64,000 nucleotides of DNA from [Mycobacterium] stephanolepidis (GTDB taxonomy: Bacteria > Actinomycetota > Actinomycetes > Mycobacteriales > Mycobacteriaceae). The stretch is from NCBI RefSeq assembly GCF_002356335.1, contig NZ_AP018165.1, forward strand, positions 2,108,001-2,172,000. The letters are read 5' to 3'. Positions 1 to 64,000 of this stretch are shown here, in pieces; position 1 is the first letter of the stretch, and each line of letters starts with the position of its first letter. A program made the translations under genes and the position numbers. The notes beneath the pieces were generated by a model. The model did not search any database. It was given only the letters and a program-made list of their open reading frames with translations, and was not told the DNA's origin.

Positions 1-147
1 GCGAGCACACCGCCCCAGGTGGCGGAGGCGACCGTGCGCGCGCTGCGCAGCGGGAAGCGCACGGTGTGGATTCCGCGTGCGCTGGGAACGCTCGCATTCA
101 TCATGCGATGGGTACCGTCAGCTATATGGCGCAGGATGCCGCGGTGA
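1..147 (+). CDS. SDR-family oxidoreductase, C-terminal end (partial)
   Basis: The reading frame is open from the first base to a TGA at 145-147 and gives about 48 residues. The end is basic and aromatic, with the motifs VAEATVRALRSGKRTVW and IMRWVP. This resembles the C-terminus of mycobacterial short-chain dehydrogenases of the DprE2/Rv2073c type, and Rv2073c lies directly upstream of cobL in M. tuberculosis. The Rossmann fold and catalytic residues are outside the window, so the substrate cannot be judged. The stop overlaps the likely cobL start (GTGA), which suggests cotranscription. Confidence 0.6.
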   Translation, partial: ASTPPQVAEATVRALRSGKRTVWIPRALGTLAFIMRWVPSAIWRRMPR

Positions 148-1328
148 TTACCGTGATCGGGATAGGTGCGGACGGTGTCGACGGACTATCCATGCATTCC
201 CGCCGTGAATTGCAGCGCGCCTCAATAATATTCGGTTCATTACGCCAGCTGGAACTGCTGGCCGAGGAATCTCTGGCGGCCGAGTGTCGGGTATGGCCTT
301 CGCCACTGTTGCCCGCGTTGCCCACCATGTTCGATGGTCTCGGCAACGTCCACGTGCTTGCCAGCGGCGACCCGATGCTGCATGGCATCGGCACCACGCT
401 GATCCGGCTCTTCGGCCCGGATCGGGTGCGCGTGTTACCGCATGTGTCCAGTGTGTCGTTGGCCTGCGCCCGAATGGGTTGGGCGGTGAACGATGTGGAG
501 ATCATCAGCCTGGTCAATACGCAGGCAGCCGCCGCACTGCGATACGGCGGTCGGGCGATCGTGCTCAGCCGCAACGCGGATACTCCGGCTGAGCTGGCGC
601 GGACCCTGGCCGATTCCGAGCTGGGTGACTCACTGTTGACGGTGTGGGAACAGTTGGGTGGCGCGGCAGAGATCCATGTGGAAGGGGTTGCTCGCGAGTG
701 GGGCCATTCACCCGGTCATGCATTGAATGTCATTGCTGTGGAATATGTTCCGGGGGTAGGAGTAGCGGTGCTGCCACTGGTTGCGGGGCTGTCCGAGGAC
801 GTTTTCGAACATGACGGGCAGATCACCAAGCGCGAGATCCGGGCGGTCACGCTGGCATCACTCGCGCCGCGGCCGGGTCAGCGGCTTTGGGACGTGGGCG
901 CCGGGTCGGGCAGTATCGCGATCGAATGGTCCCGCAGTGGCGCCGGCTGTAGCGCCTCGGCCTTCGAGATCAAGCCATCGCGACGGGCCGCGATCGTGGC
1001 CAACGCGACGAAATTCGGCGTAGACGTCGAGTGTTTCGCCGCCGCGCCCGGCGATTTCGACAGGGCCTGCCCTCCGGACGTGATCTTCGTCGGCGGTGGT
1101 GTGACCAATGCCGGGCTGCTGGAGGCGTGCTGGGAGCGGCTGCCGAGCGGGGGCCGGATTGTCGTCAACGCGGTCACCGCGGAGTCCGAAGCGCTGCTAT
1201 TGCACTGGTATTCCCGCCATGGGGGAGAGCTGCACCGGTACCGCGTGGAGGACGCGGCTCCGCTCGGAGCCTTTACCAGCTGGAGATCCCGGCTGCCCGT
1301 GGCTCAATGGACCGGGGAAAAGCCATGA
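144..1328 (+). CDS. cobL: Precorrin-6Y C5,15-methyltransferase (decarboxylating) CobL
   Basis: CobL methylates C5 and C15 of precorrin-6Y and decarboxylates the C12 acetate side chain in aerobic cobalamin synthesis. The N-terminal half is a CbiE-type methylase (VIGIGADG at the start, ASGDPMLHGIG, LPHVSSVSLACARMGW). The C-terminal half is CbiT-like with a SAM-binding motif LWDVGAGSGSIAIEW near residue 280 and GGGVTNAGLLEACW. I chose the GTG at 144: it overlaps the upstream stop as GTGA and has AGGA 7 nt upstream. ATG starts at 126 and 66 are possible but lie inside the upstream gene without a clear ribosome site. The stop overlaps the cobM ATG (ATGA), giving tight coupling in a cobL-cobM-cobK operon. 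Confidence 0.93.
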   Translation: MITVIGIGADGVDGLSMHSRRELQRASIIFGSLRQLELLAEESLAAECRVWPSPLLPALPTMFDGLGNVHVLASGDPMLHGIGTTLIRLFGPDRVRVLPHVSSVSLACARMGWAVNDVEIISLVNTQAAAALRYGGRAIVLSRNADTPAELARTLADSELGDSLLTVWEQLGGAAEIHVEGVAREWGHSPGHALNVIAVEYVPGVGVAVLPLVAGLSEDVFEHDGQITKREIRAVTLASLAPRPGQRLWDVGAGSGSIAIEWSRSGAGCSASAFEIKPSRRAAIVANATKFGVDVECFAAAPGDFDRACPPDVIFVGGGVTNAGLLEACWERLPSGGRIVVNAVTAESEALLLHWYSRHGGELHRYRVEDAAPLGAFTSWRSRLPVAQWTGEKP

Positions 1329-2080
1329 CCGTCTACTTCATCGGTGCGGGACCGGGCGCCGCCGACCTCATCACGGTGCGCGGGCAGCGGATTCTGCAGC
1401 GGTGCATGGTGTGCCTGTACGCCGGATCGATCATGCCGCCCGACCTTCTGGAGGTATGCCCACCCGACGCCCGAATCATCGACACCGGCCCACTGACCTT
1501 GGATGCCATTATCGAGGAGATATCCAGTGCTGACGCACAGGGATTGGATGTCGCCAGGCTGCACTCGGGCGACCCTTCGCTGTACAGCGCGGTGGCCGAG
1601 CAGTGCCGCCGACTCGATGCCCTTGGCATTGGCCACGAGATCGTCCCGGGTGTCCCGGCCTTCGCCGCGGCCGCGGCGGCATTGGGCACCGAGCTGACCG
1701 TTCCCGGTGTCGCGCAGACCGTGACGATCACCCGGGTCTCGACGCTGTCCACCGCGATGCCCGCCGGTGAGGATTTGCGCTCACTGTCGGTGCCGGGGGC
1801 GACGCTGGCGTTGCACCTGGCGGCGGCTCAAATCGACAATGTGGTAGCCGATCTCGTCGCCGGCGGGTATCCGCCGGGCACGCCGGCCGCTGTCGTGGCA
1901 TATGCCAGCTGGCCATCCGAGATCATCCTTCGTGGCACTCTCGCGGACATTGCCGGGCAGATGAAACAAGCGGGCGTGACCAAGACGGCGGTCATCTTCG
2001 TGGGAAAGGTTCTTGCGGCAGAGGGATTCACCGATAGCTACCTGTACTCGGCCGGACGTCGCAGAGGGGCAACACATTAG
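1325..2080 (+). CDS. cobM: Precorrin-4 C11-methyltransferase CobM
   Basis: CobM transfers a methyl group from SAM to C11 of precorrin-4. The protein (251 aa) shows the tetrapyrrole methylase signatures: FIGAGPGAADLITVRG at the N-terminus, LHSGDPSLYSAVAEQ, IVPGVPAFAAAAAALG, and LTVPGVAQTVTITR typical of CobM/CbiF. The ATG at 1325 overlaps the cobL stop as ATGA. A longer open frame extends upstream but lies wholly inside cobL and was rejected. cobK begins at the very next base after the TAG stop. The length is normal for the family. Confidence 0.95.
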   Translation: MTVYFIGAGPGAADLITVRGQRILQRCMVCLYAGSIMPPDLLEVCPPDARIIDTGPLTLDAIIEEISSADAQGLDVARLHSGDPSLYSAVAEQCRRLDALGIGHEIVPGVPAFAAAAAALGTELTVPGVAQTVTITRVSTLSTAMPAGEDLRSLSVPGATLALHLAAAQIDNVVADLVAGGYPPGTPAAVVAYASWPSEIILRGTLADIAGQMKQAGVTKTAVIFVGKVLAAEGFTDSYLYSAGRRRGATH

Positions 2081-2818
2081 ATGAAAATCTTGATTCTCGG
2101 CGGTTCGGCGGAGGCGCGCGAGCTTGCGGAGCGGCTCGTGCCCCGGTTCGATGTCACGACGTCGCTCGCGGGGCGGGTGCGTAACCCGGCTGTTCCGGCC
2201 GGCGAGTTGCGCATCGGGGGCTTCGGTGGAGAGGTCGGACTACGTAAATGGCTATTGGATAACAATATTGACGCCGTAGTCGATGCTACGCATCCGTTCG
2301 CGGCGACGATTACCGAGAACGCCGCTGCGGCATGCGCTCGGCTGGGTATCCCGCACCTCATCCTGCGCCGTCCACCCTGGCCTGCGGGAGATGCGACCGT
2401 GGTGTCCTCGGCGGCCGAGGCCAAGGACGCGGTGGTGGCGCAGGGCTTTTCGCGGGTGTTTCTGACCTCGGGGCGCTCCAGCATCGGGGCGTTTCTGTTC
2501 TCGGACGCCTGGTTCCTGATCCGTGTGGTGGAGCCGGTGCCCGCCGACGAACTTCCCGAGCGGCACCATCTGCTGTTGTCACGCGGGCCGTACTCGCTCG
2601 AGGAGGAGACCGACCTCATGCGCCAGTATGAGATCGAGGTGCTGGTCACCAAGAACAGCGGCGGAACGATGACCTCGGCGAAGTTGGAAGCCGCTGCGGT
2701 ACTGGGCATTCCCGTGGTGATGATCGACAGGCCGCCCCTGCCGGAGAACGTGTGCACCGTGCCCACTGTGGACGAGGCGCAGCAATGGGTTACTGAGCGG
2801 GATATCGCCGAGGCGTGA
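2081..2818 (+). CDS. cobK: Precorrin-6A reductase CobK
   Basis: CobK is the NADPH-dependent reductase converting precorrin-6A to precorrin-6B. The 245-residue protein begins with a dinucleotide-binding segment (ILILGGSAEARELAERL) and has the CobK/CbiJ hallmarks TSLAGRVRNPAVPAGELR, VVDATHPFAATITENA and LVTKNSGGTMTSAKLEAA. The ATG directly follows the cobM stop, so translation is probably coupled. The 3' end overlaps the 3' end of the convergent cobIJ gene by 29 bp, leaving no room for a separate terminator between them. Confidence 0.94.
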   Translation: MKILILGGSAEARELAERLVPRFDVTTSLAGRVRNPAVPAGELRIGGFGGEVGLRKWLLDNNIDAVVDATHPFAATITENAAAACARLGIPHLILRRPPWPAGDATVVSSAAEAKDAVVAQGFSRVFLTSGRSSIGAFLFSDAWFLIRVVEPVPADELPERHHLLLSRGPYSLEEETDLMRQYEIEVLVTKNSGGTMTSAKLEAAAVLGIPVVMIDRPPLPENVCTVPTVDEAQQWVTERDIAEA

Positions 2819-4268
2819 ACACCTGAGGTCCGGAATCGGTGTCCTGCCACTGGGTCTGTGAGGACCCGACGATCAGCAGGGTGCGCATGTCCACGGCTGA
2901 CGGGTCGAGGTCACCCAGCGTGGTCACCCGCACGGACTCTCCCGCGCCGCCGACATCGCGTCCCAGCACGACCGGGGTGGCGGGGTCGCGGTGTTCCAGC
3001 AGCACATCGCGCATGGATGCCACTTGCCAGGTGCGCGACTTCGAGGCCGGGTTGTACACGGCCAGCACCAGATCGGCCGCGGCCGCGGCACGTAGCCGGG
3101 ACTCGATGACCTGCCATGGCTTGAGACGGTCGGACAGCGAGATCACCGCATAGTCATGCCCGAGGGGTGCCCCGACCCGGCTGGCGACAGCCTGCGCCGC
3201 CGTCATCGCCGGAAGCACCCGCACCGCGACATCGGGCCATGCCCGGGCCTCTTCCATCACGGCCGCAGCCATCGCGAAGACGCCAGGGTCTCCGGAGGAC
3301 ACCACGGCGACCCGGCGACCACCCGCGGCGAGCTTGAAAGACAGTTCGGCGCGTGCGGGCTCGTCACGGTTGTCGCTGGCATGACGGATTTGCCCGTCCC
3401 GAGCGGGAATACGATCCAGATACGGGCCGTATCCGATGAGATCGGTGGCGAGCGCCAGTTCGTGGCGCACCTCGGTGGTCGTCCAATCATGATGACCGGG
3501 GCCCAAACCGACCACCGTCACCATCCCGTCCTGGGCGGTGTCGGTGAGGGGTTGCGCTCCGGGAACCAGGACCAGTGAGAAATAGGGCACCGAAGACGGG
3601 TCGACATCGGCGGCGGGCAGTACCCGCTGCTGCGTGGTGCTGGCCCGTTCCACGTAGTAGGCACGGTCCAGCACGCCGGCGGTGTCCAACGCCTGTCGGA
3701 CGGCCCCGTAGGAGCGTCCCAGTTTCATGATGACTGCGGCATCCGAATCGCTGAGCCTGCGGGCGATCTCGTCGGCGGGCAAGGTGCCGGGGATGACGGT
3801 GAGAATCTCGTCGCCCTCGACCAGGGGCGTACCCGTTGCGGCCGATGCGGCGCTGACCGACGTCACACCGGGGATGATGACCGCATCGAACCTGTCGGTC
3901 AGGCGGCGGTGCATATGCATGTACGAGCTGTAGAACAGCGGATCGCCTTCGGCGAGCAGCGCCACATTTCGGCCCGAATCCAAATGGGCGGCAATCCGAT
4001 TCGCGGACTCCTCGTAGAAGTCATCGATCGCACCGCGGTATCCGCCCGGGTGATCGGTGGTCTCGGTGGTCACCGGGTAGACCAGATGCTCCTCGATCTG
4101 GCCGGGCCGCAGATACGGCTGCGCAATCGAGCGGGCGATGCTGCGGCCATGGCGTGCGCTGTGGAATGCCACCACGTCGGCCTCGCCGATCACGCGTGCC
4201 GCCTTCACGGTCACCAATTCGGGATCACCGGGGCCCAGGCCCACACCCCAGAGCGTTCCTCTGCTCAT
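2790..4268 (-). CDS. cobIJ: Fused precorrin-2 C20-methyltransferase / precorrin-3B C17-methyltransferase CobIJ
   Basis: Two tetrapyrrole methylases in one chain (492 aa), as in other mycobacteria. The N-terminal CobI half starts with [18 protein letters not shown] and carries [19 protein letters not shown] and [20 protein letters not shown]. The C-terminal CobJ half starts near residue 250 with [13 protein letters not shown] and has [17 protein letters not shown] and [11 protein letters not shown] near the end. The first half methylates C20 of precorrin-2; the second methylates C17 with ring contraction. The ATG overlaps the cobH stop (ATGA). The open frame continues upstream to 5348, but that part is antisense to cobH and cobG coding sequence and was rejected. 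The last 29 bp overlap cobK. Confidence 0.94.
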
Positions 4269-4891
4269 TCCTTCTCGCTCGCAATCGCATTCACGGCAGC
4301 GGCGGCCATGGCGCTGCCGCCGCGTCGTCCTCGCACCAACAGGTAGTCCATGCCGCGTGGACGGTCGATCAGCTCCTGCTTGGACTGTGCCGAACCGACG
4401 AAACCGACCGGGCCGCCCAAGAAGGCCACCGGGGGAGCCACGCCTTCGTCGATGAGTTCGAGTATGCGGAACAGTGCCGTGGGGGCATTCCCGATCGCGG
4501 CCACCGATCCAGGTAGTCGATCGGCCCAAAGATCCACCGCGGCAGCAGATCTTGTGGTCCCGGTGCGCTGGGCCAGATCGGCGGCGCGCGGATCGGCCAC
4601 CAGGGACACCACCTCGTTGTCCGCGGGCAGGCGCAGGCGGGTGATCCCGGCGGCGACCATCGACGAATCGCACAGGATGGGGGCACCAGCGTCCAATGCC
4701 GCGCGGGTGCGTGTCACCACATCGGGGGTGAAGGCGATTTCGCCGGGCAGATCCACCTGCCCGCAGGTGTGAATGAGCCGGACCACCACGCGCGCGACGT
4801 CGTCGGGGAAGGCCGACAAATCTGCCTCGGCCCTGATGGTCGCGAACGATTGCCGATAGATCTCGGCTCCGTCTCGCACGTAGTCCAGCAC
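4265..4891 (-). CDS. cobH: Precorrin-8X methylmutase CobH
   Basis: CobH moves the methyl group from C11 to C12 of precorrin-8X, giving hydrogenobyrinate. The 208-aa protein has the typical start [20 protein letters not shown], then [20 protein letters not shown] with the catalytic-region histidine, [14 protein letters not shown], and near the C-terminus [18 protein letters not shown] and [16 protein letters not shown]. The GTG start lies 9 bp after the cobG stop and the stop overlaps the cobIJ start, so cobG-cobH-cobIJ form one operon. Confidence 0.95.
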
Positions 4892-4900
4892 GCGCTAACC

Positions 4901-6049
4901 CTACGGGTGTCGCTCTAGCGGTCGATAACCCAGCTCCGTCGCCACCAGCACCTGGCCTGTGCTGGGGGAGCCGCAGGCCCGTGGACACCCAACCCAATGC
5001 CGATGCACCGGCGAATGGATACCGCTGGCGATCTCTTCGGCGACTTCGAGCCGCACGTCGGCGTGGACGTCGGTTCGTGAGCGTCCGCATCCCGGCAGCC
5101 CGGTGCACGAGCTGGCATTGAGCCACGGGGAGCGCTCGTCGAAGACCAGGCCCAGAGGTGCCAGCACCCGGAGCACCACATCGGCGTCTTCGTGGGGCAG
5201 ATCGCACAGCAGCAGGGAGCGCCACGGGGTGATGACGACGGGTTTCTCGGCAGCGGCCAGCAGCGCCGCCACCCGCGCCGGCAGCTGGCCCAACGGAACA
5301 GCGGCACCCAGGGTCACCAACTCGTGGTCGGGATACTGCTCGATCCATCCGACGGGCGCGTGCGGCGCGGGCCCTGCCTCGTCCGGGTCCGCGATCAGCG
5401 TTGCGTCGATCGCTGCGGCCAGGGTCTTGGCGCCGTCAGGCAGCTCCCGGACGCGCCATGCGTTTCCCCGAATCTGCACGAAGATCTGCGCGGCCGCGAG
5501 CAGGCGTTCCACAGCGCTGTCGGGGTCGGCGACACACACCGAGGTGGCGCGACCGCCGAGAATGAGTCGCCAACCAACTCGGTCATGCCGTAGTCCGATG
5601 TCCGTACCCATGGTGGCCATATCGCCGCGTCCGTCGTCGAGACTGAACAAAAAGCGCCCCGGCAGGTCGGCGAGCACGGGAGAAGAGATCAGCCCACGGT
5701 CGAGCGCGAGGACCAGCGGCCGCACGTCGGGGAAGTCGCCGACCCGTCCCGAGAGCGGCGAGGCCACGATGTTGCGCACTCGTTCGTGGCTCGGTGACGG
5801 CAGCAGCCCGGCGTCCGATAACAAGGTGCCCACTGCGTCCGCATCCCGGATAGATCGAAGCTGAACGTTGCCGCGGGAGGTCAGCTCGACGACGGGCGCG
5901 CCGTGGCTGCCCGCCGCCGCGGCCAACGCGGCCAACTGCGTCGACGAGAGCATTCCGCCGGGCAGCCGGATGCGTGCCAGGGCTCCGTCGGCCGCCTCAT
6001 GTAACCGCAGCGCACCGGGGCACGCGTCGTCGGCTGAGGAGCGGGTCAC
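4901..6049 (-). CDS. cobG: Precorrin-3B synthase CobG
   Basis: CobG is the oxygen-dependent monooxygenase that makes precorrin-3B, from the sulfite/nitrite reductase superfamily with a [4Fe-4S] cluster. The 382-aa protein has ARIRLPGGMLSSTQLAALAA, VELTSRGNVQLRSI, and NIVASPLSGR in the first third. The C-terminal cysteine cluster includes NASSCTGLPGCGRSRTDV and VGCPRACG, the siroheme/iron-sulfur ligand pattern. An aerobic CobG fits the cobK, cobL and cobM set here and argues for oxygen-dependent B12 synthesis. The start is GTG at 6049; the first ATG lies well inside. It diverges from cobN across 33 bp. Confidence 0.93.
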   Translation of the reverse strand: MTRSSADDACPGALRLHEAADGALARIRLPGGMLSSTQLAALAAAAGSHGAPVVELTSRGNVQLRSIRDADAVGTLLSDAGLLPSPSHERVRNIVASPLSGRVGDFPDVRPLVLALDRGLISSPVLADLPGRFLFSLDDGRGDMATMGTDIGLRHDRVGWRLILGGRATSVCVADPDSAVERLLAAAQIFVQIRGNAWRVRELPDGAKTLAAAIDATLIADPDEAGPAPHAPVGWIEQYPDHELVTLGAAVPLGQLPARVAALLAAAEKPVVITPWRSLLLCDLPHEDADVVLRVLAPLGLVFDERSPWLNASSCTGLPGCGRSRTDVHADVRLEVAEEIASGIHSPVHRHWVGCPRACGSPSTGQVLVATELGYRPLERHP

Positions 6050-6082
6050 CTACTCACCGTAGGACTACGGTACGAATGTCCT
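6050..6082. promoter_or_regulatory. 33-bp divergent cobG/cobN intergenic region
   Basis: Only 33 bp separate two divergent GTG start codons. I see no clear ribosome-binding site for either gene and there is no room for a cobalamin riboswitch. This suggests leaderless or nearly leaderless transcription on both sides from overlapping promoters, which is common in mycobacteria. TACGGT (6066-6071) is a possible -10-like hexamer for cobN, but this is weak. Confidence 0.35.
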
Positions 6083-9000
6083 GTGAGCAATGCCCCGATC
6101 CTGATTCTGTCGACATCGGATACCGATCTGCTGAGCGCGCGCGCCAGTGGTGCGAACTATCGATGGGCCAACCCTTCTCGTATCCACGTCGACGACGTCC
6201 CAGGCCTGCTGGAGGGTATGGGGTTGGTGGTTGTCCGGCTTCTGGGCGGACGTCGCGGCTGGGAAGAGGGCATCGATGCCGTCATCGCCTCCGGAGTGCC
6301 GGCCGTGGTGGTCTCCGGTGAACAGGCCCCCGATGCCGAACTCATGGAATGCTCGACAGTTCCGGGCGGCGTCGCCCTGCAGGTGCACCGGTACCTGGCC
6401 GAGGGCGGGACGGCCAATCTGCAGCAGCTACATGCGTTCTTGTCCGACACCGTCCTGATGACGGGTATCGGCTTCGAACCACCGACGACAAACCCGGCTT
6501 GGGGAGTGCTGGAGCGTGCGACCGGGAGTGTTGATGGTCCCACCGTCGCGGTGCTGTACTACCGCGCCCAACAGCTGGCTGGGAACACCGGATACATAGA
6601 CGCTCTCTGCACCGCCATTGAAAACCTCGGAGGGCGGGCACTTCCGGTGTACTGCGCCTCGCTGCGCACCGCGCCGGCGGAACTGCTGGAGACGCTGGCC
6701 GCCGCTGACGCGATGGTGGTCACCGTGCTGGCGGCGGGCGGCGCGACCCCGGCGGCTGTGGGAGCCGGGGGAGCCGACGATGAGTGGAATGTCGGCCATC
6801 TTGCCGCCCTTGATATTCCGATTCTGCAGGGGCTGTGCCTGACCAGCCCCAGAGGTGATTGGGAGGCCAACGATGACGGAATGAGTCCGTTGGACGTCGC
6901 CACTCAAGTTGCGGTTCCCGAATTCGACGGCCGCATCATCACCGTGCCCTTCTCGTTCAAGGAGATCGACAGCGACGGCCTCATCACCTATGTTCCCGAT
7001 CCGGAGCGCTGCGCACGCGTGGCAGGTATCGCCTTGCGGCATGCCAAACTTCGATCCATCCCCGCCGGTGAGCGTCGGATTGCACTGGTGTTCTCCGCAT
7101 ACCCCACCAAGCACGCCAGGATCGGGAACGCGGTGGGCCTGGACACTCCGGCGAGTGCGGTGGCGCTGCTGACCGCCATGCGTGAGGCCGGCTATGACGT
7201 GGGCGCCGACGGAGATATCCCCGGACTACCCGCCGCCGGTCGACCCGCCACGGACGGTGACGGCGACACCCTGGTGCACGCGCTCATCGAGCGGGGTGGT
7301 CAAGATCCGGACTGGCTTACCGCAGATCAGCTGGCGGGCAACCCGATTCGTGTTCCGGCACGCCAGTATCGGGAGTGGTTCTCCCGGCTGGCGCCCGGTC
7401 TTGCCGAGCAGGTCGTCGAACACTGGGGGCCGCCACCGGGGAACCTGTTTGTGGACACCAGTGCCAACCCCGACGGCGATATCGTGATTGCCGCCTTGCA
7501 GGCGGGCAATATCCTGCTGCTGGTGCAGCCGCCTCGCGGGTTCGGCGAGAACCCGGTGGCCATCTACCACGATCCCGATCTGCCACCGAGCCACCATTAT
7601 CTGGCCGCGTATCGCTGGCTGTCGGCCCCGCGCGAGGAGGGCGGGTTCGGCGCCGATGCACTGGTGCACCTGGGCAAGCATGGAAATCTGGAGTGGTTGC
7701 CCGGGAAAACCGTTGGCCTGTCCGCAGATTGCGCCACCGACGCCGCGATCGGTGACCTGCCACTTGTCTACCCGTTCCTGGTGAACGATCCGGGCGAGGG
7801 CACCCAGGCCAAGCGGCGCGCACACGCGACCCTGGTCGATCACCTGATCCCTCCCATGGCGCGCGCCGAGACCTACGGGGATATCGCGCGTTTGGAACAG
7901 CTTCTCGATGAGCACGCGAACATCTCGGCGCTGGATCCGGCCAAACTGCCGGCCATCCGCCAGCAGATCTGGACGCTGATGCGTGCGGCCAAGATGGACC
8001 ACGACCTGGGACTGGAGGAGCGCCCCGACGAAGACGTCTTCGACGACATGCTGCTGCACGTCGATGGATGGCTCTGCGAGATCAAGGATGTGCAGATCCG
8101 CGATGGCCTGCACATTCTGGGTAGCGCGCCCACGGGTGCGGCTCAGGTCGATCTGGTGCTCTCGATCCTGCGCGCCCGGCAGATGTGGGCCGGCGAACAG
8201 TCGGTACCGGGGTTGCGTCAGGCGCTCGGCCTGGCCGAGGACGGCACCGATGACCGTGCGCGGGTGGATGAGATCGATCAGAAAGCACACGCGCTGCTGG
8301 CCGAGTTGCAGGGCACGGGCTGGAATCCCGATGCGGTCGGTCAACTCACCGACGACCCTCAGGTGGCGTTGATCCTGCGGTTCGCGGCGACGGAGGTGGT
8401 GCCCCGGCTGGACGGCACCAACGGTGAGATCGACGCGGTGCTCCGCGCTCTTGATGGCAGATTTATCGAGGCCGGGCCCTCGGGCTCGCCGCTGCGTGGA
8501 CTCGTCAACGTGTTGCCCACCGGGCGCAACTTTTACTCGGTAGATCCCAAGGCGGTTCCGTCGAAGTTGGCATGGGAGACCGGGCAGGCCATGGCCGACT
8601 CGCTACTGCAGCGGTACCGCACCGACTATGGAGATTGGCCGCGGTCCGTCGGGCTTTCGATCTGGGGTACCTCGGCGATGCGGACCTCCGGCGACGATAT
8701 TGCCGAAGTCCTTGCCCTCCTGGGAGTTCGGCCGGTATGGGATGACGCTTCCCGGCGCGTGGTGAGCCTCGAGGCGATCTCGTTGTCGGAGCTCGGGCGC
8801 CCCCGCATCGACGTCACGGTGCGCATCTCCGGATTCTTCCGCGACGCCTTCCCGCACGTGGTGACCATGCTCGACGACGCCGTCGCCCTTGCTGCGGGTC
8901 TCGACGAATCCGCCGAGGAGAACTATCTGCGGGCACATGCCGAGGCTGATCGTGCCGAGCACGGAGACTGGCGCCGCGCCACCATGCGCATCTTCGGCTC

Positions 9001-9700
9001 CAAGCCCGGCACTTATGGGGCGGGTCTGCTTCAACTGATCGATAGCCAAAACTGGCGCAACGACTCGGATTTGGAGCAGGTCTACACAGCCTGGGGCGGA
9101 TTCGCCTACGGCCGCGGGCTGGACGGTGCCGCCGCCAGTGAGGATATGCGTCATCAATATCGCCGGATCGCGGTGGCGGCCAAGAACACCGACACCCGTG
9201 AACACGATATTGCCGACTCGGACGACTACTTCCAGTACCACGGTGGAATGGTCGCCGCGGTGCGAGCGCTCACCGGCAAGGCGCCAGCGGCGTACATCGG
9301 CGACAACACCCGGCCCGACGCGGTGCATACCCGCACGTTATCCGAAGAAACCACAAGGGTTTTCCGTGCGCGCGTGGTGAATCCGCGCTGGTTGGAGGCC
9401 ATGCGTCGACACGGCTACAAGGGTGCATTCGAGATGGCCGCCACCGTCGACTACCTGTTCGGATACGACGCCACCGCGAATGTGATGGCCGACTGGATGT
9501 ACGAGCAGCTCACCAACAGCTATGTGCTCGACGAGCAGAATCGCAAGTTCATGCAGCAGTCGAATCCGTGGGCTCTTCACGGCATTGCCGAGAGATTGCT
9601 GGAGGCGGCGAGCCGGGGTCTCTGGGAAGAACCCGATCGGCAAGTTTTGGATGATTTGCGTTCGGTGTTCCTCGAAACCGAGGGCGAGTTGGAGTCGTAG
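6083..9700 (+). CDS. cobN: Cobaltochelatase large subunit CobN
   Basis: CobN (1205 aa) is the tetrapyrrole-binding subunit of the ATP-dependent chelatase that inserts cobalt into hydrogenobyrinate a,c-diamide. Family signatures run throughout: ILSTSDTDLLSARASGANY at the N-terminus, VALVFSAYPTKHARIGNAVG (reading ALVFSAYPTKHARIGN), VQPPRGFGENPVAIYHDPD, LGKHGNLEWLPGKTVGLSA, GRNFYSVDPKAVPSKLAWE, LSIWGTSAMRTSGDDIAEV, VRISGFFRDAFPHVVTMLDD and RIFGSKPGTYGAGLLQLID. The length is normal. The GTG start at 6083 aligns with the conserved N-terminus. The AAA+ partners (CobS/CobT or ChlI/ChlD-like) are not in this window. A PPOX-type gene follows after 9 bp, as in M. tuberculosis (Rv2061c). Confidence 0.96.
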   Translation: MSNAPILILSTSDTDLLSARASGANYRWANPSRIHVDDVPGLLEGMGLVVVRLLGGRRGWEEGIDAVIASGVPAVVVSGEQAPDAELMECSTVPGGVALQVHRYLAEGGTANLQQLHAFLSDTVLMTGIGFEPPTTNPAWGVLERATGSVDGPTVAVLYYRAQQLAGNTGYIDALCTAIENLGGRALPVYCASLRTAPAELLETLAAADAMVVTVLAAGGATPAAVGAGGADDEWNVGHLAALDIPILQGLCLTSPRGDWEANDDGMSPLDVATQVAVPEFDGRIITVPFSFKEIDSDGLITYVPDPERCARVAGIALRHAKLRSIPAGERRIALVFSAYPTKHARIGNAVGLDTPASAVALLTAMREAGYDVGADGDIPGLPAAGRPATDGDGDTLVHALIERGGQDPDWLTADQLAGNPIRVPARQYREWFSRLAPGLAEQVVEHWGPPPGNLFVDTSANPDGDIVIAALQAGNILLLVQPPRGFGENPVAIYHDPDLPPSHHYLAAYRWLSAPREEGGFGADALVHLGKHGNLEWLPGKTVGLSADCATDAAIGDLPLVYPFLVNDPGEGTQAKRRAHATLVDHLIPPMARAETYGDIARLEQLLDEHANISALDPAKLPAIRQQIWTLMRAAKMDHDLGLEERPDEDVFDDMLLHVDGWLCEIKDVQIRDGLHILGSAPTGAAQVDLVLSILRARQMWAGEQSVPGLRQALGLAEDGTDDRARVDEIDQKAHALLAELQGTGWNPDAVGQLTDDPQVALILRFAATEVVPRLDGTNGEIDAVLRALDGRFIEAGPSGSPLRGLVNVLPTGRNFYSVDPKAVPSKLAWETGQAMADSLLQRYRTDYGDWPRSVGLSIWGTSAMRTSGDDIAEVLALLGVRPVWDDASRRVVSLEAISLSELGRPRIDVTVRISGFFRDAFPHVVTMLDDAVALAAGLDESAEENYLRAHAEADRAEHGDWRRATMRIFGSKPGTYGAGLLQLIDSQNWRNDSDLEQVYTAWGGFAYGRGLDGAAASEDMRHQYRRIAVAAKNTDTREHDIADSDDYFQYHGGMVAAVRALTGKAPAAYIGDNTRPDAVHTRTLSEETTRVFRARVVNPRWLEAMRRHGYKGAFEMAATVDYLFGYDATANVMADWMYEQLTNSYVLDEQNRKFMQQSNPWALHGIAERLLEAASRGLWEEPDRQVLDDLRSVFLETEGELES

Positions 9701-9709
9701 CATCGGGAC

Positions 9710-10123
9710 ATGGCCCGGGATATCGGCTTGAACATCGGCACGGTGGCGGCGGGCCGCTACATCCTGTTGACCACATTCACCAAAGACGGTGTGCCCAAGC
9801 CGACTCCGATGGGCTTCGTGGCAGAGGGTGACGAGCTTCTGCTGACCACGAGTGCCAACACCTGGAAGGTCGGAAGGATTCGGCGCAACCGGAAGGTGCG
9901 GGTGGCTGTCTGTACCCAGCGCGGCAGGGTGATCAGTCCGTCGGCCGACGCCACCGCGGTGATCGTCGAGGATCCGGCGTCTGTGGCGCGTATCCGTTCG
10001 GCCGTGGTCAGCCGATACGGACTGGCCGGCCGGATCGCGACTGCATGGCTGGATCGGCGTAACGGCGCCAGGGTTGGGATTTCGGTGACGCTCGGTGCGC
10101 CGGAAACGCCGGGAGGTTTCTAG
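9710..10123 (+). CDS. PPOX-class probable F420-dependent oxidoreductase
   Basis: A 137-aa split-barrel protein of the pyridoxamine-phosphate-oxidase-like superfamily. The motifs YILLTTFTKDGVPKPTPMGF and ANTWKVGRIRRNRKVRVAVC are typical of the mycobacterial F420- or flavin-binding subgroup that includes Rv2061c, also the neighbour of cobN in M. tuberculosis. The substrate is unknown. It begins 9 bp after cobN, suggesting cotranscription. A paralogue follows at 10134, and the pair probably arose by tandem duplication because both share TKDG.(P/A)KP and W..PEDGELL-like segments. Cofactor identity cannot be fixed from sequence alone. Confidence 0.8.
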   Translation: MARDIGLNIGTVAAGRYILLTTFTKDGVPKPTPMGFVAEGDELLLTTSANTWKVGRIRRNRKVRVAVCTQRGRVISPSADATAVIVEDPASVARIRSAVVSRYGLAGRIATAWLDRRNGARVGISVTLGAPETPGGF

Positions 10124-10133
10124 ACTGGTCGGC

Positions 10134-10526
10134 ATGGGTGCGAACCTCCCGGTGCCGACATTCGACGAAGTCTGTGCTGCCAAGTATGTCCTGCTGACCA
10201 CCTACACCAAGGACGGCCGGGCCAAACCTGCCGCGGTCTGGGCGGCGCCCGAGGACGGTGAACTTCTGGTGTGGACCGAGACGACGTCCTGGAAGGTGCG
10301 TCGAATCCGTAACACCCCGCGGGTGTCGCTGGCCATCTGCGATGTGCGCGGCAAGGTCCGCAGCGGTGAGATCGAGGGCACCGCGCGCGTCCTGGACACC
10401 GAGGGCACTCAGCGAGCGCGCGCGGCCATCACCCGCAAGTACGGCCTGTTGGGCTGGGTGCTGGTCAAGGCGAGCGTCGTGCGTCGCGGCAGCAGCGGCA
10501 CCATTGGCTTGGCCGTCACCGCCTGA
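10134..10526 (+). CDS. PPOX-class probable F420-dependent oxidoreductase (paralogue)
   Basis: A 130-aa split-barrel protein similar to the gene just upstream: YVLLTTYTKDGRAKPAAVW, TTSWKVRRIRNTPRVSLAIC, TRKYGLLGWVLVKASVVRR. The ATG at 10134 fits the family start; an in-frame start at 10095 would overlap the upstream gene by 29 bp and is less likely. It lies 10 bp after its paralogue, in the same direction. Role and substrate are not known. Family members bind F420 or flavin nucleotide. Confidence 0.8.
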   Translation: MGANLPVPTFDEVCAAKYVLLTTYTKDGRAKPAAVWAAPEDGELLVWTETTSWKVRRIRNTPRVSLAICDVRGKVRSGEIEGTARVLDTEGTQRARAAITRKYGLLGWVLVKASVVRRGSSGTIGLAVTA

Positions 10527-10577
10527 CCCGCAGCGGTGAATCGGGAACCCGGGGACGGGTCGGCTCGTTGACCCGAT

Positions 10578-11090
10578 ATGTGGCCTGGTCTGTTTCTGCT
10601 GTACGTGATCGTGGAGGTGTCCGCCCTGGTGGCGTTGACCTCGGCGGTGGGTATCGGCTGGACCATCATCGCCGTCCTTGCCGCCTTCGTGGTCGGTCTC
10701 ATACTTGCCGGCTCTCAGGCTCGACGCGCCGTTGATCAGCTGCGACGTGGAGTCAGATCCCCGGGAGGGGCCATCGCGGACGGTGCGCTCATCGCGCTCG
10801 GAACCATTGCGGTGGTGATTCCCGGACTGGTCTCCTCGGCCATCGGACTGCTGATGCTGCTGCCGCCGACCCGTGCTGTCCTACGGCCGGTCCTGACTCT
10901 GGTGGCAGCCCGCCAGCTGAGTAGGCGGGCACCCCTCATCACCGTCATACCCGCCGGATACGGCGCTTTCCGCGGAGATCACACCCGGGCGAGCACCGTC
11001 GATTACATCGACGGCGAGGTCATCGACGTGAGTGACGAGCAAGCCGGACCGTCTCGGCGATACCGTCCCGGCCACGACCTGCCTGCATAG
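10578..11090 (+). CDS. fxsA: FxsA family cytoplasmic membrane protein
   Basis: A 170-aa membrane protein with FxsA layout: two hydrophobic segments at the N-terminus (LFLLYVIVEVSALVAL, then WTIIAVLAAFVVGLILAGS), a basic loop with GSQARRAVDQLRRGV, then GGAIADGALIALGTIAVVIPGLV and a final hydrophobic stretch with GLLMLLPPTRAVLRP. The C-terminus is polar. E. coli FxsA over-expression relieves F-plasmid exclusion of phage T7; the role in actinobacteria is not established. M. tuberculosis Rv2053c is the equivalent near ppm1, so gene order is conserved. Confidence 0.82.
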   Translation: MWPGLFLLYVIVEVSALVALTSAVGIGWTIIAVLAAFVVGLILAGSQARRAVDQLRRGVRSPGGAIADGALIALGTIAVVIPGLVSSAIGLLMLLPPTRAVLRPVLTLVAARQLSRRAPLITVIPAGYGAFRGDHTRASTVDYIDGEVIDVSDEQAGPSRRYRPGHDLPA

Positions 11091-11119
11091 ACGTCGCCCG
11101 AACCCGGCAGAATCAGCGA

Positions 11120-12718
11120 GTGCAGACTCAACTGCTCGTCAATGCGCGCGTGCATAGCCCGTCGCATCCGGCGGCGACCGCGATGGCCGTGACCGGCGAT
11201 GTCATCAGCTGGATCGGCGAGGATGACCTCGCTCGTGCAGAGTTCCCGGACGCCGACATCGTCGATCTGGGGGGTGCCTTCGTCGCGCCCGCATTCGTCG
11301 ACGCCCATGTTCATCTGACCGCCATCGGACTGTCCCTCATCGGGCTCGACTTGTCCGGGGTGGCTTCGCGGGAGCAGTGCCTGGCCCGACTGACCGCGTA
11401 CGCCGGCGAGCACTCCGACGAGGTGATCTGGGGGCATGGCTGGGACGAATCGCGATGGCCCGAGCGGCAGCCACTGACTACTGCAGATCTTGACGGGGCC
11501 GCGCCCGGCCGGGCCGTCTATCTCAGCCGGATCGATGTGCATTCGGCCGCGGCGTCGACCGCGCTGCGGCAGCAGGTACCAGGACTTTCCGGGGCAACGG
11601 GATTTCATCCCGAACATCCGGTGGCCGGTGCGGCTCATCATCTGTTGCGGGCACATGCGCGCGGTGCGCTCTCCGTCGATGGGCGGGCGACGGCGCGCCG
11701 CGCGGCGCTGGACAATGCGGCATCGTTGGGCCTGGTGTCGGTGCACGAGTGCGGCGGGCCAGAGATCAGTGGTCTGGACGATTTCCGTGAACTGTTGGCC
11801 ACCGAGCATGGCGTGCAGGTCACCGGATACTGGGGCGAGCCAGCGCGCGACGCCGAGCACGCGCGCGAGCTCATCGCGTTGACGGGGGCCGCCGGTCTGG
11901 CCGGAGACCTTTTTGTCGACGGAGCGTTGGGATCGCACACCGCCTGGCTGCAGGAGCCCTATCACGATGCACCACACACCTGCGGCACCATGCATCTGGA
12001 TGCCGAAACGGTTGAGACGCATCTGGACTCATGTACGCAGGCCGGTATCACCGCAGGCTTCCACGTGATCGGTGACGCAGCTGTCACTCAGGTGATCGAC
12101 GCTCTGGACCGCGTCGCCACCCGGCACGGCGTACCGGCCGTGGCTCGGTGTGGACATCGTCTCGAGCACCTGGAAATGATCTCGGCTGCGCAGGCGGCGC
12201 AGCTTGGTCGCCTTGGGGTCATCGCCAGTGTGCAACCGGCCTTTGACGCCCTCTGGGGTGGCCCCGACGGTATGTATGCGGAACGACTCGGTGCAGACCG
12301 AGGTACTCAGCTAAACCCGCTGGCGCTGTTAGCATCCCAAGGCGTGCCCCTCGCGTTCGGTTCTGATGCCCCTGTCGCGCCCCTGGATCCATGGGTGACG
12401 GTGCGGGCGGCAGCCCATCACCGCACCCCGAGTAGTTCCGTTTCGGTGCGCGCGGCGTTTGGTGCCGCGACCCGAGGCGGCTGGCGCGCCCAGGGAGTTC
12501 ATGACGGTGCCACGGGCACGCTGACCCCGGGAGCGCTTGCCAGCTATGCGATTTGGGAGACGGGGGACTTGACCATCAACACCAGCCAACCGGGTGTGCA
12601 GCGGTGGTCCACCGACCCGCGTTCGCGTGTCCCCGCCCTCCCGGACCTATCGGATGCCGCCGCGGCGCTTCCCAAGTGTCTGCGGACCGTGCACCGTGGC
12701 ACGGTGATCCATGGCTGA
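11120..12718 (+). CDS. Amidohydrolase family protein (YtcJ-like)
   Basis: A 532-aa metal-dependent hydrolase of the amidohydrolase superfamily, YtcJ/family 3 type. Metal ligands are visible in [13 protein letters not shown] (HxH), [49 protein letters not shown], and the C-terminal [14 protein letters not shown] aspartate. The N-terminus forms the usual small beta-sandwich (LVNARVHSP...[14 protein letters not shown]). The start is GTG at 11120. The substrate is not predictable; relatives act on formamides or exocyclic amides. The stop overlaps the lnt start by 8 bp, so the two genes are probably cotranslated. Confidence 0.85.
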
Positions 12719-14510
12719 CGAAACTGTCGACGAGTCCGTTGCGGAGATTGTCGATGAGGACGTGACCGATCTGACCGATCTGGCCGAGGCGGCCGACGTT
12801 CCGGTCGACGAGGAGTCGGAGGCTACGGGGGAAACCGGCCCCGCACGGGGGGCGGCATTCGTGGCGGCGGTGCGTGCCCGCGGTATCGCGTTCGGCCGGG
12901 CCTGGCTGCGTGCGGCGGACCGTCAGGGTGCGGCGGTGATCGGCGGCCTCATGCTGTGCGCGAGCTTCCCGCCCTGGGGTTTCTGGTGGGCGGCGTTCCC
13001 GGCACTGTCGATCCTGGGATTGGTGTTGTGGTCGTCGCGCACCGGGCTGCGCGGTGGGCTTGGCTACGGACTGCTGTTCGGTCTCGCGTTCTACGTTCCG
13101 CTGCTGCCGTGGACGGGCCAGCTGGTGGGTGCCGTCCCGTGGCTGGCACTGTCGTTGCTGTGCGCTACGTGGGTCGCCCTGTTCGGTGTATTGGCCGTCG
13201 CCGTGCGCCGACTGCCGGGCTGGCCGCTGTGGTTCGCCGCCGCGTGGTCCGCCACCGAATGGGGTAAGGCGAGCGTTCCGTTTGGCGGATTCCCATGGGG
13301 TCGAGTCGCTTTCGGTCAGGGCGATGGTCCGATGCTGAGCCTGGCCCGGTACGGGGGAGCGCCATTGGTGTCCTTCACGGTGGCCCTGGGCGCGTTCGCG
13401 GTGACCGCACTCGGCATTGAGATGTATCGCTGGTGGCGCAGCCCCGCGGTGGGACCAGGTGGTGCACGTCCGGTGCCCTCGGTGCTGCTGCCCGGAGCAT
13501 GCGTATGCCTGGTCCTGTTCGCCATGGCAGTGAGCTGGCCGCAGGTTCGGCACGCCAGCCACGGCGCCACAGATGGGCGCAGCGTCACCGTCGCCGCGGT
13601 GCAGGGAAATGTGCCCCGCCTGGGGCTCGATTTCAACGCGCAACGGCGCGCTGTACTCGACTATCACGTCAAGGAAACCCTCTTGCTGGCTGCGGACGTG
13701 AAGGCGGGCAAGGCTCCGGCGCCGCAGTTCGTGGTGTGGCCGGAGAACTCCTCGGATATCGATCCGATCCGCAACGCCGACGCGGCCGAGGCAATCACCG
13801 AAGCGGCGCAGGCCATCGGTGTTCCCATCCTGGTCGGCGGCGTGCTGCGGCATCCAGATTCCACCCCCGAACAGCCCAAATCGATCAATTCGGTGATCGT
13901 GTGGGATCCCGAGAGCGGCCCCGGCGAGCGCCACGACAAACAGATCGTGCAGCCGTTCGGTGAGTACTTACCGTGGCGGAGCTTCTTCGCGCACTTCTCC
14001 ACGTACGCGGACCGGGCCGGATACTTCGTCCCCGGGGATGGCAACGGCGTCGTCACAGCGGGCGGCGTGAAGATCGGCGTTGCCACCTGTTGGGAGGTTC
14101 TGTTCGATCGGGCGCTACGGCAGTCCACCCTGAACGGTGCCGAGATACTCACCGTGCCGAGTAACAACGCTCTGTTCGGTACGGCGATGAGTGAACAGCA
14201 ACTGGCCATCTCCAAGGTGCGGGCCGTCGAGCACGATCGGGAGGTCATCGTCGTCGGCACCACCGGGATCAGCGCGTTTATCTCTCCCGACGGCGTCGAC
14301 GCGGGGCGCACCAAGTTCTTCGAACCGGCCTACATCGATATGCAGGTGCGACTGCACAACGACGTGACACCGGCTACGCAATGGGGTCCGTGGGTGGAGT
14401 GGGCGCTGGCTCTGATCGCCGGACTTGCCGTCCTGGCCTCGGCTGGCCTGGCGATACTGCACAATGGAGGGCTGAAGAGGCCCGAACATGCTGAAGAGGC
14501 CCGAACATGA
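12711..14510 (+). CDS. lnt: Apolipoprotein N-acyltransferase Lnt
   Basis: Lnt adds the third acyl chain to the N-terminal cysteine of lipoproteins in the plasma membrane. The 599-aa protein has a polar acidic N-terminus of about 65 residues, some six hydrophobic segments (from about residue 75 to 270), then a nitrilase-fold periplasmic domain and a last membrane helix ([20 protein letters not shown]). The catalytic glutamate is in VVWPENSSD (Glu345) and the cysteine in [14 protein letters not shown] (Cys460). In M. tuberculosis Lnt is fused to Ppm1 (Rv2051c); here ppm1 is separate, 39 bp downstream. The last codons lie within an exact 19-bp tandem duplication that changes the C-terminal tail. 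Confidence 0.93.
14471..14509 (+). repeat. 19-bp exact tandem duplication at the 3' end of lnt
   Basis: The unit CTGAAGAGGCCCGAACATG occurs twice head to tail, at 14472-14490 and 14491-14509, with the base before each copy also shared. As 19 is not a multiple of three, the second copy shifts the frame. The present protein ends ...[12 protein letters not shown], whereas a single copy would read on as [17 protein letters not shown] to a TGA near the ppm1 ribosome site. The effect is probably confined to the cytoplasmic tail. Confidence 0.95.
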
Positions 14511-14549
14511 GGTAGAACCGGCCTCACCGATTAAGGAGACCTGACCGGA

Positions 14550-15311
14550 GTGGATCCCGTGACCGAACGTCCGAGCGCCCGGACCCTGGTGATCATTCCG
14601 ACGTACAACGAGCGGGAGAATCTCCCGCTGATCCTTGGTCGGTTGCACAAGGCGCAACCCGATGTGCATGTGCTGATCGTTGACGACGGCAGCCCCGACG
14701 GCACTGGCGAACTGGCCGACGAGGCGGCGCTCGCCGACCCGGACCGCGTACATGTCATGCACCGCAAGGAGAAGGGCGGCCTCGGTGCCGCCTACATTGC
14801 GGGCTTCGGCTGGGGCCTGGCACGCCAGTACTCGGTACTGGTGGAGATGGACGCCGACGGTAGCCACGCACCCGAACAACTGTCCCGGCTGCTTGACGCC
14901 GTCGATGCCGGAGCCGACCTGGCGATCGGATCTCGCTACGTGTCCGGCGGCACCGTCGTCAACTGGCCGTGGCGGCGCCTCGTGCTGTCCCGGAGTGCGA
15001 ACGTGTACGCCCGGCTGGTGCTGGGTGTGAAGCCGCACGACATCACCGCGGGCTATCGCGCGTACCGACGTGAGGTGCTCGAGAAGCTGGATCTGGGGGC
15101 GGTGGAATCACACGGGTACTGCTTCCAGATCGACCTCACCCTGCGCACCATCGCGCACGGCTTCGAGGTCGCCGAGGTGCCGATCACCTTCACCGAACGC
15201 GCGATCGGCGAATCCAAGATGAGCGGGTCAATCATCAACGAAGCCCTGGTCAAGGTGACCAAGTGGGGCGTCCAAAGTCGTCTGGACCGGGCCCGCGGCA
15301 TCAATCGCTGA
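14550..15311 (+). CDS. ppm1: Polyprenol monophosphomannose synthase Ppm1
   Basis: A GT2-family glycosyltransferase (253 aa) transferring mannose from GDP-mannose to decaprenyl phosphate, the mannose donor for lipoarabinomannan and lipomannan synthesis and for protein mannosylation outside the membrane. Motifs: [51 protein letters not shown], the DxD-containing [32 protein letters not shown] and [15 protein letters not shown]. It corresponds to the catalytic domain only, without the membrane domain fused in M. tuberculosis. The start is GTG at 14550 with AAGGAG 11 nt upstream. Confidence 0.93.
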
Positions 15312-15323
15312 GGGAGTCAGTCC

Positions 15324-16085
15324 TCACGCATTGCGCGCCATCAGGCCGCCGTCGACGGGGATGACCGTGCCGGTGAGGTACGAGGCGGCCGGTAGGCACA
15401 CGCTCAACGTCATGTGTGCGACTTCCTCGGCGCGGCCGTAACGACGCAGTGCGGTGCGCCTGCGGGCATAGGTGTCTTTGTCCTCAGCCGAAATCGCTGC
15501 CGTCATCGCGGTATCGATGGGGCCCGGGCAGATGCAGTTCACGGTGATACCTTCTCGCCCCAGGTCGACCGCCAAACTCCTGGTCAGGCCGGCCAGACCC
15601 GATTTGGCCGCGACATAGGGGCTGTCATACGGGGTGGCGCCGAGAGCCTCCGTCGAGGCGATGTTCACCACGCGCGGCGCAGGGGAGTCGCGCAGATACG
15701 GAAGCGCCGCACGGACAATCCGTTGGGGTGCGGTCAGATGTACGGCAAGTGAGCGATCCCAGGTGCTGCCGTAGTCGGGGTCGTCGAGTGATCTGAACGC
15801 CGCAAATCCCGCGTTGTTCACCACAATGTCCAGCCGGCCGAACCGCTCGGCGACCGCCGCGACGACCTCGATGATCTGTGCCTCATCGGTGACATCCAGC
15901 GCCCATGGCACTGCGGACTCACCGATCTCGGCGGCGACCGCCTGCGCATCCTCCAGCCGAAGATCGGTGACCGCGACAAACGCGCCGTCGTCGGCGAATA
16001 CCCGGGCGGTGGCCTTTCCCATGCCACTGGCGGCACCGGTGATCAGTACGGCTGAACCCGAGACGGACCTGCCGGAGGCACTCAT
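15324..16085 (-). CDS. SDR-family NAD(P)-dependent oxidoreductase
   Basis: A 253-aa classical short-chain dehydrogenase. The cofactor motif is LITGAASGMGKATARVF near residue 15, the structural motif is IVVNNAGFAAF, the catalytic serine is in VVNIASTEALG, and YxxxK is in YDSPYVAAKSGLAGL (Tyr and Lys four apart). The C-terminus has the usual ITVNCICPGPIDTAM and ASYLTGTVIPVDGG. The aspartate after the second strand (TDLRLEDA) suggests NAD preference. The substrate is unknown. It follows rbpA by 14 bp on the same strand, so it may be cotranscribed. Confidence 0.87.
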   Translation of the reverse strand: MSASGRSVSGSAVLITGAASGMGKATARVFADDGAFVAVTDLRLEDAQAVAAEIGESAVPWALDVTDEAQIIEVVAAVAERFGRLDIVVNNAGFAAFRSLDDPDYGSTWDRSLAVHLTAPQRIVRAALPYLRDSPAPRVVNIASTEALGATPYDSPYVAAKSGLAGLTRSLAVDLGREGITVNCICPGPIDTAMTAAISAEDKDTYARRRTALRRYGRAEEVAHMTLSVCLPAASYLTGTVIPVDGGLMARNA

Positions 16086-16099
16086 CAGGGCGGGTGGTG

Positions 16100-16435
16100 C
16101 TAGCCCCGGCGACGGCCCTTGATCAGTTCCAGACGCTCTTTGAGCAGCTCGTCGAGCTCTTCAACGCTGCGGCGCTCCAGGAGCATGTCCCAGTGCGTGC
16201 GCGGGGGCTTGACCTTCTTGGGCTCGGGAACGTCGCCGTCGAGCAGGGTGCCCTCCAGGCCATTGCGGCATGCCCAGTTCGCCGGGATCTCGGCGTCGTG
16301 CGCGAAGGGAACGTCGAACTCCTCACCGTTCTCGGTGCGGTAGCGAGCCATGCGGCGAGGTGCCAGGTCGTGGTCACGATCGGTTTCGTAGCTGACGGCA
16401 CCGAGTCGGCTGCCTCGTAGAACACGATCTGCCAT
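16100..16435 (-). CDS. rbpA: RNA polymerase-binding protein RbpA
   Basis: RbpA (111 aa) is the actinobacterial transcription factor that binds the sigma subunit and RNA polymerase, stabilises the open complex and is essential in mycobacteria. Visible are the N-terminal tail with GSRLGAVSYETDR, the core domain around RTENGEEFDVPFAHDAEIP and WACRNGLEGTL, the basic linker, and the C-terminal sigma-interaction domain THWDMLLERRSVEELDELL. The length equals the family norm. A strong ribosome site (GAGGAG) lies about 10 nt before the ATG. It lies near lnt/ppm1, as in M. tuberculosis (Rv2050). Confidence 0.96.
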   Translation of the reverse strand: MADRVLRGSRLGAVSYETDRDHDLAPRRMARYRTENGEEFDVPFAHDAEIPANWACRNGLEGTLLDGDVPEPKKVKPPRTHWDMLLERRSVEELDELLKERLELIKGRRRG

Positions 16436-16558
16436 GTGTACTTCTCCTCTTCACTGCGGGTCTCTGCAATCGGATCCCGCGCTCAAATTGCTGGTGGCTG
16501 TCTAGATCAACGCCGTACCCGGGGCATTAGTTCCCTGTTCATGCAGGTTGTGGCCCTC

Positions 16559-16564
16559 ATTATA
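16559..16564 (-). promoter_or_regulatory. Candidate -10 element for rbpA
   Basis: On the minus strand the sequence reads GCTATAATGAGG, a perfect TATAAT hexamer. It would start a transcript near 16552, giving rbpA a leader of about 115 nt. No good -35 is visible at 17 bp; TGACGG at about 20 bp is the nearest. The rest of the 190-bp gap (16436-16625) contains a small hairpin, CGCATC-CGC-GATGCG at 16597-16611, which may end the upstream methyltransferase transcript. Confidence 0.45.
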
Positions 16565-16625
16565 GCTGGTGAACGCCGTTGTGGCCGTCACCGCTTCGCA
16601 TCGCGGATGCGTGGCGAGCGCAGGG

Positions 16626-17528
16626 TCAGGTGCGCTGCGCTGTGGTGATCGCCGCCCGGCCGTCGGCAGGAGATCGACTGGCATATGCCGGTGCGTAATG
16701 CCGCAGCAATTCCAGCGTCGTCAGGTGCTGACGGCACTGGAATCCGTGCGAGGCCAGCAGTGCGTCGGCGTCGGCCGCGGTGAGACCAGTGAGGTACGGC
16801 TCGCCGAACCGTGCTGCCGCTTCGGTCCATAGCCGGGCGCGCACCGACTTGTTGTCTCCGCCAGTCACGACACTGGTGTCGAGATAGTCGAAAACCAGCA
16901 GGCTTCCGGGCGCGCAGACCGTCGCGAGGTCGGCAAGTGTCGCGTCGAGCGCGTCCTGGGTGAGGTAGGCGGTCACGCCGAGCCAGACGAACAGGCTTGG
17001 CCGGGTGGGATCGAATCCACTGGCAAGGAGCCTTTCGCGGAGCACGTAGTGCTCGAAATCGCAAGGAACCCAGACAATCTCATCGTTGCGGTCGGTTGAT
17101 TGGAGTCGTTCCATGACGGCCCGTTTGTCCGCCTGCGTAGTCGGTGCGTCGACCTCGAATATCTTGATCGGTCCGTGTGCGACGCGGCGCAACGTCGTGG
17201 TGTCGAACCCTGCGCCCAGGAGCACGAGTTGATCAACGCCGTCATTGATGGCCGCCTCGAGGACGTCATCGGTGTAGCGCACCCGTAATACCAAAAAGAA
17301 GTGACCTGCGGCGCCGAATACAGATTTCAGTACCCCAATAAAGCCCCTGGCCACCAGCGGATGAATCAAACAGGCACGCAATAGCGGGCTGCGGATGAAA
17401 TGGCGCGAGTAGGGATCGTTGAGGAGGCGCCGCCGGGGTGATTGCATCGTCTCGGCCGCGCGTTGCGCGGCGCAGGATTGCGCCGTAAAACTCGCCCGAC
17501 GATCAAGACGGCGATTATTCACACTCAT
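16626..17528 (-). CDS. SAM-dependent methyltransferase, leucine carboxyl/TIGR00027-like family
   Basis: A 300-aa class I methyltransferase of the expanded mycobacterial LCMT-like family (putative S-adenosylmethionine-dependent, TIGR00027 type). Motifs: RRRLLNDPYSRHFI at the N-terminus, VRYTDDVLEAAINDG, the SAM-binding LVLLGAGFDTTTLRR, IKIFEVDAPTTQADKR, and LFVWLGVTAYLTQDAL. I chose the ATG at 17528, preceded by GGAAGA about 8 nt upstream; a TTG at 17558 is also in frame. It lies 67 bp downstream of mmpL on the same strand, so it probably belongs to the mmpS-mmpL transcript and may O-methylate the polyketide made by the divergent PKS. That role is inference. Confidence 0.82.
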   Translation of the reverse strand: MSVNNRRLDRRASFTAQSCAAQRAAETMQSPRRRLLNDPYSRHFIRSPLLRACLIHPLVARGFIGVLKSVFGAAGHFFLVLRVRYTDDVLEAAINDGVDQLVLLGAGFDTTTLRRVAHGPIKIFEVDAPTTQADKRAVMERLQSTDRNDEIVWVPCDFEHYVLRERLLASGFDPTRPSLFVWLGVTAYLTQDALDATLADLATVCAPGSLLVFDYLDTSVVTGGDNKSVRARLWTEAAARFGEPYLTGLTAADADALLASHGFQCRQHLTTLELLRHYAPAYASRSPADGRAAITTAQRT

Positions 17529-17595
17529 ACCCGGTCTTCCGAATCTGGTGGACGACAATTACCAATTCTGCAATTTTTGTACACAGATTTCCTTT

Positions 17596-20500
17596 TTATG
17601 CCTGGCTCGCACTGTGCCGTGGGCCAACCAATGCCGGATCCGTTTCCCGCAATGCGCGGCACGGCACTCGCATGGGCCACCAGAACCACCGCCCCAGAAT
17701 GGTCGCAATGGAGGGGATGACGAGCGAACGGACGATGAGCGTGTCGAGCAGGAGTCCGACGCCGACGGTGGTGCCGATCTGTGCGAGGGTGCTGGAGTAG
17801 CCGGCGATCAGAGCGAACATCGTGAAACCGAAGATCAGGCCCGCTGTGGTGACCACGCTGCCGGTTCCCACCATGGAGCGGATGATTCCGGTCTTGATTC
17901 CGGCACGGAGCTCCTCCTTGAATCGGGCGACGAGCAGCAGGTTGTAATCGGCGCCGACCGCGACAAGAAATATGAAGGAGCATGGCGCCACCGCCCAGTG
18001 CAAGGGCAGACCAACACCGTGTTGCCAGATGGCGACGCTCAGACCCCACGCGGACAGGAACGACAACCCCACGGTGCCGACGACGGCGACCGCGGCGACG
18101 AAGCTGCGTAGCAGCAACAGGACGACGCAGAACACGAATGCGAACGCCGCCACGGCGCTGGTGATGAAGTCCTCTCTGGCGAAGGCGGCGATGTTGAGCA
18201 GGGTGCCTCCGGCGCCTCCGATGCTCACCTCACTCCCGCCGAGCGAGGTGCCCTTGAGCGCCGATTTCGCCGCGGGGATGATCTTCGAGCTGTAGTCCAT
18301 GCTCTCTCTGCTGAACGAGTTCACATCGCCCATGACGAGCATTCGGGTGATCTTGCCGTCCGGTGAGAAGAAGACGGAGAGCGCGGACTGGAACAAGGGG
18401 GATTCGAAGGCCTGACTCGGAAGGAAGAAGTACCCGCTCGGGTCTCCCTTCATATAGGTGTCGGCGATCTCGCGCAGGAACTGGGTGACCTCGTTCATCT
18501 GTACGAGCAGCGAGTCCGCCATGCCGCGGATGGGGGTCAGTGTTCGTTGCGCGTCGCTGAGGAAACGGTCCAGCAGCTGGACCTGTGCCACCAGGTTCGG
18601 CAACGACTCCGAGGCCACACGGGAGGCGTTCACGAGATCCTCGAACTTTCGCCCCCCGGCCTGATTGAGTCCGTCGAGAACGGCCAGACCGGTGAGCGCG
18701 GTATTGCAGGGCAGCAGCTGCTTACAGTCCGGGACCATATCGACCAGCTGGCCCGCGGTGTCGATGCCGGCAGCGAGCATGGGCTGCATCTCGTTGTGGA
18801 TGCCCTTCGCCATCTTCAACAGGTCGATCAGGCGCGCCCGCGTGGCCTGGCCTGCGCCGCCGGGCAGGTCGACGGCGCGCTGGGTGACTCGGAGGTCCTT
18901 GAGGACCACCTTGACGCCGACGGAGAGCTGATCGATCTGGCCGGTGATTCTGGCGATGCCGTTGAGCTGTGTGCTGACCATCTCGGCGATCTGGGACATG
19001 CGCTCGCCGATGTACCCACCTTGATAGGTCAGGGTTCCCTGGGGCAGTGGCGATATGAGTGGGCGGGTGATGCCCTGCACCGCTTGCACGCCGTCCACGC
19101 TGTAGACGGCGTTGGTCAGCTTGGCGAGTGCGATCAGGTCGGCGGAGTTGCGCATGTCGTGATCGGACTCGACGAACAGCAGGTTCGGATTCAGCATGTT
19201 CGGCGGCAGGTGCCGATCCGCGGCGTCCAGGCCCAGGTTCGCCTCGGTATTGGCCGGTTGTGCCGCACGTTCGTTGTAGCTGATCACATACGTCGGCAAG
19301 ACGAGAATCGCGAGCGCGAGCACGGCGAGGCTGCCGGCGAGTACGGGGCCGGGCCAACGGACCACGTGCGTGGCGATGCGTCTCCAGCGGCGGATGGCCC
19401 GATCTCCGCGCGGCTCATACAGTCCGAGCCTGCACCCGATCGCCAGCAGCGCGGGTCCGAGGGTCAATGCCGCGGCAAGTGCGGTGAGGATGCCGATGGT
19501 GCAGGGCAGGCCGGACGTGGAGAACGCCGCGAGTCGGGTGAGTGTCATACAGGCGGTCGCGCCCGCCACTGTCAGCCCGGAGGCAAAGATGATGCGTTGC
19601 ACACTCGACAGGGCGGTGAAGTAGGCGGTGGTCGGGTCCTGGCCCGCTCGTCGTGCCTCTTGATACCTGCCGAGCAGGAAGATGCCATAGTCCGTTCCCG
19701 CGCCAAGGACGATGCCGGCCAACAGACTTGACGCAAATATGGAGATGCCGATGATCCCGCGTTCACCGAGCAGGGCCACGATCGGACGGGCCGTCACCAG
19801 CGCGACCGCTACGACCAGCAGGGGCATCGCTGCCGTGAACAGCGAACGGTAGGTCAACGACATGATGATGGTGATGCAGATGGCGCACGCGATGATGATC
19901 GGCAGGATCGAGCGGTTGATCGCGAGTAGTTCGTCGTTCACGACCGCGGAAGGTCCGGTCACGTAGATCTTGACCCCAGCGGGGGGCGGGTAGGCCTTGA
20001 CGATGTCGCGCACCGCTTGGGTGGATTCCATGGCCAGCGCCGTGCCCATGTTTCCGGCGAGGTTCAGGTAGCTGAAAGAGGCCTTCCGGTCCTGGCTTTC
20101 GAATGCCGGGGCGAATGACGGGTCTGACCACAGATCGATCGTCGTGACGACGTGCTTTTTGTCGGCCTTGAACTTCTCCATCAGATCGGCGTAGTAGCCG
20201 TGCATCTCCGCGCCGAACGGCTTGTCTCCCTCGGCCAGCACCGCGACGAAGTTGTTGGTACCGCCGTTTCCGAAGTACTTGCCCATATTGGAGAGCGCCT
20301 GCACCGAGGAGGCTTCGTCGGGCAGGAAGGACAACGCGTGTCCCTCAATCACCTTCTCGAGTTGGGGCCCAGCGGCATTGAGGCCGCACGCGAGCAGCAC
20401 CCACAGCACGACGATGGGGATGGACAGTCCGTACAGCAGCCGGGCGTACAGCGGTCTGTGCTGTCCGGTGTCGGTGCTGGCGTAGGTCTCTCGGCGGAAC

Positions 20501-20619
20501 GGCACGGAGAATTCGTTGCGTAGTCGCTTACCGAATGCCCGTGATCGATCGGAGAACCCGTTACCGTCGCCGGTCGCAGGTATGGGCCCCGTAACCGCTT
20601 CGCTCTCGTCCTTTTTCAT
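17596..20619 (-). CDS. MmpL family RND lipid transporter
   Basis: A 1007-aa RND-superfamily transporter of the MmpL group, which exports lipids across the mycobacterial plasma membrane. It has two halves: a first helix (LSIPIVVLWVLLACGLNAAG, about 63-83), a large loop, helices 2-6 with the proton-relay motif LGAGTDYGIFLLGRYQEA, then a second helix set including VAVGADYNLLLVARFKEE; each has the Asp-Tyr pair typical of active MmpL proteins. The periplasmic loop in the second half is long (about 430-730). It overlaps mmpS by an ATGA and diverges from a PKS gene, suggesting it exports that product. The exact MmpL subtype is not clear. Confidence 0.92.
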   Translation of the reverse strand: MKKDESEAVTGPIPATGDGNGFSDRSRAFGKRLRNEFSVPFRRETYASTDTGQHRPLYARLLYGLSIPIVVLWVLLACGLNAAGPQLEKVIEGHALSFLPDEASSVQALSNMGKYFGNGGTNNFVAVLAEGDKPFGAEMHGYYADLMEKFKADKKHVVTTIDLWSDPSFAPAFESQDRKASFSYLNLAGNMGTALAMESTQAVRDIVKAYPPPAGVKIYVTGPSAVVNDELLAINRSILPIIIACAICITIIMSLTYRSLFTAAMPLLVVAVALVTARPIVALLGERGIIGISIFASSLLAGIVLGAGTDYGIFLLGRYQEARRAGQDPTTAYFTALSSVQRIIFASGLTVAGATACMTLTRLAAFSTSGLPCTIGILTALAAALTLGPALLAIGCRLGLYEPRGDRAIRRWRRIATHVVRWPGPVLAGSLAVLALAILVLPTYVISYNERAAQPANTEANLGLDAADRHLPPNMLNPNLLFVESDHDMRNSADLIALAKLTNAVYSVDGVQAVQGITRPLISPLPQGTLTYQGGYIGERMSQIAEMVSTQLNGIARITGQIDQLSVGVKVVLKDLRVTQRAVDLPGGAGQATRARLIDLLKMAKGIHNEMQPMLAAGIDTAGQLVDMVPDCKQLLPCNTALTGLAVLDGLNQAGGRKFEDLVNASRVASESLPNLVAQVQLLDRFLSDAQRTLTPIRGMADSLLVQMNEVTQFLREIADTYMKGDPSGYFFLPSQAFESPLFQSALSVFFSPDGKITRMLVMGDVNSFSRESMDYSSKIIPAAKSALKGTSLGGSEVSIGGAGGTLLNIAAFAREDFITSAVAAFAFVFCVVLLLLRSFVAAVAVVGTVGLSFLSAWGLSVAIWQHGVGLPLHWAVAPCSFIFLVAVGADYNLLLVARFKEELRAGIKTGIIRSMVGTGSVVTTAGLIFGFTMFALIAGYSSTLAQIGTTVGVGLLLDTLIVRSLVIPSIATILGRWFWWPMRVPCRALRETDPALVGPRHSASQA

Positions 20620-21029
20620 GCGACTTGCACCTTGCAGCTTGCGATCCCACCGCTGGCGGTTGCGACTTGTTCATCGCGGACCTTGCCGTTGACGGTGATC
20701 CTGCATCCAACGCCAGAGCTGTTGGACTGCACGACCATGCTCGTCACCAGCGAAGGTTCCACGGTGCGCAGTGCTTCTTGCCAGGGCAGGACGGTGTTGA
20801 CGTTCTGGTTGTGGCCTTCGTCGTCGAGATAGGACACCGTAGCCGGGGTCCCGTCGGGCCCGACGGCCTCGTACTGGATAGTCCGTTCGGACAGCGTGCC
20901 CAAGGTGGGGAGACGGCTCACCGTCCCCGCCGCCTCATCAGGGATCTCACTCGAGCGCAGCTTCAGGATGAACAAGGCCGCGACGGTAAGCACAGCCAGC
21001 ACAACGAGATACACCCAGGCGTTTCTCAT
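20616..21029 (-). CDS. MmpS family transport accessory protein
   Basis: A 137-aa protein with one N-terminal transmembrane segment (WVYLVVLAVLTVAALFIL, residues 5-22) and an extracytoplasmic beta-rich domain: IQYEAVGPDGTPATVSYLDD, LPWQEALRTVE, and VGCRITVNGKV with a possible disulfide to SGGIASCKV. This is the standard MmpS plan. MmpS proteins are obligate partners of cognate MmpL exporters; the stop overlaps the mmpL start, so the two are translationally coupled. It is the first gene of the minus-strand operon mmpS-mmpL-methyltransferase. Confidence 0.9.
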   Translation of the reverse strand: MRNAWVYLVVLAVLTVAALFILKLRSSEIPDEAAGTVSRLPTLGTLSERTIQYEAVGPDGTPATVSYLDDEGHNQNVNTVLPWQEALRTVEPSLVTSMVVQSNSSGVGCRITVNGKVRDEQVATASGGIASCKVQVA

Positions 21030-21238
21030 GGAGCTACTTTCGGGGGGATCAACAAAGTCATCTGAAACACCCTTCGTGTTGCCAATCAGACGGGTACAGT
21101 CCGAACTCCACGGAATGACACGGCAGGCAAAGCATCGTTAGTGATCAAGATGATTCCAGATGAGCTCGAACTGTCTCGCTATTTCGGAAAAAGTTCCATC
21201 GTCTCCCGATAGTTCAACAACTAGGAGAGGGCCGAGCA
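21030..21238. promoter_or_regulatory. Divergent promoter region between mmpS and the PKS gene
   Basis: A 209-bp gap, visibly richer in A+T than its neighbours, separates the mmpS start (minus) from the PKS start (plus). It must hold the promoters of both arms of the lipid locus. AGGAGAGG at 21223-21230 is the ribosome site for the PKS. I could not pick out a convincing -10/-35 pair or a clear long palindrome, and no regulator gene is adjacent. Confidence 0.5.
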
Positions 21239-24200
21239 TTGGTTGCAGTGGCTATCATTGGCATCGGATGCAAATTCCCCGGAGGAATTGGTGATCCGGA
21301 GAGTTTCTGGAACTTTGTGTTACGTAAAGGCGACGCCGTCGTTGATATTCCGAAGGATCGCTGGGACGCGGACAAGTACTACGACCCCGACCCCGATACG
21401 CCGGGCCGGATGTACACGCGGCGAGGCAGCTTCCTGACCCAGAGTTTCCGCCGGTTCGACGCGGATTTCTTCGGGATCTCGCACCGTGAGGCCGCCGTCC
21501 TCGACCCGCAGCAGCGGCTTCTTCTCGAAACCACCTGGGAAGCTCTCGACGACGCGGGCATCGCCGGACAGGCGCTGGGCGGGAACGTGGGAACGTTCAT
21601 CGGCGGCTTCATGAACGACAACATGATCAGCCGGGGCCTGGCCCGAAACCTCGAGAAGATCAACAACTTCGCCGCCTTCAGCGCGTCGCAGACGTTGTTG
21701 TCCAACCGGATCGCGCACGCGCTGGACTTCTGGGGGCCGAGCATGACCGTGGACACGGCATGTTCGTCCTCTCTGGTCACGACGCACCTGGCAGTACGGG
21801 CGGTCGCGGGCGGCGAGTGCGATGTGGCGCTTGCCGGCGGAGTGAACGTCATGTTCCAGCCCGAAACGTTCATCACCATGTGCAAGGGCAGATTCCTCGC
21901 GGCCGACGGTCGCAGCAAGTCGTTCGACGCGGCAGCAGACGGCTACGGCCGGGGTGAGGGCGTCGGAATCGTGGTGCTCAAGAACCTCGAGCAGGCGCAG
22001 CGCGACGGTGACCACATATATGCGGTGATTCGTGGCAGCGGGGTCAACCAGGACGGCAGGACGATAGCGCTGCCTGTGCCAAATCCGGTGTCGCAGCAGC
22101 GGCTTGCGGATCGGGTGATCAAGGAGGCAGGCATCGACCCGGCCTTGGTGGGATACATCGAGGCGCATGGCACCGGTACCAGCGTGGGCGATCCGCTGGA
22201 GGCGCAGGCACTGGGGTACTCGTACGGCAAGGTGCCCGGCCGCACGCAGCCGCTGGTGATCGGCTCGGTGAAGAACAACTTCGGCCATACCGAGGCCGCG
22301 GCGGGTGTCGCGGGTTTGATCAAGGCCGCGCTCACCGTGCAGCGGCGGACCATCGCCCCGCAGGTCGTCCTCGACAAGCTCAACCCGGAAATCCCGTTTG
22401 ACGAGTTGCAGATCCGTATCCCAACCGAGGTCGAGCTGTACCCCGATCTGGGTGCTCCCGCATACGCGGCGGTGAACAGCTTCGGCTACGGCGGGACCAA
22501 CGCGCACGTCATCGTGCAGGCGCCGCCCGCGGCCGCCGAGCCGCCGGCTCCCGCACGTGACAGCATTCGGATCTTCCCGGTTTCCGCGCGCAGCGGCGCC
22601 GCGTTGCACGAGGTCGCCGGACGGTACGCCACACTGTTGGGCTCAGACCTCTCCGAGGAGGGTGCGCAGCGACTGAAGACCGCGGCCACCGGCCGTCGGG
22701 CGCAGCACTATCTCCGTAAAGGATTCATCTATCGGGATGCCGATGACCTTCTCACGCAGCTGAATTCCTACGCAGAAAGCGAGGAAGCGGCGCCGGCGCG
22801 TGCCCTGGTCGAGGGCATCTCCGATCCCGTGTTCGTCTTCAGCGGAATGGGTCCGCAGTGGTGGGGGATGGCGCGCGGACTGTTGCGGACCCCCGGTGTC
22901 TTCCGTGACACCGCTGCCGAGATCGACGGGGTGTTCCGGGAGATCTCGGGCTGGTCGGTGATCGCCGAGCTCCTGCGATCCGAGGGCGACTCTCGCGTCA
23001 GCCGCACCGAGATCGCCCAGCCGGCGAATTTCCTGGTCCAGTCGGCATTGGCAAAGCACTTGCAGCAGTTCGGGATCCGGCCCACCGCGGTGGTGGGGCA
23101 CAGTGTCGGTGAGGTCGCCGCGGCGTATGTGAGTGGCGCGTTGTCCTTGCGGGACGCCGCCATGGTCTCCTTCCATCGCTCCCGACTACAGGCCAAGACT
23201 GCGGGCTCTGGCGGCATGCTCGCGGTCGGTCTGGATGCGGAGGAAGCGCAGCGCCGAGCAGCGCGCTTTGGAACGGCGGTGTGCGTCGCGGCGATCAACA
23301 GCGCCTCGGCGACCACACTGTCCGGCGACTCCAAGGCCCTGCAGACATTGCACGACGAGCTCGCAGAAGATGGGGTCTTCGCCCGAATGCTGCACGTCGA
23401 GGTTCCGTATCACAGCCAGCTCATGGACCCGATTCTCGGGGAGCTCGCCACTGCGCTGGCCGGGCTTGCCCCTCGGCAGGCGGACGTGCCGGTCTATTCG
23501 ACCGTCACCGGTGAGAAGGTCGACAGCGCGGCATTCGCAGACCCGGATTACTGGCTCAAGAACGTACGCGAAAGCGTCCTGTTCGCGAAGGCCATCGACA
23601 CCCTCATCGAAGATCGGTACCGGGTATTCCTGGAGCTGGGACCGCACCCGGTACTGCTCGGGAACATTCGAGAAAGCTTTGTGCGCCACAGTGTCTCCGG
23701 TGCCGCAGTTCAGACCTTGCACCGTGATCAGAATGATGAGCAGTCGGTGCTGCAAGCCGTCACGGACTTGTACGCGGTGGGCGCCATCGACGCCCCCGGC
23801 GAGGCCGGGCTCTACCAGAACGGTTCGGTCCCGCACATGGACCTGCCGAAATACCCATGGTCGCAAGAGGAGCTGTGGGAAGAGGATGCCCTGACGCTGC
23901 GTGCGCGCTACGGCGACGCCGATCGGTTCGCGCTCCTGGGCGACCGGGCGGAGGCGTTGACGCCGCAATGGGAGGTCACCCTGGCAGCCGCGAACCTGCC
24001 CTGGCTGCCCGACCATACGGTTCTCGGTTCCATTGTGCTGCCCGGAACCGCCTACCTCGATGCCGCGCTATCGGCCGTGCGTCAACGCTCCGGCCGGGGC
24101 CAGGCAGGTTTGGACTCGGTAGTGTTCGCGGTGCCTTTGGTGGTCGCCGAACATGACGCGCCGATCACCCGTCTCACCGTGGACGAGCCCACTAAGCGGT

Positions 24201-27200
24201 TCACCGTCAACGGCCGCTCCGCACATACCCAACTGTGGACGGCACATGCCAACGGCAGGTTGGTCGAGGCGAATCTGGGGACCTTGCGGATCGAGGTTCC
24301 GGCACAGTCCGAGTTCGACAGGATCTTCGACGGCGAAGACGTCTACAAGGGGTTGGCCGCGGTCGGGCTCTCCTACGGTCCCGCCTTTCAGCGAATCCAG
24401 AGCGTGCGCATCGGGTCTGCCGGCTGTGTTGCGCAGCTGACGAGCCCGGAATCGGTGGACGCATCGGGGTCGGCATTGCGGCACGCCGTTCATCCCGCCC
24501 TCGCCGATGCCGCCCTGCAGTGCATCGCGGTTCTCTTGGCGGCGCGTCCAGAGCTGGATGTGCCGCCGACGGCGCATATCCCGGCCTCGGTGGACCGAGT
24601 CCGCCTGTACCACGAGGTGCCCCAGGACCCGATTGCGTTCGTCGAGATCACCAGCACGCAGCCGCTGCGCGCGAACGCCTATCTCGCTTCGCAGGACGGC
24701 GAAGTCGCGCTGGCATTGACCGGAGTGACGCTGCGGCCCGTGGGATCTGCCTTGGACCCGCTGTCCGAGCTCGATCAATACTTCTACGAGCCTCGTTGGG
24801 AACCTTTGGAAGAGGAAGCCGAGGGACAGCCCGCCGGCACACCTGCCGCCTCCAGAAGCGCCGTCGCGCCCGCCGCCCGGGCGGCGAACGTGATCGTTGA
24901 GATCGGCGATGTGGCCCCTGCTTTCGCGGAGGGTGCCCGCCGCGCGGCCAGCGCCGGTGCCGTGATCCTGAAAGCCGAGCCGGGAGCAGATCTCGCCGAC
25001 GCTTTTGCGGCGGCGTTGTACGCGGACACTTACTTACGTGTCCTGGCGACTGTCGGCGCCGGAAAAACGTTGGTGGAGAACCTGCATCAACTCGTCACGA
25101 TCGCGCAGGCGTTGCGGGTGGTTCTGGAATCCGAGACCGAACGCGGTGTCGTGAGTCCGGATGTGCAGGTGGTGGTGGTGAGTACGCGCGCCTTCCGCGC
25201 CCCGGGCGACAGTGGCCTGGACCTCGATCAGACCGCGCTCGTGGGAGCGCGTCGGGTGTTGGCCAACGAGCAGCACCCCGCCAAATGGTCTCTCGTGGAC
25301 CTGTCCGACTCGGCCACGCCGGACGAGGTGGCCGCAGAGATCGGTGCGATGAATCGAGCCGAAGAGGTCGCGGTGCGTGCGGGTGAGCGGTGGACCCAGC
25401 GGATGCGCAGGTCTCTGTCCGAACTCGTTGCGCCATGGGAAGAGCCATTCGAGCCCACCGACCCGGAGGTGGCCTACGAGGTACAGATCCCGGACACGCG
25501 CACGCTCAAGGACATCGCGCTACGCGCATGCGACCGCATCGAACCGGGACCCCGGCAAATCGAGGTCCGCGTCGAAACCTTGGGACTCAACTACAAAGAC
25601 CCGCTGAAGGTTCTGGGAATCCTGACGGAGCGAGAGCTTGGCGAGACATATTTCAAGCTGGAGCCCGGGATGGAAGGATTCGGCGTCGTCACACGTGTCG
25701 GCTCCGCGGTCAGCGAGCTCCGAGTCGGCGAAAGCATCGCGGTCGCAGAACGGGGGCTGCTGCGCCGCTACCTGACATTCGACCTCGATGGCGGCGCGGC
25801 ATGGGAACGGATCGACGAAGAACATCTGCAGCGTGAGGATTTCGATCCGCTCGCGGTGGGCTCGGGTGTCCCGTTCTTCACGGCGGGCTACGCCTTCTAC
25901 AAGCTCGCCGATCTGCAGCTCGGGGAGACCGTCCTCATCCACGGCGCGGCGGGCGGCATGGGCATGGGTGCGGTGCAGATCGCCGTCAACATGGGCGCGG
26001 TTGTCTATGCGACCGCCGGTAGCGAGGAGCGCCGGCGTGCGGCGCTCGAGCTCGGCGCAACCGCGGCCTTCGACTCGCGGTCGGTCGGGTTCGTCGACGA
26101 CATACTGCGGATCACCGAAGGACGCGGTGTCGACGTCATCTACAACTCGCTGCCCGGCGAGATGATCGCCCAGAACTTCGCAGTCGCCGGAGAGTTCTGC
26201 AGGATCATCGAAATCGGTAAGGCGGACATCTACTTCGGCGGCGCGATGGATCTCAAGGCCTTCAGCGGCAACTTGTCGTTCCACGCGATCGATATGGACC
26301 GCATGCTGCGGTTGCGGCCCGAGACCTTCCGCGAGCTCCGGCGCGAATGCACCGAGATGCTCACCTCGGGAAAGCTCACCCCGCTGCCGTTCACGAGGTT
26401 CCCGATCGACGATGTCGTGGGAGCGTTCGAAGCGGTGTTCCGGGCGGCGCACATGGGCCGGATCGTGCTGGATCTGCGGGATCAAGCTCCAAAGCTATTG
26501 CCGCGCAAGCCGGATACCGCGCCGGTGCGCCCCGGCCACTCCTACCTCATCAGCGGTGGGTTCGGCGGGTTCGGGTTGGCCACCGCGCGTTCGTTGGTCA
26601 GGGCCGGGGCCACCCATCTGATCCTCGCGGGCCGCAGCGGCGCCACCACCGAGGTCGCCCGGGCGCAGATCGAGGCGCTGCGCGCCGCCGATGTCGACGT
26701 GTGGGAAGAGCGGATCGATATCAGCAACTACGGCCAGGTCTCGGATCTGATCGCGAAGGTGGAAGCGTCGGGGCATCCGCTGCGCGGAGTCTTCCACGCC
26801 GCCGCGGTGGCCCATGACGAGGTGCTCGCGGATATCAGCGCGGAGTCGTTGTACAAGGTCTTCGCGCCGAAGGTTGATGGTGCGCTGAATCTGGATAAGG
26901 CCACGCGTGAGCACGGCGTACCGCTCGATCACTTCGTGCTGTACTCCTCGATCAGTGGCCTCATCGGCATTGTTCCGCAGGTGACATATGCGGCGGCGAA
27001 CAGCGTGCTGGACGGGCTCGCTCAGGCGCGGCACGCGGCCGGGCTGCCCGCGCTATCGGTGAGCTGGGGTGCGATGAGCGGCGGTGGGATGGCTGAGGTG
27101 GAGGCCATCGTGAAGTTCCTCGACTCGGTCGGGCTGCGCCGACTCAACATGGATCTCGGGGCAATGCTCATGCACGAGTGCTCCCGTTTCCAGCTTCCAC

Positions 27201-27628
27201 ATGTCGCCATCGCGGGTGTCGACTGGGGAGTCTTGCGCACTCCGCTGCCCTCGACAGCCAAGAGCACACGTTTCGCTCATCTCTCCGCAGAAGCTGCCGC
27301 AGTGTCGAACGAACAGGCCGCCTTCCGTGCGGCGGTGCTGGCCCTGCCCGAGGAGGAACGCGGCCCGATGGTCACCAAGGAACTGGCCAAGGAACTCGCC
27401 AATGTTCTCAAGGTTGACGTGGACAGCATCGACCCCACCGGGCCGATCGCCGACCTGGGTATCGATTCCCTGATGGCGGTGGAGTTCGCCGCACGAGCCG
27501 GTAAACAGTTGAACATTCAGATCAGTGCGTTCCAGTTCACCCCGGATCTCACCCTTGAGGCCGTCGGTGCGCGCGTCGCACTACTCATTGCGCAAGGGGT
27601 CGGCGATCCCGAGCATGACGCGATATAG
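21239..27628 (+). CDS. Single-module fully reducing type I polyketide synthase (KS-AT-DH-ER-KR-ACP)
   Basis: A 2129-aa multidomain synthase of mycocerosic-acid-synthase-like layout. KS about 1-430: Cys175 in VDTACSSSL, His310 in EAHGTGT, His350 in NNFGHTEAAAG. AT about 500-830: Ser622 in GHSVGE, and PYHSQLM near 725 at the specificity loop. DH about 900-1180: His926 in DHTVLGSIVLPG and Asp1090 in HPALADAAL. ER about 1480-1760: NADPH motif HGAAGGMGMGAVQIA from 1568. KR about 1770-1950: GGFGGFGLATA at 1773 and Tyr1917. ACP: Ser2077 in LGIDSLM. All active sites are present, so it should make saturated chains, perhaps iteratively. The TTG start is supported by AGGAGAGG 8 nt upstream; GTG at 21248 is possible. 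There is no loading ligase in the protein. Product unknown. Confidence 0.93.
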   Translation: MVAVAIIGIGCKFPGGIGDPESFWNFVLRKGDAVVDIPKDRWDADKYYDPDPDTPGRMYTRRGSFLTQSFRRFDADFFGISHREAAVLDPQQRLLLETTWEALDDAGIAGQALGGNVGTFIGGFMNDNMISRGLARNLEKINNFAAFSASQTLLSNRIAHALDFWGPSMTVDTACSSSLVTTHLAVRAVAGGECDVALAGGVNVMFQPETFITMCKGRFLAADGRSKSFDAAADGYGRGEGVGIVVLKNLEQAQRDGDHIYAVIRGSGVNQDGRTIALPVPNPVSQQRLADRVIKEAGIDPALVGYIEAHGTGTSVGDPLEAQALGYSYGKVPGRTQPLVIGSVKNNFGHTEAAAGVAGLIKAALTVQRRTIAPQVVLDKLNPEIPFDELQIRIPTEVELYPDLGAPAYAAVNSFGYGGTNAHVIVQAPPAAAEPPAPARDSIRIFPVSARSGAALHEVAGRYATLLGSDLSEEGAQRLKTAATGRRAQHYLRKGFIYRDADDLLTQLNSYAESEEAAPARALVEGISDPVFVFSGMGPQWWGMARGLLRTPGVFRDTAAEIDGVFREISGWSVIAELLRSEGDSRVSRTEIAQPANFLVQSALAKHLQQFGIRPTAVVGHSVGEVAAAYVSGALSLRDAAMVSFHRSRLQAKTAGSGGMLAVGLDAEEAQRRAARFGTAVCVAAINSASATTLSGDSKALQTLHDELAEDGVFARMLHVEVPYHSQLMDPILGELATALAGLAPRQADVPVYSTVTGEKVDSAAFADPDYWLKNVRESVLFAKAIDTLIEDRYRVFLELGPHPVLLGNIRESFVRHSVSGAAVQTLHRDQNDEQSVLQAVTDLYAVGAIDAPGEAGLYQNGSVPHMDLPKYPWSQEELWEEDALTLRARYGDADRFALLGDRAEALTPQWEVTLAAANLPWLPDHTVLGSIVLPGTAYLDAALSAVRQRSGRGQAGLDSVVFAVPLVVAEHDAPITRLTVDEPTKRFTVNGRSAHTQLWTAHANGRLVEANLGTLRIEVPAQSEFDRIFDGEDVYKGLAAVGLSYGPAFQRIQSVRIGSAGCVAQLTSPESVDASGSALRHAVHPALADAALQCIAVLLAARPELDVPPTAHIPASVDRVRLYHEVPQDPIAFVEITSTQPLRANAYLASQDGEVALALTGVTLRPVGSALDPLSELDQYFYEPRWEPLEEEAEGQPAGTPAASRSAVAPAARAANVIVEIGDVAPAFAEGARRAASAGAVILKAEPGADLADAFAAALYADTYLRVLATVGAGKTLVENLHQLVTIAQALRVVLESETERGVVSPDVQVVVVSTRAFRAPGDSGLDLDQTALVGARRVLANEQHPAKWSLVDLSDSATPDEVAAEIGAMNRAEEVAVRAGERWTQRMRRSLSELVAPWEEPFEPTDPEVAYEVQIPDTRTLKDIALRACDRIEPGPRQIEVRVETLGLNYKDPLKVLGILTERELGETYFKLEPGMEGFGVVTRVGSAVSELRVGESIAVAERGLLRRYLTFDLDGGAAWERIDEEHLQREDFDPLAVGSGVPFFTAGYAFYKLADLQLGETVLIHGAAGGMGMGAVQIAVNMGAVVYATAGSEERRRAALELGATAAFDSRSVGFVDDILRITEGRGVDVIYNSLPGEMIAQNFAVAGEFCRIIEIGKADIYFGGAMDLKAFSGNLSFHAIDMDRMLRLRPETFRELRRECTEMLTSGKLTPLPFTRFPIDDVVGAFEAVFRAAHMGRIVLDLRDQAPKLLPRKPDTAPVRPGHSYLISGGFGGFGLATARSLVRAGATHLILAGRSGATTEVARAQIEALRAADVDVWEERIDISNYGQVSDLIAKVEASGHPLRGVFHAAAVAHDEVLADISAESLYKVFAPKVDGALNLDKATREHGVPLDHFVLYSSISGLIGIVPQVTYAAANSVLDGLAQARHAAGLPALSVSWGAMSGGGMAEVEAIVKFLDSVGLRRLNMDLGAMLMHECSRFQLPHVAIAGVDWGVLRTPLPSTAKSTRFAHLSAEAAAVSNEQAAFRAAVLALPEEERGPMVTKELAKELANVLKVDVDSIDPTGPIADLGIDSLMAVEFAARAGKQLNIQISAFQFTPDLTLEAVGARVALLIAQGVGDPEHDAI

Positions 27629-27637
27629 AGGATCGGC

Positions 27638-28423
27638 GTGACTGTTGCGACTCCGCTCGAATGTTGGTGGTGGCCAAGGGCATATCAGCCATCCCTGCCC
27701 ACCGTGCTGTTTTTCCCGGGCGCCGGGGCCAATCACGCGGGCGAGCAGCACCTGGTCCCGCATCTGGCAGGGGTGAACTTCGGGGTGTGGCGGATGCCGG
27801 GGCGCAGTACCCGGTCAACCGAGCCATCCCCGGAAAACCTGCGCGCGCTGTCGGAGGACTGTGCGGCGGCGATCGCCGGACTCGGTTGCCGTCGGCCGGT
27901 TCTCGCGGGAAAGAGTTTCGGCGGCCTGTTCGGTTACACGGTGTGTCAGGCATTGGAGTCGCGGGACTTCGCCGTGGGCCGGTTCGTCCCGGTGGTGAGT
28001 GGCCACCCGTCTCTGTGGCGAATGGATGCCCTCTACGCCAAGACCCGGGGCCATAACCCGAAACAACACGCGCTCTGGAGACTGACCAATGACGAGCAGC
28101 GCGGGGCGTGGCCGCCGAAGAAGATAGCGGACGAGTCATTGCTGGAGCAGGCGCGGCTGCATGCGGTGATCGATTTCAGTCTTGGCCTGCAATCGATTTC
28201 GCGCCGACGGATCAAGACAGCGATCACCGAGGTGAGCGCGAAGGATGACGAGGTGATCCCGAAGTTTGCACCACCGCGCAGATGGGCCCCTTACACGAAG
28301 GGGGAGTTCACGAGCATCCTCGTGACCGGCGGGCACTACTTCTATTGGTCGAACCCGCAAGCCTTGGCTACCATCTTGACGCACGAGGCCGAGCTGGCCC
28401 TCGGCGGCTCGTACTCCTACTAG
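27638..28423 (+). CDS. Type II thioesterase (TesA-like alpha/beta hydrolase)
   Basis: A 261-aa alpha/beta hydrolase of the type II thioesterase family that accompanies PKS and NRPS genes. The N-terminal LFFPGAGANHA matches the oxyanion region, the nucleophile is Ser93 in AGKSFGGLFGY, the acid is probably Asp203/204 in SAKDDEVIP, and the histidine is His233 in VTGGHYFYW. The start is GTG at 27638, 9 bp after the PKS stop, so the two are one operon. It may release the finished chain, since the PKS has no terminal thioesterase, or clear misprimed ACP. Confidence 0.85.
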   Translation: MTVATPLECWWWPRAYQPSLPTVLFFPGAGANHAGEQHLVPHLAGVNFGVWRMPGRSTRSTEPSPENLRALSEDCAAAIAGLGCRRPVLAGKSFGGLFGYTVCQALESRDFAVGRFVPVVSGHPSLWRMDALYAKTRGHNPKQHALWRLTNDEQRGAWPPKKIADESLLEQARLHAVIDFSLGLQSISRRRIKTAITEVSAKDDEVIPKFAPPRRWAPYTKGEFTSILVTGGHYFYWSNPQALATILTHEAELALGGSYSY

Positions 28424-28432
28424 CCGCCGAGG
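28399..28432. terminator. Bidirectional hairpin between the thioesterase gene and 28446-28811
   Basis: A perfect 11-bp stem (28399-28409 with 28422-28432, arms CCTCGGCGGCT / AGCCGCCGAGG) around a 12-nt loop. The stop codon of the thioesterase (28421-28423) sits at the loop edge. It lies between convergent genes and probably terminates both transcripts. No U-tract follows, as is common in mycobacteria. Confidence 0.65.
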
Positions 28433-28445
28433 CCGGCACGTCGTA

Positions 28446-28811
28446 CTACGGGGTTTCGCGTTGGCAGTCCGGGCCGGTGTACTGCCAGTTCGGGTTGCTC
28501 GAGTACTCGCAGCCAGGGCCTACGTACTTCCAGTTCGGGGCCGGAGGCGGCAGTTGTCCGCCTTCGCCGCGCCAGTTGGGTCCTGCGTACCGCCAGCCCC
28601 ACTGGCTGAACCAGTTATCTGGGTTGACACAGCCCTCCATGGTTCCCGGTCCCCAGGGGGGCGGGGGCGAGGGATACGGTCCGTTGAAGCACACATCCGC
28701 GGGGGCGGGGCTCGGCTGCGCCGACGCCAGGCCCGCGTTGATGACAGCGACCGGAGCGGCGATAACACCCGCTGCTAGCACGGCCTGCCCAAGCTTGATG
28801 ATCTTGTTCAT
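28446..28811 (-). CDS. Small secreted Trp/Pro-rich protein
   Basis: A 121-aa protein of unknown function with a clear Sec signal peptide: KIIK at the N-terminus, then a hydrophobic stretch to LASA, with cleavage expected after residue 31. The mature part (about 90 aa) is rich in Pro, Gly and Trp. It has four cysteines, enough for two disulfides, and seven tryptophans. Two tandem units near the C-terminus read NWKYVGPGCEYSSNP and NWQYTGPDCQRETP, with a less exact unit, WRYAGPNWRG, before them. The upstream region carries an inverted repeat (28859-28889). It is convergent with the thioesterase gene. No family assignment can be made. Confidence 0.8.
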   Translation of the reverse strand: MNKIIKLGQAVLAAGVIAAPVAVINAGLASAQPSPAPADVCFNGPYPSPPPPWGPGTMEGCVNPDNWFSQWGWRYAGPNWRGEGGQLPPPAPNWKYVGPGCEYSSNPNWQYTGPDCQRETP

Positions 28812-28858
28812 CGCACAACCTCCGACGTTGGATGCCGCTGTGATTGGGCAAGACTAGC

Positions 28859-28889
28859 GCACAATTATCCGTTTTCCTTGCAATTGTGC
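28859..28889. promoter_or_regulatory. Inverted repeat upstream of the secreted-protein gene (possible operator)
   Basis: Perfect 8-bp arms GCACAATT (28859-28866) and AATTGTGC (28882-28889), separated by 15 bp, in an unusually A+T-rich stretch about 48-78 bp upstream of the minus-strand start at 28811. A further partial copy (TAATTGCGC) follows at about 28890-28898. The arrangement fits a dimeric repressor operator or a promoter. The rest of the gap to 29068 shows nothing I can name. Confidence 0.4.
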
Positions 28890-29068
28890 TAATTGCGCTC
28901 GATCGCTTTGTGTGGCGCGGCGCCAGAGGTATCGCACCAGCTCTCACCAGTCATCTCGCCGGTTTTGGCGATGCCGATTTCTCACATCCGCCGAAGGTCG
29001 GGCGGTTCGCTGGTGTCGGGCCGACCTTGCGCGCCCGGCGCCGCGAGCCACCGCTACGCTTCCAAGAC

Positions 29069-29398
29069 GTGGCACGTCGCAAACACGCACAACCCTGCAA
29101 GTGGTGCGGGCGTGAAGTGGACGACGCGGAACTGGGGCGTCGACGCCAATACTGCCGCCAATCCTGCCGCCAGCGCGCCTACGAGCAGCGGGCGGCCGTC
29201 AAGGGCACCTCGGTGCCCGCCGACGCCGTGGTGCTTACGGCCGATGAGGCGACGGACCTGGCTGACCGGGTGTATCAGGCGCGGTGCGCGGCCGAGGATG
29301 TCGCCACCGCGGTCGAAGAAGGTGCGACCCAGGGCGAGCTGCGTGAGCTGTGCGAGGAACTGCTGCGCGCCGCCAAGGCTGCCGGCGGCTGGCGCTGA
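29069..29398 (+). CDS. Conserved hypothetical protein with CxxC...CxxxC motif
   Basis: A 109-aa basic protein. The N-terminus has PCKWCGREV followed about 18 residues later by QYCRQSCRQRAYEQR, a four-cysteine pattern that could bind zinc. The C-terminal half is an acidic, Ala-rich helical region (ATDLADRVYQARCAAEDVAT, then ELRELCEELLRAAKAAG). Similar short proteins occur widely in mycobacteria without known function; a nucleic-acid-binding role is only a guess. I chose the GTG at 29069, where the conserved-looking sequence begins. Longer in-frame starts back to 28844 would run through the A+T-rich promoter region. Confidence 0.65.
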   Translation: MARRKHAQPCKWCGREVDDAELGRRRQYCRQSCRQRAYEQRAAVKGTSVPADAVVLTADEATDLADRVYQARCAAEDVATAVEEGATQGELRELCEELLRAAKAAGGWR

Positions 29399-29534
29399 TT
29401 TCTTCCGTTCTCCCGGGATAGGGATACCCGTCGAATCAGCGCGATATTAATTCTTCTCGGAATCCATACGCGCCCATAGTGTGTCAACACTGTCGATACG
29501 CAGCCGCCGACCCGTGAGGATTCCTGAGCTTTTC

Positions 29535-30368
29535 ATGACCACCCGTAATACGTTGGTGGCCGCTGCGGCGACTGATGCCAACACCCCCGTATCCACCCCG
29601 TCTTGGCGGGAGTGGATTCTCAACCGGCGCTGGGAGATCATTCGGTCTGTCTCGCCGTTCGTGGTGCTGCTCATCTGGCAAGCGGGGAGTGCCTGGAGTC
29701 TGATCGACCCGGACATCCTGCCCGCCCCATCGACGATCGCCCACGCGGGAATCGAGTTGATCGGCAACGGCCAGCTTGCCGAGGCGCTACGGGTCTCGGG
29801 AATCCGCGCCGCCGAAGGGCTGCTATTGGGCGGCCTGGTCGGAGTGGTGCTGGGGGCGGCGGTGGGCCTGTCGCGGCTTGTCGATGCCGTGGTGGACCCG
29901 ACCATGCAGATGATCCGGGCCCTGCCTCACCTCGGACTCATCCCGCTGTTCATCCTGTGGTTCGGCATCGGCGAGTTGCCCAAGGTGCTGATGGTGGCTC
30001 TTGGAGCGGCCTTCCCGCTGTACCTCAACACCACCTCCGCTATCCGGCAGGTAGACCCCAAACTCTTCGAAACCGCACAAGTACTTGGGTTTTCGTTCTG
30101 GCAGCGCTTACGTGTCATAGTCGTCCCGAGCGCGACTCCGCAGGTGCTTGTCGGGCTACGGCAGTCCCTGGCACTGTCCTGGCTGACGCTCATCGTCGCC
30201 GAACAGATCAACGCCGACGCCGGGGTGGGCTTTCTCATCAACAATGCGCGCGATTTCCTGCGCATCGACGTCATCATCTTCGGGCTGGTGGTCTACGCGC
30301 TGCTGGGCATAGTCACGGATGCCATTGTGCGCGTGCTGGAACGGCGAGCACTGCGGTACCGATCATGA
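29535..30368 (+). CDS. ssuC: Alkanesulfonate ABC transporter permease SsuC
   Basis: A 277-aa BPD-type ABC permease with about six membrane helices, beginning at SPFVVLLIWQAGSAW. The EAA loop near residue 190 (LFETAQVLGFSFWQRLRVI) contacts the ATPase. MIRALPHLGLIPLFILWFG and LAVAEQ-like LTLIVAEQINADAGVGFLI are typical of SsuC/TauC permeases. Assignment to sulfonates rests on the downstream ssuB, ssuA and especially ssuD. The ATG at 29535 fits the family; a GTG at 29481 is in frame but lacks a ribosome site. The upstream 136-bp gap (29399-29534) contains a short inverted repeat, AGTGT-GTCA-ACACT, that might be regulatory. Confidence 0.87.
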   Translation: MTTRNTLVAAAATDANTPVSTPSWREWILNRRWEIIRSVSPFVVLLIWQAGSAWSLIDPDILPAPSTIAHAGIELIGNGQLAEALRVSGIRAAEGLLLGGLVGVVLGAAVGLSRLVDAVVDPTMQMIRALPHLGLIPLFILWFGIGELPKVLMVALGAAFPLYLNTTSAIRQVDPKLFETAQVLGFSFWQRLRVIVVPSATPQVLVGLRQSLALSWLTLIVAEQINADAGVGFLINNARDFLRIDVIIFGLVVYALLGIVTDAIVRVLERRALRYRS

Positions 30369-30378
30369 AAGGCAGATC

Positions 30379-31128
30379 ATGACAGCGGTTTTCGAGGTCG
30401 CAGACTTGTCGCGGCAGTCCACCACACCGGCAGCAGAGTTGACGTCGGTCACCAAGCGGTATGGGCGTCATCGCGTTCTCGACGACGTCTCGCTGCGGGT
30501 CGACCGTGGCGAGATCGTCGCCCTGGTGGGTCGCAGCGGTTCGGGTAAGTCGACGGTGCTCAGGGTGTTGTCCGGGCTGGCCGGCGACCACGACGGCGAG
30601 CGTGAGGTGCTGGGCGCTCCCGCGGTGGCCTTCCAGGAGCCGCGACTGTTCCCGTGGCGCTCGGTGCGCGACAACGTGTTGTACGGACTCACCCGCACCA
30701 AGTTGTGCAAGACGGAAGCACTGTCCCGGGTGGACCGGGCTCTTGATGAGGTGGGGCTTGCCGACAAGGCGCACGCCTGGCCGCTGACGCTCTCGGGCGG
30801 GCAGGCGCAACGCGTGTCCCTGGCGCGTGCGCTTGTCGCGGAACCGCAGCTGCTGTTACTCGACGAGCCCTTCGGGGCACTCGACGCGTTGACGCGCCTC
30901 TCGATGCACCGACTGTTGTTGAACCTGTGGCGAGAGCATGAGTTCGGTGTGCTGTTGGTAACCCACGATGTGGACGAGGCGATATCGCTGGCCGACACCA
31001 TCCTGGTGCTGGATGAGGGTCGGTTGGTGCACACATTGCGTATTCGCAACCCGCGTAAGCCGCAGGGCAAGCACGACACCGAAACCGAGAACTATCGAGG
31101 AGAGCTCCTTGCGCAGCTTGGTGTTTAA
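30379..31128 (+). CDS. ssuB: Alkanesulfonate ABC transporter ATP-binding protein SsuB
   Basis: A 249-aa ABC ATPase. Walker A is LVGRSGSGKSTVLR, the Q-loop is AFQEPRLFPWRSV, the signature is LSGGQAQRVSLARAL, Walker B is LLLLDEPFGALDALTR and the H-loop is LVTHDVDEAISLAD. This FPWRSV and DEPFGALDALTR pattern is typical of the nitrate/sulfonate/taurine ATPases. It lies 10 bp after ssuC and its 3' end overlaps the ssuA start by 20 bp, so the genes are cotranslated. Confidence 0.9.
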   Translation: MTAVFEVADLSRQSTTPAAELTSVTKRYGRHRVLDDVSLRVDRGEIVALVGRSGSGKSTVLRVLSGLAGDHDGEREVLGAPAVAFQEPRLFPWRSVRDNVLYGLTRTKLCKTEALSRVDRALDEVGLADKAHAWPLTLSGGQAQRVSLARALVAEPQLLLLDEPFGALDALTRLSMHRLLLNLWREHEFGVLLVTHDVDEAISLADTILVLDEGRLVHTLRIRNPRKPQGKHDTETENYRGELLAQLGV

Positions 31129-32134
31129 GTCAATCGTCAGCGCGACCGCGATCCTGCTGTCATTGACGGCCTGCACCTCCGGCCGCGACGATAAGGGGGA
31201 TTCCGCGGTGCCCCAGCTCGTGCCACTCTCAGAGCTGTCGAATCTGACACTGCGCGTAGGCGATCAGAAGGGCGGCACCGAGTCGCTGTTGCGGGCGGCG
31301 GAGGAACTGGACAACGCACCGTACAAGGTCGAATTCTCCACCTTCACTTTTGGCCCACCGCAGATCGAGGCGCTGACCGCGGGCAAGATCGACTTCGCCG
31401 TCACCGGCAACACACCCCCGATCTTCGGGGCTGCGTCCAAGGCGAGAATCAAAGTGGTGTCCGGATATACGAATGACGCCTCCGGCGACCAGATCCTGGT
31501 CGCAGACACATCCCCAATCAAATCCGTGGCGGATCTGCGGGGTAAGAAGGTGGCTGTCGGGAAGGGGAGTTCGGCGAATGGCCATCTGTTACTTCAGCTG
31601 CAGAAGGCCAATCTCACCATCAAGGACATCCAGCCGGTGTTTCTGCAGCCCGCCGATGCGTTCACCGCACTGAGTCAGGGCCAGGCCGACGCCTGGGCGA
31701 TCTGGGACCCTTACACGGCGCTGGCCGACAAGCAGCTGAAGGTTCGTACCCTGGCGACCGCTACCGGCGTCGCGAACGGATACGGGTTCGGTGTCGCCTC
31801 GCAGGTGGCGCTGCGGGATGCTCAACGCAATACCGCACTGTCTGACCTGGTGCAGCGCATCGCGCGTGCCAGCGCATGGGCCCAAGCCCATCCGCAGGAG
31901 TGGTATGGAAAGTATGCCGCCGCAATCGGAATCGACCCTGCGGCAGCAGAGCTGGCGCAGTCACGCAGCCTGCGGCAACCGATACCACTCACCGGTGAGG
32001 TGACGGCCTCGGAGCAGACGCTGGCCGACCTGTTCGCGCAGTCGGGCCAGATTCAGGGCAAGCCCACGTTCTCTGATTTCGTCGATAACCGGTACAACGA
32101 TGCACTCAAGCAGTACTTCACCACGTCCCAATAA
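31109..32134 (+). CDS. ssuA: Sulfonate-binding lipoprotein SsuA
   Basis: A 341-aa substrate-binding protein of the SsuA/NMT1-like family. A lipoprotein signal peptide is visible (FKSIVSATAILLSLTAC, lipobox LTAC). The mature protein has LRVGDQKGGTESLLRAA, ALTAGKIDFAVTGNTPPIFG, LRGKKVAVGKGSSANGHLLL and GQADAWAIWDPYTAL, all typical of sulfonate binders. The TTG at 31109 is favoured by AGGAG 6 nt upstream and by giving a proper charged n-region; it overlaps ssuB. It should be anchored on the outer face of the plasma membrane and deliver sulfonates to SsuBC. Confidence 0.87.
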   Translation: MRSLVFKSIVSATAILLSLTACTSGRDDKGDSAVPQLVPLSELSNLTLRVGDQKGGTESLLRAAEELDNAPYKVEFSTFTFGPPQIEALTAGKIDFAVTGNTPPIFGAASKARIKVVSGYTNDASGDQILVADTSPIKSVADLRGKKVAVGKGSSANGHLLLQLQKANLTIKDIQPVFLQPADAFTALSQGQADAWAIWDPYTALADKQLKVRTLATATGVANGYGFGVASQVALRDAQRNTALSDLVQRIARASAWAQAHPQEWYGKYAAAIGIDPAAAELAQSRSLRQPIPLTGEVTASEQTLADLFAQSGQIQGKPTFSDFVDNRYNDALKQYFTTSQ

Positions 32135-32155
32135 CCCACAAGGAGAGCAATTCCC

Positions 32156-33253
32156 GTGGCCGCCAAGTTCTTCTGGTTCCTGCCCACCAATGGCGACAGT
32201 CGTTCCATTGTGGGCGCCTCGCACGCGTCATCGCATCACACCATCCCGGTGGGTTACCGCGAACCGAGCCTGCGCTATCTCGGCGAGATAGCGCGCGCTG
32301 CAGACCGTTTGGGCTTCGAGGGTGTGCTGACGCCCACCGGCACCTGGTGCGAGGATGCGTGGCTGACGGCTTCGGCACTTCTGGAGCAGACCGAACGTCT
32401 GAAGTTCCTGGTCGCCTTCCGGCCCGGGCTGGTGCCGCCGACACTTGCCGCACAGCAGGCCGCCACCTTCCAGCGGTTCTCCGAGGGACGCCTGCTGTTG
32501 AACGTCGTCAGCGGCGGCGACGACACCGAGCAGCGCCGTTTCGGCGATTGGCTCACTCATGACGAGCGTTATGAACGGACCGGAGAGTTCTTGCAGATCG
32601 TCCGGGACATCTGGAAGGGTGATCCCGTCGACTATTCGGGCAAGCATTACACCGTGACCGATGCGCGGGTATCCGAGCCGCCAACACCCTTGCCGCAGTT
32701 ATATTTCGGAGGCTCGTCTCCGGCGGCGTTGCCCATCGCGGCCGATCATGTGGACGTGTATCTGACGTGGGGCGAGCCGCCCGCCGCAGCCGCGGCGAAG
32801 ATCGAGACGGTGCGTGCCTTGGCGAAGGAACGCGGGCGTACCCTCCGATTCGGCATCCGGTTGCACACGATCACGCGGGATACCTCCGAGGCGGCGTGGG
32901 CGGTCGCCGATTCGCTCGTGGCGGAGTTGACCCCGGAGCAGGTGGCGACGGCCACCGCGTTGCATTCGAAGTCCGAATCCGAGGGACAGCGGCGCATGAC
33001 GGCGCTGCACGGCGGTCGGCTCGACAAGTTGGAGATCTACCCGAACCTGTGGGCCGGTGTCGGGTTGGTGCGCGGCGGTGCGGGTACGGCGCTGGTGGGC
33101 AGTCATGAAGAGGTCGCGAATCTGATCTCCGAGTACCACGCGCTCGGGTTCGACGAGTTCATCTTGTCCGGACACCCGCACCTTGAGGAGGCTTACTGGT
33201 TCGCCGAGGGTGTGCTCCCTCTGCTCAAGAAGCGGGGAGCGCTGGCGGCCTAG
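32156..33253 (+). CDS. ssuD: FMNH2-dependent alkanesulfonate monooxygenase SsuD
   Basis: A 365-aa luciferase-like monooxygenase that splits alkanesulfonates into aldehyde and sulfite using reduced flavin from a partner reductase. The match to E. coli SsuD is close by eye: FFWFLPTNGDSR, ADRLGFEGVLTPTGTWCEDA, LKFLVAFRPGLVPPTLAAQQ, LYFGGSSPAAL, VDVYLTWGEPP, LRFGIRLHTITR, NLWAGVGLVRGGAGTALVG and LSGHPHLEEAYWFAEGVLPL. The GTG start at 32156 has AGGAGA about 10 nt upstream. No flavin reductase (SsuE) is adjacent. The TAG stop overlaps that of the convergent gene (shared CTAG). Confidence 0.94.
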   Translation: MAAKFFWFLPTNGDSRSIVGASHASSHHTIPVGYREPSLRYLGEIARAADRLGFEGVLTPTGTWCEDAWLTASALLEQTERLKFLVAFRPGLVPPTLAAQQAATFQRFSEGRLLLNVVSGGDDTEQRRFGDWLTHDERYERTGEFLQIVRDIWKGDPVDYSGKHYTVTDARVSEPPTPLPQLYFGGSSPAALPIAADHVDVYLTWGEPPAAAAAKIETVRALAKERGRTLRFGIRLHTITRDTSEAAWAVADSLVAELTPEQVATATALHSKSESEGQRRMTALHGGRLDKLEIYPNLWAGVGLVRGGAGTALVGSHEEVANLISEYHALGFDEFILSGHPHLEEAYWFAEGVLPLLKKRGALAA

Positions 33254-34137
33254 GTCAGATTCGCACTTTCGTTATCGAGATCGTTGCGCCGCAACCCCAT
33301 TGGTGTCGACGCCGGTAGGTCGCCGCCCGCGATGACCTGCCGGGTGATGGGGGTGAGTGTGTGAAAGAGGGCCTCCACCTCGGTATCGCTGAGAATGTCG
33401 AATACCGGCAGCGATACCCGGTCGGTCCGGTTCTCGATATCGGTCTTGAGCGCGTGTCCCTCTGACGTCAGCCGGCCGTCGTTGTCGAGTAGACCGCGCC
33501 GAGTCAAGCCCTCTTCGAGTGTGGTCCATTCTGACTCGTCGTAGTCGCGGCTGCGCATGATGTCGGCTTTGGTGGCACGGCCCGCCGCGACATGAAACAC
33601 GTTCGATTCACGGCCATCGATGCCCGCCGCGACCAGGGCCGCTACGTGGGCATCGCCACGCTGTTCGCGTAGCAGGGTGGCGGCATGCCACAGCGTCGCC
33701 AGGGGCTCGTCGGGCCAGGGCACGGCGGTGAGCGCGGCGTAGAGGGGGCGCCCCGCGGGTGAGGCGGTGCGGGCCGCCCTGCCCAGCAGTTCCGCTGCGG
33801 TGCACAGACTTTCGCCATCGGTGAGGCCATAGCGCCGTAACGCCGCGACAGCACCGGCCTGACGGGCGGACAGTGCCTGCTGTGGACTGACGTTTTCCCA
33901 GGCGCCTTCGAGTGACTTGGCGACTCGGAAGGAGGCGAAGTTGTAGAACATGGCCTCGACGAGTCGGGGGCCCACGATGCCCAGGGGCGCCGAACGGGTG
34001 GCGAAGTATCCGCGCCAGAATCCGCGGTATCCCAGCTCGTCGGCCGCTGCGCGCGCCTCGGGCGCGAAGTAGGTGATGCCGTGGATGGGTTCAAACCGGT
34101 CGTAGAAGCGACGGGCGAGATCGATGGGCCGTGCCAT
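33250..34137 (-). CDS. SCO6745-family protein (winged-helix-like, unknown function)
   Basis: A 295-aa soluble protein. The opening LARRFYDRFEPIHGITYFAP and LGYRGFWRGYFATRSAPLG, followed by FYNFASFRVAKSLEGAWE, are the hallmarks of an actinobacterial family named after Streptomyces SCO6745. The C-terminal part resembles a winged helix: EWTTLEEGLTRRGLLDNDGR and LTSEGHALKTDIENRTD, as in MarR-like proteins. Function is not established. It is convergent with ssuD, sharing a 4-bp CTAG stop overlap, and lies 30 bp after the GGDEF gene stop on the same strand. Confidence 0.8.
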   Translation of the reverse strand: MARPIDLARRFYDRFEPIHGITYFAPEARAAADELGYRGFWRGYFATRSAPLGIVGPRLVEAMFYNFASFRVAKSLEGAWENVSPQQALSARQAGAVAALRRYGLTDGESLCTAAELLGRAARTASPAGRPLYAALTAVPWPDEPLATLWHAATLLREQRGDAHVAALVAAGIDGRESNVFHVAAGRATKADIMRSRDYDESEWTTLEEGLTRRGLLDNDGRLTSEGHALKTDIENRTDRVSLPVFDILSDTEVEALFHTLTPITRQVIAGGDLPASTPMGLRRNDLDNESANLT

Positions 34138-34167
34138 GGCACCAGTGAATCACGCGGTACCGCGACA

Positions 34168-35259
34168 TCAATGGGAAACGTGTGTGGCCTTCCTTGCGGC
34201 TTTCCTTCTCGCCATATACATTTCGGCGTCCGCCTGCACCAGCAACCTGGTGACGGTCTTGGACAGCGATTCGCCGGAATGGGTGACCAGATCCGCCAGA
34301 TCCGCGTGGACGCCTCCCACGCTGGCCGTTACCTCTGGAAAATCATTCGGCAACGGGGCGAGTGCCTGTTCGATGAGGCGCGGATATCCGAGGTGTAGTG
34401 GCGGATGCAGGATGGAGACCAACGCGAATTCATCTCCGCCCAGTCGGGCCAGCAGCGTATCGAGGCCGGCGATCTGCTGCAGTCGCCGTGCGGTGCGTTT
34501 GAGCACCTCATCGCCTACGTGATGACCGTGGGTGTCGTTGACAGACTTGAAGTTGTTGATATCGATCGTGGCGACCACGATCACCCTGTCCCCGGTGACG
34601 TTGGGCCAGCTGTTGCACGCCATTTCCAGGCCGTGCCGATTGAGCAGGCCGGTCAGATGGTCGTGGTGGACCACGTGTTCCCAGCTGGCGAGGTAGCGGG
34701 TGATCTGCTCTCGGGTCACATGGACCACCCACGCCGCGATCACATGCGCCAGCGTGATGGTGACCAGGAGGATGGTCACGATGGGTATTGCCAGGTCAGC
34801 GAGGAGAACGGAGCCGATGACGGCGAGCAGGGTCCCGCAGGCGGTTACCGCGGTCTGGATGAGCAGTACCGAACGGCCGTGGATGACACATGCATAGGCG
34901 TTGACGGCGACGAGCCACGCCAACTTGACGAAGGCAATTCCGGAGCTCGTCGCCACACATACGCCCACCGTGATCGCGATATCGCAATAGATGAGCCAAG
35001 CCAACGACTCGGCATAGGTAATAGGTTTGCGCCGCGCATACCGAATGCCCCATCCCAGGGTGGGTAATGCGATGACGACGCACAACGCAGGAATGGTCGA
35101 GAAGCCTTCGAACGCCAAGGTCATCGCGGCGGCGCCGATGGCGGCGGTACAAATCGCTGTCAGGATGGAAAGCGCGCGGCGCAGACCGAATTGCTCGAGC
35201 ACCTCGACATTTGTCTCAAATGTCTGTTTGTCCGTGAGCGGCGCGGGGCGATGATGCAT
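34168..35259 (-). CDS. Membrane-bound GGDEF-domain protein (putative diguanylate cyclase)
   Basis: A 363-aa protein. The first half (about 25-190) holds five or six hydrophobic helices, for example ALSILTAICTAAIGAAAMTL and IPIVTILLVTITLAHVIAAWV. The second half is a GGDEF domain: HDHLTGLLNRHGLEM, ATIDINNFKSVNDTHGHHVG, and the active-site LARLGGDEFALVS, which is intact. The inhibitory I-site (RxxD five residues before the motif) is absent; that stretch reads GLDTLLA. It could make cyclic di-GMP. There is no EAL domain. The ATG at 35259 is chosen because the longer frame runs antisense through the neighbouring gene. Confidence 0.86.
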   Translation of the reverse strand: MHHRPAPLTDKQTFETNVEVLEQFGLRRALSILTAICTAAIGAAAMTLAFEGFSTIPALCVVIALPTLGWGIRYARRKPITYAESLAWLIYCDIAITVGVCVATSSGIAFVKLAWLVAVNAYACVIHGRSVLLIQTAVTACGTLLAVIGSVLLADLAIPIVTILLVTITLAHVIAAWVVHVTREQITRYLASWEHVVHHDHLTGLLNRHGLEMACNSWPNVTGDRVIVVATIDINNFKSVNDTHGHHVGDEVLKRTARRLQQIAGLDTLLARLGGDEFALVSILHPPLHLGYPRLIEQALAPLPNDFPEVTASVGGVHADLADLVTHSGESLSKTVTRLLVQADAEMYMARRKAARKATHVSH

Positions 35260-35370
35260 GACACGCGTTTTGCTTATGGCACCACGCCCTTTCGTTTCCG
35301 CAGCGTTGGGTTCAGTGAACCATGGTCTGAGTCCGGTGCGCTTGTCGGTGCGGGCTCGTAGGGTGGTGCC

Positions 35371-35805
35371 ATGGGATTGAGTTTGGAAGAACGACAGGCA
35401 TTTCTGGCCGAGCCCCATGTGGCGGCAATCTCGGTGAGTGCCGGCGCGGACCGCGCCCCGCTTACCGTGCCGATCTGGTACTTCTACACCGCAGGTGGCG
35501 ATCTCTGGGTTCCGACGGGCAAGGGTTCGCGTAAGCATCAGCTGATCGAGCTGGCAGGTCGGCTCACGCTCATGGTCGACCGCGAACAGCCGACGGTGCG
35601 GTATGTGAGCGTGGAGGGGCCGGTGACCAAGATCGTGCCGCTCGAGCACGACCAGCATCGACAGGTGGCTGCGCGGTACATCCCGGAGGAATTGCTCGAT
35701 GGGTACCTCACGTACTCGGAGGGGTACGGCGAGCAGATTGCGGTCTACGTCTCTCCGGAGCATTGGCTCTCCGCGGACCTCGGCGGCCCGGAGAACTGGG
35801 GTTAG
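35371..35805 (+). CDS. PPOX/pyridoxamine 5'-phosphate oxidase-like family protein
   Basis: A 144-aa split-barrel protein: LSLEERQAFLAEPHVAAISV, LTVPIWYFYTAGGDLWVPTG, KGSRKHQLIELAGRLTLMVD, VRYVSVEGPVTKIV. This resembles the mycobacterial flavin- or F420-binding PPOX proteins (including a fixed PxWY segment) rather than true PdxH. It diverges from the GGDEF gene over 111 bp and converges with the CocE-like gene 13 bp away. Substrate unknown. Confidence 0.8.
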   Translation: MGLSLEERQAFLAEPHVAAISVSAGADRAPLTVPIWYFYTAGGDLWVPTGKGSRKHQLIELAGRLTLMVDREQPTVRYVSVEGPVTKIVPLEHDQHRQVAARYIPEELLDGYLTYSEGYGEQIAVYVSPEHWLSADLGGPENWG

Positions 35806-35818
35806 CGTTCCCCGGTGA

Positions 35819-37744
35819 CTACCGAGGCAGCGGGAACTGTTCGGTTCCCGGGTCGCCTGCAGGTATGACGGGAAGTGTCAGCGCGGACGGGTGCGCCGCA
35901 TCGTGCAGGATTGTCTGTGTGGCGGTGCGCAGCTCGCGGTTCCGCCCGAACACCGCACCCGTATTCGGGTTGGGCGCGTACTGCGGGAAGTCGCTGCTGG
36001 AAATTTCCAGCCGGATGCGCTCGCCGGCACGGAACTGGTAGCTCACCGGCCATATGTCGATGCGGTACCTGTGCGGTTGGTCGGCAGGGATGGGTCGATG
36101 CTCGGATATCGATTGCGCCAGCGAGGCGCGGACAATTCCGTTGTTGAGGTTAACGGCGGCGCCATCGGATTGCACGACAACGAGTTTCGCGGTGAAGTCG
36201 GTATCCGGTGCCGAGGAGGAAGCCCACAAATCGACTGCGATCGGCCCGGTGACTTCGGTGTCGGCGGTGAACGGCTCGCTGGTGTACGTCAGCACGTCGG
36301 GGCGCTCTTCGACGGTGGTCTGGTCGTATTGGCCTTCCGGGGCAGAATCCGCGGCACAGCACGAGTGCCCGCCCGCGCTGGGCACCGGGTTGGCCGGGTC
36401 GTAGCGGTAGGTGTCGGGTGGATCTCCAGGTGTGGCCGAGTTACTCAGTGTTCCATTGTGTTTCGCACCGGGACCGCCGAGGTGATATACGGTCCATTCG
36501 GTTTGTGGCAGCGGCCAGGCGGGGGAGCTCTTCCATCGATTGGCGCCCATCAGGTAGTAGTCGACGCGGGGCGAGTCGGCGGAGACGCCGTTGTCGGCTC
36601 CCTTGAGGAAGTGGTCGAACCACGCCAATTGCAGCTCGTTCACGGGGCTACTGGCGCCGGCCCCCAGGCCTTTCAGCAGTGGCGACGGACTCGATGTTTC
36701 GCGGCCCCAGGCGAGGTGATCCCACGGGCCGATGACGATGCGCTGATGCCGGCGTGCCTCCGCCGACCCTCCGCGAGAGGACATGCCGGCGAAGTTCTCC
36801 AGGCCTCCGCGCAGGAACGCGTCGTACCAGCCTTCGAAATGCAGGACGGGCACCTTCACGTTCTCATACCGATCCCGAATGCTCCACCGCTTCCAGTAGT
36901 CGTCGCGGGTCGAATGGCGGATCCACTCGAAGTACCAGGGGGCGACGTGTGGATTGCCGGGCTGCATCGGTGGAAGATCCTGGTACGGAAGAAAATTGAG
37001 CCAGCGTTCCGGCTCCTTGGCGGCGGCTTCGAGCTCTCGCGCGGCCGCGTCGTCGCCGCGATTTTTCGCCGCGGTGGTGGCGATTGTCTCGATCGCCCAC
37101 GGCAACACGAAGCCGAGCCGGAACGCGCCACCTTCGTAGGTCCAGCCGTCGTAGTAGTCGGATGCGGTGTTGGACGGAACGATGGTGGTCAGGTGCGGGG
37201 GAGTTGTGGTGGCGGCGAGCCATTGCGTCGCACCGACGTAGGACGACCCGTACATTCCGACCTTGCCGCTGGAGCCGGGTAATCCGGCCGCCCATTCGAC
37301 GGTGTCGTATCCGTCGTTACCGTCATTGCCGAATTCGGTGAATATCCCATCCGATGCGCCCTGCCCCCGAACGTCTTGCACCACCACGAGGTAGCAGTGG
37401 GAGGCGAACCAGTCGGGAGTCTGGAACCGCGACGGCTTGATCTGTGCGCTGCCTTTGCCGTACTGGGTGCGCATCAGGATGACCGGAACGGGGTCCTTGA
37501 GCTTGGGACGGTAGATATCGGCACGCAGTACGGTGCCGTCGCGCATGGTGGCCGGTACATCGACTTTCTTGGCCACCGCGCAGGGGCCTCGTCCACCGGC
37601 AGGTGGCCAGGAGGCAGAGCCGGGGCTCTGGTGGCCGCAGCCTGTGAGGACGAGACTCAGCGTGGCGGCGAGCATTCCCAGACGTCTGGCCGAACCTGCG
37701 ATCACCCCGAAAGGGTACCGAGGTCGGCTCGATCTCTCTGGCAT
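35819..37744 (-). CDS. CocE/NonD family hydrolase, putative lipoprotein
   Basis: A 641-aa serine hydrolase of the X-Pro dipeptidyl-peptidase/CocE family. The N-terminus has a lipobox (LSLVLTGC) after a hydrophobic stretch, so it is probably a lipid-anchored exported enzyme. The catalytic domain shows MRDGTVLRADIYRP, VVVQDVRGQGASDG, the nucleophile in MYGSSYVGATQ, the acid region FEGWYDAFLRGG and the histidine region GPWDHLAWG. The C-terminal half is the jelly-roll domain: SEPFTADTEVTGPIAVDLWA and FRAGERIRLEISSSDFPQYA. The substrate (ester or acyl-peptide) is unknown. It lies just downstream of the ESX-3 terminator, in the same direction. Confidence 0.87.
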   Translation of the reverse strand: MPERSSRPRYPFGVIAGSARRLGMLAATLSLVLTGCGHQSPGSASWPPAGGRGPCAVAKKVDVPATMRDGTVLRADIYRPKLKDPVPVILMRTQYGKGSAQIKPSRFQTPDWFASHCYLVVVQDVRGQGASDGIFTEFGNDGNDGYDTVEWAAGLPGSSGKVGMYGSSYVGATQWLAATTTPPHLTTIVPSNTASDYYDGWTYEGGAFRLGFVLPWAIETIATTAAKNRGDDAAARELEAAAKEPERWLNFLPYQDLPPMQPGNPHVAPWYFEWIRHSTRDDYWKRWSIRDRYENVKVPVLHFEGWYDAFLRGGLENFAGMSSRGGSAEARRHQRIVIGPWDHLAWGRETSSPSPLLKGLGAGASSPVNELQLAWFDHFLKGADNGVSADSPRVDYYLMGANRWKSSPAWPLPQTEWTVYHLGGPGAKHNGTLSNSATPGDPPDTYRYDPANPVPSAGGHSCCAADSAPEGQYDQTTVEERPDVLTYTSEPFTADTEVTGPIAVDLWASSSAPDTDFTAKLVVVQSDGAAVNLNNGIVRASLAQSISEHRPIPADQPHRYRIDIWPVSYQFRAGERIRLEISSSDFPQYAPNPNTGAVFGRNRELRTATQTILHDAAHPSALTLPVIPAGDPGTEQFPLPR

Positions 37745-37762
37745 CCGCCAACGACGAAAGCG

Positions 37763-37791
37763 GGCTAGCGCACCCTGGGAGTGCGCTAGCC
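37763..37791 (-). terminator. Hairpin terminator of the ESX-3 operon
   Basis: A perfect 11-bp stem, GGCTAGCGCAC (37763-37773) with GTGCGCTAGCC (37781-37791), around a 7-nt loop. It begins 7 nt after the eccE3 stop, on the minus strand, so it ends the ESX-3 transcript. It also separates ESX-3 from the CocE-like gene starting at 37744. No U-run follows. Confidence 0.75.
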
Positions 37792-37798
37792 CTCGTGC

Positions 37799-38785
37799 TC
37801 AGACCAGTGCCGGCGTTTCGTTCTGCTGCGTGAGGCTGTCGAGGAACTCTTCGGTGACCGGGGTTCCGGCTCCGCCGAAGGAGTTGGGCGACAGCGGGTC
37901 CATCGCCTGCAGAACCGGCAGGTGATCACCCCAGCACAGCGTCAGCCCTGCCCATGGCGCGCGTGACTCCGGCTTCTCTTCTGTGCGCAAGGCGCACACC
38001 ACGGTCAGCAGCGGAGCATCGGTGGTGCCGGTGAGCTCAAGGACCGTCCAGCGCTCCGGCAGTGGGGCACTCGAGATGCTTCCGAGAGTGTTCGGCAGAT
38101 CGTCGTTCACTGTGGCGCGGTAGGCGGCCAGGTATCCGTGATCGTCGGCGACGGCGCGGGAGCCCTCCTTGACTTCCTCCGGCAGTGGTGTGGCGGGGTT
38201 CTCTGTGGCATTGACCTGCCACCCCAGTTCGCGCAGGTGATCGGAGAGTCGGCGGCCCACGATATCGGCGGTCTCGCGCAAAGGGATTCGAGAAGAGCGT
38301 GCCTGCAGCGCCGCGAGGTTGTCGGCTGCGCTCAGGGTCAGGCTCACCCAGGTCTTGTTCTCGGTGCCTGCAATGTCGGCGGTGGTGACCCTGATTGATG
38401 AGCAACGTACGCCGTAGCGATCCAGGTACCCGGATAGGAGCCCGACCGGTATCTCGTCATCCGATGTGGGCGCCGTGAGCTCGAGTGCGACTGTGGTGCG
38501 TGCGTCGACACCCGCCGCGACAATCTGAGCGGTGTTCGCGGAGGACCGGCCGGAGATTCTGCGGGTCAGCAGCTTCGTGAATCGTCCGAGAATGTCGGTG
38601 AGGAAGGTGCCACGCCACCACACCAGCAGCACCAATGCCAGCACCCCGGCGGTGATGGCGATCCAGCGGTCGGCGGGGTCCCGACGGTAGAGCGCGAACG
38701 CACCTGCCGCGACCAGCGTCGCCACCAGGGTCAGCCGCAGCGTGCACGGCACCGGGGGTCGATATAGCTTCACGTTCTTACTCAC
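37799..38785 (-). CDS. eccE3: ESX-3 core component EccE3
   Basis: A 328-aa membrane protein at the end of the ESX-3 operon. EccE subunits sit at the periphery of the type VII secretion complex. Two hydrophobic helices lie at the N-terminus (LRLTLVATLVAAGAFALY and WIAITAGVLALVLLVWW), followed by a soluble domain with GRSSANTAQIVAAGVDARTT and AGLTLCWGDHLPVLQAMDPL. The GTG start at 38785 (then S-K-N-V-K-L) has AGGAGAG 8 nt upstream and overlaps the mycP3 stop by 8 bp; an earlier in-frame start at 38812 is less likely. Assignment is by context plus the EccE pattern. Confidence 0.88.
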   Translation of the reverse strand: MSKNVKLYRPPVPCTLRLTLVATLVAAGAFALYRRDPADRWIAITAGVLALVLLVWWRGTFLTDILGRFTKLLTRRISGRSSANTAQIVAAGVDARTTVALELTAPTSDDEIPVGLLSGYLDRYGVRCSSIRVTTADIAGTENKTWVSLTLSAADNLAALQARSSRIPLRETADIVGRRLSDHLRELGWQVNATENPATPLPEEVKEGSRAVADDHGYLAAYRATVNDDLPNTLGSISSAPLPERWTVLELTGTTDAPLLTVVCALRTEEKPESRAPWAGLTLCWGDHLPVLQAMDPLSPNSFGGAGTPVTEEFLDSLTQQNETPALV

Positions 38786-40136
38786 TCGTGCTCTCCTGTC
38801 TGCGACGTGCACTGAGCCCGGCGACGACCATCACCGCGATCAGACATACACCGGCGCCCAGGAAGGCGAGCTGCCGGGGAAGGGGATTTTCCGGGGTGGG
38901 TGGGGGTGGGGGAACGACGGCACGGGCGCTGGGGCCTGCGGGTGCAGTTCCGTCCGCGGGGACGTCCCAGGTGAGCGCGGCCACCGGATCGACGGTTCCG
39001 GCTCCCACAAGGTTGGAGGGCGACCGGCCCGCGTCACGCGCGGTTCGTTGCAGCCGCGAGACGACCTGGCTTGCGGTGAGTTCCGGGAATCGGCTGCGCA
39101 CCAGCGCCGCGACACCCGAGACGTAGGCCGTCGCATAACTGGTCCCGAAGAGGGGGTGCGCCTTGCCGTCCTGGCCGACCATTCCGTTGGCCAATCCGCC
39201 GTCCGCATCGTTGGACAACGACGTCACGTTCTCGCCATTTGCCGCGATGCCCACCCAGGGGCCGGGCATCGTGAACTTCGATGGTGTGCCGTCGGCGGAC
39301 ACCGACCCGACGGACAGCACATACGGCTGCCACCACGAGGGAACGGAAACAGATTCCACCCCAGTCCAATTCCTCGGATCGGCACCCGAACCACTGAGTG
39401 GATTCGGTTGGCAGTTGGCGCCACCACCGCTGGTGTTACCGGCTGCTGCGATGACGACGGCGTCTTTCTCCTCGACGGCGTAACGCAATGCCGCGCCGAG
39501 TGCGGCCTGGTCGATGGGCTTGGCGGCCGGAACGCAGACAACCGAGGAAATGTTGATGACGCGCGCCCCGAGGTTCGCGGCATGCACGATCGACCGAGCC
39601 AGTGTGCTGACAAAGTGGGTGGCGCCGTTCGTGGTGGGATCACCCCCGGTGATTCGCGGAGAGAACTTGGAGGACTCCTGGCGAATCGAGATCAGCTTGG
39701 ATGCGGGTGCGATGCCCGAGAATCCATCCGGGCCGGGCTGGCCGCCGATGATTCCCGCGACCATGGTTCCGTGCCCGTCGCAGTCGGTGAGCCCGTTGGT
39801 CGACTGAACGTAGTCGCCACCGCCTTCGACATGCAGTCGCGCGCTTGGCTGCACGCCGGTGTCGATGATGGCGATGCTCTGGCCCTCACCGCGAGAGAAG
39901 CGCCACGCCTCCTCGAACTCCGGGGACGGTTTTCCGCTTGTGCCCGTGCCCGGCATCAGCACGGTGGTGGTGCACGCGGCGGACTGCATGCCGGCGGTTG
40001 CGCTGGGGGACGAATCTCGAGGCAGCGCGGCGGGATCCGCCTCCGGGGGTGTCACCGCGTATGCGGCCGGTGCTGTCATGGGAGACAGCACCAGCAGCAT
40101 CGCGGCGACGGCGCCCACAGACATGAAACGGATCAT
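38778..40136 (-). CDS. mycP3: Mycosin-3, subtilisin-like serine protease MycP3
   Basis: A 452-aa exported subtilase of ESX-3, needed for complex stability and function. A signal peptide covers about residues 1-27 (SVGAVAAMLLVLSPMTAPA). The catalytic triad is complete: Asp92 in AIIDTGV, His122 in DGHGTMVAGII, Ser333 in FGTSYATAYVSGVAA, with the oxyanion asparagine Asn234 in AAAGNTSGGGAN. A proline-rich linker (VVPPPPPTPENPLP) leads to a C-terminal membrane anchor (LAFLGAGVCLIAVMVVAGL). The start overlaps the eccD3 stop as ATGA. Confidence 0.95.
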   Translation of the reverse strand: MIRFMSVGAVAAMLLVLSPMTAPAAYAVTPPEADPAALPRDSSPSATAGMQSAACTTTVLMPGTGTSGKPSPEFEEAWRFSRGEGQSIAIIDTGVQPSARLHVEGGGDYVQSTNGLTDCDGHGTMVAGIIGGQPGPDGFSGIAPASKLISIRQESSKFSPRITGGDPTTNGATHFVSTLARSIVHAANLGARVINISSVVCVPAAKPIDQAALGAALRYAVEEKDAVVIAAAGNTSGGGANCQPNPLSGSGADPRNWTGVESVSVPSWWQPYVLSVGSVSADGTPSKFTMPGPWVGIAANGENVTSLSNDADGGLANGMVGQDGKAHPLFGTSYATAYVSGVAALVRSRFPELTASQVVSRLQRTARDAGRSPSNLVGAGTVDPVAALTWDVPADGTAPAGPSARAVVPPPPPTPENPLPRQLAFLGAGVCLIAVMVVAGLSARRRQESTSE

Positions 40137-41518
40137 CGGTTGAGAATCCAGCTGAACAGTCCGGTGAGGTATGCGATGACCGGCAGCAGCGAGGCATCGA
40201 TGCCCGAGGCGAGGAATCCCAGGAGACGCCGGCTGGGCAGCGAGTAGCTTTCTGCCTCACCGATTTTCGGGTTGAACACCACAACAGTGAGCGCGGCGAC
40301 CAAGAACGCCAGCACCCCGAGCGCAGCCAGTGCGCCGGTGTAACGGCCCGCAAAGGCGAAGATCACCAGTAGTGCGGAGGTCACCACGAAAGGCACCGCC
40401 AGCAGCCACGCCTTGCATACCGCCGAATCCCAGACGCGTGCGCGCAGTGCCGCTCCGGCGCTCACCGCGACCACCAGGTACCAGGTCCACGGGCTTGTCT
40501 GCGCCGAACCGCCTACCAGGGCCAGCGACCCCAGGATGGCCAGAAGTGAAGCGCCCGCGATGAATCCGCTCTGATGTGAGTCACTCAGCTGAACGCGTCG
40601 CGGAAGGTCCTTGAGTACCGACATCGCCGGAGCGGAGGGCGTCGGGTCACCGGGTGCGGGAATGGTGGGTAGGGGGAAACGGGCGGCGAAGGCCGACAGC
40701 TGCGCGGCACGCACGGTGACCAGCAGGCCCACCACGATCAGACCGCAGCCCACCGCGAGTAGCGACGGGTGCCAAAGGATTTGGGCGCCAGCGGCACCGG
40801 CGATACCGATGGACAGCACCGTGGTGGCGGTGAAGAAGGCGATCTGTTGGCGCGCCACGATCAGGTAGATCAGCGACCATGCGGCGACCCCGGCGGCCCC
40901 CAGGAGTGCGCGCGGCGCCAGGGCATCACCGGGGATGGCAAGGGCGAGTGCGCCCGCAATGGGAGCCAGGGCGGTGATCGCCAGCTCCGCGCCCAGGCGA
41001 GGCGACCGGATATGTGCCACCAACGACCCGATCGCGGTGGCGACCGCCACCACTGCCAGGCCGGCGAGGCTCAACGTGGACCCGGTGCGAACGTTGTGAA
41101 CGATCGCCAGAACCGTTGCCGCCACAATCAATCCGAGGACACCCACGCGGGTGACACGAGCAATGTGCTCGGCACCCCACGGGCGCTTGCGCGATTCGGA
41201 GAAGATGACGGCCGCATCCGCGATGTCTTCGACGATGCCAGGTGCGGCGGGGCCCACGGGAGTCGGCCGCAGCGTCAGCAGGTCACCGTCGACAACTCCC
41301 ACGGTGTCCAGGGTCGCGTCGGCGCTGAACGGCGCGCCGTTCACCGGGGCCAGGCTCAGCTGCTGAGGGGTGGCCTCGGTGGCGTCAGGGGCGACCAACC
41401 GATGAACTGCGGGAATGATGTCGCGCATCGGCAGCTGGGTCGGCAAGGCGACCTCGGTCAGCTTTTCTTCACCGAGCACGGCTACCCGGACGATGGGCAT
41501 CACGGCGTTGTCAGACAT
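40133..41518 (-). CDS. eccD3: ESX-3 channel component EccD3
   Basis: A 461-aa integral membrane protein forming the bulk of the ESX membrane channel. The N-terminal 95 residues are a ubiquitin-like domain (VRVAVLGEEKLTEVALP, DGDLLTLRPTP). About eleven helices follow, beginning with VGVLGLIVAATVLAIVHNV. The ATG at 41518 (MSDNAVMPIV) matches the EccD3 start; the frame opens earlier at 41557. The stop overlaps mycP3. It is separated from espG3 by 65 bp. Confidence 0.93.
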   Translation of the reverse strand: MSDNAVMPIVRVAVLGEEKLTEVALPTQLPMRDIIPAVHRLVAPDATEATPQQLSLAPVNGAPFSADATLDTVGVVDGDLLTLRPTPVGPAAPGIVEDIADAAVIFSESRKRPWGAEHIARVTRVGVLGLIVAATVLAIVHNVRTGSTLSLAGLAVVAVATAIGSLVAHIRSPRLGAELAITALAPIAGALALAIPGDALAPRALLGAAGVAAWSLIYLIVARQQIAFFTATTVLSIGIAGAAGAQILWHPSLLAVGCGLIVVGLLVTVRAAQLSAFAARFPLPTIPAPGDPTPSAPAMSVLKDLPRRVQLSDSHQSGFIAGASLLAILGSLALVGGSAQTSPWTWYLVVAVSAGAALRARVWDSAVCKAWLLAVPFVVTSALLVIFAFAGRYTGALAALGVLAFLVAALTVVVFNPKIGEAESYSLPSRRLLGFLASGIDASLLPVIAYLTGLFSWILNR

Positions 41519-41583
41519 GGTGTTTCGTTTGACTCTCTCGATAGGGGGGTGGAGCACACTAGGGAACTAATAGAGGGAAAGCA

Positions 41584-42447
41584 TCAGTCGAAGTCTCGGG
41601 TCAATCGCGCATCCGGGAACCAGTGCCCATCCGGGAGCGTGGCCATCAATTGCTCGACGGCCACCGCGATCGCGAATGGCGTTCCGGGTGCGAAGGTCGA
41701 CAGCCAGGTGCCGTCGCCCGCGCGGTGTGGGCTGACGAGGATGCGTCCAGCGCTGGTGTCGACCACGCTGATACCCACCTCGGAAGTCTGCTGAGCTGCG
41801 TTATCACGTTGTCCGGCAACCACTTCAACATAGTTGCGGTTTCCGATGAATGCTGATTCCACCACGGCCTGTGCGGTGGGTGGGACGCCCAGGTATCCCA
41901 TGACATCGGCCAGCGAGGCGCCGGAACGCAGCTGCTCGTCGGCCTTTGCGCCCACCTGGGTGGGCAGCGTGAATTCGGGGAACCGTGCGGGTGCGCGCCA
42001 GCGCAGTCCGGCGACCACACTGGGGACAAGCGCCGACGGGTCGTCGGCGTCGACCGCCGTGAAGGTGATCAGGTGCGCATTGCGCAGTGACACCACGGTC
42101 TGCGCGCGACCCTGCGATTGTTTGTGCGCGATGATGCCGCGCATCACGTCCGGATTCTCCGAGCCTGCCGCGACATAACGCAGTTCTAACCAACGGTCGG
42201 GACGGCACACAGTGCGGATCCATCCCGCCACGGCAGAATCCACCGCACCGTCGGCGCTGAGCACACCGGCGCGGGTGAGCTCCTGGACGCGCTGAGCATT
42301 GAAGCCGGCGCGCTGTGCCTCATCCCGGAAGGGGACCGTGATCGCCAGCACCCAGGGAAAGGTGCCGGCGCTCAAGGTGTCTGCGAGGAACCAGGCCTGG
42401 TCGACCGTCAGCTCGACGGCGTCCGGCGACCGGGTGGCCTGGTTCAT
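41584..42447 (-). CDS. espG3: ESX-3 chaperone EspG3
   Basis: A 287-aa cytosolic chaperone that binds PE-PPE dimers of the ESX-3 system and keeps them soluble before export. Conserved segments are [92 protein letters not shown] and [17 protein letters not shown] chose ATG 42447, which fits the EspG3 N-terminus; an ATG at 42492 overlapping esxH is also in frame. The likely clients PE5 and PPE4 are in the same operon. Confidence 0.93.
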
Positions 42448-42479
42448 CGCACGATCAGGTGCTGGAGCACCAAGGGCGT

Positions 42480-42770
42480 TTATGCGCCCCATTTGGCTCC
42501 TTCTGCCATGTCGCGGGCGTTCATGGACAGGGTGTTGGTCTCGTGGGTAGAGCCCATGGCGCGGTAGGCGCGGATGAGTTCTTCCATGGCGGTGTTCCAC
42601 TGGGCCTGCCAGGCGGCTTGGCTCATCGAGGTATCACCGTGCCAGGCCGCCTGCAGAGAGGCCTGTTGGGCGGCCAGGTCGGCTCCCAGGGCGGTCAGCA
42701 CACCGGAGTAGGTGTTCATCTCACCGGCGTGGGCCAGCATCGCGGGGTAGTTGAAAGTAATCTGCGACAT
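42480..42770 (-). CDS. esxH: ESAT-6-like WXG100 protein EsxH (TB10.4)
   Basis: A 96-aa WXG100 protein, secreted by ESX-3 as a heterodimer with EsxG and needed for mycobactin-dependent iron uptake. It opens with [17 protein letters not shown], has the hairpin motif AAWHGD (Trp43-x-Gly45) between two helices, and ends [10 protein letters not shown]. The length is the exact family norm. In the C-terminal secretion-signal region, YxxxD/E is less obvious than in other Esx proteins. It follows esxG by 32 bp. Confidence 0.96.
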
Positions 42771-42802
42771 CTGCTGTGTTCCCTTCCTTGTACGTGTGTG
42801 GG

Positions 42803-43096
42803 TTAGACGCCGATGTAGCGGCTGGCGGCGGCGGCATCCTCGGCCACATAGGTGGCGGCGGCATCACCGAGGTTGATCTGCGCGATATCGAGCAGGGCGT
42901 TGACCTTCGCGGCGACCTCCACGAACCGGGCGTGCGCGGCCTGGAAGGCCACCGAGGACTCCCCGACATGGAACGCCTGCGCCGACAACGCGGCCTGCTC
43001 GGCCTGTGAAATCGTCGAACGCATCAAAGCGGTCTTGGCACCAAACGTGCCCTCCGCAGCCACCAGGGCCGGAATGTGCGCATCAAGCAAACTCAT
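42803..43096 (-). CDS. esxG: ESAT-6-like protein EsxG
   Basis: A 97-aa partner of EsxH. Conserved parts are [58 protein letters not shown] and [17 protein letters not shown], the last holding the general secretion motif YxxxD (Y-V-A-E-D). Like other EsxG proteins it lacks a Trp in the hairpin (FHVGES). ATG 43096 is preferred over upstream ATGs at 43102 and 43135, because GAGGAG lies 6 nt before it and the sequence matches the family start. Confidence 0.95.
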
Positions 43097-43160
43097 ATTC
43101 ATCTCCTCAATCGTGTTGTGTTGCATGTGATTCAAATGGTCGGCGAAGTGGGGCGGCCGG

Positions 43161-44687
43161 TCAGCTGCTGGACCCCCCTTCGGCGGGTCCGTCAGATTCG
43201 GCTCCCCAGGTGTTGGGGAGCATGGGCATGGTGCGCGTGCCGTCCATGCTCTCTGAGGCGCTCTCGCGCTCGATCAGACCGGCCGCGCCGGCGCTCGAGG
43301 TACTCCTGGACACCGTCCCGGAAAAGCCGAGCCGACCAGTGCCGCGAGAAGATGCCCCCACGCCTGCGGGCTGACGTGCTGCCTGTTCCGAAAAGTCCGG
43401 GTCCACTGTGGAATTCATGTCCATGAACTGCGGGGCCGGATCCTTGATCCGCGCGCCACGCTTGCGGCGCGCGCGTGAACGCGCCGACGCGGCCGCGGCG
43501 GCTGCAGCGGAAATCCCTGCCGCCGGCGCCTTGGCACCTGCACCCTCATTCAATGTCGGCCCAAACCGCGCAGCCGGCGGATCTTCCTGCACCGCGTACA
43601 CCATGTATGCGGGAGTCACCGCCGCGACGGCAGGCGACGCCGGTGCCGCAGGGGCGGACGGTGCACCTGAACCGCTGGTAATTGCCGTGCCGCCGCTCCC
43701 GGGCATTCCACCCATCGCAAACGGCTGCTGCTGAGGTGAGTTGCGTACGACCTGAGCTGGTTGCGGTGCGGGCTCCTCTGCGGGTGCGTCGGCGTCGACC
43801 GGAACCGGGTTGATCAACTGCGCCAGTCCGACCAGGAGCAGGGGGAGCCACAGCGGAGCCGACAGCATGACGCCCCAGAACGTGAATCCGAAGGGGATGA
43901 AGAACGCTTCGTACGCGATGAAGAACAACAGCGGACCCCACGCCACGAGGGCTTCGAGCGGGTTGCGTAGGAAGTCTTGCAAGATCCTCTGCAAGGTGCC
44001 GAGCGGGTCGGTGAAGAACTCCTGAATCTGCCGCATCAGCTTCTCGAAGAAGCTCTCGCTGTCGTCGAGGGCGGTGCCGGATTCGAGGGCCTGCGGTTGC
44101 GCAGCCATCGAGGTCATGTCGGCGGACATCCGCGACATTTCCCCACCCGGAGCCATGATCATCGGCGAGGGCTCTGCCGGTGCCGTAGCAGCCAGCGCGG
44201 TGGACGAGACACCTTGGTAGACGCCCATGGTGGTGGCGGCCTGGACCCACATCCGGATGTAGTCGGCCTCGTTGAGCGCGATCGGAATGGTGTTGATACC
44301 AAGGAAATTGGTGGCCAGCAGCACGCCGTGGATCATGTGATTGGCCGCCAGCTCGGCCAGCGTCGGCATCGCCGCCAGCGCCGTCGTGTAACCGGCGGCG
44401 GCCGTCTCCTGCAACACCGCATTGGTGGCGCTGAGCGCGCTCTGCTGAGTCAGCCAGGCCAGATACGGCGCGTGGCCGGCAACATACTGGGTGGCGCTGG
44501 GCCCCTGCCAAGGCCCGGCGTTGGCAGCAGCGAGCAGCTGCGTCAACTCCGTTGCGGCAGTGGTGTATTGCACCGAGAGTGCTTGCCATTGCGCGGCTGC
44601 CGCCAACAGTGCTCCCGTCCCGGGTCCAGCGCTCAGTAGCGCCGAGTGGACCTCGGGCGGGAAAGCCATCCAGATGGGGGCGGACAC
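43161..44687 (-). CDS. PPE4: PPE family protein PPE4
   Basis: A 508-aa PPE protein paired with PE5 in the ESX-3 operon. The N-terminal PPE domain (about 1-175) shows [37 protein letters not shown] and [19 protein letters not shown], with the WxG turn at Trp60-Gln-Gly. The C-terminal part is unusual for a short PPE: it has a hydrophobic region at about 249-294 (two likely helices), then a Pro/Ala-rich stretch and a basic segment [11 protein letters not shown] near 425. M. tuberculosis PPE4 has a similar length. It lies 5 bp after PE5. Confidence 0.93.
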
Positions 44688-44692
44688 GGAAT

Positions 44693-45001
44693 CTAGCCCC
44701 GCGCGATCATGTACGTCGCCGCGGCCTGCATATCACCGGTGGTGTAGCTGGCCGCGGTCTCCGAAACACCCAGCCCGGCCCGGCCCAACTCCTCGACAGC
44801 CAACGTGGCCACACCGGTGTGTTCCACACCGCGAGCACTAAAACCCGCCGCGGTCTCCAACGAGACCGGATCGGCCGCCGGCGGCACCACCGCACCGATC
44901 ACCGGTGCGGCAGCAGCATGTGCGGCAGCCAGACGCGCGGTCAGCGCCTCCACCGCGGCACTGGTGGCAAGCAGACCTTCCGGAATGACATTCAGATTCA
45001 T
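44693..45001 (-). CDS. PE5: PE family protein PE5
   Basis: A 102-aa PE protein consisting only of the PE domain: [20 protein letters not shown] with Pro7-Glu8, [19 protein letters not shown] and a C-terminal [15 protein letters not shown], the last containing the secretion motif YxxxD (Y-T-T-G-D). It should form a helical dimer with PPE4, bound by EspG3. The start overlaps the eccC3 stop as ATGA, and PPE4 begins 5 bp downstream. Confidence 0.94.
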
Positions 45002-48000
45002 CGTGGGTACTCCCTTCCTTGAGCAGCATGCTCACTGACGAATGGATTGACGGTCTGTACATATGTCGGAACATCGTTATCTGACAACAGGACGCCGCGG
45101 CCCGCAGGCAGACGCTCGAAGCGATGTCCACGGATACGGCCGCCGTCTTGCGGACTACCGCTGAACATCAGGGTGTTGGCCTGCAGTTCGTGGAAGCGGC
45201 GCAGCATGGGGTTGGTCATCAGTATGTGACCGGAACCGGTGGCGCGCGCGGTGATGATCACCCGCAGACCGAGCTCGCGAGCCTCGGCGAGCAGGCCCGT
45301 GATCGGGTTCCAGGGACGCTGCCCGATGTAGGGACCGCTGACGGCGGGCGCATCGGGGATCTGGTCGACATCGTCGATGATGAGGTAGTGCCGCTGAGCG
45401 GTCACGCCGCGTGACACCCAGTTGTGCAGTTCCTCGGGGGACAGTCCGGCGGGTGGCCGACGCTTCTCCAGAAGTGCACCGAGGCCCATCATCGCCGGGG
45501 TGATCCGGTCGATGTTGGGGGTGTACTCGTTGTCGGGGAACAGCGGCTCATCGACAAGATGTAGACGCCGGTCCAGGACAGTGAATGCCACCTCGTTCGG
45601 TGCCGAATGCTCCCGGACCGTACGGATGATGTGCCGCAACAGGGTCGTCTTGCCCGACCCGGTATCGCCCAACACCATCAGAAGCGGATTGTGGGCGAGG
45701 TCGAGAGCCACCGGTGCCAGATCCTGCTCGCGCTGTCCGATGACCACCTGCTCGCGTCCCGGGTACAGCGGACCGATCGCGTCCGGTGCCAGGTCTGCCG
45801 GCAGTAGGCGGACGGCAGGAGCCTTGGCGCCGGGGTAGTTGGCGTTGACCGATTCCACGTCCTTGGCGTCGGACGCCGCGAACAGGAAGTGCTCTGCCTG
45901 CATGGTCAGGCCGCGCCCCGGCTGATCGTGCGGGACGCTCTCGGCGGGGCGGCGCAGCGCACCGGGTACCCGCACGTTGCTGTCTGCCGAATCATGCAGC
46001 TTGAGTTCCAGACGTAGCCCGAGAGCATCGCGCATCGCGAGCGGCACCTCGATCCAGTTCGGCGTCGTGATCACGACGTGGATGCCGTATGACAGCCCCG
46101 CGTTGGCCAGCTCGGTAAGGCGGGCCAGCAAGGGATTCCGGGTGTTGAACTGATCGGTGTTGTCGCGGCTGAACGCATAGAGGTTGTCCACGATCAGGAA
46201 CGTTTCGCCGTATCCGTCGTCCAGTGTGGGATCGCTGTCGCGCAGCGTGCGCAGCTGACTCACCGAGGCGATGCCGCGGTCGCGGAACAGACGCTGGCGA
46301 TAGGCCAGAAGCTGCTCCAGCTCACCGAAGGTGCGCCGGATGCGTTCGGGTTCCAGGGCGCTGGCGACGCTACCGACATGCGCCAGACCTTCGAGGGCGT
46401 GCAATTGTCCGCCGCCGTAGTCGATGCAGTAGTACGTGACATCGCGGGGGGAGTGCGACGCGGCTGCCGACAGCATGAACGTCTGCAGGGCAGTCGATTT
46501 CCCGGACTTCGGGCCGCCGTGAATGATCACGTTTCCGGCCGCTGATGTCGCGTCGAAGATCAGCAGATCGCGACGCATCTGGAACGGCTTGTCGATCTCG
46601 CCGAGCGGCCAGCGCAGCTGGCGTGCCGGTATGCCGGTCTGGCTCAACACGCTTGCCAACGGGATCGCGGTATCCAGCGGTGGCAGCCACAGCTCCGGTG
46701 CACGCGGACCCACCTTGGCGAGCTGGCCGCCGACGGTGGAGATCAGCTTGCGCGCCGGTTGTTGCGGCTGGTCGGATCCACCCTTGACGATCACCGTGGT
46801 CGGATCGGTGGCCACCGGCAGCGCCGTGAACGGCTTGGGCTGCGGGGTCGCGTGGATCTCGATGGTCGTGGTCCTGGACGGCGGCTCGTAGACACCGTCC
46901 ACATAGGTGCTGCGGAACTTGATGGGCACCGCGCCGGGGGCGGGCACCAGGAAACCAACGCCCTTGTGGTCCTTGCCCGATTCGATGTGGTACGCGTCCT
47001 CGGTTCCGATGATCTGCCGAGACGCGCTGGGGCTGGCCACCTTCAGACCAATGCGGTACGAGGTGTTCTTGTCGATGTCCTTGATCTTGCCGACGTCGAG
47101 GGTCTGTGACGCGAACAGGATGTGGATCCGGAACGAGCGTCCCTTACGCGCGACGTAGTCGAACAGTTCGGCGTACTCCGGATGATCCTGGAGCATCAGG
47201 GTGAATTCGTCGGCCACCACGAACAGCGTGGGGATGGGCGGCAGGTCGTGACCGGCCGCGATCGCTTCCTCGTACTCGCGGACCGAGTTGAAGGCACTGC
47301 CCTGCACGTCGCGACCGGCCTGCTTGAGCAGGTTCTCGCGCCGGGCAACCTCGCCCCGCAACGTGTCGGCGAAACGATCTGCCAGAGAGCGCTTCTCGGC
47401 CATGTTCGAGATCACGGCGACAACCTGGGGGAAGTCGCGGAAGATGTCGGCTCCCGCTTCACCTTTGAAGTCCGCGTAGATCACGATGAGTCGGTCGGCC
47501 GAATGTGTTGTCAGGAGTGACAACAGAATCGACATCAGGCTCTGGGACTTACCGGAGCCGGTCATGCCGATCATCAGTCCGTGCGGCCCCATGCCGCCCT
47601 CGGCCTCGTCCTTGAGGTCGAACATCAGCGGCTCACCGGAGGCGGTCACGCCGATGGGCACGCGAAGCTCCTCGTCACGCGTACGCGGCGACCATAGGGC
47701 AGGCACATCCAGCTGGGACGCGTCTTCGATACCGAGCAGCGATGTAAAGGTCGCACCACCGGTGGCGGCCGATCGCAGGCCTGGATGCGTTGGATTGGAA
47801 TCCCAACGGGAGAGCCGTCGGGACACATGCGATGCGGTTCCGATCGTCAGCTGATCGGCCTCATCGATGTACGGCTGCCAATCATTGCCATTCCACCGGG
47901 TGATTCGTGCGCTCACCCCGTTCCGGTTGACCTGCAGCACAGGCCTTTCCGGGTTGAGGTACTCCGGAAGCTTGATGGCGTCGTCGCTTCCGTCCACCCG

Positions 48001-49029
48001 TTGAATGACGGTGACGCCGTCCAGTCCCGCCGCCGGGATCGGCGAATTCACGCCATTCAGATCGTAGGTCGGGTCGTCGAGGACGATCAGCAGATGCTTG
48101 TGGGCGCCGGATTCGGCCCCGAACAGGGCACGCTCGGACAGCACCGGCTTCAGCGCCTCGAACAGCTCAGCACTTGTGCGACGCAGGTAGCGTGCCGGAC
48201 CGACGCCGTCGACCTCACCGCTGATGTCCACGTGGGGAAGCCATTTGAGCCACGACCAGTCGCTGTCCTCAACACCGGGACCGGCCATCGCCACGGTCAG
48301 CAGCGTCGGATCGTGGAACGTGGCTGCCTGGGTCACCCAGGATCGGATCGAGGCGCGGACGATGTCGTCATCTCCGAGCACCGTGATGCGCGAAACCTTG
48401 TTCAGGTCGATGCCCAGCGGTGCGCTGCGCACCGTGCGTTGGGTGTCCAGCAGTCCGCGTAACGCACTGTGGCTCACCGGCTCCAGATCGATCTCGTCGG
48501 CGATGTCCTTGACGCGCACCGGACTGGCCAGGGGGAGGTCGTGACGTCCGGCGCGTACCACCAGGTAGTCGTCATCGCCGGGGTCGCGCTCCCACTGGCG
48601 GCGGGTGCCGGGAACAGTGGTGAGCTCTTCGGGATCCGGGTGCGACCATTCCAGCGCCTTGCGCTGCTGCGTGGCGTGGGTGCGCAGATTATCGCGAATC
48701 ACCGACAGGTAGCGCAGGTAGTCGGCACGCTCGGCGTCGACCTCCTCGGTGCGTACCTTGTCACCGCCTCCGCGGTACAGCGCGGTGGCGGCCAGCAGGA
48801 GCACGAACGGGAAGAACAGCGTCTGCGGGGAGATGAGTCGGATCCCCGAGGCGACCAGCGCGACCACCATGCCGACGATCAGGATCACGATCACAACCGG
48901 CATGGCGCGTCGCAGGAACGATGGTGGAATCACCCGAGGCAGTTGCGGTGGTGCCTCCACGGTCACCGTGGCATCGGGTATCGCGGGGGGCGCTACACGC
49001 CGATGGGCTTCGAAAATGAGACGGCTCAA
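44998..49029 (-). CDS. eccC3: ESX-3 FtsK/SpoIIIE-type ATPase EccC3
   Basis: A 1343-aa motor ATPase of type VII secretion that recognises substrates and powers export. The N-terminus has two membrane helices ([20 protein letters not shown], then [17 protein letters not shown]). Three ATPase domains follow, with Walker A motifs MTGSGKSQS (about residue 490), GPKSGKSTA (about 840) and [10 protein letters not shown] (about 1125). The first and catalytically central domain has Walker [12 protein letters not shown]. Unlike ESX-1, the chain is not split into two genes. It overlaps eccB3 and PE5 by ATGA. Confidence 0.96.
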
Positions 49030-50576
49030 CGGGACTCCTGTGCCTGAGCAGATGGGTTGTCGGTCTGGATGCGCGTGGCCGGCCGATCGCTCGGGGCCAG
49101 GCTGTCGTGCGCGAGCAGGGCATCGGCACGTGAGAGCGATGGCCCGGAGGCGAACAGATCCAGAATCGACGAGGGGATGGTGAGTGCGGGCTTGTGCAGG
49201 CCGAGTGCCTCGAGGGTCTTGTCACCCTCGGCTTCGGTATCGATGCAGTACCGCACACCGGTATCGGATATCCACTGGTACCCGCCGGCGCCGCCCGGCT
49301 GCACCAGGTATCCGATGCCGGGAGCGATGGCGACCCGTGTCGGGGTTGCCGCGGAGGAGATCAGCTGCACGGTGTGCGCCGAGTCGGAAAGGGGCAGAAC
49401 CGAACCGGCAAGCAGTGACCACGAATCCGAGGAGGCGTCGGCCGTCCTGGTGAAGCGTGAGCACAGCACGGGATCCTCGGTGGCAGCCAGCGGCTTGACG
49501 GCGGCGCTGGGGAACACCCTGGTGTCGATCGCCGAAGACGTCGGCAGGTGTGCCGTCTGATCGGCGGTCAGCCGCGGTGGCTGTTCCAGACCGTATGAGT
49601 TCGCGTTGCGCAGTACCGATGCGATCACCGGTGAAACCTGTTGCACACCATCGGCTAGCACTGCGTAGTACACCGGAGTGTTATCGGTGGAGGAGCTCAC
49701 CAGCACCGAGCCGATGGGCGCCGCGACCGGCAACGCGTAGGCGGTAGGCGTCCCGGCTCCTTGGATAGGCGGAACTACGAGCGCCGGAGCCTCGGGAATC
49801 GCGTTGAGTAGACGAGTAGTCACGGGGCGCACGGCAGGCGGTGCGGTGAGGCCCAGTGCGCTCGTGACGGCGACGTCACCGAGGTTGAGCGCGCTGCGCT
49901 TCCCGTCCCACAGCAGCCAGGTGCCCGCGTCGGAGGACACCACCGCAGCACGGTCGCGGGGGAGGTCGAAGGCCTTGTCCCCACTGGTGTCCAAGGCTCC
50001 GGCGATCACGGTTACCGCGCGGTTTTCGCTGGACTCGCACACCGCCCATGCGGCATCGGTGCTCTTGGCCTGCACCATGCGCTCCGGTGCGCCCGGAATG
50101 CCGATCAGGTTTCCGCGCGGAAACTGGTCGAGCTGAGTGCTTTTGACCATCGTCGGGTCGACGGCCTTGCCTGCGATGAGACGGGCCGAGGTGAGGTTGA
50201 GCACCGGGTGCAGGTTGTCACCCACCCGGACATAGAGCGCCGCGGTCGACCGGTCGGCCAGCACCGGATCGGTGCCGGCGATACCGGAGGGGCGCAGCAG
50301 GCTGAAGACGAAGCACCCGACAATTCCGGTGACGACGATGACGGCGCCCATGCTGAATGCGCGGGATTGGGTACGCAGCGGATCAACGAGCATCCGAGCG
50401 TCGTGCAACGCGACACCAGAGGCTATGCGCCGCATGACAAATCGCCATCCGGTGACTTGATGCCCGGTGACGAACCCGCGACGGTACTTCAGTGGTTCGG
50501 GGTTCTCACTGGCCGGAGTGCGTGATGCGAAGGCCCGGCGCTCGGAGTTCGCGTTGTTGTCTCGGTTATCGCTCAT
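49026..50576 (-). CDS. eccB3: ESX-3 core component EccB3
   Basis: A 516-aa single-pass membrane protein of the ESX-3 core complex. A polar N-terminus with [20 protein letters not shown] precedes one helix at about 75-94 ([20 protein letters not shown]). The large periplasmic domain begins with [20 protein letters not shown] and [19 protein letters not shown], and has the repeated beta modules typical of EccB, with [20 protein letters not shown] near the C-terminus. The start overlaps the eccA3 stop and the stop overlaps eccC3. Confidence 0.95.
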
Positions 50577-52435
50577 TTCTGGACCGACGTCCCGGGAGCC
50601 GACAGTCCGAGGCCGGCGACGATGGCCTCCACCGATGCCTGAACGTCCTCGACGGTGACGGTCATGAGGTCGTCGTCGCTGAATTCTTCGGCGCCTGAGT
50701 TGTCAAGGCGGTGTTCACGTTCCTCCTCGGAGCGTTCCACGACGTTACGGACGAATCGACCGTTACCGGCGACGTCGATGCTGCGGCGTGCGATGCCGCG
50801 GGTATCTGGAGCCTCTGCCGCACACATCGCGGAGAAGGCGGTGAGCAGCTCGGCAGCGGCGCCCTCGTCGAACTTGCTGTCGCGCACAGATGCCATCGCC
50901 GATGCGATTTCGACGAGCTCCGGCGGTGCGTACGAGGGGAATTCGATGGACCGCGTGAAACGGGAGCGCAGACCCTCGTTGGTGTCGAGGAACTGGTCCA
51001 GCTCGGCGCGGTATCCGGCGACGATCACGACCAGACGGTCGCGGTCGTTTTCCATCCGGGCCAGCAGGGTGTCGATGGCAACGAGACCGAAGTCATTCTT
51101 GGCGCCGGTGGACACCAACGCGTATGCCTCATCGAGGAACAGCACGCCGTCGAGCGCGCTGTCGATGACGGCGTTGGTCTTGGCTTCGGTCTCACCGATG
51201 TGCTGACCGATGAGGTCGGCACGGTGTACCTCGCGAACGTTCTCGCGCTTGAGAAGCCCCAAGCCGCAATAGATCTTGGCGACCACACGGGCGATGGTGG
51301 TCTTACCGGTGCCGGGGGGGCCCGCGAACACCAGGTGGTGGGTGCGGTGGCCGACGGCAAGTCCGCGGTCCTGGCGCCGTAGTGCCATCGCCACAGAACT
51401 CTTGAGTCGCGAGACCTGGTCCTTCACCTGCTCCAGGCCGATGAATTCGCTGAGCTGTTGCTCGGCCTCTGCCAGCAGGATCGCCTTGCGCTCGTGAGCC
51501 TCAGGATCGATGAAATCCTCTTCGGTGGGCTCGGTTTCAGGATCCCACGGATCGGTACGGGCAGCGATACGCGCGGCTGTCGTGGTGTGCAGACCCACGC
51601 TCGGATCGGTGAGCGCATGCTCAATCTCGGTGTTCTCCGGATTGGCCGCGTACAGATCCTGGAGCACCTCGGTCGCGGTCTCTTCGTCGCCGTGGTGGCG
51701 CAGGTTGAGCGCCTTGGCCAGTGCGCCGTCGGTGGCTGCCACTTCGATGGGACCGCTGGGGTCTTCGAGGTAGGAGAGGGCGGGATTGACCATGCCGAGC
51801 TTGGCGAGCGCAATACCCAGGGTGATCCGTACGGCGTGGGACGTGGTGGGGTCCAACGACGCGTCGGTGACAACCGGGGTCAGCAGCGTGACGACATCGG
51901 ACCAACGTTCGGCCCGGTTCTGCATGGCGACAGCTGCCCAGCGGGCGTTGAACCACCCGGGGCGTCGCTCGGTGACAGCGGCTATCAGCTCGGCGGCCTT
52001 GACGTAATCACCCTTGTCCACGAGGGCCGCCGCGTAGGCGAGGTGATAGTCGTTGGGTCCGCTGGCACGGAACTCTAGGTAGAGCCCGGAGTCGTAGAGG
52101 AAGGTGAGGTCGCCCGGGTGCAGGTTCACCGCATGCTGAAGATGCCCAGCGGTCGCCGCAGTCTCGGAAATCGCTTCCAGGACGTCGATGGTGGCGCCCC
52201 CGGAGGCTGCCAGACCGACCCAGACATCACAGTGGTCTTGAGCGGTTCGGCACAGCGAAGTGAAGCCGTAACGCGCCGCTGGCAAATCTGCGGGACGTCG
52301 CCTGTCATTGACGGAGAGACCAAGAGCCCGGCAACAGGTTGCGAAGCGGCTCTCTAGTTCGGGATCTATGCGGGCTGACGGATTCACCGCCGGCGCCGCA
52401 CGGTCCAGCTGGCCAACTCGTTCACGAATATCCAC
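50573..52435 (-). CDS. eccA3: ESX-3 AAA+ ATPase EccA3
   Basis: A 620-aa cytosolic AAA+ ATPase (CbxX/CfqX type) with an N-terminal TPR-like domain of about 270 residues. Walker A is FAGPPGTGKTTIARVVAK (about 370), Walker B is LDGVLFLDEAYALV, and arginine-finger region NEGLRSRFTRSIEFPSY follows. EccA proteins help release PE-PPE proteins from EspG. The start is GTG at 52435 with AAGGG about 6 nt upstream. An in-frame TAA lies immediately before it and ends an 81-codon leader frame. First gene of the ESX-3 operon; an IdeR-like box lies about 290 bp upstream. Confidence 0.95.
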   Translation of the reverse strand: MDIRERVGQLDRAAPAVNPSARIDPELESRFATCCRALGLSVNDRRRPADLPAARYGFTSLCRTAQDHCDVWVGLAASGGATIDVLEAISETAATAGHLQHAVNLHPGDLTFLYDSGLYLEFRASGPNDYHLAYAAALVDKGDYVKAAELIAAVTERRPGWFNARWAAVAMQNRAERWSDVVTLLTPVVTDASLDPTTSHAVRITLGIALAKLGMVNPALSYLEDPSGPIEVAATDGALAKALNLRHHGDEETATEVLQDLYAANPENTEIEHALTDPSVGLHTTTAARIAARTDPWDPETEPTEEDFIDPEAHERKAILLAEAEQQLSEFIGLEQVKDQVSRLKSSVAMALRRQDRGLAVGHRTHHLVFAGPPGTGKTTIARVVAKIYCGLGLLKRENVREVHRADLIGQHIGETEAKTNAVIDSALDGVLFLDEAYALVSTGAKNDFGLVAIDTLLARMENDRDRLVVIVAGYRAELDQFLDTNEGLRSRFTRSIEFPSYAPPELVEIASAMASVRDSKFDEGAAAELLTAFSAMCAAEAPDTRGIARRSIDVAGNGRFVRNVVERSEEEREHRLDNSGAEEFSDDDLMTVTVEDVQASVEAIVAGLGLSAPGTSVQK

Positions 52436-52681
52436 TTACAGCCCTTCACCCGATCGACACGCTCGCTGACTGGAGTAGTCGGGCCGCGAACGTGAATAGT
52501 TCCTCGCCTGTATGTCTGGAGCAGCTGGCAAACTTGAAGCACATCGCCCACCCTCGGCACCGCCGCCCCATTTTTGGTAGCGGTGATCACTTCGGTGTTC
52601 TGACCCATCAGCAATGAGCACTGGTGTGACTGTCGCCACAACCGGGCGTTCGAGTTGATTAACTCGTTCGCGAGTGCTCAT
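52436..52681 (-). other. 81-codon leader frame between the iron box and eccA3
   Basis: An ATG at 52681 with AAAGG 6 nt upstream opens a frame of 81 codons. Its TAA (52436-52438) abuts the eccA3 GTG, in the same frame. Its first residues, MSTRERVNQLERPV, resemble the EccA3 start MDIRERVGQLDRAA, and the first ~26 nt after codon 3 match at 19 positions. The rest has no recognisable similarity and unusual composition. It could be a translated leader, a decayed duplicate of the eccA3 5' end, or chance. A different frame (52384-52641, minus) is also open over the same DNA. The remainder of the 397-bp gap holds the two iron boxes. Confidence 0.35.
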
Positions 52682-52724
52682 CCACCGCCTTTGTTCATGG
52701 CACCGTTGCCTGCTCGGCAAGAGA

Positions 52725-52743
52725 TTAGCATTCCCTTACCTAA
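52725..52743 (-). promoter_or_regulatory. Candidate IdeR iron box upstream of ESX-3
   Basis: TTAGCATTCCCTTACCTAA matches the mycobacterial IdeR consensus TTAGGTTAGGCTAACCTAA at 13 of 19 positions, with good outer halves and a poor centre. It lies about 290 bp upstream of eccA3 and 44 bp before the leader ATG. Iron-dependent repression of ESX-3 by IdeR is known in mycobacteria. A further half-site-like GGCTAACC lies at 52752-52759. A Zur site may also exist but I could not identify one. Confidence 0.5.
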
Positions 52744-52783
52744 GTGTCGATGGCTAACCCTAGCCCTGCGCAGGTCAAGATGG

Positions 52784-52802
52784 TTAGGCTAGCCTAAACT
52801 AA
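52784..52802 (+). promoter_or_regulatory. IdeR iron box upstream of the siderophore-interacting protein gene
   Basis: TTAGGCTAGCCTAAACTAA matches the IdeR consensus at 16 of 19 positions and contains the perfect 14-bp palindrome TTAGGCTAGCCTAA. It lies 30 bp before the ATG at 52833, a usual operator position over the promoter. In iron-replete cells IdeR would block transcription. It could also act on the divergent ESX-3 promoter about 40 bp away. Confidence 0.82.
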
Positions 52803-52832
52803 AAGCGCACTCAGCGAATCCAGGAGGGTGTA

Positions 52833-53546
52833 ATGCCGAGCACAGTGATGCAACCGACACGCGGATGGCAGGGCGCGGTTCTCAAATTGTTCCGAGCCGG
52901 CGATTTCCAGCTAACAGTGACCGGTCGGCGCGAGCTGACCGACAACTATGTGAGGCTCAGCTTCTCCGCCGGCGGCCTGCTGCAGGACCGAGACATTCAT
53001 CCGACCATGTGGATCCGGTTGTGGTTCTCGGATGGGGAGAAGCTGCACCAGCGCGGATACACGCTGGTCAACCCGGATCCGCGGGCCGATACCGTCGATA
53101 TCGAATTCGCGCTGCACGACGGGCTGGCGGCACGCTGGGCACAGGCGGCCCTGGTGGGCGACACCATCGAGGCCACCGTGTTGGGCAGCCACTTCGAACT
53201 GCCCGTTCCGGCTCCGCGGGGATACGTCATCGTCGGCGACAGCGCGTCTCTGCCCGCGATCAACTCCCTGCTGGAAGCAATCGGCGACAGCCCGGCCACG
53301 GTTTTCCTGGAGGCCGCGCACGAGAGCGACAAGACGCTGCCGGTGAATGGGAATGCCGTCTGGGTGGATCGCCATGGCGACCCATCGCTGGTTCAGGTGG
53401 TGTGTGAGGCGGCCTTCGATGCCCCCGATTTCTTCGGGTGGGTGGCATGCGACACCCGGACCACTCGCGAGGTTGCGCAAGTCCTCAAGGATCACTACGG
53501 CATTCCGCGCAGGGCGATGAAAGCCCAGGCCTACTGGATGGCCTGA
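52833..53546 (+). CDS. Siderophore-interacting protein (ViuB/SIP family flavin reductase)
   Basis: A 237-aa FAD-binding protein of the siderophore-interacting family, which reduces ferric siderophore to release iron in the cytoplasm. The FAD motif is RGYTLVNPDPRADTVDIEF (about residues 70-88), followed by LHDGLAARWAQAA and the NAD(P)H domain with GYVIVGDSASLPAINSLLEA; the C-terminus is the family-typical HYGIPRRAMKAQAYWM. An IdeR box lies 30 bp upstream and GGAGG sits 10 nt before the ATG. Divergent from ESX-3, it probably handles ferric mycobactin or carboxymycobactin. It is shorter than IrtA's N-terminal SIP domain but has the same fold. Confidence 0.9.
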   Translation: MPSTVMQPTRGWQGAVLKLFRAGDFQLTVTGRRELTDNYVRLSFSAGGLLQDRDIHPTMWIRLWFSDGEKLHQRGYTLVNPDPRADTVDIEFALHDGLAARWAQAALVGDTIEATVLGSHFELPVPAPRGYVIVGDSASLPAINSLLEAIGDSPATVFLEAAHESDKTLPVNGNAVWVDRHGDPSLVQVVCEAAFDAPDFFGWVACDTRTTREVAQVLKDHYGIPRRAMKAQAYWMA

Positions 53547-53578
53547 GGGAAAATGTCGCGGTAACGGCTCGATCGGCT

Positions 53579-53893
53579 CTAGGAAGCGAGCCGCAGTCGC
53601 GGCATCTGCCGACCCGCGGCAGCATCCAGAATCGTGGTGACGGTACCGAAGCGGTCGGTCGCACGCCGGCACAGCTCGCGTAGCTGGCGGGGGTCGGTGG
53701 CATCGGCGGCGATGGCCATGACCTCATCTGCGCCATAGCCGTGCAGCATCCTCGTCAGATCGGTGGTGTGTCTGCCGCAGATGACCACCCGGTGCCCGTT
53801 GCGCACCAGTATCCGCACAATTTCACGCCCGCTCGGGTCGTCGGCGTTGAGGACGACGACAACATCGGGGCCGGGGGTCGTGTCGATCTGCAT
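53579..53893 (-). CDS. Short Rossmann-fold protein resembling an SDR N-terminal half
   Basis: A 104-aa protein. It looks like the first half of a short-chain dehydrogenase: strand VVVVLNADDPSGREIVRIL in place of the usual TGxxxGxG, then VVICGRHTTDLTRML, AIAADATDPRQLRELCRRA and FGTVTTILDAA where NNAG would be. No YxxxK catalytic motif is present. It may be a non-enzymatic regulatory fold or a decayed remnant. Codon use looks normal, which favours a real gene. It converges on the siderophore-interacting gene 32 bp away. Function unknown. Confidence 0.6.
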   Translation of the reverse strand: MQIDTTPGPDVVVVLNADDPSGREIVRILVRNGHRVVICGRHTTDLTRMLHGYGADEVMAIAADATDPRQLRELCRRATDRFGTVTTILDAAAGRQMPRLRLAS

Positions 53894-54209
53894 GTCCTTA
53901 TTGAGCCAGCGATTCCTGGGTTTCGGGTGTGAGCGCCATGTGGATTGGTTGGATGACCTCCGCCGTTGATTCTATTCACGCAGAGTCCGCGGGCCGCGTC
54001 CTCGTGCGCTCTTTGCGATCACCCTGAATGCAATCTCGCTGGTCGCACGACGGTGGCGCAATGGTGCACATGCGACCGTCCGTTGCAGGTAGGGGCGGGT
54101 GGGGACCGGCGCATTGAAGCCGACCTGACAGATATCGAATTCATCCGCCAGATGGCCATTGAGCTGGCCTTTAGCGTGTTGGCGAGGTTGTCTCACGTCA
54201 GGAGGACTG
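53894..54209. other. 316-bp divergent gap before the GntR gene
   Basis: The region between the short Rossmann gene (minus) and the GntR regulator (plus). It contains a 7-bp inverted repeat, GGTCGCA (54041-54047) and TGCGACC (54071-54077), which could be an operator for the GntR protein, though the 23-bp spacing is longer than usual. A GGAGG at 54201-54205 serves the regulator. Open frames here (for example 53966-54454, plus) show no recognisable protein character and I treat them as chance. Confidence 0.4.
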
Positions 54210-54976
54210 GTGGCCGCTGCCGAGCCCACGCCATTGCGCCGCCCGCGTGCCGATCAGGCGCGACTGGTGGCCGATGTGTTGCGTCATCAGATCCACGCCG
54301 GTGCATACGCCGACGGCGGCCTACCGAGCGAGCAGGACCTGGCCGCGGAGTTCTTCGTTTCGCGCAACACGGTCCGCGAGGCGCTGACGACGCTGAAAGA
54401 AGAAGGCCTCATCGAGCGGGGGCCGCGTACCGGCACCCACGTGGCGCTACGTAAATACGAGCACGGACTGGACGCGCTACTGGGGCTGAAAGAGACATTC
54501 AAGGGATACTGCGAGGTCTGGAACGAGGTTCGCGTCATTCAGGAGGTGAACGCGCCTCCTGCGGTCGCGCATAGATTGCGCCTCGATCCCGGCGCGCGCG
54601 TCATCTTCATCGAGAGGCTGCGATACCTCGGAGATCTACCGCTGAGTCTGGACAAGACCTATCTGACCTCTGACGTGGGGGAGGTCTGACCTCTGACGTG
54701 GGGGAGGCGGTCATCGAGCATCAGCTCGAGAGCAATGACGTCTTCGCCCTCATCGAGCGCGTCACAGGGCGCAGGTTGGGATCGGCCAACCTGGCGCTGG
54801 AGGCAGTCTCGGCGGATTCGCATTCGGCTGCGACGTTGCAGGTACCCGATAGCGCGCCACTGCTGCTCCTGGAACGACTGACCCACCTCGACGACGGGAC
54901 CCCCGTCGACCTCGAGTACATCAGAATGTGCGGTGATCGAATCACTTTGCGCAGCAATCTATTAAGGGATATCTGA
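54210..54976 (+). pseudogene. GntR/HutC-family regulator disrupted by a frameshift
   Basis: The GTG start at 54210 (GGAGG 4 nt upstream) opens an N-terminal GntR winged helix: ADQARLVADVLRHQIHAGAY, LPSEQDLAAEFFVSRNTVRE, LTTLKEEGLIERGPRTGTHV. The UTRA ligand-binding domain then begins (VNAPPAVAHRLRLDPGARVI, FIERLRYLGDLPLSLDKTYL) but stops at 54687-54689 after ...YLTSDVGEV. The missing part continues in another frame from about 54693 to 54976: GEAVIEHQLESNDVFALIE, LLLLERLTHLDDGTPVDLEY, then the stop. An exact 23-bp tandem duplication causes the break. Without it the protein would be 247 aa, the family norm. The regulator sits 8 bp before the ferredoxin gene, so it probably controlled that operon. 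Confidence 0.88.
54662..54707 (+). repeat. 23-bp exact tandem duplication inside the GntR gene
   Basis: Bases 54662-54684 are repeated exactly at 54685-54707. The unit starts TCTGACC and ends GGGGGAGG. As 23 is not a multiple of three, the second copy shifts the frame and brings in a TGA. Removing either copy restores an uninterrupted 247-codon GntR gene. Confidence 0.97.
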
Positions 54977-54984
54977 GGCTTCTC

Positions 54985-55212
54985 ATGACACTGGTCAACA
55001 ACCGTATCGACGTTCCCGTCACCATCGACGAGTCGCTCTGCATCGAAGGCTGCACGTTGTGTGTTGACATCTGCCCACTGGACTCGCTGGCCATCAATCC
55101 CGAAAACGGCAAGGCATTCATGCATGTCGATGAGTGCTGGTACTGCGGACCCTGCGCGGCCCGCTGTCCCACCGGTGCGGTCACCGTCAACATGCCCTAT
55201 CTCATCCGTTAA
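54985..55212 (+). CDS. Two-cluster [4Fe-4S] ferredoxin-like protein (AprB-like)
   Basis: A 75-aa protein with two iron-sulfur cluster motifs. The first is C-x3-C-x2-C-x3-CP (CIEGCTLCVDICP) and the second is the standard C-x2-C-x2-C-x3-CP (CWYCGPCAARCP). The pattern recalls the beta subunit of adenylylsulfate reductase and related small electron carriers that dock to FAD subunits. It should pass electrons to or from the flavoprotein at 58238-60919, four genes downstream in the same operon. ATG 54985 lies 8 bp after the GntR remnant. Confidence 0.83.
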   Translation: MTLVNNRIDVPVTIDESLCIEGCTLCVDICPLDSLAINPENGKAFMHVDECWYCGPCAARCPTGAVTVNMPYLIR

Positions 55213-55225
55213 GTCAGGACAGCTC

Positions 55226-56623
55226 ATGAACAGAACAGCCCTTCTCTCCGCCCTCCTTCTCACCCTCGTCGCCGGCTGCTCCCTGGATTCCGGGTCCGGC
55301 TCTGACAATGACGTGACAGTCGTCGTCGGATATCAGTCCAAGACCATCAACACCGTGACCGCGGGAACGCTGCTGCGTGCCCAGGGCTACCTCGAGAAGA
55401 GGCTCGCCGAGGCCGGGTCGCGCACCGGGACCAAGTACACGGTGCAGTGGCAGGACTACGACACCGGAGCACCGATCACCGCGCAGATGCTCGCCGAGAA
55501 GATCGACATCGGCTCGATGGGCGACTATCCGCTGCTGATCAACGGATCCAAGACTCAGGCCAATGAGAAGGCACGTACCGAACTCGTGTCGATCACCGGC
55601 TACAACGCCAAGGGCGCACTCAACATGGTTGTAGTGCCACCGAATTCACCGATCACCACTTTGCCCGAACTGAAGGGAAAGAAGGTGTCCGCGAGTGTGG
55701 GCTCGGCGGGGCACGGCACGTTGGTGCGCGCGCTGCGCAACGAGGGGCTCGACCCGACCAAGGATGTCGAGGTGTTGAACCAGCAGCCACAGGTCGGGGC
55801 CTCGGCACTGGAATCCGGTCAGGTGCAGGCATTGTCACAGTTCGTGGCATGGCCGGGTCTGCTGGTCTTCCAGAAGAAGGCCACGCTGCTCTATGACGGT
55901 GCCGAGCTGAACGTTCCCACCTTCCATGGTGTGGTGGTGCGCCGCGACTACGTCAAGCAGCATCCCGAGGTGCTGGACGCCTTCCTGCAGGCTCAGCTCG
56001 ACGCAACCGACTTCATCCACGAGAAGTCCCTCGAGGCCGCGCGCCTCGTCGCCGAGGGTAGCGGCCTACCTCAGGAGGTGGTGTATCTCTACAACGGGCC
56101 CGGTGGCACATCGTTCGATACCACCCTCAAACCCTCGCTCATCGAGGCCTTCAAAAGCGATGTGCCCTACCTGAAATCGATCGGTGACTTCGCCGATCTC
56201 AACATCGACCAATTCGTGCAGGACGGACCGCTGCGCCAGGCCTACACGACGCGCGCCAAGAACTACGAAACCGAACTGGCCGCCAAGGTGAATCCGCTGG
56301 TGCTACAGCCGGCCGCCGGGGCAGATCCGGGTCAAGCCGCCGAAATCTGGTTCGAGGGTAAGGATTCCACACAGGTGTATGCGACGGCGCAGGAGCTGTT
56401 GAAGGCAGTCAACGCAGCGAACGTGTCTGGCCAGAAGATTCGCGCCGCCTATGTCTCAGATGCGGAGTTGGGTACGCGGTGGTTCGCCGATCATGCCTGG
56501 TGGGTCCGGGATTCGGCCGGTCTGCATCCGTTCACCACCAATGCGGGCGCCACCCGATACACCTCCACCCACGCCGGCGCGACGCCCTTGGATTACGCAC
56601 AGGCGCTGGCGGCGGCATCGTGA
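55226..56623 (+). CDS. ABC transporter substrate-binding lipoprotein (sulfonate/nitrate type, long form)
   Basis: A 465-aa exported protein with a lipobox (LLLTLVAGC) after a short hydrophobic stretch. The binding domain has SsuA/NMT1 features: VVGYQSKTINTVTAG, AQMLAEKIDIGSMGDYPLLI, LPELKGKKVSASVGSAGHGT and ALESGQVQALSQFVAWPGLL. It is about 130 residues longer than usual: after residue 360 an extra C-terminal region appears (IWFEGKDSTQVYATAQELLK, RWFADHAWWVRDSAGLHPF), not seen in the ssuA product in this same window. The ligand is unknown. It sits between the ferredoxin and permease genes; its stop overlaps the permease GTG. Confidence 0.85.
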   Translation: MNRTALLSALLLTLVAGCSLDSGSGSDNDVTVVVGYQSKTINTVTAGTLLRAQGYLEKRLAEAGSRTGTKYTVQWQDYDTGAPITAQMLAEKIDIGSMGDYPLLINGSKTQANEKARTELVSITGYNAKGALNMVVVPPNSPITTLPELKGKKVSASVGSAGHGTLVRALRNEGLDPTKDVEVLNQQPQVGASALESGQVQALSQFVAWPGLLVFQKKATLLYDGAELNVPTFHGVVVRRDYVKQHPEVLDAFLQAQLDATDFIHEKSLEAARLVAEGSGLPQEVVYLYNGPGGTSFDTTLKPSLIEAFKSDVPYLKSIGDFADLNIDQFVQDGPLRQAYTTRAKNYETELAAKVNPLVLQPAAGADPGQAAEIWFEGKDSTQVYATAQELLKAVNAANVSGQKIRAAYVSDAELGTRWFADHAWWVRDSAGLHPFTTNAGATRYTSTHAGATPLDYAQALAAAS

Positions 56624-57498
56624 GTAGCCTGCCCATCGTTCAGGCGCGACCGCGAGTGGTCGCGACGGCCCCCGCAGGTGACCGGATCGGCGAGGCCGCT
56701 CATACCCGTCGGCAGGGTTCGCGATACCTCGCCTGGGGGATCCGGGCCTCGTCCGTTGCTGTGGCGGTACTGCTCTGGCAGCTCTTGACGGCAAACAAGG
56801 TGCGTTTCGGGCTGCGATTCGACACACTTCCCACGGTCACCGAGATCGTCTCCGCCCTCGCTAAACGTATTGGAACCGAGCAGTATTGGCTGGACCTCGG
56901 TCAGTCCACCATCCGGATTCTCACCGGGTTCGGCCTGGCGGCGATGCTTGGCGTCATCACCGGAATCTGGCTGGGGCGTTCCCCGCTGTTCGCGAACATC
57001 GTCGGCCCGCTCACCGAGTTGGCTCGCCCGATTCCGGCGATCGCGATCGTGCCGGTGGCCATCCTGTTGTTTCCCAGTGACGAGGCGGGGATCGTGTTCA
57101 TCACCTTTCTCGCGGCCTACTTTCCCATCATGGTGAGCACGCGGCACGCGGTGCGTGCCCTGCCCACGCTGTGGGAGGAGTCGGTCCGCACCCTGGGCGG
57201 CAGCCGTTGGGATGTGTTGCTTCGGGTGGTGCTGCCCGGCAGCCTTCCCGGGGTCTTCGGCGGTCTCTCGGTAGGCATCGGCGTCGCATGGATATGCGTG
57301 ATCTCCGCCGAAATGATCTCAGGGCGTTTGGGAGTCGGGTACCGGACGTGGCAGTCGTACACGGTGTTGGCCTACCCGGATGTGTTTGTCGGGATCATCA
57401 CCATCGGCGTTCTCGGATTCCTGACCTCGGCGGCCGTCGAGTTGGTCGGTCGCCGGGTGACGCGGTGGCTACCCCGCGCCGAGGAGGCACGCTCATGA
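56620..57498 (+). CDS. ABC transporter permease (SsuC/TauC-like)
   Basis: A 292-aa permease of the nitrate/sulfonate/taurine class. A hydrophilic N-terminus of about 40 residues precedes about six helices, starting with ASSVAVAVLLWQLLT. Typical segments are LARPIPAIAIVPVAILLFP and the EAA-type loop WEESVRTLGGSRWDVLLRVV. The GTG start overlaps the stop of the binding-protein gene (GTGA) and the stop overlaps the ATPase start (ATGA). Paralogous to ssuC at 29535 but clearly distinct. Confidence 0.87.
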   Translation: MSSLPIVQARPRVVATAPAGDRIGEAAHTRRQGSRYLAWGIRASSVAVAVLLWQLLTANKVRFGLRFDTLPTVTEIVSALAKRIGTEQYWLDLGQSTIRILTGFGLAAMLGVITGIWLGRSPLFANIVGPLTELARPIPAIAIVPVAILLFPSDEAGIVFITFLAAYFPIMVSTRHAVRALPTLWEESVRTLGGSRWDVLLRVVLPGSLPGVFGGLSVGIGVAWICVISAEMISGRLGVGYRTWQSYTVLAYPDVFVGIITIGVLGFLTSAAVELVGRRVTRWLPRAEEARS

Positions 57499-58238
57499 GT
57501 GCCTCCACCCTCGTTCTCGACGGGGTGACCCTCGGATACGGCGGCCGCACCGTGGTGAACCGTCTGAGTCTGACTGTGCGCCCTGCGGAGATTCTGGTCC
57601 TGACCGGACCTTCGGGTTGCGGCAAGTCCACCGTGCTCCGCGCTCTGGCCGGGCTGCTCGCACCCGACTCGGGCACCATTCACGCCGATGGCGAGAAGGT
57701 TGTCACCACCTCCCGGCACCGCGCCATGGTGTTCCAGGACAATGCGTTGTTGCCCTGGCGCACGGTGCAATCGAACGTGGAGCTGGCCCTCAAGCTGGGT
57801 GGTGTACCTCGCGCGGGGCGGCGCCAGGCGGCACAGACCTGGATCGATGACGTCGGTTTGACGGGCTTCGAGGACTACCTGCCCAAGAGCCTCTCGGGTG
57901 GCAAGCGCCAACGTGTTCAGTTGGCCCGCGGCCTGGCGGGCGCTCCACGTGCGGTCATGATGGACGAGCCGTTCGGAGCACTCGACGCCCAGACTCGCGC
58001 CAGCATGCAACGTCTGCTGATCGATACCTGGCGCAGCCATCCCACCACGGTGGTGTTCGTGACACACGACGTGGACGAGGCGCTGTTACTCGGCGATCGA
58101 ATCGCCGTTCTGGGGCGCGCGGGTCAGCCGCTGCGTGCGCTGCTGGATGTTCCCGATCCCCGTGAGGCCGATGGCGATCGGAGCGCGCTGCGCGCCGAAA
58201 TCCTGGCCGCACTGAACCATACGGAGCTTGTCGCCTGA
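57495..58238 (+). CDS. ABC transporter ATP-binding protein (SsuB/TauB-like)
   Basis: A 247-aa ABC ATPase. Walker A is LTGPSGCGKSTVLRAL, the Q-loop is VFQDNALLPWRTV, the signature is LSGGKRQRVQLARGL, Walker B is AVMMDEPFGALDAQTR and the H-loop is FVTHDVDEALLLGD. It belongs with the preceding permease and binding protein. Its TGA shares bases with the following ATG, so the flavoprotein is translationally coupled to the transporter. This supports an enzyme acting on the imported compound. Confidence 0.9.
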   Translation: MSASTLVLDGVTLGYGGRTVVNRLSLTVRPAEILVLTGPSGCGKSTVLRALAGLLAPDSGTIHADGEKVVTTSRHRAMVFQDNALLPWRTVQSNVELALKLGGVPRAGRRQAAQTWIDDVGLTGFEDYLPKSLSGGKRQRVQLARGLAGAPRAVMMDEPFGALDAQTRASMQRLLIDTWRSHPTTVVFVTHDVDEALLLGDRIAVLGRAGQPLRALLDVPDPREADGDRSALRAEILAALNHTELVA

Positions 58239-60919
58239 TGCAGATCCCTGAACTTGACAGTGCCATCCGGCTGGACTGTGACGTCCTGGTCATCGGCGGT
58301 GGAACCGCCGGGACCATGGCGGCGCTGACCGCGGCCGAGAACGGCGCCCAGGTGATTCTTCTGGAGAAGGCACACGTGCGGCACTCCGGTGCACTGGCGA
58401 TGGGTATGGATGGTGTGAACAACGCCGTCATTCCCGGCAAGGCCGAACCGGAGGACTACGTCGCGGAGATCACCCGCGCCAACGACGGCATCGTGAACCA
58501 GCGCACCGTGTACCAAACGGCGACACGCGGTTTCGCGATGGTGCAGCGGCTCGAGCGCTACGGGGTCAAGTTCGAGAAGGACGAGCACGGCGAATACGCC
58601 GTACGGCGCGTGCATCGATCGGGCTCCTATGTATTGCCGATGCCCGAGGGTAAGGACGTCAAGAAGGCGCTGTACCGCGTGCTGCGGCAGAAGTCGATGC
58701 GAGAGAAGATTCGCATCGAAAATCGCGTCATGCCGGTGCGGATACTCACCGATGAGGGGAGAGCAGTCGGCGCTGCGGGTTGCAATACCCGCACCGGTGA
58801 GTTCGTCACGGTCGGCGCGAAAGCGGTGATCCTGGCGACGGGTCCGTGTGGCCGCCTGGGTCTGCCCGCCTCCGGTTACCTGTACGGCACGTATGAGAAT
58901 CCGACCAATGCGGGGGACGGGTACGCGATGGCGTACCACGCCGGGGCCGAGCTGTCGGGCATCGAGTGCTTCCAGATCAATCCGCTCATCAAGGATTACA
59001 ACGGCCCGGCCTGTGCCTATGTGGCCAACCCATTCGGCGGCTATCAGGTGAACGCCCAGGGAGAGCGCTTCGTCGACTCCGATTATTGGTCCGGCCAGAT
59101 GATGTCCGAGGTCAAGAATGAAATCGAGTCCGCACGCGGTCCCATCTATCTCAAGGTGACTCACCTGCCGGATGAGACGTTGTCGGCGCTGGAGAGCATC
59201 CTGCACACCACCGAGCGACCCACCCGCGGCACCTTCCACGCCAACCGCGGACATGACTACCGCACCCATGACATCGAGATGCATATCTCCGAGATCGGTT
59301 TGTGTAGTGGTCATTCGGCATCGGGCGTATGGGTGGATGAGCATGCGCGCACCACGGTGCCCGGCCTGTACGCGGCGGGAGATCTGGCCTGCGTGCCGCA
59401 CAACTACATGATCGGCGCCTTCGTGTACGGGGATCTCGCCGGTGAGCATGCGGCCTCGACGCTTTCGAAAACGCCTGCACCGCTGGAATTCCCCGTTGAT
59501 CAGGTCAAGGAGGCGCATGAGCTGATCTACCGTCCGTTGCGCCATCCGGACGGCCCTCCGCAGCCTCAGGTCGAGTACAAGCTTCGCCGCTTCGTCAACG
59601 ACTATGTGGCCCCGCCGAAGACGGCGGCCAAGCTGTCATTGGCGGTACAGACATTTGAGCGGATGGCCGACGAGGTGGGTCAGATCGGTGCGCGCACCCC
59701 GCATGAGCTGATGCGGGCGGCCGAGGTGTCGTTCATCAGGGACTGCGCCGAGATGGCGGCACGCTCGTCATTGACTCGTACCGAATCACGGTGGGGCCTG
59801 TACCACGACAGGGCAGATCTGCCGGATCGTGACGACGAGAATTGGCGTTATCACCTCAACCTGCGTAAGACCGCCGACGGCGCCATGGACTTCGTGAAAC
59901 GGCCCGTCGCAACATATTTCGTCCCGGTTCCGGGTCTCGACGACCTGCCGTCGGGGGAGACCGATCCGATTCCGGTGCATCAACCCGAACTGCTGGGCGG
60001 AAAAGCGCCCGCGGCCCGGATCTCGAATGTGATCGCCGCGGAGGCCGAGCAGCCGCCGTCGCCGCGAATCGCGGCGGTGTTGTCCTTGGAGGCGCCCACG
60101 GTCGAGGAGCTGCTGCAGTACCTCGCCGACGACGATCCGGGCGTGCGCCGCACCGCGATCGCCTCGCTCACCGAGCACATCCCCGCGGGTTACGAGGCGG
60201 CCTTGTTGAATGCGTTGGGGGACAGCGATGCGTCCGTGCGTCGCACCGCTGCCGACGGAGTGCGTGAGCTCGTCGAGGTTCTCGAGGACCCCGCCGCGAT
60301 TGGCCATCACGTCGGCGCGTCCGACCCCTTGGTGCGCAGCTCCGCGCTGTACGTGGCGAGTGCCCGGAAGGTCGGCGATCCGGCCGCCTACGTCGCGTCG
60401 GTACGCGACTCAGATCATCGGGTCCGAATCGAAGCCGTACGCGCCCTGGTGTCCGTGGACGACGCGGTGTCCATCGCCACCGCTGCCGAGGATGAGAACC
60501 GCGAGGTGCGGATTGCCGTGGCCAACGGGCTTGCGAAGTTGGCCGCCGGTAGCGCGACGGTGCGGGTGCTGGTGCGCGACCGCGACCCCTTGGTGCGGGC
60601 CGCGGCGTTGACGGCTGTCGGTGCGCTGGGAGTCGACGATCAGATCTTCGATGCCGTCCAGGAAGCACTGAAGGCTCCGGCCTGGCAGATCCGTCAGGGT
60701 GCGGTGCGCGCCTTGGCCGGAGCGGATCCGGGGCAGGCCGTGCCGGCGCTGGCGCGCGCGCTGGACGATCCGCATCTGGATGTACGTAAGTCGGCCGTGC
60801 TGAGCCTGAGCCAGTGGGCCTCGACGGAGCCCACCGTCCGTGACGCGCTGACCGGTGCGTTGCAAGATGGCGACGCTGACGTGAGAGCCTATGCGCGACA
60901 AGCACTTGCAGCCGGCTGA
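58238..60919 (+). CDS. AprA/fumarate-reductase-like flavoprotein with C-terminal HEAT-repeat domain
   Basis: An 893-aa probable cytoplasmic oxidoreductase. Residues about 10-560 are an FAD-dependent fumarate-reductase/succinate-dehydrogenase-like subunit: DVLVIGGGTAGTMAALTAAE, LLEKAHVRHSGALAMGMDG, VILATGPCGRLGLP, PTNAGDGYAMAYHAGAEL and LYAAGDLACVPHNYMIGAF, closer to adenylylsulfate reductase alpha subunits than to SdhA. A linker leads to residues about 620-893, which repeat a roughly 30-residue HEAT/PBS-lyase-like unit about nine times (DDDPGVRRTAIASL, DSDASVRRTAADGV, DPLVRAAALTAVGA, DPHLDVRKSAVLSLSQW). That fusion is unusual and may be a docking platform. The ferredoxin and ABC transporter are in the same operon. 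Substrate unknown; an organosulfur compound is a guess. Confidence 0.83.
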   Translation: MQIPELDSAIRLDCDVLVIGGGTAGTMAALTAAENGAQVILLEKAHVRHSGALAMGMDGVNNAVIPGKAEPEDYVAEITRANDGIVNQRTVYQTATRGFAMVQRLERYGVKFEKDEHGEYAVRRVHRSGSYVLPMPEGKDVKKALYRVLRQKSMREKIRIENRVMPVRILTDEGRAVGAAGCNTRTGEFVTVGAKAVILATGPCGRLGLPASGYLYGTYENPTNAGDGYAMAYHAGAELSGIECFQINPLIKDYNGPACAYVANPFGGYQVNAQGERFVDSDYWSGQMMSEVKNEIESARGPIYLKVTHLPDETLSALESILHTTERPTRGTFHANRGHDYRTHDIEMHISEIGLCSGHSASGVWVDEHARTTVPGLYAAGDLACVPHNYMIGAFVYGDLAGEHAASTLSKTPAPLEFPVDQVKEAHELIYRPLRHPDGPPQPQVEYKLRRFVNDYVAPPKTAAKLSLAVQTFERMADEVGQIGARTPHELMRAAEVSFIRDCAEMAARSSLTRTESRWGLYHDRADLPDRDDENWRYHLNLRKTADGAMDFVKRPVATYFVPVPGLDDLPSGETDPIPVHQPELLGGKAPAARISNVIAAEAEQPPSPRIAAVLSLEAPTVEELLQYLADDDPGVRRTAIASLTEHIPAGYEAALLNALGDSDASVRRTAADGVRELVEVLEDPAAIGHHVGASDPLVRSSALYVASARKVGDPAAYVASVRDSDHRVRIEAVRALVSVDDAVSIATAAEDENREVRIAVANGLAKLAAGSATVRVLVRDRDPLVRAAALTAVGALGVDDQIFDAVQEALKAPAWQIRQGAVRALAGADPGQAVPALARALDDPHLDVRKSAVLSLSQWASTEPTVRDALTGALQDGDADVRAYARQALAAG

Positions 60920-60994
60920 CGGGAGCGTCGAAGCACACTGGATTGGGCTTGGCAACGTGGCGGAGGTCATGTTACGGGCGGGTACCAGGGCCAC

Positions 60995-62380
<1,386 letters not shown>

Positions 62381-62410
62381 TCGTCTGCCGCCGGTCGCGC
62401 TGGACTTCGC

Positions 62411-62428
62411 CCTGCCCCTAGGGGCAGG
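62411..62428. terminator. Perfect 18-bp palindrome after mbtI
   Basis: CCTGCCCCTAGGGGCAGG is a perfect palindrome 30 bp after the mbtI stop and 27 bp before the peroxiredoxin start. It could fold as a hairpin and end the mbtI transcript, or serve as an operator for the next gene. There is no U-run, and such a short-loop stem is also consistent with a protein-binding site. Confidence 0.45.
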
Positions 62429-62455
62429 CTCGAGAAGTTCCCGCGAGGATGAGGT

Positions 62456-63034
62456 ATGCAGATGGATGACTACACCGCTTTGCCCGCCGGTCTACCCGTT
62501 CCCATAGATGACGGGGCCGCCGATCATCTGCCAGGTGTACCGATCCCGGACCTGACGTTCACGGCCAGTGACGAAAGTTTGGTGCGGCTAAGCGAATTGC
62601 CCGCCGGGCGCACCGTCCTGTACCTGTATCCACTCACGGGGCGCCCCGGTGCAGACATCCCGGAAGGTTGGGATGCCATCCCGGGTGCGCGGGGTTGCAG
62701 CACCGAGGCCTGCGATTTCCGAGACCATTTCGACGAGCTACGGGCTTCGGGCGTGGAACAGGTCTGGGGACTGTCCAGTCGAGACGTGGGCTATCAGGCC
62801 GAGGTTGTCCAGCGACTCCGTCTGCCGTTTCAGATGCTCTCGGATCGGGATTTCGCCTTGGGCGATGCCCTGAAGTTGCCCACATTCGCCGCGGCCGGGC
62901 ACCCACGTCTCTACACGCGGATCACTCTGGTGGTACGGGACGGAACCGTCGAGCACGCATTCTACCCGATCTTTCCGCCGAACACGCACGCACAACGCGT
63001 GCTTGAGTGGCTCAGATCGCACCCGATCGACTGA
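62456..63034 (+). CDS. Peroxiredoxin-like (AhpC/TSA-type redoxin) protein
   Basis: A 192-aa thioredoxin-fold protein. It has VPIPDLTFTASDESLVRLSE, TVLYLYPLTGRPG, then the cysteine region GARGCSTEACDFRDHFDELR, GLSSRDVGYQAEVVQRLRLP, MLSDRDFALGDALKLPTF, RITLVVRDGTVEHAFYPIFP. The two cysteines in GCSTEAC are five apart; the second (C-D-F-R-D) aligns with the peroxidatic cysteine of BCP/PrxQ-type enzymes, but the usual PxxxTxxC is altered. It probably reduces peroxides. ATG 62456 is used; ATG 62462 has equal support. It is convergent with mbtA, 3 bp apart. Confidence 0.78.
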   Translation: MQMDDYTALPAGLPVPIDDGAADHLPGVPIPDLTFTASDESLVRLSELPAGRTVLYLYPLTGRPGADIPEGWDAIPGARGCSTEACDFRDHFDELRASGVEQVWGLSSRDVGYQAEVVQRLRLPFQMLSDRDFALGDALKLPTFAAAGHPRLYTRITLVVRDGTVEHAFYPIFPPNTHAQRVLEWLRSHPID

Positions 63035-63037
63035 GAC

Positions 63038-64000
63038 CTAGCCCGTCAACGAGGCGAGCAGGGCCCGTTTGTCGATCTTGCCCACCGCGGTGAGGGGCAG
63101 CGAGGGGACCGTCACCAGTTTGTCGACTCGCGAGTGTGTGGCGGCACCACGGTCCTGCAGGTGCCGATTCAGCTCGGCGGCCGCAACCGGCTTTCCCTTG
63201 AACACGATTGCTGCACAAACAATCTCACCGAGATATTGATCCGGTAATCCGACTGCGGCAGCCGCGTAGACCGCAGGATGAGTCTGTAGGTGCGATTCGA
63301 GGTCCAATGCGGCGATGGACTCCCCGCCGCGAAGGATGACGTCCTTGATGCGACCGGTGACTTCCAGATAGCCACCCGGTAACGCCCGCACCCGGTCGCC
63401 GCTGCGGTAGAAGCCGTCGGCGGTGAAGGAGCGCATGTTGTCGGCCTCGGCGCGGTAGTAACCGTTGAGCGTGTACGGACCGCGCACCAACAGCTCACCT
63501 GCCTCACCTGGGGCTACCGCGGTGCCGTCCTCGTCGACGATGCGAACCTCATCGGCCTCGCACATGGGTCGGCCCTGGGTGTTGTCGAGGATGTCCGATG
63601 GATCGCCGGGATGGGTCAGGCACAGCAGGCCCTCCGCCATACCGAAAACCTGCTGCAGTCCCGGGGTGAGCGATTCTCGAACCGTCCGTGCATCCTCGGC
63701 ACCGAGTTTCGCACCGCCCACCTGGAGCAGCCGCAGCGTTTCCGGCAGCACCGGCTCCCATGCGGTGGCCTGTGCCCAGAGCTGGGCGAGCGATGGCACC
63801 AGCGCCGTCACGGATACCCGGTGCCGCGCGATGGTTTCAAACGCGGACTCCGGGCTTGGGTCCGAAAGGAAAACCGTAGTGGCACCTGTGCTTATCGCGC
63901 CGATGAGACCAGGGCAGGCCAGTGGGAAATTGTGCCCGGCGGGCAGCACCACGAGGTAGACGTCGTCCTCGGTGAGGCCGCAAACCTGTGCGGCCCGCGA
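63038..64000 (-). CDS. mbtA: Salicyl-AMP ligase MbtA (C-terminal part; start outside window)
   Basis: About 320 residues from the window edge to the stop, the C-terminal two thirds of an adenylate-forming enzyme of the 2,3-dihydroxybenzoate/salicylate-AMP ligase family. Motifs: VVLPAGHNFPLACPG, GATTVFLSDPSPESAFETI, LRLLQVGGAKLGAEDARTV, VFGMAEGLLCLTHPGDP, LLVRGPYTLNGYYRAEADN, DGFYRSGDRVRAL, YLEVTGRIKDVILRGGE and, at the end, LPLTAVGKIDKRAL with the catalytic lysine. MbtA activates salicylate and loads it on MbtB to start mycobactin assembly. The promoter and any iron box lie beyond the window. Confidence 0.93.
   Translation of the reverse strand, partial: SRAAQVCGLTEDDVYLVVLPAGHNFPLACPGLIGAISTGATTVFLSDPSPESAFETIARHRVSVTALVPSLAQLWAQATAWEPVLPETLRLLQVGGAKLGAEDARTVRESLTPGLQQVFGMAEGLLCLTHPGDPSDILDNTQGRPMCEADEVRIVDEDGTAVAPGEAGELLVRGPYTLNGYYRAEADNMRSFTADGFYRSGDRVRALPGGYLEVTGRIKDVILRGGESIAALDLESHLQTHPAVYAAAAVGLPDQYLGEIVCAAIVFKGKPVAAAELNRHLQDRGAATHSRVDKLVTVPSLPLTAVGKIDKRALLASLTG

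Follow-up and report, generated by a model that had tools for sequence, protein, structure and literature searches.

The operon is located on the + strand at positions 54210..60919 of the window (the whole 64,000-nucleotide stretch analysed, which is Mycobacteroides DNA) and comprises six genes in the order GntR regulator, ferredoxin, substrate-binding protein (SBP), permease, ATPase and flavoprotein (Table 1). Starting with the binding protein and permease, successive genes overlap by 4, 4 and 1 bases, and the order is kept in relatives; the tight operon with overlaps from the transporter onward, as described in the first-pass annotation, was thus recovered. The GntR gene of the window is split into two frames by a 23-bp tandem duplication, which creates the stop; the nearest genome compared (G001) has one copy only at this site. 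Its earlier description as a GntR remnant was not borne out as a general feature. Of 80 loci from relatives, 75 yielded ORFs belonging to a single GntR cluster, which suggests that the break is peculiar to this strain or assembly.

Table 1. Features of the operon and their positions in the window.
Feature	Position	Strand	Evidence
GntR/UTRA regulator, first part	54210..54689	+	Pfam GntR 61.8 bits, UTRA start; start = GTG at 54210
23-bp tandem duplication breaking GntR frame	54664..54707	+	Identical 21-bp copies at 54664 and 54687
GntR/UTRA regulator, second part (UTRA end), different frame	54698..54976	+	UTRA 52.6 bits
Two-[4Fe-4S] ferredoxin, 75 aa, eight Cys; AprB-like core without AprB C-terminal tail	54985..55212	+	
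Lipoprotein substrate-binding protein (SBP), SsuA/TauA fold	55226..56623	+	
NosL-like C-terminal domain of SBP, residues 368-451	56327..56578	+	PF05573, weak scores
ABC permease, BPD_transp_1; NtrB/TauC/SsuC type	56620..57498	+	Profile matches
ABC ATPase, TauB/SsuB/NrtD type	57495..58238	+	Profile matches
AprA-like FAD subunit fused to HEAT repeats, 893 aa, NF010374	58238..60919	+	1752.5 bits vs 1196
FAD_binding_2 domain of flavoprotein, residues 15-386, AprA-type Asn61 and His359	58280..59395	+	Pfam, alignment
HEAT-repeat domain of flavoprotein, residues ~609-893	60062..60916	+	HEAT_2 102.6 bits

Conservation was examined at 80 actinobacterial loci, 5 of which had less than 4.3 kb of upstream sequence and were left out. 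Of the 75 loci with at least 4.3 kb upstream, 72 keep all six genes in order on no more than 4.6 kb; the other 3 keep the order, but with the genes spread by inserts. The gene-neighbourhood survey in actinobacteria proposed in the first-pass annotation thus returned a conserved arrangement, and the gene order is far beyond chance. The flavoprotein family is not confined to the genome of the window: its flavin part was matched at E ≤ 1e-40 by 6148 of 7997 scored database candidates, and the module was also found in proteobacteria and cyanobacteria. Across 301 genomes, 81 of 92 SBP places were within 10 kb of the flavoprotein, with a median gap of 1.6 kb. Two genomes (G461, G644) carry GntR, ferredoxin and flavoprotein without an importer in view; the sequence breaks off at a contig boundary in G689 and is fragmentary in G668. 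On sequence evidence, the importer is conserved and occurs together with a flavoprotein of AprA type, a two-cluster ferredoxin of AprB type and a HEAT-repeat part.

No family beyond the operon's own genes was present in more than 32 of the 80 actinobacterial loci, and the idea of a larger conserved gene set there was rejected. For this count, ORFs of at least 80 aa were chosen by codon GC, the unfiltered version being muddled by shadow ORFs; with this method the ATPase was detected at just 21 loci, the ferredoxin being too short to be listed, and the presence of both was taken from tblastn. The viral contigs searched contained no relative, and carriage by viruses was rejected. Sulfonate-type importers, flavin monooxygenases or 3-mercaptopropionate dioxygenase were seen near some loci, and a chromate exporter gene near an Acinetobacter locus. 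Ordinary CysH and sulfite reductase homologues were present in the nearest genome compared.

The flavoprotein was assigned to NCBIfam NF010374 (PRK13800; 1752.5 bits over residues 1-891, curated cut-off 1196) and contains the Pfam domains FAD_binding_2, Succ_DH_flav_C and HEAT repeats. NF010374 is an NCBIfam 'equivalog' named fumarate reductase/succinate dehydrogenase, and by the public annotation of NF010374/NF006131 members the product would be an ordinary enzyme of that kind. This name is misleading, and the probability of the annotated function is very nearly negligible. SdhA His242, Arg286, His354 and Arg399 (E. coli numbering), which we take to be functional site residues of succinate dehydrogenase/fumarate reductase, are replaced by Asn, a gap, Ile and Cys/Ala/Ser, respectively, in 6 aligned members. 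The SdhA/FrdA model TIGR01812 gave 160.3 bits against a cut-off of 567.3, the other SdhA/FrdA models shown being likewise far below, and the operon has no membrane-anchor genes. In the tree, the family members clustered by themselves as a sister group of the APS/PAPS reductase alpha rows, leaving SdhA, FrdA and NadB outside. An SdhA/FrdA function was rejected on the basis of site residues, scores and tree position. The first-pass view of the flavoprotein as AprA-like rather than SdhA-like therefore held, and family placement, which had been named as a check, did not put it inside a characterised family with another substrate.

The closest solved chain, by sequence and by fold, was 8a8o_A, the PAPS reductase alpha subunit of Methanothermococcus thermolithotrophicus. 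The equivalent of AprA Asn74, which lies at the flavin, is Asn in 7 aligned members, and Asn61 is invariant across 50 alignment rows. The equivalents of AprA Arg265 and Trp234, presumably sulfo/AMP-site residues, are Leu and Tyr in 7 aligned members; sulfo binding must therefore differ from that in APS reductase. Both AprA models remained below cut-off (TIGR02061, 142.3 bits vs 641.75; NF005331, 275.5 bits vs 557). Because these cut-offs were missed and the APS/AMP-site residues, inspected as had been recommended, were not kept at Arg265/Trp234, an APS reductase proper was rejected. Scores of the flavoprotein operon against SaoA, SaoP and SaoX were far under the model cut-offs, and no link is claimed. 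The HEAT part (HEAT_2 match 102.6 bits) is predicted to form helical pairs, with pLDDT mostly >90; in the other phyla read, it is encoded by a gene of its own. In the flavoprotein model, pLDDT was <50 near the expected active site, and model geometry was for this reason left out of the argument.

The eight cysteines of the ferredoxin are invariant in 7/7 aligned members, and an ECWxC motif, the Trp of which matches Trp42, is present in 8/8 rows including Ilyobacter AprB. The likeness to AprB proposed earlier is thus supported by its eight cysteines and its tryptophan. Neighbour genes at some flavoprotein loci encode FdxA and ferredoxin-NADP reductase (FNR); at others, FdxA and a large pyridine-nucleotide oxidoreductase are nearby. 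These neighbours, FNR and FdxA, suggest that the reaction runs in the reductive direction. They argue against an oxidative use, in which the pair would oxidise sulfite, either making a sulfo-conjugate or treating sulfite as the AprBA of sulfur oxidisers does, with the importer bringing the acceptor. For such a use there is precedent in the passages cited: AprBA is reversible in dissimilatory organisms (PMC10322725), and its function in sulfite detoxification was proposed in Pelagibacter (PMC5069961). The AMP/APS-site residues are nevertheless not kept, and the exchange with a sulfatase described below would be left unexplained, so that oxidative use is considered very unlikely.

The SBP has the SsuA/TauA fold, with SsuA and TauA as best solved relatives and a fold match covering residues 26-355; fold scores of NrtA and CmpA were about as high as that of SsuA. 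Its kinship comprises sulfonate, taurine, nitrate and bicarbonate binders, and with 133.4 bits it was below the cut-off of the SsuA_fam model (163.5). At an E limit of 5, NosL (PF05573, gathering score 24) was listed for 6/6 SBPs tested (window and five of other phyla), with 27.9 and 24.1 bits in two relatives and 13.3-19.6 bits in four full-length SBPs including that of the window; the latter gave 13.4 bits at full length and 19.0 with the tail alone. At E 0.01, PF05573 was not listed for the SBPs of two importer loci (L142, L144). NosL binds copper by Met/Cys residues. The alignment of the NosL-like tail has no conserved Met or Cys, and a copper role is therefore not claimed.

TauE/SafE sulfite exporters are located near 4 of 18 annotated flavoprotein loci, which is only suggestive as a clue to the product; a TauE homologue was found in 0/16 and 0/80 actinobacterial flavoprotein loci. 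Import of another, non-sulfur anion, with an FAD/ferredoxin reductase of different chemistry, would be in line with the NrtA and CmpA fold scores, with the many reactions served by SdhA-like folds and with the chromate exporter gene mentioned above. We regard this as very unlikely in view of the APS/PAPS reductase sister group, the sulfite exporters, and the sulfatase and SulP that replace the enzyme beside related importers.

New here are these related importers without flavoprotein, found mostly with sulfatase and sulfate permease. Thirteen actinobacterial loci of this kind were obtained, nine with a sulfatase and a SulP sulfate permease, two on short contigs (L154, L156) and two with neither (L144, with a glycosidase-like gene alongside, and L148, with a TauE-like gene); the last four were excluded from the 9-row sulfatase group. 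Eight of the nine also carry a formylglycine-generating enzyme (FGE). Sulfatase, SulP and FGE were absent from 16/16 actinobacterial flavoprotein loci. Eighty further flavoprotein loci had no SulP, no FGE and a single sulfatase-like stretch (31% identical), which at L106 is on the other strand ~2 kb past the flavoprotein. A Paraburkholderia plasmid carries GntR-SBP-permease-ATPase-arylsulfatase-FGE-SulP. In the SBP tree, from which 'short' rows and TauA were left out, the sulfatase label needs two changes, each clade joining flavoprotein-linked SBPs on starred branches. Since the two sulfatases compared were 71% identical, the sulfatase cassette itself may have arisen once and then spread, so that only its pairing with the importer is double. 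The related sulfatase-carrying importers favour sulfate esters over sulfonates.

Residues of the head-group pocket were placed by alignment to TauA. Q37, W75, D77, G81, G99, D100, N133, S160, A161, W209 and H234 are identical in 9/9 sulfatase-linked and 16/16 flavoprotein-linked SBPs. Residue 163 is Asp in 9/9 sulfatase-linked and His in 13/16 flavoprotein-linked SBPs; residue 80 differs between the two groups as well (Ser in 9/9, Thr in 12/16, respectively), and the ligands of the two groups may therefore differ. TauA Glu106 (Glu in SsuA too) and Asp205, which we take to be amine ligands, are replaced by Asn and His, respectively, in 55/55 SBP rows, a set in which the window and some loci occur more than once; the alignments disagree on the TauA row, which is misplaced at Gln30 in the 55-row set and has Asn at the Glu106 site (shifted) in the 9+16-row set, where SsuA still has Glu. 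Q37 stands at the position of TauA Gln30, a sulfonate ligand according to the passage cited (PMC6906117), and is also present in SsuA and TauA.

The kept Gln, the SsuA/TauA fold and solved relatives, the differences at residues 80 and 163, and the sulfonate-type importers, flavin monooxygenases or 3-mercaptopropionate dioxygenase near some loci would agree with reductive desulfonation: the importer would bring a sulfonate (R-CH2-SO3-), the flavoprotein would cleave C-S to sulfite, and the sulfatase-linked importers would have changed specificity. This is nevertheless judged rather unlikely. Sulfatase-linked SBPs join flavoprotein-linked ones twice on the tree with the pocket mostly the same, both presumed amine ligands of TauA are changed in all 55 rows, and a carbanion leaving group would make flavin attack on the sulfonate sulfur hard.

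We infer, with a probability of roughly 0.5, that the operon imports a small organosulfur anion and releases its sulfur reductively, the likeliest candidate for the anion being a sulfate ester (R-O-SO3-). Sulfate esters are the probable substrate class, given the related importers that serve a formylglycine-type sulfatase; for ferredoxin-driven reductive cleavage to sulfite as the reaction, the chances are about evenly balanced. Because importers of this kind work with a sulfatase elsewhere, the analysis suggests that sulfur is freed from sulfate esters by reduction instead of water. In its most specific form, to which we give slightly less than even odds, the enzyme would be a reductive sulfatase of the AprBA lineage in actinobacteria, proteobacteria and cyanobacteria. 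It would cleave S-O (or S-N) of imported organosulfates by flavin N5 attack to sulfite, with no ATP and no sulfate intermediate, and its evolutionary signature would be that reductive and hydrolytic enzymes replace one another beside a single importer. The first-pass proposal of an organosulfur reductase or oxidase with a sulfonate-type importer was retained for the AprBA-like pair, the importer and, probably, the imported organosulfur; within that class, sulfate esters are favoured over sulfonates by the sulfatase-carrying importers.

In the proposed mechanism, SBP, permease and ATPase would take up the organosulfur anion, most likely a sulfate ester. Electrons from cellular ferredoxin or an NADPH route would reach FAD through both [4Fe-4S] clusters and the conserved Trp. 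The reduced flavin N5 would attack the ester sulfur, as AprA does on APS; for MtPAPSR, the M. thermolithotrophicus enzyme, N5 attack on the sulfo group is proposed in the passage cited (PMC10322725). ROH would leave, and the flavin-sulfite adduct would release sulfite for ordinary sulfite reduction or export. ATP-dependent sulfate activation would be skipped. GntR presumably tunes the operon to supply, and the HEAT repeats may have a docking role.

Known aerobic organosulfur routes use oxygenases, or hydrolysis to sulfate followed by re-activation with ATP. In aerobic soils, sulfonates and sulfate esters are most of the available sulfur, as stated in the passage cited (PMC3839906). If true, a direct reductive route to sulfite would be a type of reaction new to organosulfates. 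Thousands of genes that now carry the name fumarate reductase/succinate dehydrogenase would gain a function, and the mechanism of APS reductase would no longer be limited to nucleotide substrates. The interchange of sulfatase and flavoprotein supplies a concrete candidate substrate class. The operon is widespread in bacteria but apparently unstudied. The literature searched, with queries that did not include the wording 'reductive desulfation', contained no paper on the module and no biochemistry or phenotype of the family, and the flavoprotein is unmentioned in the sections consulted of a Gordonia fluorotelomer-compound study (PMC7661421).

Compared with known systems, the importer shares superfamily, SBP fold and the sulfonate-binding Gln plus Gly with SsuABC/TauABC. 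It differs in an SBP under the SsuA_fam cut-off, the hinge Glu changed to Asn, TauA Asp205 changed to His, a NosL-like C-terminal domain, and an operon without SsuD/TauD. In Pseudomonas AtsRBC-AtsA, the intact organosulfate is imported and its sulfur released by a cytoplasmic sulfatase. By this description, L142, L175 and others of the related importers look like the same kind, whereas in the window the AprBA-like pair takes the place of the sulfatase. Dissimilatory AprBA is similar in subunit types, FAD, Fe-S wire and Asn74, and is distinguished by the AprA cut-offs (142 vs 642 and 276 vs 557 bits), the APS/AMP residues, and the C-terminal tail of Ilyobacter AprB, which the ferredoxin lacks. 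MtPAPSR (PDB 8a8o) resembles the pair in its FAD alpha subunit, which belongs to the sister group, in its beta subunit, which has two [4Fe-4S] clusters and the same Trp, in the Asn and His that align at the flavin, and in an assimilatory role outside sulfate respiration, as far as described in the passages cited (PMC10322725). It keeps the AprA Arg265/Trp234 equivalents, whereas the flavoprotein family differs there and in the substrate loop, and it stands with ATP sulfurylase, APS kinase and PAP phosphatase instead of HEAT repeats and an importer. The isethionate assimilation of Rhodobacter capsulatus by nitrogenase-like and radical-SAM enzymes, as outlined in the passage cited (PMC11423573), likewise uses organosulfur without an oxygenase, with unrelated enzymes.

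The operon codes for a GntR regulator, a ferredoxin with two [4Fe-4S] clusters, a substrate-binding lipoprotein (SBP), a permease, an ATPase and an AprA-like flavoprotein fused to HEAT repeats. The overlapping starts and stops reported in the first-pass annotation were seen from the SBP gene onward. The flavin part of the flavoprotein was 99% identical to a protein named for Mycobacteroides chelonae, and the window was assigned to Mycobacteroides. A tandem duplication interrupts the GntR gene and is single-copy in the nearest genome compared (G001, only 23% of sampled words common to the window), so that GntR control of the operon has probably been lost in this strain, unless the assembly is wrong there. 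In one relative, a TAA stop divides the flavoprotein into two pieces (G032, C1:1343829-1346514).

Positions of the operon, its flanks and nearby features in the window
Feature	Position	Strand
T7SS EccA-like ATPase gene	50576-52435	-
Siderophore-interacting protein gene	52833-53546	
Six-gene operon	between 52833-53546 and 61019-62380	+
23-bp tandem duplication in GntR gene	54664-54707	
Chorismate-binding enzyme gene	61019-62380	

Named genomes were scanned for the flavoprotein, and the best 80 of at least 587 confirmed relatives, all actinobacterial, were taken as loci. The order GntR-ferredoxin-SBP-permease-ATPase-flavoprotein was found within 4.6 kb in 72 of the 75 loci with at least 4.3 kb upstream among these best 80, and with inserts between the genes in the remaining three. 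Median identities to the window in the actinobacterial loci were 89% for flavoprotein and ferredoxin, 78% for the permease and 75% for the ATPase; SBP (68%), GntR (65%) and HEAT repeats (59%) were less conserved. Flavoproteins above the cut-off were present in 12 of 396 genomes across the phylum and in 83 of 301 in the family of G001, each set being an evenly drawn sample of a larger group. In about 16-19 of loci L037-L116, the operon has an efp/nusB-type block on one side and pyrR-pyrB on the other, both named from sequence; the window flanks are those listed in the table.

In the plasmid collection, 52 records matched the flavoprotein; 18 annotated loci were examined, and tallies were read from the annotation tables. 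Ferredoxin and HEAT-repeat protein were present in all 18, the HEAT repeats being fused to the flavoprotein in Tsukamurella and separate in the others. A complete importer was close by in 15. On A. caldus pTcM1 (L140, 2066-6325), the importer is present, with the ISL3-type ISAtc1 separating the permease gene from a shortened SBP gene; the SBP was the sole importer gene seen in the Nostoc locus, and on Mesorhizobium pMLa a different importer lies several kb off. Neighboring genes coded for a DUF971 (gamma-butyrobetaine hydroxylase-like) protein near nine of the 18 loci (Pfam-confirmed in one), an Mrp/NBP35 protein near four (the four cyanobacteria) and TauE/SafE near four. An additional flavoprotein locus, from Variovorax, was in a record without annotation and is outside the 18. 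An Ilyobacter record with an AprBA-type operon, APS kinase and a sulfate adenylyltransferase subunit served as outgroup. On plasmids from nodule or rhizobial isolates, four loci (L122, L123, L133, L035) are accompanied by Crp/Fnr and DUF971-type genes; the module may serve symbiosis or life at low oxygen there.

Linkage of SBP and flavoprotein was counted in the 301 family genomes. At E <= 1e-70, 92 SBP places were found, 81 of them beside the flavoprotein. Nine others had 64-100% identity to a sulfatase-linked query (sulfatase seen in seven, short contigs in two), and the last two were a contig break and a fragment. Conversely, the SBP was near the flavoprotein in 81 of 84 flavoprotein genomes; G689 has a contig break, and G461 (L171) and G644 (L172) have GntR-ferredoxin-flavoprotein with no importer in view.

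Importers without the flavoprotein were recovered by SBP-alignment search, and 13 such actinobacterial loci were fetched. In nine, the importer is adjoined by GntR, a sulfatase and a SulP sulfate permease, and in eight of these nine also by a formylglycine-generating enzyme (FGE). Two loci (L154, L156) are on short contigs, and two (L144, L148) have neither sulfatase nor flavoprotein. The L144 importer adjoins a melibiase/GH31-like gene, and its substrate is perhaps a sulfated glycoside. The sulfatases belong to Pfam Sulfatase, with arylsulfatases as nearest solved chains; CTPTR was found in both that were checked, and the three whose start was inspected had no room for a signal peptide. Sulfatase, FGE and SulP were absent from all 16 flavoprotein loci examined. 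The operon GntR-SBP-permease-ATPase-arylsulfatase-FGE-SulP on a Paraburkholderia plasmid (L175, 11074-19145) is the hydrolytic counterpart of that in the window; its sulfatase and the mycobacterial one share 71% identity. All nine actinobacterial sulfatase loci (L142, L143, L145-L147, L151-L153, L155) also contain a GyrB-like gene (640 aa in L142, partial match in L147), whereas the table for the Paraburkholderia locus shows no such gene.

In the SBP tree, which has long branches for L144, L148 and SsuA, the sulfatase label changes twice, in a direction that the tree does not give. One pairing joins nine actinobacterial sulfatase rows to four flavoprotein rows (98/99); the other joins Paraburkholderia to Variovorax (98/91), next to Methylobacterium (99/92), and both Variovorax and Methylobacterium are flavoprotein-linked. 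Head-group pocket positions are identical in sulfatase-linked and flavoprotein-linked SBPs except residues 163 and 80. Given related importers in both kinds of loci and a mostly unchanged pocket, a single importer type is predicted to feed a putative sulfate-releasing hydrolase, accompanied by a sulfate permease, at some loci and the AprBA-like pair, in places with a sulfite exporter nearby, at others. The relatedness of the two sulfatases and the difference at residue 80 weigh against the proposed sulfate-ester reading.

Loci L157-L160 show the variant order GntR-flavoprotein-HEAT-ferredoxin-SBP-permease-ATPase; their flavoprotein match stops near model position 572, HEAT is apparently a separate gene, and the sulfatase-linked clade is sister to their SBPs. 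A YeiH-like stretch (putative sulfate/sulfite exporter family) was present in five of 16 flavoprotein loci (L157-L161), one of 80 others (L094) and none of nine sulfatase loci.

The SBP has an SsuA/TauA fold, an invariant lipobox-like Cys18 and a candidate NosL-like tail. In TauA, sulfonate ligands are Gln30 and main-chain Gly61, Gly79 and Thr132, and amine ligands are Glu106, Thr132 and Asp205 (PMC6906117). The window SBP retains Gln37, Gly81 and Gly99, whereas Asn133 and His234 replace TauA Glu106 and Asp205; its ligand should therefore carry a head group resembling SO3 but lack an ammonium.

For AprA, attack of FAD N5 on the sulfur of a sulfo-anhydride and decay of the adduct to flavin-sulfite were proposed (PMC10322725); the same chemistry would be applied here to the imported compound, most likely a sulfate ester. 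Aryl sulfates such as p-nitrophenyl sulfate can donate the sulfo group with AST IV in a PAPS regeneration system (PMC10638397), so their transfer potential would be of the same order, and a ferredoxin should be able to reduce them to sulfite. Genes for FdxA and a ferredoxin-NADP reductase adjoin the module in Methylobacterium radiotolerans. In G001, a PAPS_reduct-family gene adjoins a sulfite/nitrite reductase-family gene; these are read as CysH and SirA, so APS reduction would already be covered and an outlet for sulfite present.

In a midpoint-rooted 28-protein tree, the NF010374-type family (fork of 18 rows 92/94, not starred) adjoins the AprA/PAPS reductase alpha rows (100/99; the row of A. 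fulgidus AprA is partial and long). E. coli SdhA, FrdA and NadB lie across the root, in agreement with the earlier placement of the flavoprotein nearer AprA than SdhA. The SdhA catalytic residues are absent, and an SdhA function was rejected on these, on model cut-offs and on the tree. The predicted structure (mean pLDDT 78.3, pTM 0.58) had the PAPS reductase of Methanothermococcus thermolithotrophicus (MtPAPSR) as top solved fold match; no active-site geometry was drawn because the presumed active-site loops were of low confidence. In the alignment, AprA Asn74 is kept, whereas Arg265 and Trp234 are replaced by Leu and Tyr and adenine-side residues also differ, positions which we take to be site residues of AprA. 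In PAPS reductase, the residue aligned to His359 is the His of a GGH stretch. The ferredoxin, likened to AprB in the first-pass annotation, indeed has an AprB core, with its Trp aligned to residue 42 of Ilyobacter AprB; this Trp corresponds to Trp42 of MtPAPSR, proposed there for electron transfer (PMC10322725).
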